Source: Clostridiales bacterium DTU089 (GTDB lineage: Bacteria > Bacillota > Clostridia > Oscillospirales > Acutalibacteraceae). Taken from it: DNA of 48,316 bases. The stretch's first letter is position 1; each line of letters opens with the position of its first letter. Where the stretch lies: NCBI GenBank assembly GCA_001513045.1, contig LFSB01000028.1, positions 1 to 48,316 on the forward strand, given 5' to 3'. The position numbers were made by a program, and so were the translations under genes. The notes below the pieces were generated by a model. It was given only the letters and a program-made list of their open reading frames with translations, had not been told where the DNA came from and made no database searches. This document shows positions 1 through 48,316 of this stretch, in pieces.

Positions 1-205
1 CAAGCCACTCTCCGCTGTTTACAACGAAATGTGTTGCAACCTTTCCGTCGGGTGCGTCCGGGTCAAGAGCGCTGACCTGAATAACGGCATGCGCGTTCTC
101 GAACTTCTTTTTGAGCGACGGAACATCGTTGGCGATGACCTTTATCAAGGGCAAAACCGCGTTGAGAAATATTTTATTGGTAAGAATTTCTTCTTTTGCT
201 ACCAT
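1..205 (-). CDS. SCP2-like small protein, partial (3' end outside window)
   Basis: The gene begins at an ATG preceded by AAAGGAG with five bases between, 19 bases after the transketolase C-subunit stop, so it is the last visible gene of that operon. About 68 residues are visible. After a helical N-terminus (MVAKEEILTNKIF) comes a strand-rich part (VIQVSALDPDAPDGKVATHF) that reads like the start of an SCP2 sterol-carrier fold. A longer protein of similar style (3408-4166) sits at the head of the same operon. Sterol-carrier folds bind lipophilic ligands, but the ligand here is unknown. The SCP2 call is an inference from a short fragment; it could be another small alpha/beta protein. Confidence 0.5.
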   Translation of the reverse strand, partial: MVAKEEILTNKIFLNAVLPLIKVIANDVPSLKKKFENAHAVIQVSALDPDAPDGKVATHFVVNSGEWL

Positions 206-224
206 GGCTGCTCCTTTCCGGGTC

Positions 225-1235
225 TTACACCTCGTCGTCCCAGTTGTCGTCAAGCTCGAAGTCCTTGCCCATAACCTCACGGACTGCCTCAATGATACCA
301 TTAGAGTCAATGCCGAGGATGGACATGATGTCTTCGTGCAAGCCTATGGGCGCGAACTGATCCGGTATGCCGAGCTGCTTGAATGCGCAGCCCTTGCCGG
401 ATTCGACTATGACCTCTGCAACAGCAGAGCCGAGTCCGCCTATAACGTTATGATCCTCAACCGTGATTATGCGGCGGGTGTCGCCGACCGCCTTGAGAAT
501 CGCTTCCTTGTCGATGGGCTTGATGGTATGCATGTCAAGCACGCGGATTTTCAGACCGTCCGCGTTCTCAAGGAACATAGCCGCCTGGAGAGCCTGGAAG
601 GCACATGAGCCGCAGGCGATGATGGTAAGGTCGGTGCCCTCATGGAGTTCAACCGCCTTGCCCAGCTCAAAGCCGTAATCTGTATTTGAATAAAGAGTAC
701 GGTCAAAGCCGCGGTTTATTCTGATATAAACCGGACCCTTGTGCTCGTAAGCCGCTTTAACCGCATTGACCGTCTCCATGCCGTCTGCCGGGCAAATAAC
801 CGTAAGATTCGGCAAGGCTCTGGCAACCGCGAGGTCGCATATTGCGTGATGCGTTGAACCCGCCTGACCGAAGGATGTACCGGAATGTGTTGCGATTATC
901 TTAGCGTTGACATTCTGATAGCAGATGTCGGTGTGCAGCTGATCCGCAGAGCGCAGAGACGCAAACACGGAGAAGGTCGAAAGGAAGGGCACAAGGCCCG
1001 CTCTCGCCATACCGGCTGCCACGCCGAACATGTTCTGCTCGGCTATGCCGACATTGAAAAATCTGTCGGGGAACTTGTCACCGAACATACCGATTTTGGT
1101 TGAGCTTGCGAGGTCTGCGGTGAGAGCAACTATTTCGGGATGCTCCGCACCCAGCTCACAGAGAGTCTGGCCGTAGTATTCTGCGGTAGAAAAAGCTGTG
1201 GATTCAACAGCCGTATAAACAAATCCTCCACCCAT
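225..1235 (-). CDS. Transketolase, C-terminal subunit
   Basis: This 336-residue protein has the pyrimidine-binding half (VALTADLASSTKIGMFGDKFPDRFFNVGIAEQNMFGVAAGMA) and the C-terminal domain of a transketolase. The E of GIAEQNM is the conserved glutamate that activates thiamine diphosphate in the family. The start follows GGAGG, which lies inside the end of the N-subunit gene; the two genes are two bases apart, so the halves are probably made in equal amounts. Split transketolases move two-carbon ketol units between sugar phosphates. The neighbours (aminotransferase, SCP2-like proteins) are not pentose phosphate genes, so a specialised substrate is possible. The family call is firm; the substrate is not known. 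Confidence 0.93.
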   Translation of the reverse strand: MGGGFVYTAVESTAFSTAEYYGQTLCELGAEHPEIVALTADLASSTKIGMFGDKFPDRFFNVGIAEQNMFGVAAGMARAGLVPFLSTFSVFASLRSADQLHTDICYQNVNAKIIATHSGTSFGQAGSTHHAICDLAVARALPNLTVICPADGMETVNAVKAAYEHKGPVYIRINRGFDRTLYSNTDYGFELGKAVELHEGTDLTIIACGSCAFQALQAAMFLENADGLKIRVLDMHTIKPIDKEAILKAVGDTRRIITVEDHNVIGGLGSAVAEVIVESGKGCAFKQLGIPDQFAPIGLHEDIMSILGIDSNGIIEAVREVMGKDFELDDNWDDEV

Positions 1236-1237
1236 GA

Positions 1238-2110
1238 TTAAGCACCCTCCTTTTCCGCGCGAGCGCAGCGTTCCTTGTAGAATTCCTCAAGGTCCTTCTT
1301 GGACTCATTGTACATCTCTTCATTTATCGCACCGTAGTGCCACTTGTAATTGCCCGCCATCTTCTTGATGCCGATACCCTTTACGGTGTTGGCAACTATC
1401 ATAACAGGCGAATCTGTTTTATTTGCAAGAGCGAAATCAATAGCCTCGCAAAGCTCATTGATGTTGTTACCGTCAATTTCCTTGACTATGAAGCCGAAAG
1501 CGCGCCATTTGTCGGCAAACGGCTCAAGCTTCATAACGTCCTCTGTCTTACCGTCTATCATGCAGCCGTTGCGGTCGACAAACGAAATGAGGTTGTTGAG
1601 CTTGAAATTTGAAGCGCTCATTGCAGCTTCCCAGTTGGAGCCTTCGTCGCATTCACCGTCGCCGAGTATACAGTAAGTCATATATGATTTACCGAGAACT
1701 CTTGCGGCAAGTGCGGTACCGACTGCGATGGGAAGTCCGTGACCGAGCGAGCCGGTTGAAGCGTCAACACCCACAACCTTGTTGGAATCAAGATGTATAC
1801 CCATCTTCGAGTTGGTAAGGTTAAAGGTTTTGAGCTGTTCCTTGTCGTTAAAGCCCTTGTCAACAAGCACAGAAGCGTACGCAACACCGGCGTGACCCTT
1901 GCTGAGGATGAAGCGGTCTCTGTCCTCCCACTGAGGGTCCTCCACCTTGATGTTAAGGTACTTGTAGTAAAGAACTGCGAGCATATCCATTACGCTCATG
2001 CCGCCGCCGATATGCGCGCTGCCCGCCCAGAACGTTGTGTCAAGGCACAGATTTCTGAGCTCGTGCGCGTGCTTTTCGAGGTCGAGCCATTCTTTCTTGG
2101 TTAATGGCAT
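1238..2110 (-). CDS. Transketolase, N-terminal subunit
   Basis: This 290-residue protein is the thiamine-diphosphate and magnesium-binding half of a split transketolase. Visible are the SAHIGGGMSVMDML region, FILSKGHAGVAYASVL, GSLGHGLPIAVG and the ThDP motif GDGECDEGSNWEAA ending near LNN. The ATG follows AGGAGG with eight bases between. It sits 21 bases after the aminotransferase stop and immediately before the C subunit. The reaction of the family is ketol transfer between phosphorylated sugars. Its place after a GSA-aminomutase-like aminotransferase suggests work on an amino sugar or on the sugar precursor of an amino compound, which is inference only. Confidence 0.94.
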   Translation of the reverse strand: MPLTKKEWLDLEKHAHELRNLCLDTTFWAGSAHIGGGMSVMDMLAVLYYKYLNIKVEDPQWEDRDRFILSKGHAGVAYASVLVDKGFNDKEQLKTFNLTNSKMGIHLDSNKVVGVDASTGSLGHGLPIAVGTALAARVLGKSYMTYCILGDGECDEGSNWEAAMSASNFKLNNLISFVDRNGCMIDGKTEDVMKLEPFADKWRAFGFIVKEIDGNNINELCEAIDFALANKTDSPVMIVANTVKGIGIKKMAGNYKWHYGAINEEMYNESKKDLEEFYKERCARAEKEGA

Positions 2111-2131
2111 ATTGTTTTCCTCCTGTTCGTT

Positions 2132-3391
2132 TTATATTTCGGGATGATTTTTCTTTACAGCTTTAAACGCATCCTCCGCAACATCTATGGTATGCTTGAT
2201 GTCGTCGTCGGAAAGCGAGGCATTCATGAAGTGGTTGTGGTGACTTGTAAAGAAGATTCCCCTCTTTACGCACTCCGCAATCCACTCCTGATGAAGCATA
2301 AGTGTATCCTCATTGGCTATTCTCATATAGAACAGCGCAGGCTCACCGGAAACAACCAAATCAAATCCGTTGTTTGCGGCGGCGGCACGCAAACCGTTGG
2401 TAAGCGTAAGCGCTTTTTCGCGGAACAGCTTGGGGGTGTCGAGCTTTTTCATCTTATTTATGCAGGCTATACCGGCCGCAAACGGAACAGCGCTCAGCCA
2501 GTAGCTGCCGGTATAGGAAAGTCCGCTCACAGCTGACTTGAGATATTCCTTACCGCAAAGGGCGGATACGTTCCAGCCGTTGGCTATTGCCTTGCAGAAG
2601 CAGATAAGATCCGCTTCAAAGCCGTAAAAATGGTCGCTTCCCGCAAGGTCAAGTCTGAAGCCGCAGCGTACATCGTCCACTATAAGGACAATACCCTTTT
2701 CCGTGCAAAGCTTTCTGACCTTCTGCCAGTAGCCGTCCGCAGGAAGCTGATTGTCAAAGTAGTTGCCGTGAAGGTAAGGCATAGCGATAAATGCCGCAAC
2801 CTCTCCCTCATTCTCGGCAACGAGCTTCTCAAGAGCCGCGAAATCATTCCAGTCAACATAAAGGTTGTTTTCCACATCCTCGGGAAGAACTCCGGGATAG
2901 TCAATCTTCTGGCACCACGGAGCTACGCCGTGATAAAAGCCATTGACAAAGATTATCTTTTTGCGGTGGGTGGCGGCACGCGCCGTCATTATTGAAAGAG
3001 TGGTAACATCTCCGCCGTTTTTAGCGAAGAATGCCCAGTCCGCGCAGGCAACCGTATCCACAAGAAGCTCCGCAAGCTCAACCATCTTAGGAGAGGGTGA
3101 GGTGGTGCAGTTTTCAAGCTTTATCTGCTCAAGAGCAGCAGCATCGACATCCTCATCGCCGTAGCCGAGAACGTTAGGACCGTAAGCGCACATGTAGTCG
3201 ATAAATTTGTTGCCGTCAAGATCCCAGAAATACGAGCCCTTTGCCTTTTCGCCGAAAAGCGGGAACGCATCAACGGGAATAAAGTTGCCCTCAGCCGGGC
3301 CGAGATGACCGTAAACGCCCGAGGGAATGACCTTAGCGGCGCGTTCAAACATCGCTCTCGATTTGGGATATTTGTTTATTTTCATTGCCAT
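2132..3391 (-). CDS. Class III PLP aminotransferase, glutamate-1-semialdehyde aminomutase-like
   Basis: The protein has 419 residues from the ATG of MAMKINKYPKSR, chosen because AAGGAGAGG lies eight bases upstream. It has the fold-type I layout of class III aminotransferases: WDLDGNKFIDYMCAYGPNVLGY near the N-terminus, the aspartate of IVDDVRCGFR that contacts the pyridine nitrogen, and the lysine of CFCKAIANGWNV that should bind PLP. The family usually has DE at the aspartate pair; here it is DD. It resembles hemL in length, but no other tetrapyrrole gene is nearby and the neighbours are a split transketolase and SCP2-like proteins, so a GSA role is unlikely. Substrate unknown. Confidence 0.85.
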   Translation of the reverse strand: MAMKINKYPKSRAMFERAAKVIPSGVYGHLGPAEGNFIPVDAFPLFGEKAKGSYFWDLDGNKFIDYMCAYGPNVLGYGDEDVDAAALEQIKLENCTTSPSPKMVELAELLVDTVACADWAFFAKNGGDVTTLSIMTARAATHRKKIIFVNGFYHGVAPWCQKIDYPGVLPEDVENNLYVDWNDFAALEKLVAENEGEVAAFIAMPYLHGNYFDNQLPADGYWQKVRKLCTEKGIVLIVDDVRCGFRLDLAGSDHFYGFEADLICFCKAIANGWNVSALCGKEYLKSAVSGLSYTGSYWLSAVPFAAGIACINKMKKLDTPKLFREKALTLTNGLRAAAANNGFDLVVSGEPALFYMRIANEDTLMLHQEWIAECVKRGIFFTSHHNHFMNASLSDDDIKHTIDVAEDAFKAVKKNHPEI

Positions 3392-3407
3392 TTTGTCACA
3401 CCTCTCC

Positions 3408-4166
3408 TTATGCAAGATACAGACCTACACGGTCAAGTAATCTGTTCATGTTGTCAAGCATTGAAATCATGCCACGCATGGAAATCTCACCCGAGCCTAT
3501 GCATGCAACGGCATTTACCTTGCCGTCAAACAGGTCTCTCGCAAGCTCCATAGAGCCGAATTCCATTATCGCTCTGGGCGACTCCGGATTCTTCTTTACA
3601 GTGATGAGGCGATGATTCCTTACACGTATGGTGGCTGCCGGGCCGTCCTTGACAGCCATTTTGATATCACCGTCAACCATGTGGTCGGCGCTGAACCTGC
3701 CGATGTCGTCATTGTTTGCAATCTGCGAGATTGCCACGGATATGGTATAGAACATAAGCGTCGTGCTCACACGGAAAAATTCAGGGTCCTCAAGGTCCTG
3801 CGGCTCGGGACGCATATACTTGTTGAGCATATCCGTAAGCGCCGTGAACTCCTTGAGAAGGAATTTGATGTGTGTGAAGCCCTTCGAGGGAATGGGAGTT
3901 ACCGTTCCGTCAATAAGTCCGTTGAATTTCTCAGGGGATGAAAACGGCAGCTTTACGTCGCATTTATCCGCGCCCTGCTCCATACGGCACTTGCCGTTTT
4001 TGAAGAAAATAGTTGCGGACGGACCGTCCTTTACCTCAAAACCTATGGAAACGGGCTTTGCACCGGCTATGAGCGCCGACGCCTCGGGAGAAAGCTCACA
4101 GAGGTTTTCAAGAGTGCCGAGTACAGCATACATATTTATGTACGCCAGAGTTTTTGCGTCTGTCAA
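3408..4166 (-). CDS. SCP2-like (sterol carrier fold) protein heading the transketolase operon
   Basis: This 252-residue soluble protein has two repeats of the pattern expected for an SCP2 fold: VSIGFEVKDGPSATIFFKNGKCRMEQG near residue 40 and GDIKMAVKDGPAATIRVRNHRLITVKK near 170. That suggests a tandem pair of ligand-binding domains. The start is TTG: AGGAGG stands nine bases before it, and the nearby ATG is out of frame. A strong promoter precedes it, and the aminotransferase follows after 16 bases. SCP2 domains bind hydrophobic molecules, so it may carry or shield a lipophilic substrate of the operon. No signal peptide is seen. The SCP2 family is probable, the role inferred. Confidence 0.65.
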   Translation of the reverse strand: MTDAKTLAYINMYAVLGTLENLCELSPEASALIAGAKPVSIGFEVKDGPSATIFFKNGKCRMEQGADKCDVKLPFSSPEKFNGLIDGTVTPIPSKGFTHIKFLLKEFTALTDMLNKYMRPEPQDLEDPEFFRVSTTLMFYTISVAISQIANNDDIGRFSADHMVDGDIKMAVKDGPAATIRVRNHRLITVKKNPESPRAIMEFGSMELARDLFDGKVNAVACIGSGEISMRGMISMLDNMNRLLDRVGLYLA

Positions 4167-4214
4167 AGTTCATTACCTCCTTGTGTAAAAAAAATCCGGT
4201 TATAAGTATCTACT

Positions 4215-4243
4215 ATTCTAACAAAAATTACAATTTAAGTCAA
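4215..4243 (-). promoter_or_regulatory. Sigma-A promoter of the SCP2/aminotransferase/transketolase operon
   Basis: On the minus strand TTGACT (4238-4243) and TAGAAT (4215-4220) are 17 bases apart, upstream of the TTG start. The match is close to consensus. Confidence 0.75.
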
Positions 4244-4304
4244 CGGCTGTTTGGTCAAAATGGGCAATAAAATCAGAAAATTTTTTATAAAAACGCAAAA
4301 GAAG

Positions 4305-4349
4305 CCCCTGTTGCATCAGGCAAGCATAAATGCCCTCTTGCAGCAGGGG
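4305..4349 (-). terminator. Rho-independent terminator after the SGNH hydrolase gene
   Basis: An 11-base stem (CCCCTGTTGCA with TGCAGCAGGGG, one G-U pair) encloses a second small GGCA/TGCC stem. On the minus strand it is followed by CTTCTTTTGCGTTTTT. It lies 23 bases past the stop of the esterase gene. Confidence 0.8.
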
Positions 4350-4371
4350 AAAAACAGGCTAATATATAAAT

Positions 4372-6036
4372 TTATACTGTCTTTTTCTTTTTTGAAAAAG
4401 CAATTATAACTGCAACAACAATCAACAGTACCGCCGACAGTACCCCGGCATATATCACTCCGCGACGGGAGCGCTCGGAATCGGTTTTTTCGTCAGGCAA
4501 CGTTGTCTGCTCCGATAAAGCTTCCGTATTTGAAGAAGCGGTCGCTTCGGTTCGGATATCGGCAGAAGTGCTCGTCTGCGTATTTTTTACAGTATCCGTC
4601 TTATCGGCACCGGAACCGATATCGGTAACAGGTTGAATAATTTGAGCTGTACCCGTCTGCGTTTCTCCGGGCTTTTGGCTTGAATCATCCGAATGTGCAA
4701 GCCGTTCCGCGATTATTGCCTCAAGGGTTTTTATATGCCTTTCGCCTAAGTCGAAAAGCTTTTCGGGGATTAAATCAACCAATTTTATCTGCGCTTTTTC
4801 AGTCAGATGCACACCGTCAACCGAATAGCCCTCCGGAAATACAGACGGATCCAGCTCATCATGCAATGCCGCAAGGTCAATATATCCATCCGCCAAACTG
4901 TTGGAAAGTATCCAGTCATTGAGGCGGTTGCACATATCCTCCGCCTCCTGAGACCAGATAAGATCCGGTGAGCTGCTGAAAAGAATTTCACGTGTATAAC
5001 CCTTCCATGGCGTTTTTGTGAAGAAATATATTTCCTTGCCTCCCTGATGGGCAAGCTCACACAGCTTTTCATATCCGGCAATTATCTCTTCAACCGAGGC
5101 ATACGGGGCTTTCCCCTCCATGCTTGCGGTGCGCGGGTGAAGTATATCGTTGAGTCCGATTTTTACGAATATTTTCTTCACACCGGTCTGATTTATCGCA
5201 TCACGGTAAAATCGGTCCATTACGGACTCACCGTACAGATTGCCCAGAAAGCCTACGCCTTCATAAAGCAGCCGGTTCCCCTTTATTGCCTGTTGAAGCA
5301 CACCTATGTTTTCAACTCCGGATTCCACAAGCCTTTCTGCAAGCAGCTGCGGAATGTCGTTGCAGACCGTCGAGTCGCCTATAATCGCTATTGAGTACGC
5401 GTCATCAGCGGCGTACACATCCATGTTCGTGAGAAACGGAACCGTATTCATACGAAGTCCCGAAACCTCCAGAGAAAGCGGCGCAGCTATGCCGAGGCTT
5501 GCGTCATTTATATGCTTACCGAGACACATAAACGATTCCGCACCGACAAGACCTCCCGTTTTCATAAGGATGCCGTCTTCAACATAATAGCTTACAGCTA
5601 TGGATTCAAGCGCTTTTACCGAAAAGCTTACCGGGTCGGAATACTCCGATTTCCCCGGAGGCACAACACATTCGATGCCGCCGGAAAACCTAAGTCCTAC
5701 TGCGGTTTCGGGAAGAACGGCGCTTTTGTCCCCCTTGGATGTATCCGCGCGCGCAACACACGCGCTTTTTATTATCAGGGGCTTGTCTCCGTAGAGATTT
5801 GAAAATTTGAACCGTACGCTCTTTCCGCTGATGGTGGGCTGAAGAAATATTCTTACCGTACTGTCAATAAGAATATCGGAAAATTTATTTCCTTTTATTT
5901 CCACACATGTTTCAACAGGACTGGTGCTCCATGAGCCCACCCATTTGCCGTATGCCGCCGAAGCAGAAAACGGAACGCACGACAAAATAAGCACCGCGGC
6001 AAAAATTACGGAAAGTATTTTAAAAGATTTTCTCAT
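4372..6036 (-). CDS. Secreted, membrane-anchored SGNH/GDSL hydrolase
   Basis: The protein has 554 residues. Residues 1-28 form a signal peptide ending in SASA. A beta-rich domain covers about 30-200, then the SGNH domain: nucleophile S222 in IIGDST, G253/N254 in the second block, N296 in GLND, and D407/H410 in VDGVHL. Residues 450-520 are Ser/Thr-rich low complexity, followed by one membrane segment (about 527-548) and a KKKK tail, so the enzyme is displayed on the outer face of the membrane. Such enzymes usually remove acyl groups, often acetyl from polysaccharides. It has its own promoter and terminator. The substrate cannot be read from sequence. Confidence 0.88.
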   Translation of the reverse strand: MRKSFKILSVIFAAVLILSCVPFSASAAYGKWVGSWSTSPVETCVEIKGNKFSDILIDSTVRIFLQPTISGKSVRFKFSNLYGDKPLIIKSACVARADTSKGDKSAVLPETAVGLRFSGGIECVVPPGKSEYSDPVSFSVKALESIAVSYYVEDGILMKTGGLVGAESFMCLGKHINDASLGIAAPLSLEVSGLRMNTVPFLTNMDVYAADDAYSIAIIGDSTVCNDIPQLLAERLVESGVENIGVLQQAIKGNRLLYEGVGFLGNLYGESVMDRFYRDAINQTGVKKIFVKIGLNDILHPRTASMEGKAPYASVEEIIAGYEKLCELAHQGGKEIYFFTKTPWKGYTREILFSSSPDLIWSQEAEDMCNRLNDWILSNSLADGYIDLAALHDELDPSVFPEGYSVDGVHLTEKAQIKLVDLIPEKLFDLGERHIKTLEAIIAERLAHSDDSSQKPGETQTGTAQIIQPVTDIGSGADKTDTVKNTQTSTSADIRTEATASSNTEALSEQTTLPDEKTDSERSRRGVIYAGVLSAVLLIVVAVIIAFSKKKKTV

Positions 6037-6066
6037 GCCCTTCGCCTCCGTACGTATTATATAAAA

Positions 6067-6095
6067 AGCTTATCACCGCGGAGCGAAAAAGTCAA
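6067..6095 (-). promoter_or_regulatory. Sigma-A promoter of the SGNH hydrolase gene
   Basis: Minus-strand TTGACT (6090-6095), a 17-base spacer and TAAGCT (6067-6072) lie about 30 bases before the start codon. Confidence 0.6.
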
Positions 6096-6130
6096 CACGT
6101 GTCGGAAAACCACGCTTAAAATTCACAAAT

Positions 6131-6152
6131 ATACATTTTTTTGAAAAAATGT
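6131..6152 (-). terminator. Weak AT-rich hairpin after the MalY/PatB gene
   Basis: ACATTTTTT pairs with AAAAAATGT just past the stop codon of the aminotransferase-like gene. There is no GC core, so this is only a possible terminator. Confidence 0.3.
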
Positions 6153-6155
6153 CGT

Positions 6156-7328
6156 TTATCTTTTCATCAGCTTTTCCGAAAGCCTTTCCAGTGCCGCCTC
6201 AAGAGCGGGACGCGGAGAGGCGAGGTTCAGCCTTGTAAAGCCGCTGCCGCCCTTGCCGAACCAATAGCCGGGGTCGGGAATAATCAGACATTGCTGCTGC
6301 AGAAAGCTGTCAAGCTCTTCATCGGAGCCGAAGCCGAGTCCTCTCATATCAAGCCACGCAAGATATGTTCCCTCTCTTTTGCATATTTCCACTCCGGGCA
6401 AACGCTCCGCATACGAAAATAAAAGCTCGAAATTAGCATCTATATATGCGTTGACCTCATCGAGCCAATCGTCGCACAGCGTATATGCCGCTATCGTCGC
6501 CGGACGCGACACGCAGTTTATGCATGTATAGCCGTCGGAAGCGAGAGCCTTGCGGAAGCGTTCGCGCAAAGCCTCGTTTTCTATTATAACATTTGAGGTA
6601 CCGAGTCCCGCAAGGTTGAAGCTTTTACTAACCGCGGTGCAGATAACGGTGTTCTGCGCAAAACGGCGGTCTGCAAGAGTAAAGACGGTATGCGGCTTTG
6701 ACGTTATGTCAAAATGTATTTCGTCGGATATGACCGTCACTCCGTTTTTGAGACATATATCTCCGACAGCGCGCAGCTCGGATGCACTCCACACCCTGCA
6801 CACAGGATTGTGAGGGCTGCACAGCAGCAGCATTTTCACGTCGTCCCGCGAAGCGAGCGTCTCAAGCTCCGCAAGATTCATTACATAGTTGCCGTCCGCG
6901 TCCGTGACAAGCGGATTTTCAAAAAGCCTTCTGCCGTTGTTTTCAATCGCGGTACGGAAAGGGTAATACACCGGTGTCTGAATAATTACGCCCTCGCCCG
7001 GCTGCGAAAACGCACGAACCGCCGTATTTATGGCACATACCACTCCGCCCGTACAGGTTATCCATTCGTTGTCTATATTCCAGCCGTGTCTGCGCGACAT
7101 AAAGCCCCTCACCGCGTCTCGGTATTCGCCGTCCGCGTCCGTATAGCAGAAAAAACCGCTTTCCGCAAAGTCCTTTATCGCCTCACGCACAGCCGCCGGA
7201 GTGCGAAACTCCATATCGGCCACCGAAAGAGGATATGCTCCCCGCTCAAGCAAGCCTTCTCCCACTGTGGTATCCCACTTATATGAGCCGGTACCGCGTC
7301 TTGAACGCACAACATCAAAATCGGACAT
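6156..7328 (-). CDS. MalY/PatB-family PLP enzyme (cystathionine beta-lyase-like)
   Basis: This 390-residue fold-type I PLP enzyme starts MSDFDVVRSRRGTGSYKWD, typical of the MalY/PatB group. The PLP lysine is K235 in AVSKSFNLAG, with D202 in SDEIH and the SPHNPV motif near 171. ATG was preferred to the in-frame GTG four codons upstream because AGGAAG is then 11 bases away. The family cleaves C-S bonds of cystathionine or cysteine, or transaminates; the true reaction is open. It lies downstream of rpmB, separated by a terminator, with no clear promoter of its own. Confidence 0.88.
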   Translation of the reverse strand: MSDFDVVRSRRGTGSYKWDTTVGEGLLERGAYPLSVADMEFRTPAAVREAIKDFAESGFFCYTDADGEYRDAVRGFMSRRHGWNIDNEWITCTGGVVCAINTAVRAFSQPGEGVIIQTPVYYPFRTAIENNGRRLFENPLVTDADGNYVMNLAELETLASRDDVKMLLLCSPHNPVCRVWSASELRAVGDICLKNGVTVISDEIHFDITSKPHTVFTLADRRFAQNTVICTAVSKSFNLAGLGTSNVIIENEALRERFRKALASDGYTCINCVSRPATIAAYTLCDDWLDEVNAYIDANFELLFSYAERLPGVEICKREGTYLAWLDMRGLGFGSDEELDSFLQQQCLIIPDPGYWFGKGGSGFTRLNLASPRPALEAALERLSEKLMKR

Positions 7329-7364
7329 ACTTAATAACACTTCCTATAAAAAAATAAAAGCAAA

Positions 7365-7390
7365 GGCAGAAAACGCGAACGCTTTCTGCC
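7365..7390 (-). terminator. Rho-independent terminator after rpmB
   Basis: GGCAGAAA pairs with TTTCTGCC around a GCG-containing loop. The minus-strand tail is TTTGCTTTTATTTTTTT. Confidence 0.8.
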
Positions 7391-7413
7391 TGTATATTGC
7401 TTTTGATTTCCGC

Positions 7414-7602
7414 TTATACTGCGCGTGTAACCTTACCGGAGCGCAAGCAGCGGGTGCAGGCATACACTCTGCGAGGAGAACCGTTTACGACGGCCTTTAC
7501 GCGTTTCACGTTGGGCTTCCAAGTTCTGTTTGAACGCCTGTGAGAGTGAGAAACCTTGATGCCGAAAGCAACATCCTTGCCGCAGAATTCACACTTTGCC
7601 AT
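7414..7602 (-). CDS. rpmB: 50S ribosomal protein L28
   Basis: A 62-residue basic protein with the family start MAKCEFCGKD, then SHSHRRSNRTWKPN and a C-terminal CTRCLRSGKV. It keeps two CxxC pairs, so it is the zinc-type form of L28 rather than the cysteine-free form. AGGGAGG lies upstream of the ATG. It is a monocistronic unit with its own promoter and terminator, the usual arrangement in Firmicutes. Confidence 0.97.
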   Translation of the reverse strand: MAKCEFCGKDVAFGIKVSHSHRRSNRTWKPNVKRVKAVVNGSPRRVYACTRCLRSGKVTRAV

Positions 7603-7647
7603 GTGACTGCACCTCCCTTTGATACATAAAAATAGGGCAACGGCACT

Positions 7648-7676
7648 ATACTAACAGACTTTCATCAAAAAATCAA
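7648..7676 (-). promoter_or_regulatory. Sigma-A promoter of rpmB
   Basis: Minus-strand TTGATT (7671-7676), 17 bases, TAGTAT (7648-7653). The -35 box overlaps an AT-rich hairpin (ATCAAAAAA with TTTTTTGAT) that could also end the Na/Pi transporter transcript. Confidence 0.6.
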
Positions 7677-7695
7677 GGGTTTTTTGATATTTTTT

Positions 7696-9330
7696 TCACG
7701 GTCTGATTTTAGAGGCATCTTTTGTAAGGAATGCAATGTTTATAGCATGGTCGCCTACGCGCTCAAAATCTGTTATGGTATTTAAAAACAGCATTCCCGA
7801 TTCCGTATTGCACTCACTGCGGTTGAGCCTGAATATGTGTGCATCCTGACACGCTACGGCAAGGTCATCTATATGCTCCTCAAGCTCGGAAAGCTCATTG
7901 CCCTCTTTTTCGTCAAGCACTCCGTTTTCAAAGGCGAATATCGCCCTGTCAACAAGAGTTATAACCTCGTTAAACAGGTTTTTAAGCTCCTGCTCCGCCT
8001 CCCGGGACACCGTAAGACCGTTCGCTTTGCTTTTTTCGGCGGCCTCGGCAAGGTTCACCGCATGGTCGCCTATACGTTCAACGTCATTGATAACATGGAA
8101 CAGGGCGCCTATGTAGCTTGAATCCTTCTCCGATATTTCAAGTGCGTTGATTTTAACGAGAAACGCGGTTATACCGTGGTTAAGGAAGTTTATTACCTCC
8201 TCGTTTCCGAACACGCCGTCGATTTCCGAAACATTATGGTTTATGAGCGCTCTTGCGCTTGTGCAGAAGTTGTCCCGTGCAATTTTCGCCATTCTCACAA
8301 CCTCTCTGCCCGCCTGCGCAACAGCAAACGGAGGCGTTCCGAGAAATCGCTCGTCAATAAATTCAAAGCGCTGCGCACTCTCAATACTGCCCTTCTTTTC
8401 CGGCACGATTTTACATGAGAGCTTCACAAGAAGATTTGCAAACGGGAACATCACAACAGTTGACACAACATTAAAAATTATATGCGCCATGGCTATCTGC
8501 GCAACAGTATCGTCCGAAAGCGATTTGAGCATCTGAGTGTACGGCGTAAGAAGTGTTATAACTATAAACACCAGCGTTCCGAATACATTGAAAAGCAGAT
8601 GTATTACAGCCGCGCGCTTGGAATTGGTTTTCGCTCCGACCGTTGCCAGAAGCGTGGTGACAACCGCGCCTATATTCTGACCGAACAGCACAAAAACCGC
8701 AAACTCAATCGGAACAAGACCCTGTATCGCAAGAGCCTGAAGCACACCGACCGATGCCGATGAGCTTTGCATTACAACCGTCATTATAAAGCCTATAAGT
8801 ATACCCGAAAACGGCTTGCTCGCGGCACTCGCTATAAACGAGGTGAACGGCTCGTAGGTCTTCAATGAGGACATGGCGTCGGACATTGCGGAAAGTCCGA
8901 CAAACAAAAGGCCGAAGCCTATGAGTATATGCCCTATGTTTTTCGTAAGACTTTTCTTAGTAAAAAGCGAGAGCGCCACACCTATAAATACTGCAACCGG
9001 CGCGACCGAGGAGAAGTTGATTGCCACGAGCACGGAGGTTACCGTTGTACCTATGTTCGCACCCATTATCACCCCGACTGCCTGCGCAAGTGACATAAGC
9101 CCCGCGTTGACAAAGCCGACAACCATGACCGTTGTCGCTCCGGAGCTTTGAATTACAGCAGTCACCGCAAAGCCCACAGTAACGGCAAGGAAACGGTTTT
9201 TTGTAAGTATCTGAAGAAGATTTTTCATCTTTGAGCCGGCGGCATTTTCCAGACCGTCGCCCATCGTTCTTATTCCGAACAGGAACATTCCCACTCCTCC
9301 GAGCAGGGTTAAAATATCAGTTAAATTCAT
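7696..9330 (-). CDS. Na/phosphate cotransporter family protein with PhoU-like C-terminal domain
   Basis: The protein has 544 residues. The N-terminal ~310 residues hold about eight hydrophobic segments in two inverted repeats with the family motifs QSSGATTVMVVGFV and QSSSASVGVLQA, the substrate site of NptA/YjbB-type sodium-phosphate transporters. The C-terminal ~200 residues are helical and acidic with two similar halves (HVINDVERIGDHAVNLAE and NTITDFERVGDHAINIAF), the PhoU-like metal-binding pattern. It is placed in the inner membrane. It follows pnp after a terminator with no clear promoter, so it may depend on read-through. Direction of transport is not known. Confidence 0.92.
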   Translation of the reverse strand: MNLTDILTLLGGVGMFLFGIRTMGDGLENAAGSKMKNLLQILTKNRFLAVTVGFAVTAVIQSSGATTVMVVGFVNAGLMSLAQAVGVIMGANIGTTVTSVLVAINFSSVAPVAVFIGVALSLFTKKSLTKNIGHILIGFGLLFVGLSAMSDAMSSLKTYEPFTSFIASAASKPFSGILIGFIMTVVMQSSSASVGVLQALAIQGLVPIEFAVFVLFGQNIGAVVTTLLATVGAKTNSKRAAVIHLLFNVFGTLVFIVITLLTPYTQMLKSLSDDTVAQIAMAHIIFNVVSTVVMFPFANLLVKLSCKIVPEKKGSIESAQRFEFIDERFLGTPPFAVAQAGREVVRMAKIARDNFCTSARALINHNVSEIDGVFGNEEVINFLNHGITAFLVKINALEISEKDSSYIGALFHVINDVERIGDHAVNLAEAAEKSKANGLTVSREAEQELKNLFNEVITLVDRAIFAFENGVLDEKEGNELSELEEHIDDLAVACQDAHIFRLNRSECNTESGMLFLNTITDFERVGDHAINIAFLTKDASKIRP

Positions 9331-9362
9331 TTTTATTTCTCCGAAGCTGATTTTTCAGAATA

Positions 9363-9396
9363 AAAGCCTTCCGAACCTTGCGGTGCGAAAGGCTTT
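9363..9396 (-). terminator. Terminator after pnp
   Basis: AAAGCCTTCCG pairs with CGAAAGGCTTT. The minus-strand tail (TTTTATTCT) is short, so some read-through into the Na/Pi gene is likely. Confidence 0.65.
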
Positions 9397-9407
9397 AAGT
9401 GATTTAT

Positions 9408-11600
9408 TCAGTTTCTGTTGGGACGTCTGTCGCCGCCGCGGAAGTCTCTGCGGGGAGCGGGACGGCGGGGAGCGTCTGAAATCTCGTTTTCGGGAACAAG
9501 ACCTTCAACCTCTATGAGTGCGTTCCTGCGGGAGAGCTTGAGCTTTCCGCCCGGCTCGTCCGGAGGAAGCACCTTTACGATGACTTCATCGCCGACGTTT
9601 ACGCAATCCTGAGTCTTTTCGGTTCTCTTGACATCGAGATGACTGATGTGAACAAGTCCCTCCTTGCCGGGAGCGATTTCGACAAATGCGCCGTATACCT
9701 CAACACGGGTGACAACGCCCTTGTATATCGCACCGATTTCGGGATCCTTGACGATTGTATCAATGATGTCGAGAGCACGCTGCGCGTCATTGAGGTCGAG
9801 AGCGGTAACAAATATTGTTCCGTCCTCTTCAACATCGATTTTGCAGTTGCATTCCGCACATATCTTCTGGATGACCTTGCCCTGCTTGCCGATGACGTCA
9901 CCGATTTTGTCGGTGTCAATCTTCGTGGAGAGCAGCTTGGGCGCATACTTTGAAAGCTCCTTGCGCGGCTCGGGGATAACGGGAAGCATAACGTCATCAA
10001 GAATATAGCATCTTGCGGTATAGGTTTTTTCAAGAGCCTCTTTGATTATTGCGGGAGTAAGACCGTGCACCTTGAGGTCCATCTGAATGGCGGTTATACC
10101 CGCCTTTGTGCCGGCAACCTTGAAGTCCATGTCGCCGAAGAAGTCCTCAAGACCCTGAATATCAACCATTGTTATGAAGCGCTCGCCTTCGGAAACAAGT
10201 CCGCAGGAGATACCTGCAACGGGAGCCTTTATCGGTACGCCTGCCGCCATGAGCGAAAGCGTCGAACCGCATACGGAGCCCTGAGAGGTTGAGCCGTTCG
10301 AGGAAACAACCTCGGAAACAAGGCGGATGGTGTAGGGGAACTCCTCAAGCGAGGGAATTACGGGCAGCAGCGCCTTCTCTGCGAGAGCGCCGTGACCGAT
10401 TTCACGTCTTCCGGGTCCTCTTGAGGGCTTTGTCTCGCCCACGGAGTATGACGGGAAGTTGTAATGATGCATATATCTCTTCTGCTCCTCGTTGTCAATG
10501 CCGTCAAGAAGCTGGGCATCGCGTGAGGTGCCGAGAGTTGTTATTGTGAGAACCTGAGTCTGACCTCTGGTGAAGAGACCGGAGCCGTGTACGCGGCTGA
10601 GAATGTCAACCTCTGCTGCAAGAGGACGAATCTGGTCAAGACCTCTGCCGTCAACGCGCTTGCCGTCATCAAGAAGCCAGCGGCGAACGATATATTTCTG
10701 AAGCTTGTACATGCAGTCGTCAATCTTTATTGCCTCATCGGGGAACTGCTCGTCAAGCTTTGCGTGAACCGCTTCATATATGGGCTTGAGGCGCTCGTCG
10801 CGAATGCGCTTGTCATCGGTGTCAAGGGCTGCCTTGACATCATCTATCGCCATGGCCTTTACAGCCTCATAAAGCTCCTCGGAGGGGTCATTCGACGGGA
10901 AGTCTATCTTCTTCTTGCCGATTTCGTCTCTGATGCCCTTTATGAATTCGACTATCCTCTTATTCTCCTCGTGGGCGAACATGATGCCGTTATACATAAC
11001 ATCATTGGGGATTTCATTTGCCGCCGCCTCAATCATTGCAACAAGGCTTTCCGTGGATGCGACTGTCACGGTCATCTGAGTTTTCTCTCTCTGCTCCTCG
11101 GTGGGATTTATTACATACTCACCGTCAACATAACCGAGGGATACACCGGCAATGGGGCCGTCCCACGGAATTTCGGAGATGGAGATAGCAACAGATACGC
11201 CGAGCATTGCGGTTATTTCGGGCGAGCAGTCGGGGTCAACGGACATAACCGTTGCGACCACGCCGACATCATTGCGCATGTCCTTGGGGAAAAGCGGACG
11301 GATGGGACGGTCGATAACGCGAGAAGCAAGGGTTGCCTTTTCGCTCGCTCTGCCCTCACGGCGCTGGAAGGAGCCGGGGATTCTGCCCACGGAATAGAGC
11401 TTCTCTTCAAAATCGACGGAAAGCGGGAAGAAATCCACACCCTCACGCGGCTTTGCAGCCATTGTTGCCGTGCAAAGCACCTCTGTTTCGCCGTAGCGCG
11501 CAAGACACGCGCCGCCTGCGAGCTGTGCAAGCTTACCTGTCTCCACGACGAAGGGACGTCCGGCTATCGTCGTTTCAAACTTTCTGAAATTTTCAAACAT
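9408..11600 (-). CDS. pnp: Polyribonucleotide nucleotidyltransferase (PNPase)
   Basis: This 730-residue 3'-to-5' phosphorolytic exoribonuclease has the full domain order: first RNase PH domain (about 10-140), helical linker, second RNase PH domain (about 300-460) with the catalytic-core segment FPSYSVGETKPSRGPGRREIGHG, KH domain with GDVIGKQGKVIQK, S1 domain (about 610-690) and an Arg-rich tail. The start is MFENFRKFE, after AAAGAGGT; the in-frame codons further upstream lack a site. The gene follows rpsO, as in many bacteria. A long hairpin in its leader (separate entry) may control it. Confidence 0.98.
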   Translation of the reverse strand: MFENFRKFETTIAGRPFVVETGKLAQLAGGACLARYGETEVLCTATMAAKPREGVDFFPLSVDFEEKLYSVGRIPGSFQRREGRASEKATLASRVIDRPIRPLFPKDMRNDVGVVATVMSVDPDCSPEITAMLGVSVAISISEIPWDGPIAGVSLGYVDGEYVINPTEEQREKTQMTVTVASTESLVAMIEAAANEIPNDVMYNGIMFAHEENKRIVEFIKGIRDEIGKKKIDFPSNDPSEELYEAVKAMAIDDVKAALDTDDKRIRDERLKPIYEAVHAKLDEQFPDEAIKIDDCMYKLQKYIVRRWLLDDGKRVDGRGLDQIRPLAAEVDILSRVHGSGLFTRGQTQVLTITTLGTSRDAQLLDGIDNEEQKRYMHHYNFPSYSVGETKPSRGPGRREIGHGALAEKALLPVIPSLEEFPYTIRLVSEVVSSNGSTSQGSVCGSTLSLMAAGVPIKAPVAGISCGLVSEGERFITMVDIQGLEDFFGDMDFKVAGTKAGITAIQMDLKVHGLTPAIIKEALEKTYTARCYILDDVMLPVIPEPRKELSKYAPKLLSTKIDTDKIGDVIGKQGKVIQKICAECNCKIDVEEDGTIFVTALDLNDAQRALDIIDTIVKDPEIGAIYKGVVTRVEVYGAFVEIAPGKEGLVHISHLDVKRTEKTQDCVNVGDEVIVKVLPPDEPGGKLKLSRRNALIEVEGLVPENEISDAPRRPAPRRDFRGGDRRPNRN

Positions 11601-11644
11601 TTTTTTACCTCTTTTTGCTTTATATTTCAACGGCAAGGCTTGCG

Positions 11645-11694
11645 TTTAGCAATAAATACAAGGCTTTCGCGAAAGCCCTCTATTCATCGCTAAA
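11645..11694 (-). promoter_or_regulatory. Long leader hairpin between rpsO and pnp
   Basis: A 50-base imperfect palindrome. The outer arms (11645-11658 and 11681-11694) pair over 14 bases with two G-U pairs, and the centre is the perfect palindrome GGCTTTCGCGAAAGCC. It lies 44 bases upstream of the pnp start and has no T-run, so it is not a terminator. In Escherichia coli, an RNase III-cut hairpin in the pnp leader mediates PNPase autoregulation; the same role here is inferred. Confidence 0.6.
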
Positions 11695-11734
11695 GCTGCA
11701 GGCACAGCCGATGATTAACGGAATTAAAAACATA

Positions 11735-11765
11735 AAGGCAGACGGGAATAAAGCCCGTCTGCCTT
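11735..11765 (-). terminator. Terminator after rpsO
   Basis: AAGGCAGACGGG pairs perfectly with CCCGTCTGCCTT; the minus-strand tail is TTTATGTTTTTAATT. It stands between rpsO and pnp. Confidence 0.85.
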
Positions 11766-11774
11766 AACACCGTA

Positions 11775-12038
11775 TTACTTACGGATACCGAGTCTTGCTA
11801 TGATTGAACGATAACGCTCAATGTCCTTCTTCTGGAGATATGCGAGAAGGTTTCTTCTGTGACCGACCATCTTGAGCAGACCTCTGCGGGAATGATGGTC
11901 CTTCTTGTTGACCTTGAGATGCTCGGTAAGGTCATTGATGCGCTTGGTAAGAACCGCTATCTGGACTTCCGGTGAACCGGTGTCGCCCTCATGGGTTGCA
12001 TACTCTTTGATTATTGCGGACTTTTCTTCATTTGTCAT
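11775..12038 (-). CDS. rpsO: 30S ribosomal protein S15
   Basis: An 87-residue protein, the normal length, with the S15 core [51 protein letters not shown]. It binds 16S rRNA early in 30S assembly. The ATG of MTNEEKSA is used because GAGGTG lies seven bases upstream; an upstream in-frame GTG is part of that site. It has its own promoter and a ~90-base structured leader. Confidence 0.97.
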
Positions 12039-12048
12039 GTCTTTCACC

Positions 12049-12135
12049 TCATAATGTTTTTTTCGTGCAGCTCAGTATAAAGCAGGTGAACACGCCTCAA
12101 GACGTTTACTCAATATACCGAATTGCCGAAACAGC
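12049..12135 (-). promoter_or_regulatory. Possible S15 autoregulatory leader of rpsO
   Basis: The untranslated leader can fold: GTATA near 12115 pairs with TATAC near 12075, enclosing an imperfect stem around CGTCTTGAGGCG. S15 controls its own mRNA in several bacteria through unrelated leader folds. Autoregulation here is an inference from position and folding only. Confidence 0.3.
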
Positions 12136-12141
12136 CTGTGT

Positions 12142-12170
12142 ATTGTAACACAGAAGAACCGATTTGTAAA
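12142..12170 (-). promoter_or_regulatory. Sigma-A promoter of rpsO
   Basis: Minus-strand TTTACA (12165-12170), 17 bases, TACAAT (12142-12147), just past the stop of the CD1247-type gene. Confidence 0.75.
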
Positions 12171-12189
12171 GTGTTTTTTTGCCGGAGGC

Positions 12190-12615
12190 TTATTCGTCGT
12201 CTGCGTCGTCGCAGCAGCAGTCGCAATCTCCGTCGCACTCTATATCGAGTTCAAGAGTCTCGCCGCAGCTCGGGCATTCGATTTCGTCCTCATCGAGCAT
12301 ATCCTCGTCGAGATATATAATCTCGCCGCAGCTCGGACACTCAACCTCGTAGCACTCCTCGTCATCATCCCAGCAGCCGCACTCGTCGTCGCAGTCGTCA
12401 TATACGAACTCCTCAAGGTCGCTGAGGTCCTCGTCAACAGCGTCAAGCTGCTCAACGATTTCGTCAACATCATCCTCAAGGTCCGCAACCGAGAGAGAAA
12501 GGTCGCCGAGAATATCAATGATGGAATTGAAAAGCTTGGTTTCTTTTGCGTCCTTGTCGAGTCCGAGACCGTCTGCAAGGCCTTTAAGATAGGATACCTT
12601 TTCGGTAATTGTCAT
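12190..12615 (-). CDS. CD1247-type acidic protein with C-terminal zinc-ribbon motifs
   Basis: The protein has 141 residues. The N-terminus (MTITEKVSYLKGLADGLGLD) matches the conserved start of a Clostridia family named after Clostridioides difficile CD1247. The middle is a helical, very acidic segment (about 40-75). The C-terminal half has two CPSCGE motifs separated by about 20 residues, likely one zinc ribbon, inside Asp/Glu/Cys-rich sequence. The start is fixed by GGAGGT seven bases before the ATG. It lies 24 bases after efp, so it shares the efp promoter. Function unknown; the link to elongation factor P is only by position. Confidence 0.8.
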   Translation of the reverse strand: MTITEKVSYLKGLADGLGLDKDAKETKLFNSIIDILGDLSLSVADLEDDVDEIVEQLDAVDEDLSDLEEFVYDDCDDECGCWDDDEECYEVECPSCGEIIYLDEDMLDEDEIECPSCGETLELDIECDGDCDCCCDDADDE

Positions 12616-12639
12616 GGTTGTTACCTCCATAATTTTATT

Positions 12640-13197
12640 TTATGCTCTGCTCATGTACTCGCCGGTACGCGTATCAACGTTTATCATTTCACCCTCGTCG
12701 ATGAAAAGAGGAACCTTGATTTCAGCGCCGGTTTCGAGAACGGCGGGCTTGGTGGCATTCGTGGCGGTGTCGCCCTTGAAGCCGGGGTCGGTCTTTGTGA
12801 CCTGAAGGGTTACGAACGTGGGCGGCTCAACGCCGAAGACATTGCCCTTGTAGGAAAGGATTTTGCAAACCATGTTCTCCTTGACAAACTTGAAATTGTC
12901 ATCCGTCTGGGATGCGTCAATGGGAATCATGTCATAGGTTTCGGGGTCCATGAAATAATAGAGAGCGCCGTCCTGATATGAATACTCCATATCCTTTCTC
13001 TCAATGAACGCGGTGGGGAACTTGTCGGACGGGTTGAAGGTGCGCTCTGTCACGCTGCCGCCGATGACGTCGCGGATTTTCGTGCGCACAAATGCGGCGC
13101 CCTTGCCGGGCTTTACATGCTGAAATTCAATTATCTGATAGACATTGCCTTCCATCTCAAAGGTTACGCCGTTTCTGAAATCGCCTGCTGATACCAT
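12640..13197 (-). CDS. efp: Elongation factor P
   Basis: This 185-residue, three-domain protein relieves ribosome stalling at proline runs. The family motif KPGKGAAFVRTK holds K32, the residue modified in other bacteria (5-aminopentanol in Bacillus subtilis). No epmA/epmB-type modification genes are in the window. The start MVSAGDFRNG follows a clear GGAGG. A promoter precedes it and the CD1247-type gene follows. Confidence 0.98.
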   Translation of the reverse strand: MVSAGDFRNGVTFEMEGNVYQIIEFQHVKPGKGAAFVRTKIRDVIGGSVTERTFNPSDKFPTAFIERKDMEYSYQDGALYYFMDPETYDMIPIDASQTDDNFKFVKENMVCKILSYKGNVFGVEPPTFVTLQVTKTDPGFKGDTATNATKPAVLETGAEIKVPLFIDEGEMINVDTRTGEYMSRA

Positions 13198-13232
13198 AAG
13201 TTATTCCTCCGATATTTTATGTTTACCTTTTC

Positions 13233-13261
13233 ATTCTATACTATTTCATACAGTTTTTCAA
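13233..13261 (-). promoter_or_regulatory. Sigma-A promoter of efp
   Basis: Minus-strand TTGAAA (13256-13261), 17 bases, TAGAAT (13233-13238). The -35 box lies in a small hairpin (TTTCAAG with CTTGAAA) that follows aspS. Confidence 0.75.
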
Positions 13262-13280
13262 GACTTTTCTTGAAATGCGT

Positions 13281-15065
13281 TTATTTGTCGTTCTTTACAA
13301 GGCCTATTCCGAGCTCGTTAAGCTGTATTTCATCAACCTCCGCCGGACAATCCGTCATGGGCTCGGAGGCATTCTGAAGCTTGGGATAAGCAATAACATC
13401 GCGCAAGGATTCACAGCCGAGCATCTGCATGACAAGCCTGTCAAGTCCTATGCCCATGCCGCCGTGCGGCGGTGCGCCGTATTTAAACGCATCCGTGAGA
13501 TAGCCGAATTTACGGTAGGCAACCTCGTCGGACAAGCCGAGAAGATTGAACATTCTTTTCTGAAGCACGGGGTCGGTTATACGTATTGAACCGCTTGAAA
13601 GTTCTATTCCGTTGAGCACCATGTCGTACGCCTTCGCACGGACAGCGGCCTTATCGCTCTCAAGATATTCAAGGCATTCATCGAGCGGAGAGGTGAAGGG
13701 GTGATGCATCGCAACGAACTGCCCCGCCTCCTCGTCCCACTCAAAGAACGGGAACTCGACAATCCAAAGCAGGTTATACTTATCCTTGGGTATTATGTTC
13801 ATTCTTGCCGCACAGTCCGCTCTCAAAAGGCCGAGCACCGAAAGTGCGGTGTTTTTCTTTGCGTCCGCAACAATAAACACAACGTCGCCCGTTTTTGCAC
13901 CCGAACGCTCAAGCAAGGCGTTCATCTCCTCCTCGGAGAGGAATTTGCCGAAGGATGAGGTCATGCCGTCGGGAGTAAGACGTATCCAGGCAAGCCCCTT
14001 TGCGCCGATGCCCTTGACGATTTCGGTCTGCTTGTCTATCTCCTTGCGGGTGAAAACCGATGCGCCGTTTTCAACGGTGATGCCCCTGACTGTGCCGCCG
14101 CCTGAAACCGCAGAAGAGAAAACGCTGAAGCCGCAGCTTCCGGCTATATCATCAAGGTTGAATATTTCCATTGCATAGCGGGTATCGGGCTTGTCCGAGC
14201 CGTAGCGCTCCATTGCCTCGTTATATGTGAGCCTGGGAAGAGGAAGAGCAACGTCAACCCCAAGCACCTCTTTGAAAACGCGGCTGATGTAGCCCTCGCC
14301 CATGGCGAGCACATCCTCCATGTCAACAAAGGACATTTCAATATCTATCTGTGTGAATTCGGGCTGGCGGTCGGCACGCAAATCCTCATCACGGAAGCAG
14401 CGCGCAATCTGCATATAGCGGTCAAAGCCCGCAACCATGGACAGCTGCTTGTAAAGCTGAGGCGACTGCGGCAGCGCATAAAAGGTTCCGTTATGAATCC
14501 TGCTGGGAACAAGAAAGTCCCTTGCACCCTCGGGAGTGGACTTTATAAGCATGGGAGTCTCTATTTCGACAAAGCCGTTCTCATCAAAATAGTCCCTTGT
14601 AACCTTTGCTATCTTGTGGCGGAAAAGTATATTCTTCTGCAAATCCGGGCGGCGCAAATCAAGATAACGGTATTTAAGACGTGTGTTTTCTCCGGTTGTG
14701 CTGTTTTCGACAATTTCAAACGGAGGCGTCTCGCTTTTCGCAAGCACTCTGAGGTCATCAACCTCAATTTCAATATCGCCCGTGGGGATTTCCGGGTTTT
14801 TCGACGAGCGCTCACGCACCGTGCCTGCAGCCATGAGAACATATTCACCGCGCACGGAAAAAGCCTTATCGAAAACTTCCTTCTCGGTGCTCTCGTCAAA
14901 TGCGAGCTGAAGTATTCCCGTGCGGTCACGCAAATCCACGAAAATCAATGAGCCGAGGTCGCGCTGACGCTGCACCCAGCCGCACACAACCACTCGCCTG
15001 CCGATATCGGATGCGCGAAGAGTTCCGCAATAGTCGGTTCTTTTAAGTCCGGACATGTTATCCAT
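13281..15065 (-). CDS. aspS: Aspartyl-tRNA synthetase
   Basis: This 594-residue bacterial-type class II synthetase has an N-terminal OB fold (VVVCGWVQRQRDLGSLIFVDLRD), motif 2 FRDEDLRADRQPEFTQIDIEMSF, a GAD-type insertion around 300-400 and motif 3 GIGLDRLVMQMLG. It charges tRNA-Asp in the cytoplasm. It begins 17 bases after hisS and ends 83 bases before the efp start; hisS-aspS pairing is common in Firmicutes. No T-box leader is seen. Confidence 0.98.
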   Translation of the reverse strand: MDNMSGLKRTDYCGTLRASDIGRRVVVCGWVQRQRDLGSLIFVDLRDRTGILQLAFDESTEKEVFDKAFSVRGEYVLMAAGTVRERSSKNPEIPTGDIEIEVDDLRVLAKSETPPFEIVENSTTGENTRLKYRYLDLRRPDLQKNILFRHKIAKVTRDYFDENGFVEIETPMLIKSTPEGARDFLVPSRIHNGTFYALPQSPQLYKQLSMVAGFDRYMQIARCFRDEDLRADRQPEFTQIDIEMSFVDMEDVLAMGEGYISRVFKEVLGVDVALPLPRLTYNEAMERYGSDKPDTRYAMEIFNLDDIAGSCGFSVFSSAVSGGGTVRGITVENGASVFTRKEIDKQTEIVKGIGAKGLAWIRLTPDGMTSSFGKFLSEEEMNALLERSGAKTGDVVFIVADAKKNTALSVLGLLRADCAARMNIIPKDKYNLLWIVEFPFFEWDEEAGQFVAMHHPFTSPLDECLEYLESDKAAVRAKAYDMVLNGIELSSGSIRITDPVLQKRMFNLLGLSDEVAYRKFGYLTDAFKYGAPPHGGMGIGLDRLVMQMLGCESLRDVIAYPKLQNASEPMTDCPAEVDEIQLNELGIGLVKNDK

Positions 15066-15082
15066 TATATATCACAACCCTT

Positions 15083-16411
15083 TCAGAGCTTTATATCAAA
15101 ATCTTCCGCGTTGGCCTGATTCATATCGGAGAGAACACCCTGAATGAGGATGTTTGAAAACTCCTCCTGAAAGCCTTCGAGAGGTACGGTCTGAGTGCTT
15201 GAGTCGTCCATGTTTTTCAGTACGATTTCGCCCGACTCAATCTCGCCGTCACCTATTACCGCAGTGTAGTGCGCCCCGGTCTTTCCGGCAAATTTCATCT
15301 GTGCCTTGACCGAGCGTCCGCACAGCTCAAAATCGGCACGTACGCCGTCAAAGCGCAAATCCGACACGATTTTTGCGGCAAGCACATTCGCTTTTTCGCC
15401 CATTGAGGCGAGGAACAGGTCTGTCCGCGTCTTTTCCGGGAAGGGCACATCCGCGGTTTCCATTATAAGTCTGACGCGCTCAAGCCCCATACCGAAGCCG
15501 CAAGCCGGAAGCGAAGGGCCTCCGAGCTCCCCGACAAGTCCGTCGTATCTTCCGCCGCCGCAGCAGACAAGCCCCTGCGTGTCCTTGTTGTTTGAGATTA
15601 TTTCAAACACCGTGCGTGTGTAATAGTCAAGCCCTCTGACTATCTGAGGATTTACTGTATAATCTATCTCCAGCGCTTCAAGGAAGCCCTTGAGGCTCTC
15701 AAAGTGCGCGCGGCAGTCATCGCATATATAGTCGAGCACCACCGGAGCGCCGGCACTTATCTCCGAGCAAACCGGGCTTTTGCAGTCGAGGATGCGCATG
15801 GGATTGCGCTCAAGCCTCGACAGACATGTCTCGCACAGCTCTCCCTTGTGACCCTCAAAATACTCCCTGAGCGCCGCTGTATACTTTTTACGGCACTCCG
15901 GACAGCCTATCGAGTTTATTTCAAGCGAAAGATTCTCAACGCCGAGCATATCAAAAACCTGAACGGCAAGCGAAATTATCTCGGCATCCGCGGCGGCATC
16001 GGCTGCGCCTATGCACTCAACACCGAACTGATGAAACTCACGGTACCTGCCGGATTGCGGCTTCTCATAGCGATAGCAAGAGGTCAGATATGACATCTTC
16101 TGCGGAAGCGGTTCATTGAAAAGTCCGTTTTCGAGAAACGAGCGCACGGCACCGGCTGTACCCTCCGGACGCAGGGTTATTGAGCGTCCGCCCTTGTCGT
16201 CAAAGGTATACATCTCTTTTTGCACAACGTCTGTGGTGTCACCTACGGAGCGGTTGAAAAGCTCGGTATGCTCAAACACCGGCGTACGTATTTCACCGTA
16301 GCCGAAGCAATCCGCAACGCCCATTGCCGTGCTTTCTATATACTGATTTTTATAGCTTTCCGAGGGAAGCACGTCCTTTGTTCCCTTTATAGCTCTTGTC
16401 ACAAGTTCCAT
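15083..16411 (-). CDS. hisS: Histidyl-tRNA synthetase
   Basis: A 442-residue class II synthetase. Visible are the N-terminal IKGTKDVLP, motif 2 SCYRYEKPQSGRYREFHQFGVECIG, the histidine-specific GLDYYTRTVFEI, motif 3 CGFGMGLERVRL and a C-terminal anticodon-binding domain. The ATG of MELVTRAIKG is preferred to a GTG six codons upstream because family members start at this point; the ribosome site for either is weak (GGGGGTG lies well upstream). Only 63 bases separate it from the mgsA terminator, with no good promoter, so read-through from mgsA may feed it. Confidence 0.96.
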   Translation of the reverse strand: MELVTRAIKGTKDVLPSESYKNQYIESTAMGVADCFGYGEIRTPVFEHTELFNRSVGDTTDVVQKEMYTFDDKGGRSITLRPEGTAGAVRSFLENGLFNEPLPQKMSYLTSCYRYEKPQSGRYREFHQFGVECIGAADAAADAEIISLAVQVFDMLGVENLSLEINSIGCPECRKKYTAALREYFEGHKGELCETCLSRLERNPMRILDCKSPVCSEISAGAPVVLDYICDDCRAHFESLKGFLEALEIDYTVNPQIVRGLDYYTRTVFEIISNNKDTQGLVCCGGGRYDGLVGELGGPSLPACGFGMGLERVRLIMETADVPFPEKTRTDLFLASMGEKANVLAAKIVSDLRFDGVRADFELCGRSVKAQMKFAGKTGAHYTAVIGDGEIESGEIVLKNMDDSSTQTVPLEGFQEEFSNILIQGVLSDMNQANAEDFDIKL

Positions 16412-16474
16412 AAAACCGGTGCGCGACACCCCCGTATGCGGTATCGCTGCCTTTCATAATATTGATAAAAACAA

Positions 16475-16498
16475 ACGGGCGGGTATAAAACCGCCCGT
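16475..16498 (-). terminator. Terminator between mgsA and hisS
   Basis: ACGGGCGG pairs with CCGCCCGT; the minus-strand tail is TTTGTTTTTATC. Confidence 0.8.
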
Positions 16499-16508
16499 AA
16501 ACAGATTG

Positions 16509-16919
16509 TCAAAGGGGCTTTTTCGGATTTACAATATCGCGCCAGTCAAGATCTCCGCGGTCAAGACCGTGGATAAGCGATTCCGCAGTTGCAATGTTTG
16601 TTGCAACCGGAATATTATGAACATCGCAAAGCCTGAGAAGATTCGCCTCGTTGGGCTCGTCCGGCTTAGGATTCAAAGGGTCCCTGAACATGAGCAGCAA
16701 ATCTATCTCGTTACACGCTATACGTGCGGCGATTTGCTGGTCTCCTCCCTGCGAACCGCTGAGAAAACGCAGGATGTGAAGCCCCGTGGCATCGGACACA
16801 AGCTTGCCCGTAGTTCCCGTGGCGCACAAAGAATGCTTGCTGAGAATTCCGCAATATGCTATGCAGAATTGAGTCATGAGCTCTTTTTTTGAATCGTGTG
16901 CCAGAAGAGCAATATTCAT
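16509..16919 (-). CDS. mgsA: Methylglyoxal synthase
   Basis: This 136-residue enzyme converts dihydroxyacetone phosphate to methylglyoxal and phosphate, a bypass of lower glycolysis when sugar phosphates build up. D60 in [12 protein letters not shown] matches the catalytic aspartate of the family, and [14 protein letters not shown] plus VHNIPVATN form the phosphate-binding and active-site loops. ATG is used because GGAGGG stands 10 bases upstream. It has its own sigma-A promoter and a terminator before hisS. Confidence 0.96.
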
Positions 16920-16982
16920 AACGCGTTTTCCCTCCGAATTCATAATAAAGTTGACGTCTGAAAATTCATTTGAATTATATAG

Positions 16983-17011
16983 ATAATATCAAATGTGACG
17001 GACGATTTCAA
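16983..17011 (-). promoter_or_regulatory. Sigma-A promoter of mgsA
   Basis: Minus-strand TTGAAA (17006-17011), 17 bases, TATTAT (16983-16988), about 65 bases before the start codon. Confidence 0.7.
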
Positions 17012-17055
17012 GAGAAATAACCAAAGTTTACGTATTTTTACACAAATAAAGGGAT

Positions 17056-18657
17056 TTATCCGTTAAGCGCAGCAAAATTTTTCTTGTTTGCCGCGTAGAG
17101 AGATTTATAAACCTCATAATATTTGTCGTAGACTGCCTTGTTCTTCATGTCCGGCTTAAAGGTTTTTACCGCCGGAATAAAGGACTTTGTCTCCTGAAGG
17201 GAGGGGCACAAGCCGAGTCCGACCGCCACAAGCACCGCCGCGCCCATTGAGCCGACGTTCTGGGGGTTTTCAACCGTCTCGACCGTCTTACCCGTGCAAT
17301 CGGCAAGTATCTGGCAGGTAAGGTCGGAAAGAGCACCGCCGCCCACGAAGCGTACGACATCGGAGCTTTTTACCTTTTTGTCCTCCGCTTCGATGAACCA
17401 GCGCAGGTGATAACAAACGCCCTCGATTACTGCGCGGATAAGCTCGGATTTGCCGGTTTCAAGGCTTATATTGAAGAACATTCCCCTCGCGTTCGGGTCC
17501 TCAAAGGGGCAACGGTTGCCGTGAAGCCAAGGGGTAAATATAACGCCGTTGGAGCCTGCGGGAACCTTGCGCATTACGTCCGTCATGTAGTCGTAAAGGC
17601 TGGTATAGGCGGTTTCAAAGCCGTCCGTTATATGCTTTTTTTCAAGATATATTCCTATCTCGTCAAGGGCAAGATGGTCCTTGACCCATTCAAGGCATTT
17701 CCCTGCGGTTTCAAGCTCGGCAAAATAGTTGAATTTGCCCTCGTCCGCGCCGACTATTGCCGCTATCATGGCTCCGGCATCGACAACGCTCTTGTCAACA
17801 ACCGTGGACACCCAGCCGGAGGTTCCGGAATATATGTGAGTGTCGCCGAGAGCCACCGCGCCTGCTCCGACACCTATAAGAGATGCGTCTCCGCCGCCGC
17901 CGAAAACCGCTGTGCCCGCCTTGAGCCCAAGCTCCGACGCAGCCTTTTCGGTTATTTCGCCGACCTTGTCGGTTGACTTTTTAATCTGCGGAAGATGCTC
18001 CGGATTTACGCCGAGCATATCGCACATCTTTTTGCTGAAGCCCTCTTTGCCTTTTCTTATATCATAGAGGAGCACGGCAAACGCCGAATCCGGCGTCATA
18101 ACAAACTCACCGGTCATACGGCAGATTATGTATTCCTTTACATCAAGCCATTTATACACGCGCTTGAAGTTCTCCGGCTCGTGCTTTTCAACCCATTTGT
18201 ATTTCCACACCGGGTCCTTTACGCTCGCCGCCACAGCGCCGGTTATCTGAAGTGATTTGAGAAGCTTGGGCACATTCGCTCCGGCAATCTGGAAGCCGTG
18301 AGCTATACCCTCTTTTAGCTCCTCTCTTGCGCGCTGATCCATATAGCTCATTGCGCGGCGCACAGGAGTGCCGTCCTTATCGACAAGCACCACACCCTGC
18401 ATCTGAGAGCAAAAGGAGATTCCGGAGATTTTTGCCGGGTCGGTCTTGCTCTGTTCAAGAACAGTCTTGCACGTTGAGCATATTGCGCTCCACCATTCAT
18501 CGGGGTCCTGTTCGGCTCCTCCGTCCGGGAAAACATAAAGCTTGTAGCCCTCCGATGCCGCCGCTACGAGCTTCAGAGTCTTGCCTATTTCGAAAAGACA
18601 GGTTTTTACGCCCGTGGTTCCGATGTCAAACGCCATTGCATATACCGGTTCGCTCAT
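17056..18657 (-). CDS. FGGY-family carbohydrate kinase, xylulokinase-like
   Basis: This 533-residue kinase has two actin-like ATPase domains. The phosphate-1 loop is AFDIGTTGVKTCLFE at the N-terminus. SYMDQRA follows near residue 110, GGGGDASLIGVGAGAV lies in the middle and VRFVGGGALSDLTCQILAD near the C-terminus is the adenosine-binding motif. The start at MSEPVYAM is fixed by GGAGG eight bases upstream. Length and motifs are closest to xylulokinase, but other pentulose or hexulose kinases of the family look alike. It has its own promoter and no sugar isomerase partner, so the substrate is uncertain. A product sugar phosphate could in principle meet the split transketolase of this window. 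Confidence 0.88.
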   Translation of the reverse strand: MSEPVYAMAFDIGTTGVKTCLFEIGKTLKLVAAASEGYKLYVFPDGGAEQDPDEWWSAICSTCKTVLEQSKTDPAKISGISFCSQMQGVVLVDKDGTPVRRAMSYMDQRAREELKEGIAHGFQIAGANVPKLLKSLQITGAVAASVKDPVWKYKWVEKHEPENFKRVYKWLDVKEYIICRMTGEFVMTPDSAFAVLLYDIRKGKEGFSKKMCDMLGVNPEHLPQIKKSTDKVGEITEKAASELGLKAGTAVFGGGGDASLIGVGAGAVALGDTHIYSGTSGWVSTVVDKSVVDAGAMIAAIVGADEGKFNYFAELETAGKCLEWVKDHLALDEIGIYLEKKHITDGFETAYTSLYDYMTDVMRKVPAGSNGVIFTPWLHGNRCPFEDPNARGMFFNISLETGKSELIRAVIEGVCYHLRWFIEAEDKKVKSSDVVRFVGGGALSDLTCQILADCTGKTVETVENPQNVGSMGAAVLVAVGLGLCPSLQETKSFIPAVKTFKPDMKNKAVYDKYYEVYKSLYAANKKNFAALNG

Positions 18658-18687
18658 AATCATAACCTCCAAAAGCAATATGTATTC

Positions 18688-18716
18688 ATTATGCACCAAA
18701 AATCAACAACAGGCAA
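18688..18716 (-). promoter_or_regulatory. Sigma-A promoter of the FGGY kinase gene
   Basis: Minus-strand TTGCCT (18711-18716), 17 bases, CATAAT (18688-18693), about 30 bases upstream of the start codon. Confidence 0.6.
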
Positions 18717-18839
18717 TGCTTTTCGGGCAAAAAAATAAAAAATGAAGCAAAATTCACCGTCGGGCGGATACCGTAGGCCTATCTGCGGCAAATGTCCGGT
18801 TTGCAATGCGCGTCGAGCCGCTCCTGCGCAGAATATAAG

Positions 18840-18867
18840 CGGCACCGAAGCCGAAGCTCCGGTGCCG
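18840..18867 (-). terminator. Hairpin after the sigma factor fusion gene
   Basis: CGGCACCG pairs with CGGTGCCG, 20 bases past the stop. The tail on the minus strand is poor (CTTATATTC), so termination is uncertain. Confidence 0.5.
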
Positions 18868-18887
18868 TTTTGCGGTTGTGATGATTT

Positions 18888-21194
18888 TTAAGATGGCATA
18901 ATTTTTACAGCACTATCCATAAGCGAATCAAAGCTGCTTTTGCCCATTCCCGATATTGCATTATTGATATCGTCTTTAAGTTCAGTATTACCTTTATTTA
19001 CCATAATTCCAAGCCCCACATTGTTTTTATTGCCCTCAAAGACGCTTAACTCAAGTATAACCATATTAGAATACTCCGGGAGAATCGTTTGCGCAGTGCG
19101 TCTGTCTGTAAAAACAAAATCAACACTACCTGACGCAAGTTCTACAAACAAATACGAAGCGGCTGAGCAGGCATTTAACTGGATATTTCCAATATTAGAA
19201 TTGAAGCATCTGTCATAGCATGCGGTTCCTTCCTCTATGGCACAGATACCGGAGTCCAGCTCCGAAAGTTTTGTTGCAGAGGCAAATCGGCTGTTTTTTT
19301 GGGTTACACAAACGATGTCTGTATACGCATAGGGCTCTGCAAAATCAACCTGATTTGAAAGTGCTGTCGTTATCTGCTGTCCGGAAATAACAGCATCAAC
19401 CTTTCCGTTTTTTAGCGCCGGAACAAATGCCGCCCTATCAAGGCGTACTATTTCAAGCTTCCAACCGTTTGCTTCAGAGATTTTTTTTGCAATCATAACA
19501 TCGTAGCCATTTGCATATCTGTCTGTTCCGTTTATTTTTACAGCTCCGTTTGAAGCATCGGATTGCAGCCAGTTGTAGGGTGCATAGTTGCATTCCATAG
19601 CAACAGTAAATACTTCGTTCTCTACCTTGGTTATAACGGTAGTTCCTTCAACCGAGGCATTTTTATCCTGTGCGCCCTCTCTTGTTAAAAGTATCTCTTG
19701 ATAAATAAAGTTTTCAGCTTTTTTGTCATCTGCAACAAGCCTTATATGATCCTTATCAACAATTTCCGCGCGGACGGTGTAATGTTCATCAGTTTCCTTA
19801 TCAATGCCCTCGAAACAATAAGTTTCATGAAAAACAATTTTATCCTTTTTTATTTCATATTTTCCGCTTGAGTCATGTCCGCTGCGGGCGGGGTTATAAA
19901 GATTTCCATCTAAAATCATTTGACCTTCATCATTGTAAAAATTCCCAAAACACAGCGTTGCCTTTTCTGACGGAACGGTTCTCTCAATAAACGGTCCGCC
20001 CATATCGTACAGTTCATATTCCATGTTGCGGCCGAATTTTATGTTTCCCCATTCCAGCCCCTCACGGTCTTCTGATAGATTATACCAATACCATGTGCCT
20101 TCAAAAGAAATCCCCTCAAGGGTGAGCTCGGTTACCGGCTGCGTAGTATCGGAAACATCTGTTAAGCCCTCCTGTGTATTTCCGCCCACCGCCTGGGTTT
20201 CCGACAGGTTTGTGGTCGTTGTTGCTTCGCTTTTATTCTTCTTTACAACCGTTGCGCCCACGGCTGTTCCGGTTATCACAACAGCCGCCGCTGCGACTCC
20301 CGCTATTATTTTTGCGCCCACCGAGGCGAATATGCCCGCCTTTACGGCAGTTGCCCCTACAACAGCCGCACCTGTGCCGACTGCTCCCGCTGCACCTGCC
20401 GCTCCCGCTGCACCTGCACCTGCCGCCGCTGCGCCCGTACCTACTGCTCCTGCCGCGGGTACAACCGCCGAAGCGTATACCGCTGCCGCCTCTGCCGCCG
20501 CAAGTGCCGAAAACGATGCAACCGCCGGAGCTGTAACCGACTCCGCCGCGCCCTCCATAACAACAGGCAAGAACGGAAGCACACCGCGAAGACGGCAGCC
20601 CTTGCTCTCAAGCTCCTGCGCGTCCCTCTTCATTGATGCGCGAGCCTGAAACAGTCGGTTCTTTACCGCTCCCTCGGACACCCCTTCAAGCGCGGCTATG
20701 TCCGCTATGCTCAAATCCGCAAAATAAAACATCAGCACGCTTGAACGCTGCTTGTCGGGCAGTGCTTCAATCAGGCCGTTCACCGCCTCGCGCGTCTCGC
20801 TGTCCGCCACAGCCTGCGACGGGTCTGCCTGTCTTGCCGCCTCATCCTCGGCGTTGAGCGCGTCAAACTGTGTGCCGTCCGGATTTTCATCCGGCTCAAG
20901 CTCAAGCGTCTGCGGCTTCTTATTCCTTAAAAACGAGGTTGAACGATTGGACGCCGACATGAAAAGCCACCGTTCAAACGCCGCCGGCTCCTTGAGCGTG
21001 CCGAGATTTTTATACGCTCCGAAAAATATCTCCTGAGTGATATCCTCGGCGTCCTCCTTATTCCCGACATACTTCATGACGAACCAGCAAACCTTGCCGC
21101 CGTATATGCGATAAAGCTCTGAAAACGCCTCGTCGCTGCCGTTTTGCGCCATCTTCACAAGTGAGGTTACTGCGGAAATATCGTTTCTGTTCAT
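18888..21194 (-). CDS. ECF sigma factor fused to a membrane segment and an extracellular family-3 solute-binding domain
   Basis: One open frame of 768 residues. Residues 1-90 are sigma region 2 (EDAEDITQEIFFGAYKNL, then FERWLFMSASNRSTSFLRNK); 134-190 are sigma region 4 (LPDKQRSSVLMFYFADLSIADIAALEG, then SEGAVKNRLFQAR). Residues 215-285 are Ala/Gly-rich; 286-317 form one hydrophobic membrane segment followed by KKNK. After a Ser/Thr linker, a strand-rich domain (about 360-505) and a family-3 solute-binding domain (about 526-768; FTVAMECNYAPYNW, GYDVMIAKKI, GKVDAVISGQQIT, FAEPYAYTDIV) should lie outside. AAGGAG precedes the ATG. No anti-sigma gene is adjacent. The fusion suggests a membrane-held sigma that senses a ligand such as an amino acid; release mechanism and ligand are unknown. 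Confidence 0.9.
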   Translation of the reverse strand: MNRNDISAVTSLVKMAQNGSDEAFSELYRIYGGKVCWFVMKYVGNKEDAEDITQEIFFGAYKNLGTLKEPAAFERWLFMSASNRSTSFLRNKKPQTLELEPDENPDGTQFDALNAEDEAARQADPSQAVADSETREAVNGLIEALPDKQRSSVLMFYFADLSIADIAALEGVSEGAVKNRLFQARASMKRDAQELESKGCRLRGVLPFLPVVMEGAAESVTAPAVASFSALAAAEAAAVYASAVVPAAGAVGTGAAAAGAGAAGAAGAAGAVGTGAAVVGATAVKAGIFASVGAKIIAGVAAAAVVITGTAVGATVVKKNKSEATTTTNLSETQAVGGNTQEGLTDVSDTTQPVTELTLEGISFEGTWYWYNLSEDREGLEWGNIKFGRNMEYELYDMGGPFIERTVPSEKATLCFGNFYNDEGQMILDGNLYNPARSGHDSSGKYEIKKDKIVFHETYCFEGIDKETDEHYTVRAEIVDKDHIRLVADDKKAENFIYQEILLTREGAQDKNASVEGTTVITKVENEVFTVAMECNYAPYNWLQSDASNGAVKINGTDRYANGYDVMIAKKISEANGWKLEIVRLDRAAFVPALKNGKVDAVISGQQITTALSNQVDFAEPYAYTDIVCVTQKNSRFASATKLSELDSGICAIEEGTACYDRCFNSNIGNIQLNACSAASYLFVELASGSVDFVFTDRRTAQTILPEYSNMVILELSVFEGNKNNVGLGIMVNKGNTELKDDINNAISGMGKSSFDSLMDSAVKIMPS
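20383..20418 (-). repeat. 18-base tandem duplication in the Ala/Gly linker codons
   Basis: Two adjacent copies of the unit gctcccgctgcacctgcc, the second with one change, lie inside a longer stretch of similar units. They encode the repeated AGAAGA-type linker of the sigma fusion. Such a repeat can change length by slippage in 18-base, frame-preserving steps. Confidence 0.7.
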
Positions 21195-21241
21195 AATAAA
21201 TCTCCTTTTCGTCTGTGTTTTTTCGGGCTTACACTACCAAA

Positions 21242-21267
21242 GACGCAAAATCCGGAAAAAGGTTTGA
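21242..21267 (-). promoter_or_regulatory. Candidate ECF-type (autoregulatory) promoter of the sigma fusion gene
   Basis: On the minus strand TCAAAC (21262-21267), a 16-base spacer and CGTC (21242-21245) match the AAAC-N16-CGTC layout of SigW/SigM-type ECF promoters. They stand 48 bases before the start codon. No good sigma-A promoter is seen in the same stretch. ECF genes are often self-activated; this is inferred here. Confidence 0.5.
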
Positions 21268-21359
21268 TGATTTTTCAAAAATTTCTAAATTTTTTTGTTC
21301 GTGTTTTATTTTATCAAATGTCATCTGTAAATGCAATACGTGAATTTCGGATTTGCCTC

Positions 21360-21388
21360 TTGCAAAAACAGTCAAGGCACTATATAAT
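21360..21388 (+). promoter_or_regulatory. Sigma-A promoter of the transporter-protease operon
   Basis: TTGCAA, 17 bases, TATAAT (21383-21388). It points away from the sigma fusion gene and lies 66 bases before the transporter start. Confidence 0.75.
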
Positions 21389-21453
21389 AATATAATGTAT
21401 AGTTATACCGTTATACTATCTGACATTTTGCAACCGATGAGGAGAATGAGTAT

Positions 21454-22983
21454 ATGGCAAAAAATCCCGCTGCAGATATTCAAACAAATGAGCATAACGA
21501 AATAAGCGAAGAAGCACTCGAAAGGCAGCTGAAATATCAGACTAAAAACTATCTCTCACCCAAGGAGATGGCGGCATACATCATCTCCGGCTTCGGGGAT
21601 AAGAACTGGGAAACCTTTAACGGGGCAAACTCCTTCTTCTTCAACACAACCTTTCTTCGCGCAAACCCCGTCACATTAAGTCTTGCCAGCACCGTATGCG
21701 GCATTCTCGACACCTTCGACAACGCAATATCCGGTCCGATAATCGACCGCACGCGTACTCGCTGGGGCAGAGTGCGTCCGTATCTTATCCTTACACTGCC
21801 GCTGTGGCTTATATCCACCCTCGCGCCATGGATTCTTCCGGGCGGCATGACGCAAACCACTATATTTGTTCTGTTTGCAATCATATCCTATATAGGCTCA
21901 ATTGCAGGCTCGTTCTACTCCCCCGCATACACCGCTATACTTTTCAACCTCACCCCGAATATCAACGAACGCAACAAGCTCATTGCCACCGATGCGTATG
22001 TTGACCTCACCGGAGTGTGGCTGCCGTCGATATTCCCATTCTTTGTGGACTATCTTCCCAGAACAATACCGACAAGATACATATACATGGGCGGCGCATT
22101 CGTATTCATAATCTGCGTTGTGGCGTTCCGCATATACGGCTTCTTCACCCTCAAGGAGAGGGTGCCGCTCTCATCGAGAGAGGATATGAAGAAGGTCAGC
22201 GTCTGGCGCTCTGTCAAGCAGGTCTCCTCCTGCCGTCCGATGTGGGTGCTGCTGATTAAAAACTTCTTCGGACTCGGCAAGGGTGTCGGCGGTTCGGTGC
22301 AAAACTATTTCTGGCTCAACTGCACCGGCAAGCTTTCAAACGGCGCAATCGTCGGACTTTTCACAGGCCTTCCGAGCTACTTTGTCCTCCCGTTTGCAAC
22401 AAAGCTCACCAAAAAAATCGGTCTTCGCAATCTCGCCGTTTTCTCATACGGCTACTGCGGCGTTGTCTACTTCATTATGTACCTTGTCGGCTACGCTCCG
22501 ACCAAGAATACAATGGTAAATCTCGTATGGCTTGTGTTTATGCTCACCATGGCGGGCGCGCTCAACAGCATACAGCGCTATTGCAGCACGGCACTTCAGG
22601 GTGATATGTATGACTATGTCGAATGGAAAACCGGAATAAGAAACGAAGGCATGATGACCGCCGCAATGGGCTACATAGGACTTATAACGAACAATATCTC
22701 AACTATACTCAGCGGTCTGATTATTGCTGCAATAAGATATCAGCCTCTGCTGAACTCTCACGGCGTTGTAATTCCTCAGACCGATGAGAGAATGCTGCGC
22801 GCAATATGGACGGTGTTCACCCTCGCCCCCGCTATCGGCAGAACCATGAAGGCTGTCACGCTCATGTTCTTTAATGTAACCGGCAAGCTCAAGGATGAAA
22901 TGATTATCGGTCTTGCAAAACAGAGAGCCGCAAAGGTTATAGATACCGGCGCTTCTGCCGATAAAACCTCGAAGGAAGATTGA
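21454..22983 (+). CDS. GPH-family (MFS) sugar:cation symporter-like transporter
   Basis: This 509-residue membrane protein has about 12 hydrophobic segments. Features of the glycoside-pentoside-hexuronide group include GILDTFDNAISGPIIDRTRTRWGRVRPYLI near residue 90 (the family D-x-x-x-D-R-T-x-x-RWGRxRP pattern) and GDMYDYVEWKTGIRNEGMMTA near 390. GPH carriers move glycosides or uronides with sodium or protons. The ATG follows GAGGAG. The protease starts six bases after the stop, so the two are co-transcribed and probably coupled. The substrate is unknown. Confidence 0.9.
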   Translation: MAKNPAADIQTNEHNEISEEALERQLKYQTKNYLSPKEMAAYIISGFGDKNWETFNGANSFFFNTTFLRANPVTLSLASTVCGILDTFDNAISGPIIDRTRTRWGRVRPYLILTLPLWLISTLAPWILPGGMTQTTIFVLFAIISYIGSIAGSFYSPAYTAILFNLTPNINERNKLIATDAYVDLTGVWLPSIFPFFVDYLPRTIPTRYIYMGGAFVFIICVVAFRIYGFFTLKERVPLSSREDMKKVSVWRSVKQVSSCRPMWVLLIKNFFGLGKGVGGSVQNYFWLNCTGKLSNGAIVGLFTGLPSYFVLPFATKLTKKIGLRNLAVFSYGYCGVVYFIMYLVGYAPTKNTMVNLVWLVFMLTMAGALNSIQRYCSTALQGDMYDYVEWKTGIRNEGMMTAAMGYIGLITNNISTILSGLIIAAIRYQPLLNSHGVVIPQTDERMLRAIWTVFTLAPAIGRTMKAVTLMFFNVTGKLKDEMIIGLAKQRAAKVIDTGASADKTSKED

Positions 22984-22989
22984 TTTATT

Positions 22990-25731
22990 ATGAAAAAGCT
23001 TTTATCTTTTGTCATCACATGCTTGCTTGTGCTGTCGGTGATTTCTCCCGCGGCGGCAGGCATTGCCATGCCGGTTGCCGCACCGATAAGCGCGGCGGAA
23101 TTTGCCAGGCTGTGCACAAGCCTTGCCTCGGAATATGACGGAGATTTGAAATCCGTCTACGAGAGTACAAGAAGCACTGTAGGCGTACAGGCATACTCAG
23201 CCGATGCAGCCTCACAGGATGACACGGCTTCGTCCGATGCCGATTTTGCATTGAAAAGGCTGATACTCAGAGCTGACGGAGCGGTAAACTCCATGGGCGC
23301 CGTTGCCGGAGTTGAGGGCTTTGAAAATGTGCATATCTTCCAGTATGCCACGGTTTCCGATGCAAAAGCAGCGTATGAATACTATAAAAAACTCGGAGCA
23401 ACGCAATGTGTTGCTCCCGACAAGATAATATCACTCGAAAAAACCACTGAAAACTTCGGTGCACAGGTGAAGGCTGCTGCAGCTCCGGTGCTTTCGGACG
23501 GCCATCTCTCATGGGGCTCCGCTCTGTGCGGCTTTGACATTGCAAACACTTATATATCCGGCAGCCTGACTCCGGCTGAGGTCATAGTTGCGATTGTTGA
23601 CTCCGGGGTTGAGGAAACCCATGAATTCTTTGCAGGCAGGATAATTCCCAGCACACACAATTACAGCTCCACAGGCACCGCCGACAGTGCAAAGGACGAC
23701 AACGGACACGGCACACATGTTGCCGGAATCATTGTTGACAACACCACGGCAAATGTAAAGGTCAAGGGCTATAAGGTTCTCGACTCAAGCGGCTACGGCA
23801 CAATCTCCGCTCTCTGCTCCGGCATAGCTGCGGCAACAGCCGACAGAGTTGATGTAATAAACCTCAGCCTGTCGGATGACAGTGTAGAAAGCCCGGTCGA
23901 CGGATTTATCGAATCCGCCCTAAAAAGCGGTATCTGCGTAACCGCCGCCTCAGGCAACGAGTCCGCCAACGCCGACCTTCTCACACCCGCACGAATCGCG
24001 GACGTAATCACCGTTGCGGCATGCAACTCGTTCAATGCCGTTACAACCTTTTCAAACTACGGAAACTGCGTCGACATTGCCGCACCGGGTAAGGAGATAG
24101 TAAGCACATATCTCAACAACTCCTACGCCTCACTCGACGGCACCTCCATGGCGACACCGTTTGTCTCTGCCGCCGCCGCGGTGATGCGCTGTGTGTCTCC
24201 CGATATTTCACCCTATGACATTCAGGCAAGGCTCAAGGACAGCGCAAACGCCCTTGACAATCCCGCAAGACTCAGCTATGCCGGAAGCGGTGTGCTGTGC
24301 GTCTATGACGCGCTGGACACTGACAGGCTCCCCTCTCCCGTGTTGAGTATCAACAGCGGAACCTTTACCGGCGCAATAAAGGTGAGCATGTCCTGCGCGG
24401 ACGCAAACGCGAAAATATATTATTCAACCGATGGCAGCATACCCACCCCAAGCACCGGCAAGCTGTATACGGCTCCGGTAACTGTTTCAGATTACACAAA
24501 GCTTTCCGCCGCCGCTTTTTCTGCGGACAGCTTTCCGAGCAGACACGTCACCGCGTTCTACAGAATACTGAATTACGCTCCCGACAGTGCGCTTGAAATA
24601 AACTCAGCCGGTGTAATAACCGAATACAGCGGCTCATTCCGGGATATAATTATACGTGACACCGTAAAAGGCATAAAGGTCACCGGCGTCGCATCCTCGG
24701 CATTCGGAGAGTCCGAAATCATGGGAATCTCTCTGCCAGAGGGAGTCACGGCAATACCCGAATACGGCTTCTACATGGCACAGAGACTGCGCTATGTCAA
24801 TGCTCCCGGTGTACTTTCAATCGGAAATTCCGCCTTCTACTCCGATATAAACCTGCGTGAAATAAATGCGCCTAAGGTTACGGCAATTCAGAAGCTGGCA
24901 TTCTACAACTGCGTAAGCCTTTCGCAGGTCATTTTTGACAAGCTTACCTCCGTCGGCTCAAACGCCTTCGGCAAGACTGTACGCCTTTCCTACGCTTCTT
25001 TTGCGTCTCTTGAAACCGTAACCGGCTCGGTGCTTGAAGACTCGGGTATAGAAAAAATCAATTTGCCCGCGGCAAAGGTTGTAGAACGCAACGCCTTCAA
25101 CGGCTGCAATTTCCTTGAATATCTTGATTTGCCGAGTGTAACCGAGGTCAAGCGCGGCGTATTCAACGGCACGGTCTTAAAGCGCGTGGATTTCAGCAGC
25201 ATAGTGACACTCAACGACATCCCCTCAAACGGAGCAACGCTGGCACTTCCGTCAAGCTACAAATCCTGCGGAGTTGTATCCCTCGGCAAGGGCTTCACCG
25301 TATACGGCACGCAAAACACTCAGGCTCAGAAATGGGCATCAAACAATTCGCATACCTTTAAAACAGCTCCCGCCATACTTGTAAATCTCCCCGCCGAAAC
25401 CGTTGAGGGCGAAACGATTTGCGTTGACGCTATAGGCTTTAACCGCACATATCAGTGGTACTCCTACAGCTCTGACAATCCCGCGGATGCATCGCCGATA
25501 GCAGGGGCAACCGGAAGCTCATTCACCGTTCCGCACGGAGGAGCTAAAAATTACTACTGCGTAATAAAAAGCACTGACGGAGCAAACATAAAAACCCTTA
25601 CATCCTCAACCTGTGTAAACGAAAACTACATCGCACACGGCGAAACCTCTCCTCTGACAATTATCGATATGATAATCATGCTTATGCTTCGTTTTGCAAG
25701 GTTGGCAATGGTTGCCGCGGAGAAAGTTTGA
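22990..25731 (+). CDS. Secreted subtilisin-like serine protease with chitobiase-like, BspA-type LRR and Ig-like domains
   Basis: The protein has 913 residues. A signal peptide (1-24) is followed by a propeptide-like region, then an S8 peptidase domain (about 190-430) with the triad D203 (AIVDSGVEETHE), H240 (DDNGHGTHVAG) and S386 (LDGTSMATPF). Residues 445-520 resemble a chitobiase C-terminal domain (AKIYYSTDGSIPTPSTGKLY). Residues 560-790 are BspA-type leucine-rich repeats (SIGNSAFYSDINLREI and similar). An Ig-like part follows (TYQWYSY, NYYCVIKS), then a hydrophobic tail (IIDMIIMLML) that could anchor it. It is likely displayed on the surface to cut or bind proteins. Its start codon lies six bases after the transporter stop. 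Confidence 0.9.
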   Translation: MKKLLSFVITCLLVLSVISPAAAGIAMPVAAPISAAEFARLCTSLASEYDGDLKSVYESTRSTVGVQAYSADAASQDDTASSDADFALKRLILRADGAVNSMGAVAGVEGFENVHIFQYATVSDAKAAYEYYKKLGATQCVAPDKIISLEKTTENFGAQVKAAAAPVLSDGHLSWGSALCGFDIANTYISGSLTPAEVIVAIVDSGVEETHEFFAGRIIPSTHNYSSTGTADSAKDDNGHGTHVAGIIVDNTTANVKVKGYKVLDSSGYGTISALCSGIAAATADRVDVINLSLSDDSVESPVDGFIESALKSGICVTAASGNESANADLLTPARIADVITVAACNSFNAVTTFSNYGNCVDIAAPGKEIVSTYLNNSYASLDGTSMATPFVSAAAAVMRCVSPDISPYDIQARLKDSANALDNPARLSYAGSGVLCVYDALDTDRLPSPVLSINSGTFTGAIKVSMSCADANAKIYYSTDGSIPTPSTGKLYTAPVTVSDYTKLSAAAFSADSFPSRHVTAFYRILNYAPDSALEINSAGVITEYSGSFRDIIIRDTVKGIKVTGVASSAFGESEIMGISLPEGVTAIPEYGFYMAQRLRYVNAPGVLSIGNSAFYSDINLREINAPKVTAIQKLAFYNCVSLSQVIFDKLTSVGSNAFGKTVRLSYASFASLETVTGSVLEDSGIEKINLPAAKVVERNAFNGCNFLEYLDLPSVTEVKRGVFNGTVLKRVDFSSIVTLNDIPSNGATLALPSSYKSCGVVSLGKGFTVYGTQNTQAQKWASNNSHTFKTAPAILVNLPAETVEGETICVDAIGFNRTYQWYSYSSDNPADASPIAGATGSSFTVPHGGAKNYYCVIKSTDGANIKTLTSSTCVNENYIAHGETSPLTIIDMIIMLMLRFARLAMVAAEKV

Positions 25732-25749
25732 AAGAAAAATCTTTCAAAC
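25726..25749 (+). other. Perfect hairpin over the protease stop codon
   Basis: GTTTGAAAG and CTTTCAAAC pair over nine bases around AAAAAT, and the ten-base palindrome GCAAATTTGC follows at once. No T-run follows, so it is not a normal terminator. It could be an RNA processing or stability point between the protease and nth coding regions. Confidence 0.5.
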
Positions 25750-25790
25750 GGCAAATTTGCGCTCTGTTCAAGAAAGGAATGGTCATAATT

Positions 25791-26426
25791 ATGAATATGA
25801 CCGATAAGCAACGCGCCGATGCTGCTGTTGCGGCGCTGAAAAAAGAATATCCTCTCGCGGAATGCGCACTCAAAGAGACAAATCCGTTTGAGCTTCTTGT
25901 TGCGGTGCGTCTCTCCGCACAGTGCACCGACGCGCGGGTGAACCTTGTAACCCCGGCGCTCTTTGAAAAATACAGAACCCTCGATGATTACATAAACGCT
26001 GACATAAATGATATAGAAAACATTATACATTCCTGCGGCTTCTTCCACACCAAGGCAAAGGACATTATAGGAATGGCAAAGGGTGTGCGTGATTATTTCG
26101 GGGGAACCGTACCCGACACAATAGAGCAGCTTGTAACTCTGCCGGGAGTCGGAAGAAAAACGGCAAATTTAATTGTCGGCGACATCTACGGAAAGCCCGC
26201 GATAGTTACCGACACGCATCTCATACGCATAACGAATCTTCTCGGGCTCGTTCAAACCAAGGACCCGTATAAGGTTGAATTACGGCTGCGAGAGCTTATT
26301 GAGCCGGAGGAGGGCAACGACTTTTGTCACCGCGCGGTGCTTCACGGACGCGCCGTATGTGTGGCGAGAAGACCCGCCTGCAGCAGGTGCTGCATGAAAG
26401 ATTTCTGCCTAAGCGCACAAAAATAA
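25791..26426 (+). CDS. nth: Endonuclease III (DNA glycosylase/AP lyase)
   Basis: This 211-residue base-excision repair enzyme for oxidised pyrimidines has the helix-hairpin-helix LPGVGRKTANLIVGD with catalytic K123, and catalytic D141 in IVTDTHL. Its C-terminal 4Fe-4S loop has the exact C-x6-C-x2-C-x5-C spacing (HGRAVCVARRPACSRCCMKDFC). The ATG of MNMTDK is chosen; AAAGGA is 12 bases away. The gene follows the protease within 60 bases and is probably read from the same transcript. Confidence 0.96.
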   Translation: MNMTDKQRADAAVAALKKEYPLAECALKETNPFELLVAVRLSAQCTDARVNLVTPALFEKYRTLDDYINADINDIENIIHSCGFFHTKAKDIIGMAKGVRDYFGGTVPDTIEQLVTLPGVGRKTANLIVGDIYGKPAIVTDTHLIRITNLLGLVQTKDPYKVELRLRELIEPEEGNDFCHRAVLHGRAVCVARRPACSRCCMKDFCLSAQK

Positions 26427-26436
26427 CAAAAATTTC

Positions 26437-26465
26437 TTGTATTCTTCAAAGCAATAGTTTATACT
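26437..26465 (+). promoter_or_regulatory. Sigma-A promoter of the membrane protein gene at 26502
   Basis: TTGTAT, 17 bases, TATACT (26460-26465), 36 bases before the start codon. Confidence 0.65.
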
Positions 26466-26501
26466 ATAAAAATAGTAGTTTAAATTTAAGGAGTTGACAC
26501 G

Positions 26502-28286
26502 ATGGATCCTATCAAGGTTGATTTTACAGGCAAAGGCAAGTCAAAAGAGCTGCTTATCCCTCCGGAGAGAGCCGGACTTAAAATCGTTATCAACATTGTG
26601 ATAACGGTAATTGTTGCGATAGTTGCATACTATATGCTTCTGCCGGCAATGAATCCGAGAGCGCTCGAGTTTTATTATTACTTCGGAATAATTCTCGCGG
26701 CGTATGTGGTAAGCGCGTTCATCACCTCAAAGGCGTTTGCCAAGCCCGAATACATGCCCTATGTCAAAAAGCAGGCGACGGTTCCGATTATAATCGCACT
26801 TGCGCTTGCCGTTCTGCTCGGTGTAGGATATCTGACCTCCTGCGTGGTGTTCAGAGCCAAGGCCTTCAGCCGTATAATTTCCGAGCAGCCCATCGCTTCA
26901 ACAAACTTTGACGAGCTTGACCTTATTGATTCGCTTGATGATTTCAGCAAGGTTCCGCTCATAGACAAAACCGTTGCGGAGGCACTTGCCGACAAAACCC
27001 TCGGCGACCTTTTCTCCTCCACGGCAGATACGGAAAACCTTGTTTCGCAGTTTGTTGTTGATGACCTGCATTCCTCGCAGATAAACTACAAAACCGCGCC
27101 CACAAGAGTATTCCCTCTCAAGTACGGTGATTTCTTCAAGTGGTTCAAGAACCGCGCGGACGGTCTTCCGGGATATATAACGGTTGATATGTATACTCAG
27201 GAAGCAAACATGGTGAGAAAAGAAGGCTCGGCAGTGAAATATTCTCCCGCCGAGTACTTTAACCGCAAGCTCATCCGTCATCTTCGCTTTGCATATCCGA
27301 CAACCATGTTCGGTACAACCTCGTTTGAAATCAACGAGGAAGGCCAGCCCTACTGGATTTGCGAGGTAATCGACAAGACCGTCGGACTTATCGGCGGTGA
27401 CGATGTTGTCGGTGTTGTGCTCGTAAACGCTTATGACGGAACCTGCACCAAGTATTCTCTTGAGGATATCAAGAAGGATGCCTCCCTCAAATGGGTGGAC
27501 CAGGTGTTTGACGCGGCGCTGCTTAACACGCAGTACAACTACTACGGAAAGTATGCCAACGGCTTTATCAACTCCATCATAGGTCAGGAAAACGTTAAAA
27601 TCACAACCACAGGCAGCAATTTCCTCGCAATTAACGATGACGTATATATGTACACCGGCGTCACCTCAATATCCAACGACCAGTCGATAATCGGCTTCAT
27701 CCTTATAAACCAGCGCACGAAGGACGCCAAGTTCTACCCCGTCAGCGGTGCTACCGAGGAGGCCGCTCAGACCTCCGCAAAGGGCAGCGTTCAGGACATG
27801 GGCTGGGATGCAACCTTCCCGCTGCTTCTCAACGTGGGCGGAGAGCCGACCTACTTTATGGCGTACACCTCAGGCGGAGTCGTCAAGGGCTATTCGATGG
27901 TCAATGTCAGCCAGTACGCAATCGTTGCGAAGAGCAACAACTCCCCGAACCTTGTCGAGTGCCTGCAGTCGTATGAAAATCTCCTCGGCAAGAGTCTGAA
28001 CATCAACTATTCAGTCAATGTTGACATTCCCAATGCTCAAACCCCTGAAACCCCCGCAATTCAGACTGCAAGCGTAACCGGAATAATCGCAGATATACGC
28101 ACCGCAGTAATCGGCGGCAACTCAATGTACTATATCAAAATTGATAACAAGTACTATTCAATATCCGCCTCCGCCGCACAGAATGTTGTAATTTTCAATG
28201 TCGGCGACACCGTAAAGGTAACCTTTGCCGAATCGTCAGCGAGCATCATCCCCGCTGTAAACATTGAACTTTCGGCGGCACAGTAA
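26502..28286 (+). CDS. Conserved-looking membrane protein with large extracytoplasmic domain, function unknown
   Basis: I cannot name this 594-residue protein. Three hydrophobic segments lie at about 26-48, 56-78 and 96-118. The remaining ~470 residues are hydrophilic and probably outside the membrane. They hold Tyr- and Gly-rich strand patterns (YPTTMFGTTSFEINEEGQPYW, QYNYYGKYANGFIN, FYPVSGATEEAAQ), and the last 90 residues (GIIADIRTAVIGGNSMYYIKIDNKYYSI) look like a small beta barrel. The ATG follows AAGGAG. It is a single-gene unit with its own promoter and strong terminator. No catalytic motif is visible, so a structural or envelope role is only a guess. Confidence 0.8.
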   Translation: MDPIKVDFTGKGKSKELLIPPERAGLKIVINIVITVIVAIVAYYMLLPAMNPRALEFYYYFGIILAAYVVSAFITSKAFAKPEYMPYVKKQATVPIIIALALAVLLGVGYLTSCVVFRAKAFSRIISEQPIASTNFDELDLIDSLDDFSKVPLIDKTVAEALADKTLGDLFSSTADTENLVSQFVVDDLHSSQINYKTAPTRVFPLKYGDFFKWFKNRADGLPGYITVDMYTQEANMVRKEGSAVKYSPAEYFNRKLIRHLRFAYPTTMFGTTSFEINEEGQPYWICEVIDKTVGLIGGDDVVGVVLVNAYDGTCTKYSLEDIKKDASLKWVDQVFDAALLNTQYNYYGKYANGFINSIIGQENVKITTTGSNFLAINDDVYMYTGVTSISNDQSIIGFILINQRTKDAKFYPVSGATEEAAQTSAKGSVQDMGWDATFPLLLNVGGEPTYFMAYTSGGVVKGYSMVNVSQYAIVAKSNNSPNLVECLQSYENLLGKSLNINYSVNVDIPNAQTPETPAIQTASVTGIIADIRTAVIGGNSMYYIKIDNKYYSISASAAQNVVIFNVGDTVKVTFAESSASIIPAVNIELSAAQ

Positions 28287-28296
28287 ATATAATTTC

Positions 28297-28340
28297 AACA
28301 GGCTTCGGCATTCGGATAAATGCTGAAGCCTGTTTTTTTT
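28297..28340 (+). terminator. Terminator after the membrane protein gene
   Basis: AACAGGCTTC-GCATT pairs with AATGC-GAAGCCTGTT and is followed by eight T. The hairpin is 11 bases past the stop. Confidence 0.9.
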
Positions 28341-28435
28341 ACTGTCGTTTCGGGCATTTAAGTTCCCGAACATGTTCACCCCGACAAGCATATAATGAAG
28401 CGAATGCCGACAAGCGGCACCGTGAAACGGGTGAT
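28341..28435. other. Short spacer with two small hairpins
   Basis: Between two terminators lie TTCGGG...CCCGAA and TGCCG-ACAAG-CGGCA hairpins. No promoter or convincing gene is seen. It lies between convergent transcription units. Confidence 0.4.
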
Positions 28436-28470
28436 AAAAAGGACGGAAACCGAAAGGTTCCGTCCTTTTT
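28436..28470 (-). terminator. Terminator at the end of the nucleosidase operon (bidirectional)
   Basis: AAAAAGGACGGAA pairs with TTCCGTCCTTTTT around a short loop. T-runs are present on both strands; on the minus strand it ends the unit that finishes with the nucleosidase. Confidence 0.8.
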
Positions 28471-28507
28471 ATCTTTAAAACAGCCTGTTCAATTATGCCT
28501 TGCCGCA

Positions 28508-29200
28508 TCACATATTTTCGGCGGCGTTGCGCAATATCTGTTGTGCGATGTCGCCGAGCTGTTGCTGCCTTGCGGTATTCATTTCGCGGTATTCCGAAAT
28601 TGCCGCATCATCGGCATTGTCGGATATTTTTTTAAATGAGAGGAAAGGCACGGAAAGCTCAAAGCATACCGATGCCGCCGCCGCGGATTCCATATCAAAC
28701 GCACATATGCCGAATTCACGCTTATACTGTGCGCATTTTTTGGAATCGGTCAGGAACATATCCCCCGTACCGAATGCTCCCGTTTTAACGCCCTCAATTT
28801 TTTTTGCCGCCTCAAGCAGCGCAGCATCCGGGGTGTATGTACTCTGCTCCTGCTGCGGCTTTTTCCCGAGAGGAAGTCCCGCCGCTCTCAGGTCAAAATC
28901 GCATTCGCAAAAGCTTGTTCCTGCTACAATATCGCCTCTGAGCACCTTGCTTACCGCCCCTGCGAGCCCGAAATTAAGCACTGCGTCAGGCTTTTCAAGA
29001 GCAATAAAATATGCTGCCGCCGTGGCGGTGTTAACCTTGCCTATACGGCTGTGTACGGCTGTAACTGCCCAGCCCGAAAGCTCACCTGAAACCGTTTTAT
29101 ATTTGCCGCAGAGTGAGGATACTCCCCCTTTTCCGAGCATAAACTCCTCAAAGGGAATAAACTCATCAATATCCGCAATTAAAAGCAACGCCTTATTCAT
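28508..29200 (-). CDS. Phosphorylase-superfamily nucleosidase (MTA/SAH nucleosidase-like)
   Basis: This 230-residue protein has the nucleoside phosphorylase-superfamily fold: NFGLAGAVSKVLRGDIV in the first half, GAFGTGDMFLTDS, and FDMESAAAASVCFELSVPFLSFKKISDNAD, where the ME pair and the aspartate of SDNAD match the ribose- and base-binding residues of MTA/SAH nucleosidases. It probably hydrolyses a nucleoside by-product of SAM metabolism, though futalosine-type substrates are possible. GGAGG is nine bases before the ATG. Its first eight bases overlap the TSCPD gene, so the two are translationally coupled. Confidence 0.85.
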   Translation of the reverse strand: MNKALLLIADIDEFIPFEEFMLGKGGVSSLCGKYKTVSGELSGWAVTAVHSRIGKVNTATAAAYFIALEKPDAVLNFGLAGAVSKVLRGDIVAGTSFCECDFDLRAAGLPLGKKPQQEQSTYTPDAALLEAAKKIEGVKTGAFGTGDMFLTDSKKCAQYKREFGICAFDMESAAAASVCFELSVPFLSFKKISDNADDAAISEYREMNTARQQQLGDIAQQILRNAAENM

Positions 29201-29459
29201 CACCGTCGTCCTCCTTTTCAAGAGCATCGGACAGCACCTGTGCAAGCTTATCCGGGCAAGAGGTGCTTCTCATGCCGCAGCGTATTCCGCTCAGACGTTT
29301 GATGACCTCCGACGCATCCGCACCCTCGACAAGGCTTGCTATGCCCTGATGATTTCCGTGGCAGCCGCCGTGGAACATCACCCCGGACACCTTTCCGCTT
29401 TCGAGTTCAAATTCAATCAGGTCGGCGCAGACTCCGCTAATTCTGTATTGATATTTCAT
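29193..29459 (-). CDS. TSCPD-domain protein (TIGR03905-like)
   Basis: This 88-residue protein shows YRISGVCADLIEFELESGKVSGVMFHGGCHGNHQGI followed by IRCGMRSTSCPDKLAQ, which carries the SCPD signature of the TSCPD domain. The same domain ends some class II ribonucleotide reductases, while short stand-alone versions are of unknown function. The cysteines suggest metal binding. The start MKYQYRI overlaps the mfd end by 23 bases and the nucleosidase overlaps its own end, so the three are tightly coupled. Confidence 0.85.
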   Translation of the reverse strand: MKYQYRISGVCADLIEFELESGKVSGVMFHGGCHGNHQGIASLVEGADASEVIKRLSGIRCGMRSTSCPDKLAQVLSDALEKEDDGDE

Positions 29460-32400
29460 TTTCCTGCTCCCTTCGCTCCTGCTGCTCCTTATCAAGCACT
29501 ATCTTCACCTTTTTCATAACCTCAAGCGCATCGTTTATTGCATCGAGAGGCGATTGACGAACAAGCTTTTTTACCGCGATATACGGCTTGTTGCCCGCCG
29601 ACACCATTATCCTGCCGCGCATCTCCTTTGCAAGCAGCGACACATAGCGCATATCAATATTCTGAGAATACAGCAGCAGGCTGTCGCTTCGCTGCCCTAT
29701 TTCATATATTCCGAGAGATGATGCCGTGTTGCGCAGCAGTGACACCATGATAAGCCCCTGCACACACTCCGGCGGCTCCCCGTAGCGGTCGATGAGCTCG
29801 TCGATAACATCGGAAACATCTTCATCGTTGCGTATATCTGCAATACGTCTGTAAACAGCCAGACGCTGCGGTACGCTTTCGATATATTTTTCCGGAATGT
29901 ACGCATCCACCTGAACATCTATAAGGCATTCCTTCTGCGTAACAGCCGGTTTTTCTCCCTTTTCCTCGCTTACCGCCTCCGTAAGCAGACGCAGATACAT
30001 ATCATAGCCCACAGCCTCCATGTGGCCGTGCTGCTGCGAGCCGAGCAGATTGCCGGCACCTCTTATCTCAAGGTCACGCATTGCAATCTTAAATCCGGAG
30101 CCGAACTCCGTATACTCCCTTATGGCGCTGAGTCTCCGGTTTGCTATTTCGGAAAGCTCCCTGCCCTTGTTGAAGGTCAGGTATGCCGAGGCGCGGCGCG
30201 CCGAACGGCCGACACGCCCTCTTATCTGGTGGAGCTGTGCAAGCCCGAGGTTCTGCGCATCCTCAATTATCAGGGTGTTTACATTGGGAACATCAACACC
30301 CGTTTCGATTATAGTCGTACACACGAGCACATCGGTTTCGCCTTCCAGGAGCTGCTGCCATATTTTACTCAGCTCCTCCTCGCTCATTTTGCCGTGAGCC
30401 ACGCTTATGCGCGCCTCCGGAATAAAGTCGCGAATGCGTTCAGCCGCCTTTTCTATGCTCTCGACGCGATTGTGGAGATAATACACCTGACCGCCGCGGC
30501 GAAGCTCTTTTTTTATTGCCTCGGCAAGTATGCCCATATCGTGCTCAAGCACATAGGTCTGTACCGGATACCGGTCATTGGGGGCTTCCTCAATTATTGA
30601 CATATCGCGTATTCCGGTCATAGCCATATTCATCGTGCGGGGTATGGGCGTTGCCGACAGCGTAAGGGCATCGACGTTCGGGAAAAGCTCCTTGAGCTTC
30701 TCCTTCTGGGCAACGCCGAAGCGCTGCTCCTCGTCAACAATTATAAGACCTAAATCCTTAAATTCCACGTCCTTGGATATTATACGGTGCGTACCGACTA
30801 TTAAATCAACCGCTCCGCTTCTGACATCCTTGAGTATCTTTTTCTGTTCCTTGGGGCTGCGGAAGCGCGAGAGCATCTGAACGGATATGGGGAAGCCGTC
30901 AAAGCGCTTGAGTATCGTCTGATAGTGCTGCAGCGCGAGTATTGTCGTGGGAACAAGTATTGCACATTGCTTTCCGTCCGCGATACACTTAAACGCGGCG
31001 CGCAGCGCAACCTCGGTTTTGCCGAAGCCGACATCTCCGCACAGCAGCCTGTCCATCGGGAAGGGCTGCTCCATATCGTGCTTGATTTCATCGACACAGC
31101 GAAGCTGGTCATCAGTTTCGTCAAATTCAAAGCGCCGTTCAAAATCGCTCTGCATGTCTATGTCCGGAGAAAAGCTGAAACCCGGCGTCTGCATACGCTT
31201 GGAATAAAGAGCAATCAGCTCCTTTGCCATATCCTTCACCGAGGAGCGTACTCTCGCGCGCGTCTTTTCCCATTCCTTGCCGCCGAGACGGTTCAGCTTT
31301 ACCCTCGCATCCTCGTCATGCGGTCCTATGTACTTTGAAACAAGGTCGAGCTGTGTAACCGGAACATACAGCACGTCACCCTTGTCATATTTGATTTTTA
31401 TAAAATCCTTTGTAAGTCCGCCGACCTCTATCTTGTTTATTCCCTCAAATACACCGATTCCGTGTACGGCGTGAACCACGTAATCCCCTTTGTTAAGCTC
31501 CTCAAGACTCGATACCGCGTCCGCCGCCTTGAAAGCCTTGCGGCGCGTTTTAGTTCCTCTTGATGAACCTGAGCCGAAGGAGACAAGCATAAACTTCTCC
31601 ATGGGGTAATAAACTCCGGCTGAAAACGTACCTGCGAGAACATTCACGCGACCCTTTACAAATTCCGCGGGAGGCAGTGAAAAATACACAGCGGGTATGC
31701 CCTCATCCTCAAGAGTTATTGCAAGATTTTTCGCCGCTTTTTCGCTGCCCGCGGCAACGGCGCATACACAGTCCCGTGCAAGAACCGGACGTATATCATC
31801 TATGAGCACGGAAAGTGTGCCGTCCCACGGGGTAAGCTGATTAGCATTTATCGTTATAAGGTCCTTAACCGGGGTATCAAAGCTGCCGCGCGCGAAATTA
31901 TCGAGATATACCGCACCGGATTTTTCATATATTTCCGTCATTTCCGAAAATGACAGCGTATATTTATCCAGCCCTTTTGTAAGAACACCGTCCTCGAAAA
32001 GATACTTTATTTCCTCATTGAGCAAGGATTGCGCAGCGTTTATTCTCTCTTTTACCGCCGAGCTTTCACATACGAAAAGCATTTCGCCCTTAAAATAATC
32101 GAATATTGTAGAGGAGCTGTTATAAGCGACAGGCAAATATCTGTCCGTACATGCCACTCTGAGCCCGTCCTCAAGTCTGCGTAAATCGGATTGAAGGCTC
32201 TCCTTTGCATTTGTCGAGTTTTTCCCCTTGAGAGAGGATATAAGTGTGCGTATCTTCTCTGCAAGAGCGTCATCCGAATCGAAAAGTATTTCGGTAGCAG
32301 GTGTTATACGCACCTTTTTCAGCTGCTTTACACGTCGCTGCGTATCAACCTCAAACATGCCCATTGTGTCAACCGTGTCGCCCCAAAGCTCTACGCGCAC

Positions 32401-32976
32401 GGGCTGCTCGCTCTCCGGCGGGAAGAAGTCAAGTATACCGCCGCGTCTGGCAAACTGCCCCTCACCCTCCACAATATCCGCCCGCACATAGCCGGCGGCA
32501 AGCAGACGCGAAACTATCGTTTCGGGCGAAAGCTCATCGCCCTCTTTTATTGTAAACGTACGGTTCTTCAGCTCGTCCGGAGGCAAAGTCATCTGCGAGG
32601 CGGCCTCTGCCGAGCATGCTATAACACTGAATTCCCCGCTGAGCGCTCTGCTTAATGCGCGCAGACGTACATGCTCAAATTCCCTTGACTGACCCTCCGC
32701 CGGCCTGAAGGCAAAATCCCGTGCAGGGTACAGATATGCTCCGCCGCGCGTTCCGTTAAAGGCGTTGAAATCCTCACAAAAGCGGGTTGCCTGAGCCTCG
32801 TCGGGCAAAATCACAAGAGCCTTGCGGACGCAAAGTCCGCAAAGCGTATTTACAAGATGCACCTTAGAGAGAGGCGAAAGCCCCAGTATCCCTATGGGCA
32901 ACGCACCGCGTTGAATATCGCTCGCCGCCGAGCGAACACCGGCGCTTGTTGATAAAATTTCAGAAAAGCAGGACAT
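29437..32976 (-). CDS. mfd: Transcription-repair coupling factor
   Basis: This 1179-residue protein removes RNA polymerase stalled at DNA damage and recruits UvrA. The order is complete: UvrB-like N-terminal domains (residues about 1-340), the CarD-like RNA polymerase interaction domain (GDYVVHAVHGIGVFEGI, near 490), RecG-type helicase with LLCGDVGFGKTEVALRAAF, LIIVDEEQRFG and IHQIRGRVGRS, and the C-terminal autoinhibitory domain. GGAGGG precedes the ATG at short distance. It lies 21 bases after the oligoendopeptidase gene in the same unit. Confidence 0.98.
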   Translation of the reverse strand: MSCFSEILSTSAGVRSAASDIQRGALPIGILGLSPLSKVHLVNTLCGLCVRKALVILPDEAQATRFCEDFNAFNGTRGGAYLYPARDFAFRPAEGQSREFEHVRLRALSRALSGEFSVIACSAEAASQMTLPPDELKNRTFTIKEGDELSPETIVSRLLAAGYVRADIVEGEGQFARRGGILDFFPPESEQPVRVELWGDTVDTMGMFEVDTQRRVKQLKKVRITPATEILFDSDDALAEKIRTLISSLKGKNSTNAKESLQSDLRRLEDGLRVACTDRYLPVAYNSSSTIFDYFKGEMLFVCESSAVKERINAAQSLLNEEIKYLFEDGVLTKGLDKYTLSFSEMTEIYEKSGAVYLDNFARGSFDTPVKDLITINANQLTPWDGTLSVLIDDIRPVLARDCVCAVAAGSEKAAKNLAITLEDEGIPAVYFSLPPAEFVKGRVNVLAGTFSAGVYYPMEKFMLVSFGSGSSRGTKTRRKAFKAADAVSSLEELNKGDYVVHAVHGIGVFEGINKIEVGGLTKDFIKIKYDKGDVLYVPVTQLDLVSKYIGPHDEDARVKLNRLGGKEWEKTRARVRSSVKDMAKELIALYSKRMQTPGFSFSPDIDMQSDFERRFEFDETDDQLRCVDEIKHDMEQPFPMDRLLCGDVGFGKTEVALRAAFKCIADGKQCAILVPTTILALQHYQTILKRFDGFPISVQMLSRFRSPKEQKKILKDVRSGAVDLIVGTHRIISKDVEFKDLGLIIVDEEQRFGVAQKEKLKELFPNVDALTLSATPIPRTMNMAMTGIRDMSIIEEAPNDRYPVQTYVLEHDMGILAEAIKKELRRGGQVYYLHNRVESIEKAAERIRDFIPEARISVAHGKMSEEELSKIWQQLLEGETDVLVCTTIIETGVDVPNVNTLIIEDAQNLGLAQLHQIRGRVGRSARRASAYLTFNKGRELSEIANRRLSAIREYTEFGSGFKIAMRDLEIRGAGNLLGSQQHGHMEAVGYDMYLRLLTEAVSEEKGEKPAVTQKECLIDVQVDAYIPEKYIESVPQRLAVYRRIADIRNDEDVSDVIDELIDRYGEPPECVQGLIMVSLLRNTASSLGIYEIGQRSDSLLLYSQNIDMRYVSLLAKEMRGRIMVSAGNKPYIAVKKLVRQSPLDAINDALEVMKKVKIVLDKEQQERREQENEISIQN

Positions 32977-32997
32977 ATTCCCTCCGTTGTCCGTATT

Positions 32998-34671
32998 TTA
33001 ACCGAGAAACTCCCCGGCAGCCTCCGCCGCCTGTACCAGACTGCCCGGAGCAAACGGGTCTTTTATTCCTGCCGTCTCGCAAAGCCCGGTAAAGGTTTTT
33101 TTGCCTCCCTCGCGCACAAACGCCATGTATCTGCGCCAGGCATCGGCATAATCCTTTTGTGAGAGCGCCCAGAATTTAAGCGCCACAGTCTGCGCAAGGC
33201 AGTAATCTATATAGTAAAACGGATACTCATAAATATGAATCTGACGCTGCCAGCCCCTGCCCTCACCGTAGAACGGAAGACCGTCAAAATCCACATGCGG
33301 ACGGTAAATCTTCTCGAGCTGCGCCCACCTCTCATTGCGCTGCGCCGGAGTGAGCTCCGGCTCATCATATACTATATGCTGAAAATGGTCAACCATTGAG
33401 CCGTAAGGTATAAAAGTGACGCAATCGGCAAGATGCGCAAGCTGTGCGCGGCGGTAATCCTCCCCGTAAAACAGCTTCAGCCACTTCCACGCAAAAAACT
33501 CCATTGACATTGAATGGCATTCGCACGATTCCATGGTGGGATTCATCTGCTCTATAAGCTCAAAATCCTTTGCCGTATATGCGGCGAACGCATGACCCGC
33601 CTCATGGGTAAGCACATCGACGTCGCCGGACGTGCCGTTGAAGTTTGAAAATATGAACGGAGCCTTGTACTTCATAAGCGTGGTGCAATAGCCTCCCACG
33701 GCTTTTCCCTTTTTTGCAACAACATCCAGAAGCTCGTTGCTGTACATGAAATCTATAAATTCGGCTGTCTGCGGAGACATCTCCTCATACATGCGCCTGC
33801 CGGCGGCAAGTATATCCTCAGGTGTGCCCTGAGGCTTGGGATTGCCCTCCTTAAAGCGAAAAACATCATCGTAAAAATACAGCCTGTCAACGCCTATTCT
33901 CTCACGCTGACGCTCCTTGAGCACGGAAACCGTCGGAACAATATCTTTCACCACCATCTCACGGAAATTTCTTACCATTTCCGCGTTGTAGCAGTTGCGT
34001 GTACGCCGGTAATATGCCAGCTGTGTAAACGAATCGAAGCCGAGCTTTTTTGCAATAAGGGTTCTGCACTTTACAAGCTCGTCGAATATTCTGTCAAGCT
34101 CTCCGGCATGGGCAATATAAAAGCCGCCCTCCGCCTCGTACGCCGCCTTGCGTACACCTCTGTCCGGGTCCTGTTTATATTTCCCAAGCTCGGAAATGTT
34201 GAGCGTTTCGCCGCGGAAGGGAATCTGCGCGGAGGCTACCAGCTTCTGATACTCCGTAACAAGCGCGTTTTCGCGCTGCAAATCTCCGATAACCGCCGGA
34301 GAAAAGGTTTTGAGCATCATCTCCATGTTTACGAACAAAAGCTCGCCGTATTTTTCTTTCAGCTCTCCGACAAAATCGCACTGATACAGTGCAAGCATGA
34401 ATTCCTGAAGCTTTTCCTCAAACACCGGCTCATTCTCATCGTAGAAGGCTTTTTCCGCTTCGTAAAATTTGTCGGCAGTATCTATTGATGCGCGTATCTC
34501 GGCAAGGGTCATCATTGTCTCCGCCTCACTGAGCAGCTGCTCATGCTCCGCTATTGCCGAAAGCACATCTTCAAGACATTCGGCGTCCGAAACCTTATCC
34601 GTTATTCTCTCATATTCAGAAAGCACACGGGTGATATCAAGTCGGGTATACTCCATTTCGGAAAATTTCAT
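32998..34671 (-). CDS. M3-family oligoendopeptidase (PepF-like)
   Basis: This 557-residue cytoplasmic zinc metallopeptidase probably cuts peptides of about 6 to 20 residues. The zinc motif HEAGH lies in VDVLTHEAGHAFAAY, and the third ligand is the first E of MESCECHSMSMEFF. The length matches M3 family proteins of this type. The start MKFSEMEYTRL is preferred over upstream in-frame ATGs because the family begins here and GGG lies 12 bases before it. It is the first gene of the mfd unit. Confidence 0.93.
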   Translation of the reverse strand: MKFSEMEYTRLDITRVLSEYERITDKVSDAECLEDVLSAIAEHEQLLSEAETMMTLAEIRASIDTADKFYEAEKAFYDENEPVFEEKLQEFMLALYQCDFVGELKEKYGELLFVNMEMMLKTFSPAVIGDLQRENALVTEYQKLVASAQIPFRGETLNISELGKYKQDPDRGVRKAAYEAEGGFYIAHAGELDRIFDELVKCRTLIAKKLGFDSFTQLAYYRRTRNCYNAEMVRNFREMVVKDIVPTVSVLKERQRERIGVDRLYFYDDVFRFKEGNPKPQGTPEDILAAGRRMYEEMSPQTAEFIDFMYSNELLDVVAKKGKAVGGYCTTLMKYKAPFIFSNFNGTSGDVDVLTHEAGHAFAAYTAKDFELIEQMNPTMESCECHSMSMEFFAWKWLKLFYGEDYRRAQLAHLADCVTFIPYGSMVDHFQHIVYDEPELTPAQRNERWAQLEKIYRPHVDFDGLPFYGEGRGWQRQIHIYEYPFYYIDYCLAQTVALKFWALSQKDYADAWRRYMAFVREGGKKTFTGLCETAGIKDPFAPGSLVQAAEAAGEFLG

Positions 34672-34724
34672 GTTTATATCGCACCCTTTCTTCCGAGACT
34701 CAGGTCTAAAATACAACGTATTAT

Positions 34725-34752
34725 ATTTTACCATAATATAAAGAAAAGTAAA
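34725..34752 (-). promoter_or_regulatory. Sigma-A promoter of the oligoendopeptidase-mfd unit
   Basis: Minus-strand TTTACT (34747-34752), 16 bases, TAAAAT (34725-34730). Confidence 0.55.
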
Positions 34753-34920
34753 CAAAAAATTGTCGAACTTTCCGCACTGCAGACAAAATTTATTTGATAA
34801 AAATTACAGAGCATTTTTAATTATTTCTGTTTTATCTTTTCATCCAAGCTTGAAACAGGGAATGTTGCACAAAAACCGCCCGTTTCAATTGTGCACTATG
34901 CACGAAAATAAAACAAAACG

Positions 34921-34960
34921 GTAACAAAAGGGTTACATTTTGTAATAAATGTGTTACAAT
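34921..34960 (+). promoter_or_regulatory. Promoter of the hydrolase-flavodoxin pair with repeated GTAAC/GTTAC half-sites
   Basis: TTACAT (34933-34938), 16 bases, TACAAT (34955-34960). Around it are three phased inverted half-sites: GTAAC, GTTAC, and TGTAA...TTACA. The second overlaps the -35 box and the last overlaps the -10 box, as an operator would. The regulator is unknown. The remaining spacer between the divergent genes (34756-34920) is AT-rich and shows nothing else. Confidence 0.5.
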
Positions 34961-35005
34961 ATGAACCATAGTTTATCAGACTTCGATTTTATTGGAGGCA
35001 TTCTT

Positions 35006-35974
35006 ATGAGCGTAATCCGTAAGGATTACAGTTTCCCGTCCGTGTCCGGGCTCTGTAATATATATGCGCAAAGCTTCATACCCGATGATGCCGGCAGCAT
35101 AAAGGCAATTGTACAGATAGCTCACGGAATGGCGGAATACTCCGACAGATATTCGGATTTTGCCGCGTTTCTTGCCGGCAACGGCTTTGCGGTATTTTTA
35201 AACGACCATCTCGGTCACGGAAAATCCGTATCCTCGCAGGAGGAGCTCGGCTTCTTCGGCGAAAAGGACGGTTGGAGAAACTTCATCCTTGACGCGCATC
35301 AGCTTACCGATATTGCAAGAAAAGAGCTTCCCGACAAGCCGGTGATATTTTTCGGCCACAGCATGGGCTCGTTCGTCGCAAGAAGCTATGTTAAGGATTA
35401 CGGCAACGAGCTTGCGGGTGCGGTATTCTGCGGCACAAGCGGAGCAAATCCCGGCGCTTCAATAGGAGCCTTCCTTGCGCGCAGCATAGCAAAGCGAAAC
35501 GGTACGCATTTCCGCTCGGAATTTATAAACTCTCTTGCCTTCGGCAGCTACAATAAAAAAATAAAGCCCGAACGCACACCCTTTGACTGGCTGACCCGCG
35601 AGGACGAAATTGTTGATAAATATGTCGCCGACCCTCTTTGCGGCTTTCTCTTCACGGCCTCCGGCTACAACGACATGTTCACCCTGCTTGACAGCGTATC
35701 AAAAAAGAGCTGGTACGCCTCCGTGCCGTATGTGCTGCCCATACTCATTATATCCGGGGCCTGCGACCCCGTCGGCAACTACGGAAAAGGCGTGACCGAG
35801 GTTTACAAGACCCTTCGTTCCACAGGCCACGGAAACACAAAACTCAAGCTTTACGAAAACTGCCGTCACGAAATACTCAATGAAACCAACCGCAACGAGG
35901 TTTACGCAGATGTTGCGGACTGGATAAACGGTCTGCTTACACCCACGGAAAGGAATGGTAATGACAATGGCTAA
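35006..35974 (+). CDS. Alpha/beta hydrolase, monoacylglycerol lipase-like
   Basis: This 322-residue serine hydrolase has a Hydrolase_4-type fold. The oxyanion loop is AHGMAEYSDRY, the nucleophile is S119 in FFGHSMGSF, the acid is probably the D of ISGACDPVG and the histidine lies in ENCRHEILNE. The start MSVIRKDY is set by TTGGAGG seven bases upstream. No signal peptide. The substrate is likely a lipid or ester. The flavodoxin gene starts inside its last codons, so the two are made together. Confidence 0.9.
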   Translation: MSVIRKDYSFPSVSGLCNIYAQSFIPDDAGSIKAIVQIAHGMAEYSDRYSDFAAFLAGNGFAVFLNDHLGHGKSVSSQEELGFFGEKDGWRNFILDAHQLTDIARKELPDKPVIFFGHSMGSFVARSYVKDYGNELAGAVFCGTSGANPGASIGAFLARSIAKRNGTHFRSEFINSLAFGSYNKKIKPERTPFDWLTREDEIVDKYVADPLCGFLFTASGYNDMFTLLDSVSKKSWYASVPYVLPILIISGACDPVGNYGKGVTEVYKTLRSTGHGNTKLKLYENCRHEILNETNRNEVYADVADWINGLLTPTERNGNDNG

Positions 35975-36455
35975 AACCCTTTTAATCTATTACTCCGCGG
36001 ATGCCGCTATACGTGAAATCTGTGAGGACTCCTATAAATACGGCGAAATTGATGTTGTTGAGCTTACCGAAACCTATGACAGAGGTCTTTTTGAAGTTGC
36101 CACTCTCGGAGCGCTTCAGGCCCTTGCAGGAAAAAGCTCGGTTATTGATAAAACGAATATAGACTTTGACGCTTATGACACTGTTATTCTTGCCTCTCCC
36201 GTATGGGCGGCAAGCCCGGCTCCCGCAATAAATGCGTTTTTGCGCACCACGGATTTGCGCAAGCGTGAGGTTGTAGGGCTTCTCTTCGGCTCCGGCAGAA
36301 CCTGTACGATAGCCGGTGATATACTCAGAAAGCGCACCGCTCTTGCAGGCGGAAGCTGCCGCAGCATCGTCTGCGTGCCTCCGAGAGAGCTGAAAAAGAA
36401 TCGCGTCGATCTCTTTTCGCTTCTCAAAAAATCGGCACCGATTGCAGCGGCATAA
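35961..36455 (+). CDS. Flavodoxin-like protein with degenerate FMN phosphate loop
   Basis: The protein has about 164 residues. The fold is read from TLLIYYSADAAIREICED at the start, DTVILASPVWAASPAPAINAFL in the middle (the 50s/90s loops of flavodoxin-like proteins) and VVGLLFGSGRT. Normal flavodoxins have a T/S-x-T-G-x-T phosphate loop after the first strand; here it is SADAAI, so FMN binding is doubtful. AAGGA is six bases before the chosen ATG; two other in-frame ATGs are near. It overlaps the hydrolase gene by 14 bases. It may be a non-redox regulator or a protein with altered cofactor. Confidence 0.8.
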   Translation: MTMAKTLLIYYSADAAIREICEDSYKYGEIDVVELTETYDRGLFEVATLGALQALAGKSSVIDKTNIDFDAYDTVILASPVWAASPAPAINAFLRTTDLRKREVVGLLFGSGRTCTIAGDILRKRTALAGGSCRSIVCVPPRELKKNRVDLFSLLKKSAPIAAA

Positions 36456-36517
36456 GCTTGCACCCGTCAATATTTTCAGTAAAATTCGACACCTAAATAA
36501 AAAATTTTTAAAAAATA

Positions 36518-36531
36518 CAAACAAATGTTTG
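36518..36531. promoter_or_regulatory. Candidate LexA operator
   Basis: CAAAC-AAAT-GTTTG is an inverted repeat with the five-base arms and four-base gap of the Gram-positive LexA box (GAAC-N4-GTTC core), but with CAAAC in place of CGAAC. It overlaps the -35 box of the lexA promoter by three bases, as expected for self-repression. Confidence 0.5.
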
Positions 36532-36557
36532 CTTTTTCTGAACACTTGTGATATAAT
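36529..36557 (+). promoter_or_regulatory. Sigma-A promoter of lexA
   Basis: TTGCTT, 17 bases, TATAAT (36552-36557), 55 bases before the start codon. Confidence 0.7.
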
Positions 36558-36611
36558 AACTCCGTAGTCAATGTCAGGGCAACCTATCTTTGATTAAGGA
36601 GTTGTTTTTTT

Positions 36612-37202
36612 ATGGAAAGCATCAACGAAACCCAGAAAAGAATATATGAATATCTTGTCTCTCGCTCGCAGGACGGTGTTCCGCCTTCGGTAAGAGAAAT
36701 AGGTGCGGCGGTCGGTCTGCGCTCAACCTCCTCTGTTCAGGTCAATCTTGACTCTCTTGAAAAAGCGGGCTACATCATGCGTGACCCGCTGCTTAAAAGG
36801 TCAATCCGACTTTGCGGTCAGGCCGAAAACGTCACTCATGTGCCTCTGCTCGGAACCGTTACCGCCGGTGCGCCAATTCTGGCAGTCGAACAGATTGAAA
36901 GCTATCTGCCTTACTGCGGTCCCGTCTCCCGCGATAAACCGCTGTTTGCGTTGCGCGTAAAGGGCGAAAGCATGCTTTACGCCGGCATTTTCGACGGAGA
37001 CATCATCATAGCCGAGCAGACCCCGACAGCCGCCAACGGCGAAATTGTTGTGGCAATGATTGAGGACGAGGCAACAGTAAAACGCTTTTTCAAAGAGAAC
37101 GGTCATTTCCGGCTCCAGCCCGAAAACGATGCATTTGAGCCGATAATCACCAACGAGGTTGCCATACTCGGCAAGGTTGTTTCACTTGTAAGATACTTCT
37201 GA
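36612..37202 (+). CDS. lexA: LexA-type SOS repressor
   Basis: The protein has 196 residues. A winged helix domain lies at 1-65 (VPPSVREIGAAVGLRSTSSVQVNLDSLEKAGYI). The self-cleavage site is A85-G86 in VTAGAPILA, and the catalytic dyad is S120 (VKGESML) and K157 (EATVKRFF) of the S24 peptidase domain. AAGGAG stands 10 bases before the ATG. It is a single-gene unit with an operator-like palindrome in its promoter and a strong terminator. Other SOS genes are not in this window apart from the repair genes mfd and nth, which show no such box. Confidence 0.95.
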   Translation: MESINETQKRIYEYLVSRSQDGVPPSVREIGAAVGLRSTSSVQVNLDSLEKAGYIMRDPLLKRSIRLCGQAENVTHVPLLGTVTAGAPILAVEQIESYLPYCGPVSRDKPLFALRVKGESMLYAGIFDGDIIIAEQTPTAANGEIVVAMIEDEATVKRFFKENGHFRLQPENDAFEPIITNEVAILGKVVSLVRYF

Positions 37203-37218
37203 CTCTGCGTGCTTTTTG

Positions 37219-37248
37219 CAGGCGCTTCGTAAGCGCCTGTTTTTTTTA
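37219..37248 (+). terminator. Terminator after lexA
   Basis: CAGGCGCTT pairs with AAGCGCCTG around CGT, followed by eight T. Confidence 0.92.
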
Positions 37249-37276
37249 CCCGGCTTGCCGCCGGAAGTCTGCAAGG

Positions 37277-37305
37277 TTGACACACATTAAACAATATGAT
37301 ATTTT
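37277..37305 (+). promoter_or_regulatory. Sigma-A promoter of the gene at 37339
   Basis: TTGACA, 17 bases, TATTTT (37300-37305). The -35 box is perfect consensus. Confidence 0.65.
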
Positions 37306-37338
37306 TGTATAGATACTATTGAAAAGGTGGAAAGAAAA

Positions 37339-39504
37339 ATGGTCAAGCGTGATTTCACGGGCAAGCCCGAGACTGCCGGAGTGTATCTCCAGCGATTTAC
37401 CGTAAGAAAGAAAATCGAAGACTCCCCCGATGAAGCCTCCGCACTTGCGGCGCTTCCGAAAAAGCAGCTAAATGCAGAGCTTGCTTCAAGGCTTCCGGAC
37501 TTTTTAAAAGCATCGGACATCACCTGCCACACCGTTGACAAAGAAAACGTGCTGTGGGCGGGCACCGATGAAGGCCTTTGGAGAATAAACGAATCCGAAC
37601 CGGAACCGCTTGACCGTATACAGTGCTTCAGAGCCTCGGCATACATGCTTGATAATGAGGTGCGAGCAGTCGAAAGCGACGGCAAGTGCGGAGTGCGCGT
37701 GCTCACACGCACAAGCGTATCGCACATTGAAATGCGTCCGATGACGCTTAAAGAAAAGGCGATTATGATTTCGGAGCTTAACCGCAGACTTATTCAAAGA
37801 CGCGGTATGCTTTCCGGAGGCACATGGGACAAAAAGAATAAAAGCTTCAAGGGCAAAGAATCCGATAATGACGGACTGTGGACGGCACTTGTGGCAATGG
37901 GCGACCTTTGCCGTTACGCCGTTTTGCGCGACGACCCGAGCTCTTCTCCGCAGGAGGTTGAGCTTGCCCGTCTGACCGCCACCCGCTGGACCGAGGCGGT
38001 GCTTCTTCTCGCCTGCATACCCGGCTTCAAGGGCATGGTTCCGGCATACGTCCGTTACAACAAGCCCGGTACAAACAGAGCAAGCCGCGAATACCTTAAA
38101 GAGGGTCGCGAGGGACGCATAAACATGCCTGAATACGGTCCTGCCGGAATAGTAACCGCTCCCTTAGGTCCGGAAAATCCCGATGATTGGACCACATGCG
38201 GAATGCCTGAAATCGTGTTCCGCAACATAGAGGGCTTTATCGCGCGCTCATATCATGTCAATGATGAGGAAAACGACCCCACCCCGTTCGATGAGGGAAT
38301 GTTCTACAGAAAGCTGTATGACCCGGAGCACCGTCTGATATCCGTGCTCATTCCCTCCCGCCCGGATATCGGAGACGACTCCCCGATGTATATAGACAGC
38401 TCTCTGGAAATACCCGAAAGGCTTCGCCGGCTTTACACCTCTCAGACGAATCCAAAAACCGGAAAGCCGTGGGGCGATGATGATATAATTTTCAAATGCG
38501 ATACCTCCAACGATGAGCTTGTCGGTCATTATGCCGTATGGCAGCTCGCCTATGACATCCTCGGCGGTGAGGACGAGGAGCTTGCTCAGATAATACGCAC
38601 TGTAGCCGCACGTCACGCCAAGCATTTTACAGATAACGGTTATGCCCACACCGACGGCGGAGGTCAACCGACCTCGTGGGCGCGTATGACACGCGAATAC
38701 TATATGAACTCCTGCGGTGACGCCTTCTGTGACGCACCGCTCGGCACACTTATTCTTCTCCAGCTGTATAAGGTCGCTCACCATGTAACCGGAGACGCGC
38801 AATGGGATGAGCAGTACCGCAAGCTTGCTCTTGAGGAGCCTTACCGCTATGCCGACCTCGCCGCAGAGCACTATAAGCGCTATGCGATTGCCGCCCGCAC
38901 TCTTGTTGACGATGAGGACGATGAAGGCGAGGTGTTCCGCCAAGTTGTAAAAATCATGAATTATTCCGATATACGCATGGCGGCGGTGGCATATTACACC
39001 CTTGCACAGCTCGAAACAGACCCCGTGCTTATAAAGAAATACCGCGCCGGTGCGGACTCATGGTGGAAGCTGGAAAAGTACTCCCGCGATGTTGAATGGA
39101 TGCTTATATATCAGCTCATAAATAACGAAGCCAAACAGCTCGACGGCTTCGGACGTTCGTGTGCGGAAATCCTCCGCTGGCAGCTTTCGCACTTCCCGCT
39201 CAATCTCAGAGAATTCAGAATTGACAACACTTCGCGCCCGGATATAGTTGAAGAGGACGGTTGCCTCTGGTACGGCGGCACCGGTATCCCCTGCGCCCTG
39301 GCAATGGATGAGCGCGGTTCAACGGGGTCAAGCTTCTTTGACTCGGTGCAGGGCAGAACGCCCGAACGCCGCGACCTCGGAAACGGATACAACATGATAA
39401 TGCCGTATTGGATAGCCCGCTACCACGGCATCCTCCGTGACGACGGCGAAGCGTGTAACAGTATTAATTTTGAAGAATATGTTCACATGCTTGAGCAAGA
39501 ATAA
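37339..39504 (+). CDS. Large cytoplasmic protein with propeller-like motif and alpha/alpha-toroid-like domain, function unknown
   Basis: I cannot name this 721-residue protein. There is no signal peptide or membrane segment. Near residue 70 is VLWAGTDEGLWRIN, the shape of one two-component-regulator propeller blade. From about 165 the pattern NDGLWTALVAMGDLCRYAV and the repeated long helices with Trp/Tyr (ELVGHYAVWQLAYDIL, NGYAHTDGGGQPTSWARM, YYMNSCGDAFCDAPLG) suggest an (alpha/alpha)6 toroid as in several glycoside hydrolases. AAGGTGG is eight bases before the ATG. A sugar-related enzyme is possible, but no catalytic pair can be assigned. It is followed by the iron-sulfur protein gene within 25 bases. 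Confidence 0.85.
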   Translation: MVKRDFTGKPETAGVYLQRFTVRKKIEDSPDEASALAALPKKQLNAELASRLPDFLKASDITCHTVDKENVLWAGTDEGLWRINESEPEPLDRIQCFRASAYMLDNEVRAVESDGKCGVRVLTRTSVSHIEMRPMTLKEKAIMISELNRRLIQRRGMLSGGTWDKKNKSFKGKESDNDGLWTALVAMGDLCRYAVLRDDPSSSPQEVELARLTATRWTEAVLLLACIPGFKGMVPAYVRYNKPGTNRASREYLKEGREGRINMPEYGPAGIVTAPLGPENPDDWTTCGMPEIVFRNIEGFIARSYHVNDEENDPTPFDEGMFYRKLYDPEHRLISVLIPSRPDIGDDSPMYIDSSLEIPERLRRLYTSQTNPKTGKPWGDDDIIFKCDTSNDELVGHYAVWQLAYDILGGEDEELAQIIRTVAARHAKHFTDNGYAHTDGGGQPTSWARMTREYYMNSCGDAFCDAPLGTLILLQLYKVAHHVTGDAQWDEQYRKLALEEPYRYADLAAEHYKRYAIAARTLVDDEDDEGEVFRQVVKIMNYSDIRMAAVAYYTLAQLETDPVLIKKYRAGADSWWKLEKYSRDVEWMLIYQLINNEAKQLDGFGRSCAEILRWQLSHFPLNLREFRIDNTSRPDIVEEDGCLWYGGTGIPCALAMDERGSTGSSFFDSVQGRTPERRDLGNGYNMIMPYWIARYHGILRDDGEACNSINFEEYVHMLEQE

Positions 39505-39528
39505 TCAACGTTGAAAGCCGGTAATAAA

Positions 39529-40444
39529 ATGGATACTGCTTCGGAGCAATTCAGAAGCGCTCTCACCGGAGAGTGGAAGAACCTTATACTTGAGGCGGGT
39601 GCGGATTTCGTATATTTCACGGATATCTCCTCCCTTCCCGAAGAAGCAACAGAAGGCTTCGACTGTGCCGTATTGTTCGGCAAGGCTCTTTCAAGGGAAT
39701 ATCTCCGTGCCGTAAGGGACGGAATAAAACCGAAAACGAAGGAGATTTTCAATACCGAACGCAAAATGGACGCGCTATCCGAAAAACTTGCCGCCAAGCT
39801 CAACGAGGCAGGCTATAAAAGTGTAGGCAAGCTCAAATCCGGTCAACTGCCGCACAAAACCGTTGCCCTTCGCGCAGGGCTGGGATTTATCGGCAAAAAC
39901 AATTTGCTTGTAACTCCGGAATACGGCTGCGCGCTTATGCTCGGCAAGGTTCTGACGCAAGCCCCCTTCATCACCTCATATGAGCCGCCTAAATTGCCGC
40001 AATGCGGCAGCTGCCGCGTCTGCACAGAAGCCTGCGAGCCCGGTGCACTGCTCGGCAAGGAATGGAGTATAAGGCGACGGGAGCTGAGCCCCATACGCCC
40101 AAAATACAGATATTTCCGCACACTCGTGCGTTTTTTGTCTTGCCATACGACAGTATTCCTGCGCCAAAGAAACACCCGATTGCACGAAAACCTCAGCATT
40201 TTGGATGCTTCGCAGTTTTGAAGGAGAGAATTGTTGTTCCCGCAAGGCGAAAACCGGAGAAATGCTGTCGCATTTCGAGGATTTTTAACGCAGCGGGGGC
40301 AAAAATTATCCGTTCAAAACCGTATGGTGTTCAACTCCCGCCGCCTTATCCACATCGCGCGATGAAATACTCACGCGCAAGCTGTGTACGCTGTGCCACA
40401 GATGCATGGTTCTGTGCCCATATACGGCAGAATACATAAAATAA
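39529..40444 (+). pseudogene. QueG-like 4Fe-4S double-cluster protein gene, interrupted by a 275-base inverted-repeat element
   Basis: The first 181 codons encode a protein with GLGFIGKNNLLVTPEYG, as in epoxyqueuosine reductase-like proteins, and a first cluster motif CGSCRVCTEAC. The frame then runs into foreign DNA and stops. The missing end (ISTSRDEILTRK, then CTLCHRCMVLCPYTAEYIK) lies downstream in another frame with the second cluster motif. Removing 275 bases plus one copy of a TA duplication joins both parts in frame into a 212-residue protein. The present gene can only give a truncated product lacking the second cluster. The serine hydrolase gene starts 12 bases after the old stop, so the two formed a pair. 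Confidence 0.85.
40070..40348. mobile_element. MITE-like inverted-repeat element with TA duplication
   Basis: The element core (40072-40346, 275 bases) has terminal inverted repeats of 26 bases (40072-40097 and 40321-40346), identical at 22 positions; both begin AGGCG and contain CGGGAG and CCATACG. A TA dinucleotide stands at each outer edge (40070-40071 and 40347-40348), the duplication typical of IS630/Tc1/mariner-type elements. It has no transposase gene, so it would depend on one elsewhere. Excision with one TA restores the host reading frame exactly, which fixes the boundaries. The family name is inferred. Confidence 0.85.
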
Positions 40445-40456
40445 AGGAGAAAACGG

Positions 40457-41440
40457 ATGGACTGCCTGCAATTACATGAATATACAGCCTCAACCCAGAC
40501 AAACATCTGCCAGATTGAGGCGTTCAGAAACGGAAAAATTTTTTACAGCGACTGTTTTAACGGCTATAAGCCGGACGATACTCTTCATGTTATGTCGGTA
40601 ACCAAAAGCGTGGTGTCGCTGCTTATCGGTATTGCCGCAGATAAAGGCCTTATACATGACGTACAGCAGCCTGTCCTCGATTTCTTCCCCGACTACACAC
40701 TCAAACGCGGCGAAAGGACAATACAGCAAGTCACAATTGAAAATCTTCTCACAATGACCGCACCCTATAAATACCGCAGTGAGCCGTGGACAAAAATATG
40801 CTCAAGTGAAAACTGGACCGTAGCTACACTTGATATTCTCGGCGGAAAAGCCGGACTTACGGGAACCTTCAGATATTCCACGCTCGGAATACATATTCTT
40901 ACCTCCATAATAACCCGCACAAGCGGCTTGAAAACCGTTGATTTCGCAAATAAATATCTTTTTAAACCTCTCGGTGTACCTGAGCTGTGCAATTTTGAAG
41001 CGCTTACCGCAGAAGAGCACAAGGCCTTTATTCTGTCGAAGGAGCCGAAAAAGCACATCTGGTTTTGCGACCCTCAGGGAATCGGCGCTGCCGGTTACGG
41101 ACTGTGTCTGTCCGCCGCGGATATGCTAAAGCTCGGCAGACTCTGTCTGGACGGCGGTATGTATGACGGAAAAAGAATTGTTTCCGAGGAGTGGATAAGA
41201 AAAAGCACCGCGCCTCGCATTCAATGCGATGAAACCTTTGCAAATATGCGCTACGGCTATCTGTGGTGGACTCCCGACAAAAACTCGAACGCATACGCCG
41301 CTCTCGGAAACAGCGGAAATGTAATTTACATCAATCCCGACACCGGCACCGTGGCTGCAATAACAGGAACCTTTAAGCCGAACATTTTCGACCGCGTGCA
41401 ATTTATACAGAATTACATCGAGCCGATGCCCGATGTCTGA
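40457..41440 (+). CDS. Serine hydrolase of the beta-lactamase/penicillin-binding fold (class C-like)
   Basis: This 327-residue protein has the SxxK nucleophile motif at S47-V-T-K50, a tyrosine motif RYSTLG in place of the usual YxN, YGLCLSAADMLKLG in the C-terminal part, and a late GNSGN that stands where KTG-like motifs occur. No signal peptide is visible, so it is probably cytoplasmic. The family includes esterases, D-aminopeptidases and beta-lactamases; resistance should not be assumed. AAGGAG is seven bases before the ATG. It follows the interrupted iron-sulfur gene. Confidence 0.88.
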   Translation: MDCLQLHEYTASTQTNICQIEAFRNGKIFYSDCFNGYKPDDTLHVMSVTKSVVSLLIGIAADKGLIHDVQQPVLDFFPDYTLKRGERTIQQVTIENLLTMTAPYKYRSEPWTKICSSENWTVATLDILGGKAGLTGTFRYSTLGIHILTSIITRTSGLKTVDFANKYLFKPLGVPELCNFEALTAEEHKAFILSKEPKKHIWFCDPQGIGAAGYGLCLSAADMLKLGRLCLDGGMYDGKRIVSEEWIRKSTAPRIQCDETFANMRYGYLWWTPDKNSNAYAALGNSGNVIYINPDTGTVAAITGTFKPNIFDRVQFIQNYIEPMPDV

Positions 41441-41491
41441 GGCTTAGAACCGTAATCGGCCTTGTCTCGACAGATAAATAAGGAGTAGTAT

Positions 41492-42346
41492 ATGCTTGCA
41501 AAAAACAGTTCATTGATTATTGAAGGCGGAGGCTTGCGAGGAATTTTTGCCGCCGGAGTAATCGACTGCCTTCTTGATAACAACATCTTTTTTTCTCATT
41601 GCATAGGTGTCTCCGCCGGCGCATGCCACGCATGCAGTTATGTTTCAAGGCAGAGGGGCAGAGCGTATGATGTTTCCGTTGACTATTTGCACTTCAAGGG
41701 TTACGGAAGCTGGAGTTCTCTCATCAGAAACGGCGATTTTTTCAGCCCCGATTTGCTGTATAACAAAATCCCCAATGAGCTTAATCTTTACGACTACCGG
41801 GCTGCAAAAGACAGCGGAACCGTTTTCCAGACCGTAATCACAAATTGCATCACCGGCAAGGCGGAATATCCGACTGTTGCATTTACACCGCAGGATATGA
41901 TTTACATCAACGCATCAAGCTCCCTTCCCCTGTTTGCAAATACAATTAAAATTAACGGCAAGCCGTATCTTGACGGCGGCATTGCAGATAGCATTCCCGT
42001 AAAATATGTTTATGACTGCGGCTACCGCAAAAACCTTGCAGTACTGACGCAACCCAAGGGCTATGTAAAGCAATTAAGCCGGGCGCTTCCGCTGATTCGT
42101 CGCAAATATACTCAATACCCTAAGCTGATTGAGGCAATGGCAAACCGCCACACTGTATATAACGAAACGTTAAAATTCATTGAAAAGCAGGAGGCGGACG
42201 GCGAGCTGTTTGTTATACGCCCTGCTTCGCCGATTGATATAGGCAGAATCGAAAAAAACAAGAAAAAGCTGAAGACGGCATACGAAAGCGGTTATTATGA
42301 AACGAAAAATCGTATCAATATGCTGAAAAGTTTTTTCAACAAGTAA
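41492..42346 (+). CDS. Patatin-like phospholipase
   Basis: This 284-residue protein has the oxyanion loop EGGGLRGIFAAGV at residue 11, nucleophile S41 in IGVSAGACHA and the catalytic aspartate in YLDGGIADSIPVKYV, a complete Ser-Asp dyad. The length and C-terminal charged helix (RIEKNKKKLKTAYESGYYE) fit the bacterial YjjU-type group of predicted acyl hydrolases. No signal peptide. AAGGAG stands six bases before the ATG, and a hairpin terminator follows. The lipid substrate is unknown. Confidence 0.92.
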   Translation: MLAKNSSLIIEGGGLRGIFAAGVIDCLLDNNIFFSHCIGVSAGACHACSYVSRQRGRAYDVSVDYLHFKGYGSWSSLIRNGDFFSPDLLYNKIPNELNLYDYRAAKDSGTVFQTVITNCITGKAEYPTVAFTPQDMIYINASSSLPLFANTIKINGKPYLDGGIADSIPVKYVYDCGYRKNLAVLTQPKGYVKQLSRALPLIRRKYTQYPKLIEAMANRHTVYNETLKFIEKQEADGELFVIRPASPIDIGRIEKNKKKLKTAYESGYYETKNRINMLKSFFNK

Positions 42347-42415
42347 TCCGGAACCACTCGGAACCGTACCCGGTGTTGTGTCTGCCCCTGTCTTACATTG
42401 TATCTCATAAAAAGC

Positions 42416-42448
42416 ATGAGGATGAACCCGTCGGCTCATCCTCATTTT
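42416..42448 (+). terminator. Terminator after the patatin gene
   Basis: ATGAGGATGA pairs perfectly with TCATCCTCAT; TTTTC follows on the plus strand. Confidence 0.8.
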
Positions 42449-42538
42449 CTGTTCAGCACAACCGCTTCGCTCAGACGCCGAAGACCGTGATTGTGTTCCG
42501 CCTCGCGGAGTGTGGTTCGATTCCGTTTTTAGTGTATG
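42449..42538. other. Spacer between two hairpins, possible repeat remnant
   Basis: The 90 bases contain GC-rich blocks such as CGCTTCGCTCAGACGCCGAA and CCGCCTCGCGGAG. They look like a dispersed intergenic repeat rather than a gene, but no second copy exists in this window. No promoter or coding frame is convincing. Confidence 0.3.
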
Positions 42539-42571
42539 AAAAAGCGGTAACCGAAACGGTTACCGCTTTTT
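42539..42571. terminator. Bidirectional terminator-type hairpin
   Basis: AAAAAGCGGTAACCG and CGGTTACCGCTTTTT pair perfectly over 15 bases around AAA. It lies between the patatin unit (plus) and the tRNA unit (minus). Confidence 0.8.
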
Positions 42572-42611
42572 AAAAATTAGTTACAGTATAACAAACAGCT
42601 TATGAAGTTTT

Positions 42612-42775
42612 AGTTATATGCCGACTGCGTCGGCGTAATATTCATAAATGAGTGATATTGCGGCGTGCCGCCGCAGTGATATTCTATTCGTATCGAAAAC
42701 GCGCTTGGCGCATACCACTGCCGAAGGCAATACCACATGACGAAGTCACATATAACTCGTCGTAGACGAATAGAA
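42612..42775. repeat. Composite multi-hairpin palindromic element
   Basis: A chain of short hairpins, several with three-base loops: GCCGAC-TGC-GTCGGC (42620-42634), TGCGGCG-TGC-CGCCGCA (42659-42675), TGCC-GAA-GGCA, TGAC-GAA-GTCA and TCGTC-GTA-GACGA. The second is flanked by direct GTGATATT repeats. Longer arms also pair across the element: AGTTATATG (42612) with CATATAACT (42749), and TTCTATTCGT (42682) with ACGAATAGAA (42766). It encodes nothing. It resembles dispersed non-coding repeats of Clostridia; the origin is inferred. Confidence 0.65.
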
Positions 42776-42777
42776 CT

Positions 42778-42810
42778 GAAAAATCGCCTTGCAAAGCAAG
42801 ACGATTTTTC
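42778..42810 (-). terminator. Terminator of tRNA-Thr
   Basis: GAAAAATCG-CTTGC pairs with GCAAG-CGATTTTTC. It starts directly after the tRNA 3' end on the minus strand and ends in five T. Confidence 0.8.
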
Positions 42811-42885
42811 TGGAGCTGGTGGTCAGAATCGAACTGACAACCTGCTCATTACGAATGAGCTGCTCTGCCATTGAGCCACACCAGC
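42811..42885 (-). tRNA. tRNA-Thr, anticodon CGT
   Basis: A 75-base gene with encoded CCA. On the minus strand: acceptor GCTGGTG with CACCAGC, D arm GCTC/GAGC, anticodon stem GCTCA/TGAGC with loop TTCGTAA (anticodon CGT, reading ACG), T arm GTCAG-TTCGATT-CTGAC, discriminator T. All stems pair fully. It is a single tRNA with a terminator right behind it and a promoter about 170 bases upstream. Confidence 0.96.
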
Positions 42886-42891
42886 GTATTT

Positions 42892-42923
42892 AATTATGAA
42901 TGCACAATGCATAATGCATAATT
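42892..42923. repeat. AT-rich inverted repeat in the tRNA leader
   Basis: AATTATGAATGCA and TGCATAATGCATAATT form an imperfect palindrome seven bases upstream of the tRNA 5' end. With the GC-rich hairpins behind it (TGCTG-CGCA-CAGCA, CCTG-CAAT-CAGG) it fills most of the space between promoter and tRNA. Confidence 0.55.
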
Positions 42924-43056
42924 GCGGACGGGACACCCGTACCCGATTTTAAATGCTGTGCGCAGCACCGGAAATTATTCATCATTCATTTGTCTGCGCG
43001 GCACACAAAATCAACTGTCATTAGTTTGCGCGTCCTGCAATCAGGCAACGAACAGT

Positions 43057-43085
43057 ATTATAAATAAAACACAGGGAATTTGCAA
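43057..43085 (-). promoter_or_regulatory. Sigma-A promoter of tRNA-Thr
   Basis: Minus-strand TTGCAA (43080-43085), 17 bases, TATAAT (43057-43062). It would give a leader of about 165 bases, long for a single tRNA. Confidence 0.65.
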
Positions 43086-43158
43086 GGCTTTTTTGAAAAA
43101 ATATCTAAAATCAGAGAAAAACCGCCGTGCACGGTTATTTTATCTATACACATTATTA

Positions 43159-43195
43159 GCTTAAAGGCGGAGCCATACCGATTCCGCCTTTAAGC
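43159..43195 (-). terminator. Hairpin after the GH16 gene
   Basis: GCTTAAAGGCGGA pairs with TCCGCCTTTAAGC over 13 bases, 10 bases past the stop. The T-run after it is poor on the minus strand. Confidence 0.65.
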
Positions 43196-43204
43196 TCATT
43201 TTAA

Positions 43205-44086
43205 TTATCGGTATTGATACGCCCTCACATAATCGACTATAAAATCCGTAGGAGTCTGTTCACCCGAATCAACAGACGGTCCGGACCAGCCATCTGCGGG
43301 TATTGCGTCGGCTCCGTCAATTTCGACAGAAAGTATCATAAACTCCGGCACCTGCGAAGTTCCTCCGAATGAGCTTCTGCCGGACTCAACTCCGTTTACG
43401 TAAAATATATACTCCTCTTCGTTCCATTCAAGGCCGTAAGTGTTAAATTCCTTGTACGGGTTGTTGCCGGTTATCAGCGGCAGACATACATTCTCGGACT
43501 GATGAGCCTCACCGTAGCCGTCATAATGTATATTTGAGGTCACGGCATACTTCTTCAGCCCTTTTTCAAAATAATACGGCGACTCATAGATATCTATCTC
43601 GGCACCGTCCGTACCGCCGTTTCCGACGCTCCCCACTCCGGAACAGAACATCCAGAACGCCGACCACATACCGGTACCCTCCGGCAGAATGCAGCGCACC
43701 TCAAAATATCCGTATTTCTGCGAATAGCTTTTTGAGGTGTCTATTCCGCAGGTATACCAACCGGGTTTTCCGTTACCGTTTATGCCTTCGGGACAATATT
43801 TCGCGGCTATATGCAGGCTGCCGTCCTGTATGCTGCAAAGGGACATATTCCAATAGCTTCCTCTGCGCACAATTGTGTCGGTACCGGAAAAATAGTGTCC
43901 GTCCCATTTTCCGGTATCAAGCACGGGAGCATCAAATTCATCCGCCCACACAAGCTCAAATTTACTAATATCAAGCTTTTCTCCGTTCGGTTTCACCGGA
44001 TAACCTCCTATCGAAGCCAACAATGTAATAAGGGAAAGCAAAAGGCCTAAAAGCGGCTTGATAAACTTGAAATGTGAAACATCCAT
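43205..44086 (-). CDS. Secreted family 16 glycoside hydrolase (beta-glucanase-like)
   Basis: This 293-residue protein has an N-terminal hydrophobic segment (IKPLLGLLLSLITLLASIGG) that acts as signal or anchor. The GH16 jelly roll starts at LVWADEFDAPVLDTGKWD; the catalytic motif is GAEIDIYE (E-x-D-x-x-E, nucleophile and acid/base), and the strand after it is SNIHYDGYGEAH, with LEWNEEEYIFYVNG near the end. Such enzymes cut beta-1,3 or beta-1,3-1,4 glucans. GGAGGG is eight bases before the chosen ATG. It is divergent from the acyltransferase gene. Confidence 0.93.
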   Translation of the reverse strand: MDVSHFKFIKPLLGLLLSLITLLASIGGYPVKPNGEKLDISKFELVWADEFDAPVLDTGKWDGHYFSGTDTIVRRGSYWNMSLCSIQDGSLHIAAKYCPEGINGNGKPGWYTCGIDTSKSYSQKYGYFEVRCILPEGTGMWSAFWMFCSGVGSVGNGGTDGAEIDIYESPYYFEKGLKKYAVTSNIHYDGYGEAHQSENVCLPLITGNNPYKEFNTYGLEWNEEEYIFYVNGVESGRSSFGGTSQVPEFMILSVEIDGADAIPADGWSGPSVDSGEQTPTDFIVDYVRAYQYR

Positions 44087-44117
44087 AAAATATGCCCTCC
44101 TTTTCCTTTTTAATTTA

Positions 44118-44146
44118 CTTTTACCATAAGTGCTTGCGATTGTCAA
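44118..44146 (-). promoter_or_regulatory. Sigma-A promoter of the GH16 gene
   Basis: Minus-strand TTGACA (44141-44146), 17 bases, TAAAAG (44118-44123). Its -35 box is five bases from that of the divergent promoter. Confidence 0.65.
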
Positions 44147-44151
44147 GGCTG

Positions 44152-44180
44152 TTGCTAAACCTTGCGGGCTGTGTTACAAT
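44152..44180 (+). promoter_or_regulatory. Sigma-A promoter of the acyltransferase gene
   Basis: TTGCTA, 17 bases, TACAAT (44175-44180), back to back with the GH16 promoter, so a protein bound between could affect both genes. Confidence 0.7.
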
Positions 44181-44216
44181 ATATAAAATTCCACACCGGA
44201 AAGGATTTACATAAGT

Positions 44217-45230
44217 ATGAAAAAAAGAGTTGTGTATTTTGATATACTTAATATTCTTGCGGCTCTGAGCGTGATTTTTCTTCACTGCAATGGAATTGCC
44301 CATTTCTTTTCCGATACCCCTGACTGGCGGCAGGCACTCGGCGTTGAGGTGCTGTGCTTCTGGGCGGTGCCTGTGTTTCTTATGCTCTCCGGTGCCACGC
44401 TTATGAGCTATCGCGAAAGCTACTCAACTGCCGAATTCTTTAAAAGAAGGATTCTTCGCACCGTTATCCCCTTCCTTGCGTGGTCGCTGATAATGGCTGC
44501 CGTAAAAGACATCAATCCGTTTGAAATAGGCGTGTGCGAGTTCCTGAGCAAACTGTTTTTGTGCAGCATTGAAGGAGTATACTGGTTTTTCATTCCGTTG
44601 TTTGCGGTGTATATTTCCATACCTGTGTTGTCCTTGCTTAAAGATAACAAAAAAATTCTTATCTATATGCTTTTCGGCTCGATGATATTCAATTCGCTGC
44701 TCCCCGAGATATTCGCCGTTATAAAGGTTTCGTGGAACGGTTCGCTTTCGATGCTCACAATGGGCGGTTACCTCATCTTCCCGGTTCTGGGTTATCTTCT
44801 CAACACCACGGATTTTACAAAGGTACAGCGAGGGTTAATATATCTTTCCGGCATTGCAGGAGTCATATTCAGATATGTTACCACGTTCTGCCTGTCCATG
44901 CGCGACGCATCAACCAACATAATGTTTTTCAGCTACACCGGCTGGTACTCTGTGTGCCTTGCCGCTGCAGTTTTCGTATTTATAAAATATTTACCCTTGT
45001 GCGATAAGCTCGCCGCAAAGGAAAAGGCGGTGAAAATTCTGAAGACTGTCTCCTCATGCAGTTTCGGGGTTTATCTCCTGCACAACTTTGTAAGAATGAA
45101 AATCGAAGGCTCGCTTGTGCACGTCGGCTGGGAATGGAGAATTTTCGGTCCGTTTCTCGTCTATGCTCTGTGCCTGGCTGCAACCTTTATAATGAAAAAA
45201 ATACCGCTTGTTAAACATATTGTGCCGTAA
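44217..45230 (+). CDS. Membrane acyltransferase (acyltransferase 3 / OafA-like family)
   Basis: This 337-residue protein has about ten membrane segments. It begins RVVYFDILNILAALSVIFLHCNG, where the histidine is the expected catalytic residue, followed by the family's R(R/K)xLR-type basic patch (FFKRRILRTVIPFLAWSL). The end is VYLLHNFVRMKI with further helices. The family transfers acetyl or other acyl groups to envelope sugars. GGAAAGG is upstream of the ATG. It is divergent from a glucanase, which fits envelope or polysaccharide work, but the acceptor is unknown. Confidence 0.9.
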   Translation: MKKRVVYFDILNILAALSVIFLHCNGIAHFFSDTPDWRQALGVEVLCFWAVPVFLMLSGATLMSYRESYSTAEFFKRRILRTVIPFLAWSLIMAAVKDINPFEIGVCEFLSKLFLCSIEGVYWFFIPLFAVYISIPVLSLLKDNKKILIYMLFGSMIFNSLLPEIFAVIKVSWNGSLSMLTMGGYLIFPVLGYLLNTTDFTKVQRGLIYLSGIAGVIFRYVTTFCLSMRDASTNIMFFSYTGWYSVCLAAAVFVFIKYLPLCDKLAAKEKAVKILKTVSSCSFGVYLLHNFVRMKIEGSLVHVGWEWRIFGPFLVYALCLAATFIMKKIPLVKHIVP

Positions 45231-45322
45231 AACGTAATGCAACAAATTGTAGCAGAGCTTTTTTAAAATAAAGCGTGACTTTTTCGCGTATAAATGATTT
45301 GATTTACGTGGAGGTGAATGCT

Positions 45323-46750
45323 GTGGCAAAAATTTCAAAAACTATTAAAAAGCTGCGTAATTCACGCGAACTTACGCAGGACTCTCTCGCCGAACAGCTT
45401 TTTGTTTCACGTCAGACTGTTTCAAGCTGGGAAACCGACAGAACACAGCCGGATATCGAAATGCTCAAGAAGCTTTCGGAGGTTCTCGATGTATCAATTG
45501 AGGAGCTCATCTACGGCGAAAAGCTCCGAACAGAAGAAAATGCGGCGAACTCCAACTCAAAAAAAGTGCTCATAATCATCTTCTCTGTAATCGCCTCGGT
45601 GCTTATCGGCTCCGGTTTGCTGCTGATATTCGTATCGGGCTGGAAAAATTTCCCGATGGCTTTGAAAACCGTGTTTTCTCTCGCACCCATGCTCGTCGGT
45701 CAAGCGGCGGCGCTGTATGTTTACCGCAAGCACCGTGAAAGTCCGGCATGGCGTGAGGGAGCGGCGGTGCTGTGGTGTGCCGGAAGCATTGCAACCATAG
45801 CCCTGGTAAACTCGATATATGAGCTTAACAACGGCTTTGAAGGCTGTATGCTTATTGACTCATTGCTGATACTGCCTGTAATATATTTGCTTGATGCCGT
45901 ATCTCCGCTTATTGCATATTATACGGCAGTAATATATTACGGCTTTTATCAGGCGGATATCAGCAATTCTCCCGTATGGCTGCTGCTTGTTGTCGCGATG
46001 TTCGCGCTGGGTCTCGCCTATGTCATAAAGAACCGCAAAAACACCGCCGATATACGCCATATATACTCTGTGTGGATATCGGTAATCGCCGCCTCAATCA
46101 TAGGCATTCTCACGGCAATTGCGCTTGAATCGGGAATTTTCGCCATGCTCACTTCAATATGTATATGCCTGTACGCCCTCGACCGTGACGGCTCATGGAA
46201 CAGTCCGTATCACACCATAGGACTGCTCGGCGGTGCGCTGCTTTCGGTCAGTGCAAGCTTCGTGTGGATTCCGGGATACCGCTATGTATGGTATGAAAAA
46301 ATCCCGATTGACCCCGAATATGTTGTTTACGGACTGCTCTGTGCCGCTGTTATTTTGATAGGCGTTTTTATCGGAAGAAGGACGTTTCTGGACAACGCCG
46401 GAAAGATTATCTTTTGCACAAGCGCCGCTCTTTGCGCCGCACTCGAGTTTATATCGGAAAACAGTTTTATAATGGGTTCATTTCTTATATACGCGCTCAT
46501 CTGTATGGCGGCTGTCGCTCAGGCGCTGTCACTCATTGCGGACGGTGCCAAAACCGGACGTTTTCTTCCCTTAAATATCGGGCTGCTCATGATAGCATCA
46601 CTTATAACGGAAATCATTGTTGCTCAGAATCTCGGTATGCTTGCAACAGGTCTTATGCTCGTAGTGATGGGCATTATTCTCCTTTTCATCAATTACACGC
46701 TTGCCAAAAAAAAGAAGCTTAGCGAAAAGGAGGTTGCGGAAGATGAGTAA
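45323..46750 (+). CDS. XRE-family regulator fused to a multi-pass membrane domain (DUF2157-like)
   Basis: The protein has 475 residues. Residues 1-60 are a lambda-repressor-type HTH (ISKTIKKLRNSRELTQDSLAEQLFVSRQTVSSWETDRTQPD). After a short acidic linker, residues about 80-465 form roughly a dozen membrane segments similar in style to DUF2157 proteins. The start is GTG (VAKISK), set by GGAGG eight bases upstream. The stop overlaps the start of the next gene by eight bases. A DNA-binding domain tethered to a large membrane domain suggests signalling from membrane to promoter; target and signal are unknown. Confidence 0.85.
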   Translation: MAKISKTIKKLRNSRELTQDSLAEQLFVSRQTVSSWETDRTQPDIEMLKKLSEVLDVSIEELIYGEKLRTEENAANSNSKKVLIIIFSVIASVLIGSGLLLIFVSGWKNFPMALKTVFSLAPMLVGQAAALYVYRKHRESPAWREGAAVLWCAGSIATIALVNSIYELNNGFEGCMLIDSLLILPVIYLLDAVSPLIAYYTAVIYYGFYQADISNSPVWLLLVVAMFALGLAYVIKNRKNTADIRHIYSVWISVIAASIIGILTAIALESGIFAMLTSICICLYALDRDGSWNSPYHTIGLLGGALLSVSASFVWIPGYRYVWYEKIPIDPEYVVYGLLCAAVILIGVFIGRRTFLDNAGKIIFCTSAALCAALEFISENSFIMGSFLIYALICMAAVAQALSLIADGAKTGRFLPLNIGLLMIASLITEIIVAQNLGMLATGLMLVVMGIILLFINYTLAKKKKLSEKEVAEDE

Positions 46751-47366
46751 GAAAAAATGCTTTTTCGGCTTACTTATATTCGTAATGGCACTTCAGCTGT
46801 GCGTTCCGGCAGGCATGATAGGCTTCAATCACGCTTACAAGGCATTGGCTGAAAGGTACGGCTCTCTGTGCAAATTCCCCGTCAGCACAGTAGTATATAC
46901 GGGAGATTACGGCGGGGAGGTCGAGCCCTCACTGTCGTTTGATATTGCGATGCCTGGAAACTCTTCAGACTACGATTTTTTCACTGAAACAGGGGAGCTT
47001 GAGTCCGCCAAACCTTATGCAGTTATAAGCACCGGTTCTGACGGATTTGCGGTGATGTCACTTACAGAAGAACGTCCGGATACCGACACCTATGTGAAAA
47101 GCATCGAAAACCTGTATTCCTTTGAATTTCCGGCCAACACAATGGAAATTAAGGGGCCGACTTACAAAAACTCGGTTTCATTTGCACAGGGTGACGCAGA
47201 ATATTCGCGCCGATTCTGGGGGCCCTTGCTGTACCTTTTCGATGAGGCGTATCTTGAAGCCTATGTATACAAAGGCAGAGTATATGTAAAAGAAATATAC
47301 GTTGACGGCGTTGCAATAGAGAGCAAGCTTGCCGAGGTAATGGAGAAGCCGGAATTTCCCTCGTAA
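46743..47366 (+). CDS. Small exported protein, GDYXXLXY-like
   Basis: The protein has 207 residues. An N-terminal hydrophobic segment (FFGLLIFVMALQLCVPAGMI) is a signal or anchor. The rest is strand-rich, with VVYTGDYGGEVEPSLSFDI and a C-terminal EAYVYKGRVYVKEIYVDGVAIE, which recalls the GDYXXLXY family that often follows DUF2157 membrane proteins. The motif is imperfect, so the assignment rests partly on context. The ATG sits in ATGAGTAA, overlapping the regulator stop, with AAGGAGG nine bases before. The two proteins are probably a functional pair. Confidence 0.65.
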   Translation: MSKKKCFFGLLIFVMALQLCVPAGMIGFNHAYKALAERYGSLCKFPVSTVVYTGDYGGEVEPSLSFDIAMPGNSSDYDFFTETGELESAKPYAVISTGSDGFAVMSLTEERPDTDTYVKSIENLYSFEFPANTMEIKGPTYKNSVSFAQGDAEYSRRFWGPLLYLFDEAYLEAYVYKGRVYVKEIYVDGVAIESKLAEVMEKPEFPS

Positions 47367-47416
47367 TACATAGCGCCCGGTGAGAACACATTCAGACAAA
47401 TATGAATTTTAATATG

Positions 47417-47449
47417 GAAAAGAGCTGTGCGTCTCGCACAGCTCTTTTC
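47417..47449 (+). terminator. Terminator after the XRE/GDY-like pair
   Basis: GAAAAGAGCTGTGCG pairs perfectly with CGCACAGCTCTTTTC around TCT. Confidence 0.85.
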
Positions 47450-47708
47450 TCAAAACAACAGGTACGGCAACGCCGTTTCGGATTTGTCTGAAAATCACGT
47501 TTCCTCTTCGCGATTTCCGACCTTCCGTATATATATGACAAAAATCGCCATTTACTACACAAAAAATTTTAATTTTTTTGAATTTCAGCGTTTTCCACAA
47601 ATACTCCTTTGGATTTATGTGCATGATTTACAAATTATTTTTCTGATACGCCTTTAATTACAAAGAATTTGAAAAGTTGTTCTTTCAGAGCGATTTTCAC
47701 AAATAAAA
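47450..47708. other. AT-rich spacer without recognised features
   Basis: About 260 bases between a plus-strand and a minus-strand terminator. I see no coding frame with a ribosome site, no promoter with good boxes and no structured RNA. Confidence 0.5.
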
Positions 47709-47742
47709 CCGGAAAAACGTCCTTACATGGATGCTTTTCCGG
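47709..47742 (-). terminator. Terminator after the DUF3795 gene
   Basis: CCGGAAAAACGTCC pairs with GGATGCTTTTCCGG (two G-U pairs); the minus-strand tail is TTTTATTTG. It lies 78 bases past the stop. Confidence 0.65.
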
Positions 47743-47819
47743 GTCTTTGTAAAACATTTTAATTTTTATTGTTTTTTGAAAAGTTAAATTGTCATTGCAC
47801 CATGACTAAGTTCCGTCAT

Positions 47820-48255
47820 TTAAAGCGGCTGCTTTTGAAATTGTTGCGAATCCAGCACAGTCTGAACAATACTGCGAAATTGCTTTCCGCGCTCCTTGTC
47901 TGTGCCGGTTATCTCCTCGGCATTATTCATTATTTCAGTAAGCACCGACAAGTCCTGCTGAATAAACAGCTCGCATAAAAAACGCTTCATTCTTCCGTCG
48001 TTATACCTTTCAAGTGCCTGAGTGAGCAAAGCGGCACGCGCCGAATACTCAGCGTACCATGTATCAAATCCCGATTTTGCAATTGAGGAGCAGGTGCGCT
48101 GCTTTACGTTATTTGTGTTCAGGTCACGAAAATCTCCCATTTTACCCAGACGCTCGCACGGAAAATCCGGGCATCTGCCGCAATGCTCAAGTCCTTTATT
48201 GCGGCAACAGCTATGCACCTTACACATATCTGTATAATAACCGTCATGCGAGCAA
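47820..48255 (-). pseudogene. DUF3795 protein gene, 5' end cut off by an IS3/IS150-like element
   Basis: The remaining frame encodes CSHDGYYTDMCKVHSCCRNKGLEHCGRCPDFPCERL and a helical C-terminus, the cysteine-rich pattern of DUF3795. Family members normally begin with about 25-45 more residues (a CGLxCxxCP segment). Here the frame upstream of the cysteine at 48252-48254 runs straight into the element end and meets TGA. An internal ATG at 48227 could still give 135 residues but lacks the first cysteines and a good ribosome site. The other part of the gene may lie beyond the element, outside the window. Function of the family is unknown. Confidence 0.75.
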
Positions 48256-48316
48256 TGAACCGCCCCCTGTCAAGTAGACAATTAAAATAAATAAAAAACG
48301 GATGGATTATTTTTAG
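48256..48316. mobile_element. End of an IS3-family (IS150-like) insertion sequence, partial
   Basis: Reading into the right edge, the sequence begins TGAACCGCCCCCTG and continues TCAAGTAGACA. This has the layout of IS150-group terminal repeats (TG-ACTGCACCC...GT-GACA). It starts exactly where the DUF3795 frame breaks. No transposase codons are inside the window. The adjoining host bases GCAA could be part of the short target duplication; the other end is needed to tell. Confidence 0.5.

Follow-up and report, generated by a model that had tools for sequence, protein, structure and literature searches.

How can an ECF sigma factor be controlled when the sigma factor, a membrane segment and a solute-binding domain (SBP) are carried by one chain? 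This question is raised by a gene in the 48,316-nucleotide window analysed here (contig LFSB01000028.1, Clostridiales bacterium DTU089). The gene is an ATG-to-TAA reading frame of 768 amino acids without internal stop. An earlier sequence-only reading had proposed that the sigma, membrane and SBP parts share an uninterrupted frame, and this was confirmed by the length of the frame and by three Pfam domains above cut-off. The minus-strand location of the gene is not mentioned in that reading. Overall, the sequence analysis supports a single chain in which an intact-looking ECF sigma factor is followed by a membrane segment and by an outer domain that resembles a sensor. Features are collected in Table 1.

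Table 1. Features of the fusion gene and its flanks (positions in the window).
Feature	Coordinates	Strand	Basis
Whole gene, 768 aa: ECF sigma factor - membrane segment - middle domain - family-3 SBP	18888..21194	minus	single frame, Pfam
Sigma region 2, residues 27-93	20916..21116	minus	Pfam Sigma70_r2 1.6e-12; pLDDT >90
Sigma region 4, residues 137-188	20631..20786	minus	Pfam Sigma70_r4_2 4.6e-14; pLDDT >90
Segment after sigma4, residues 199-243, candidate self-inhibitory part	20466..20600	minus	helices 206-218 and 228-243 predicted
Ala/Gly-rich flexible linker, residues 246-286	20337..20459	minus	sequence; pLDDT <50 over most; imperfect repeats
Membrane segment, residues 287-318, class-conserved K295 and G309	20241..20336	minus	hydropathy
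Strand-rich middle domain, residues 345-520, without detected relatives	19635..20162	minus	Pfam, relative searches, low-confidence model
Family-3 solute-binding domain, residues 526-768, altered pocket	18891..19619	minus	Pfam, model and fold match, pocket alignment
Candidate ECF-type promoter AAAC-C-N15-CGTCTT (AAC-N16-CGTC)	21240..21265	minus	motif search; class motif on held-out genes
Intrinsic-terminator-like stem, 12 pairs, 9 GC, just past stop codon	18840..18867	minus	stem search

The two sigma regions recognised earlier were recovered by Pfam above cut-off, and the general ECF model TIGR02937 covered residues 22-190 with 97.5 bits (cut-off 42.9). No Pfam match to sigma region 3 was obtained in the protein at E values up to 1, so that regions 2 and 4 occur without region 3, as in ECF factors. 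The sigma part was closest to SigW models and SigW structures. In the Pfam scan, no FecR-type, zinc-finger or other anti-sigma domain was detected in the protein. The scanned neighbours of the gene encode an FGGY kinase, an MGS-like protein, an MFS_2 transporter and a subtilase-LRR protein; no anti-sigma gene was found among them, in agreement with the sequence-only reading.

We collected, from the same genome and class-level relatives, 105 proteins with the order sigma - linker - single membrane segment - variable outer domain; the sigma matches were picked for long frames, so this number gives no share of fusions among all ECF factors. The collection drew on 60 of 65 listed regions, leaving out the incomplete fusion L175 and the weak candidates L182:5725-7935 and L173:109-2328. 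At the hydropathy threshold used, none of the 105 has a second membrane segment. An SBP outer domain occurs in the fusion protein only. The others carry BspA-type LRR, SH3 or Ig-like domains, WG repeats, in one case DUF3298, or show no Pfam match. DUF3298 is the domain with which the anti-sigma factor RsiV senses lysozyme; RsiV is reportedly activated by intramembrane proteolysis. Three features are common to the class: a lysine at the membrane edge, a glycine within the membrane helix and, after sigma4, a hydrophobic segment. The fusion protein has all of these (K295, G309) together with the sigma part and the single membrane segment. It also matches the class at 33 of the 37 N-terminal positions conserved in at least 65% of members; K295, G309, G199, L202 and P207 are among those matched. 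Within residues 1-190, 26 of 30 class-conserved positions are kept, in line with an intact-looking sigma factor. The proposed recurrence of the domain order failed for the exact sigma-SBP order, which did not appear again among the matches returned; the general succession of sigma factor, membrane segment and outer domain is found in 104 other proteins. By sequence comparison, the fusion protein appears to belong to a large class of receptors with exchanged outer parts.

Residue conservation was counted on 74 of the 105 members. In the segment after sigma4, G199 and L202 are each present in 58 of these and P207 in 54, and positions 205, 206, 208, 209, 212 and 213 are hydrophobic in at least 93%. 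This segment was modelled with pLDDT values of 80-92 across blocks 191-240. The modelled sigma2-sigma4 pose resembled anti-sigma-bound SigW (5wuq/5wur, TM 0.72-0.74) and CnrH (0.71), as compared to 0.43 (6jbq) and 0.37 (5zx2) for RNA-polymerase-bound sigmas. Other anti-sigma-bound sigmas scored 0.50-0.53 (1or7), 0.46-0.47 (AlgU) and 0.39-0.42 (RpoE-ChrR). Because these score no better than some polymerase-bound ones, the evidence for a closed state is weakened.

As claimed earlier, there is one membrane segment: the hydrophobic stretch around 288-314 is the sole one by hydropathy in the outer-ward direction of the chain. The model places a helix at 292-313, with pLDDT <50. The membrane-edge K295 is found in 71 of the 74 members and G309, within the helix, in 59. 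Flanking K+R charges average 2.3 before and 1.8 after the segment in the class, a weak bias which the fusion protein reverses (2 before, 3 after). Assignment of topology from charge was discarded as uninformative.

Beyond the membrane segment, the middle domain (about 345-520) was modelled at pLDDT 26-60 only and had no Pfam match above cut-off. No credible relative of it was found in 300 family genomes or in the collected loci; the single weak match, L198, was rejected since its frame is non-coding and runs antisense to other genes. The family-3 SBP domain, described as complete-looking in the sequence-only reading, was well recovered. SBP_bac_3 matched residues 556-753 (6.3e-20, 71.7 bits, cut-off 26.4), the model reached pLDDT 82-96 over most of the domain, two spots being weaker, and the best-matching solved structure was 4ymx (TM 0.83 by target length). 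Family-3 SBPs are otherwise secreted or lipoproteins with an ABC permease; this one is fused downstream of a sigma factor, and no ABC gene was found among the scanned neighbours.

The binding pocket is altered. In an alignment with 95 SBP relatives, the domain keeps 33 of 43 conserved columns and departs at ten. All 95 relatives have W, R, Q and Q at positions 587, 612, 654 and 666, where the fusion protein has R, L, E and S; at position 607 it has Q where the relatives have S (87) or T (8). The Arg that the relatives have at position 612 is the residue that grips the ligand carboxylate, as in GlnBP and LAO. This Arg and the neighbouring pocket residues typical of family 3 are thus missing, while Asp697 and most of the fold are retained. 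Since the usual amino-acid contacts of family-3 SBPs have been exchanged, the amino-acid ligand suggested by the sequence-only reading is not supported. Given these pocket changes, an amino-acid receptor was also dropped as the default reading.

Upstream of the gene, the first base of the AAC in the candidate promoter stands 70 nt before the ATG. ECF promoters of Bacillus have the consensus AAC at -35 and CGTC at -10. The candidate promoter is probably autoregulatory. The stricter published-style motif AACN16-17CGTC was found in 4 of 63 training genes (shuffle mean 1.08, maximum 5), which alone is not significant. A looser motif, AAC.{16,18}GTC[TC][TA], picked after viewing class upstream regions, was present in 17 of the 63 (200 shuffles, mean 1.10, maximum 5) as compared to 14 of 166 neighbouring control genes (Fisher p 8e-4). 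Among 42 held-out class genes it was present in 7, against a mean of 0.81 and a maximum of 5 over 500 shuffle sets; two further patterns tried on these genes gave 8/42 and 6/42. The looser motif is absent from most class genes, namely 46 of 63 in training and 35 of 42 held out. Within the same genome, AAACCTTTTN{10,11}CGTC had two sites. One is the fusion promoter; the other falls within a large frame whose sequence looks purine-synthesis-like (PurL-like). AACCTTN{12,14}CGTCTW matched the fusion promoter only and GAACYTTTTN{10,12}YGTCTWW had no site; these motif searches of the genome gave no regulon target beyond the fusion gene itself. Downstream, the terminator-like stem is the longest of four such sites in the region, where 3.5 were expected. 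It lies right behind the stop codon and suggests that the gene forms a unit of its own. An operon with the FGGY kinase was not favoured, given the strong terminator between the two genes.

We infer from these data a one-protein transmembrane device, namely a sigma factor that would be self-inhibited, membrane-held and autoregulated and would be set free by regulated proteolysis; we consider this proposal slightly less than evenly probable. The ECF sigma factor would lie in the cytoplasm on the flexible Ala/Gly linker leading into one membrane helix, with the middle domain and SBP outside the cell. At rest, tethering and the helical segment after sigma4, which would substitute for an anti-sigma factor, would keep sigma off RNA polymerase. 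The signal at the outer part would not be a standard amino acid bound in the usual manner; it may be another ligand or the docking of another surface or wall component. Through this signal the chain would become accessible to a first, external cut, after which an RseP-type site-2 protease would make a second one in the glycine-bearing membrane helix. M50 site-2 proteases are encoded in the genome. The freed sigma factor would then act on its own AAACC-N15-CGTC promoter and on further targets. Extended to the class, Clostridia-type gut bacteria would possess a large set of 'receptor sigma factors', single-pass and self-inhibited, whose freely exchanged outer domains wire many surface signals directly to transcription without anti-sigma factors or kinases. 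In the member described here, a transporter SBP would have been taken over and its amino-acid pocket redirected to another signal. For this wider proposal also, our confidence stays just short of an even chance.

Release by proteolysis has to be weighed against action while tethered, in the manner of ToxR or CadC, in which the uncut sigma factor would bind RNA polymerase at the membrane after the outer part alters its conformation or clustering. The long flexible linker (about 40-90 residues, pLDDT <50) would give the necessary reach, and a site-1 protease site is not readable from the sequence. We nevertheless regard tethered action as unlikely: the glycine-bearing helix conserved in the class fits intramembrane cutting, and evidence for IutY, and from truncation of SCO4117, points to proteolysis (PMC8999054, PMC5826349). 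A further explanation is that two unrelated genes were joined in frame by the assembly. The exact sigma-SBP fusion is known from one assembly only. The matches obtained with an E cut-off of 1e-3 in 22 genomes of the genus, 1e-20 in 398 of the family, and 1e-18 in 394 of the order and 391 of the class (overlapping draws), together with 62 loci, contained no second such chain. Sixty of these loci were inspected in a first pass, and the remaining two, L070 and L071, were covered by a recount across 276 collected loci, where the only frames with both sigma and SBP were copies of the window gene. Long SBP frames, of 518-704 aa, also occur in relatives. They gave no sigma match; those that were read were SBP-permease fusions or plain open frames and were rejected as further sigma fusions. 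A literature search in a partial library returned no description of a sigma-SBP fusion. The repetitive linker is a misjoin-prone place, and GC3 falls from 0.67 in sigma regions 2 and 4 to 0.37-0.40 in the middle and SBP parts, the largest sigma-minus-outer difference among the 102 of 105 class fusions measured (outer part of at least 80 aa). However, the composition is normal again directly after the gene (kinase GC3 0.61), so that a single misjoin does not explain the step. Moreover, the membrane segment on the low-GC3 side bears the K295/G309 signature of the class, which is missing from free SBPs; in the inspected loci, these begin with a lipoprotein signal. Even a chimera would therefore join two class members. 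The best SBP of the same genome is, in addition, only 50% identical. An artefact is thus very unlikely in our view, and the markedly lower GC3 of the outer half suggests its recent acquisition. This step in GC3 is not mentioned in the sequence-only reading.

Two readings of the SBP were also considered. It may be a genuine small-molecule receptor whose pocket was remodelled for a ligand other than an ordinary amino acid, a possibility that we hold tentatively. The fold is intact and conserved columns are largely kept while pocket positions are altered; sugar kinase and sugar transporter genes also adjoin the gene, though the terminator and promoters place them outside its transcript. Among the 96 branches of the SBP tree, that of the fusion protein is the longest (0.92, median 0.116), which is also compatible with relaxed constraint. 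Such a branch, like the loss of W587, S607, R612, Q654 and Q666, favours instead an SBP that no longer binds a small molecule but acts in contacts with proteins or the wall, or has been decaying since the fusion. The contact-type outer domains elsewhere in the class (LRR, SH3, Ig-like) fit this second reading, whereas the frame open across the whole domain, the confident fold prediction, and the retention of Asp697 and most of the fold speak against it. We give it similarly guarded credence.

Membrane-linked ECF sigma factors were previously known from few cases (IutY, ECF52), and the collected class repeats this design with many different outer domains across Clostridia-type genomes. It makes sigma control without anti-sigma proteins, and surface sensing by these bacteria, testable. 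The SBP member is the one with an outer domain whose bi-lobed binding mechanism is well understood, so that a single purified protein could serve to measure the ligand, the change in conformation and the release of sigma. As a laboratory part, a one-gene sensor-to-promoter unit that can be swapped would be useful too.

IutY of Pseudomonas putida (ECF243) is an ECF sigma factor fused to a membrane anti-sigma factor, with proteolytic activation shown (PMC8999054, PMC7593790). Like the fusion protein, it is a single chain of sigma factor, membrane segment and outer part and has no separate anti-sigma factor. IutY is a Gram-negative protein with a cell-surface-signalling anti-sigma part and pairs with a TonB-dependent siderophore receptor, whereas the fusion protein has no FecR-type or other anti-sigma Pfam domain and its outer part is an SBP. 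ECF52 SCO4117 of Streptomyces coelicolor joins sigma, membrane region and a carbohydrate-binding module in one chain; ECF52 has a zinc-finger anti-sigma domain and is described as exclusive to Actinobacteria (PMC5826349). The likeness lies in an ECF sigma factor, membrane region and outer ligand-binding domain in one chain. In contrast, the fusion protein has no zinc-finger (ZAS) Pfam match after sigma, carries an SBP instead of a carbohydrate-binding module and has its relatives in Clostridia-type records. ECF262 (Ruminococcus albus) and ECF288 (Blautia producta) are tabulated as Clostridia ECF groups with regulatory extensions (PMC8999054 Table 2), and the class may belong to them.

As compared to SigW-RsiW and SigV-RsiV, the sigma part is nearest SigW and one class member bears DUF3298, but in those systems the sensor is on a separate anti-sigma factor while here sensor and sigma share one chain. 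The nearest SBP of the same genome, C59 (50% identity over residues 515-767), adjoins a permease gene. It represents the amino-acid ABC transporter SBPs, with the same fold and the closest sequence family; the fusion SBP differs in not being secreted by itself, in not standing beside ABC genes and in its replaced pocket residues. SBP-sensor kinases of the BvgS type also couple a family-3 SBP outer domain across the membrane to gene control, though by phosphotransfer, whereas the output of the fusion protein is the sigma factor itself. One such kinase is encoded in the same genome, with two SBP_bac_3 units, HisKA, HATPase and two receivers in 1101 aa.

In the sequence-only reading, an ECF sigma factor, a membrane segment and a family-3 solute-binding (SBP) domain had been assigned to one uninterrupted frame. 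This frame was confirmed from ATG to TAA. The sigma regions 2 and 4 and the SBP domain each scored well above their Pfam cut-offs, and the general ECF model, whose cut-off is 42.9 bits, scored 97.5 bits on the sigma part. Sigma and SBP parts are connected by a segment following sigma4, an Ala/Gly-rich linker, one hydrophobic segment and a strand-rich middle stretch. The SBP half gave a confident model resembling amino-acid-binding proteins (top match 4ymx, TM 0.83 by target length). The middle stretch was poorly modelled (pLDDT 26-60) and no credible relative of it was found in 300 family genomes. As also claimed, no anti-sigma gene adjoins the window gene among the scanned neighbours, which encode an FGGY kinase, an MGS-like protein, an MFS_2 transporter and a subtilase with BspA-type repeats.

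Coordinates of the window gene, its parts and related loci in the DTU089 genome (2.45-Mb assembly, 59 contigs) and a relative
Feature	Position	Strand	Remark
Window gene	window 18888-21194	-	768 aa
ECF model match	residues 22-190		window protein
Extra modelled helices	residues 206-218 and 228-243		pLDDT 80-92
Hydrophobic segment	near residues 288-314		window protein
Middle stretch			~175 residues, between membrane segment and SBP
Subtilase	window 22990-25731	+	secreted-looking; Fn3-associated and BspA-type LRR_5 repeats
Unassigned frame	window 26502-28286	+	594 aa; no Pfam match at E 1e-5
Second sigma-membrane protein	L130:1141-2562	+	DTU089; 473 aa; sigma, membrane segment, Thr-rich spacer, SH3_3
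Hybrid histidine kinase	L270:2290-5595	+	DTU089; 1101 aa; two SBP_bac_3 units, two receiver domains
Short class member	L180:5468-6304	-	relative; 278 aa; stops ~12 residues past membrane segment

The same domain order was searched for with the window protein (P0001) in 22 genus, 398 family, 394 order and 391 class genomes, drawn with overlap, and in genome_contigs (62 loci). No second sigma-SBP chain was found in any of these sets, and in a recount over all 276 fetched loci, the only frames with both sigma and SBP were copies of the window gene. Because E cut-offs of 1e-3 to 1e-20 were applied and the larger groups were sampled in part, the fusion is shown to be rare, not unique.

The sigma half matched many proteins of the family search, in frames of 400 to 1300 aa. 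We fetched 60 such regions and then added 39 from relatives at order and class level. The resulting class comprises 105 proteins: the window protein, the L130 protein of the same genome, 61 proteins of family genomes and 42 of order and class genomes. Sigma70_r4_2 was found in 105/105 and Sigma70_r2 in 97 (56/63 and 41/42); at the threshold applied, no further membrane-like peak followed the first in any of the 105. The outer domains vary: LRR_5 (22/63 and 4/42), Big_2 and SH3_3 (each 1/63 and 2/42), WG repeats (3/42) and DUF3298 (1/42). Many outer parts had no Pfam match, and an SBP occurred in the window protein only. Over the sigma-to-membrane half, a relative with an LRR-like outer part (G202) is 41% identical to the window protein. 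This match and the variety of outer domains indicate by sequence a common sigma-linker-membrane chassis, of widespread design, on which outer domains have been exchanged. The L180 protein is a tethered sigma factor practically devoid of an outer domain. In the L130 protein, the region 4 match is barely at the cut-off and no region 2 match was reported. In relatives, sigma fusions often neighbour one another as tandem or divergent pairs, with two or three in succession (L182, L160, L169, L142/L152, L140/L147).

The membrane segment starts at median residue 278 in the 105 proteins. For modelling, 74 of them were aligned: K295, at the edge of the membrane segment, is conserved in 71, and of two glycines inside the segment G309 recurs in 59 and G313 in 47. 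The segment directly after sigma4 is also common to the class, with G199 and L202 each in 58/74, P207 in 54/74 and six positions where 93% or more of the residues are hydrophobic. In a model of residues 1-345, the sigma regions had pLDDT above 90, the linker was disordered and two extra helices appeared. The sigma2-sigma4 pose was nearest to RsiW-held SigW (TM 0.72-0.74) and CnrY-held CnrH (0.71), and distant from the RNA-polymerase-bound sigmas 6jbq (0.43) and 5zx2 (0.37). Other anti-sigma-bound sigmas were also not near it (sigmaE-RseA 0.50-0.53, AlgU-MucA 0.46-0.47, RpoE-ChrR 0.39-0.42). We infer that the segment after sigma4 probably serves as a built-in inhibitor.

The SBP domain was compared with 95 relatives, in which 43 columns are conserved at 90% or more. 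It deviates at 10 of these columns, whereas the relatives do so at a median of 1 and a maximum of 9; the two that deviate most (9 and 8 columns) are transporter SBPs of distant kinship. Among the departures, four concern columns invariant in 95/95 relatives (W587 to R, R612 to L, Q654 to E, Q666 to S), and S607 is changed to Q. By comparison with GlnBP and LAO structures, position 612 would be the carboxylate-holding Arg, 587 the aromatic wall of the pocket and 607 the Ser/Thr contacting the amino group, while 654 would make a contact from lobe 2. With these pocket residues replaced, the proposed amino-acid ligand is unlikely, at least as an ordinary amino acid in the ordinary binding mode; the domain would either have a new ligand or have lost small-molecule binding. 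Its branch is also the longest of 96 in the SBP tree (0.92, median 0.116). Given the pocket departures and this branch, the domain was probably taken from an ABC-transporter SBP family and then changed fast. The same genome has a 50% identical member of this family adjoining a permease gene, and among named records the closest SBPs belong to 'Ruminiclostridium sp.' and related MAGs of rumen and gut origin. Family-3 SBPs are also coupled to a kinase in this genome (L270).

Base composition bears on whether the frame joins two genes by misassembly. Within the window gene, GC3 falls from 0.67 over sigma2 and sigma4 to 0.39 over the linker, 0.40 over the spacer and middle together and 0.37 over the SBP, as compared to 0.56-0.61 in six other genes of the window. 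This sigma-to-outer step is the largest among 102 fusions. GC is back to normal in the kinase just downstream. With a low-GC island that has two normal edges, recent acquisition of the outer half fits better than one misjoin; the low-GC side of the gene also bears the K295/G309 signature of the class, which free SBPs lack.

AAC-N16-CGTC, which has the form of ECF promoters, occurs within AAACCTTTTTCCGGATTTTGCGTCTT on the minus strand, 70 nt upstream of the window-gene ATG. AAC-N16-18-GTC[TC][TA], a related motif picked on the 63 upstream regions themselves, is present in 17 of them (shuffle mean 1.10, maximum 5 in 200 shuffles) versus 14/166 neighbouring genes (Fisher p 8e-4). Because of this choice, it was applied to the 42 held-out genes and found in 7 (shuffle mean 0.81, maximum 5 in 500 shuffles); the majority of class genes lack it. 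Some of the 14 motif-bearing neighbours (L137-L196) may be targets. AACCTTN12-14CGTCTW has a single copy in the genome, the site upstream of the window gene, and the stop codon is followed by a stem of 12 pairs and a T-rich tail. Judging from sequence, the window gene probably both forms a unit by itself and is autoregulated.

For the window protein we favour, by analogy, an account in which the resting sigma part would be held at the membrane and self-inhibited, an outer cleavage followed by site-2 cleavage would activate it, and the released sigma factor would act on its own gene. This account is supported by IutY, described as cleaved by Prc and RseP (PMC8999054, PMC7593790), and by SCO4117, for which membrane excision is proposed (PMC5826349). 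M50 proteases are present in the genome. With these two precedents, the window protein appears as a variation on a known membrane-linked sigma design; new here are an SBP as candidate sensor, the changes in its pocket, and a class that is broad and has features in common. Among ECF groups whose extensions act by an unstudied mechanism, a review names ECF262 (Ruminococcus albus) and ECF288 (Blautia producta) (PMC8999054); the class may belong to these groups. The LRR_5 repeats of the window subtilase are of the commonest repeat type among the outer domains of the class.
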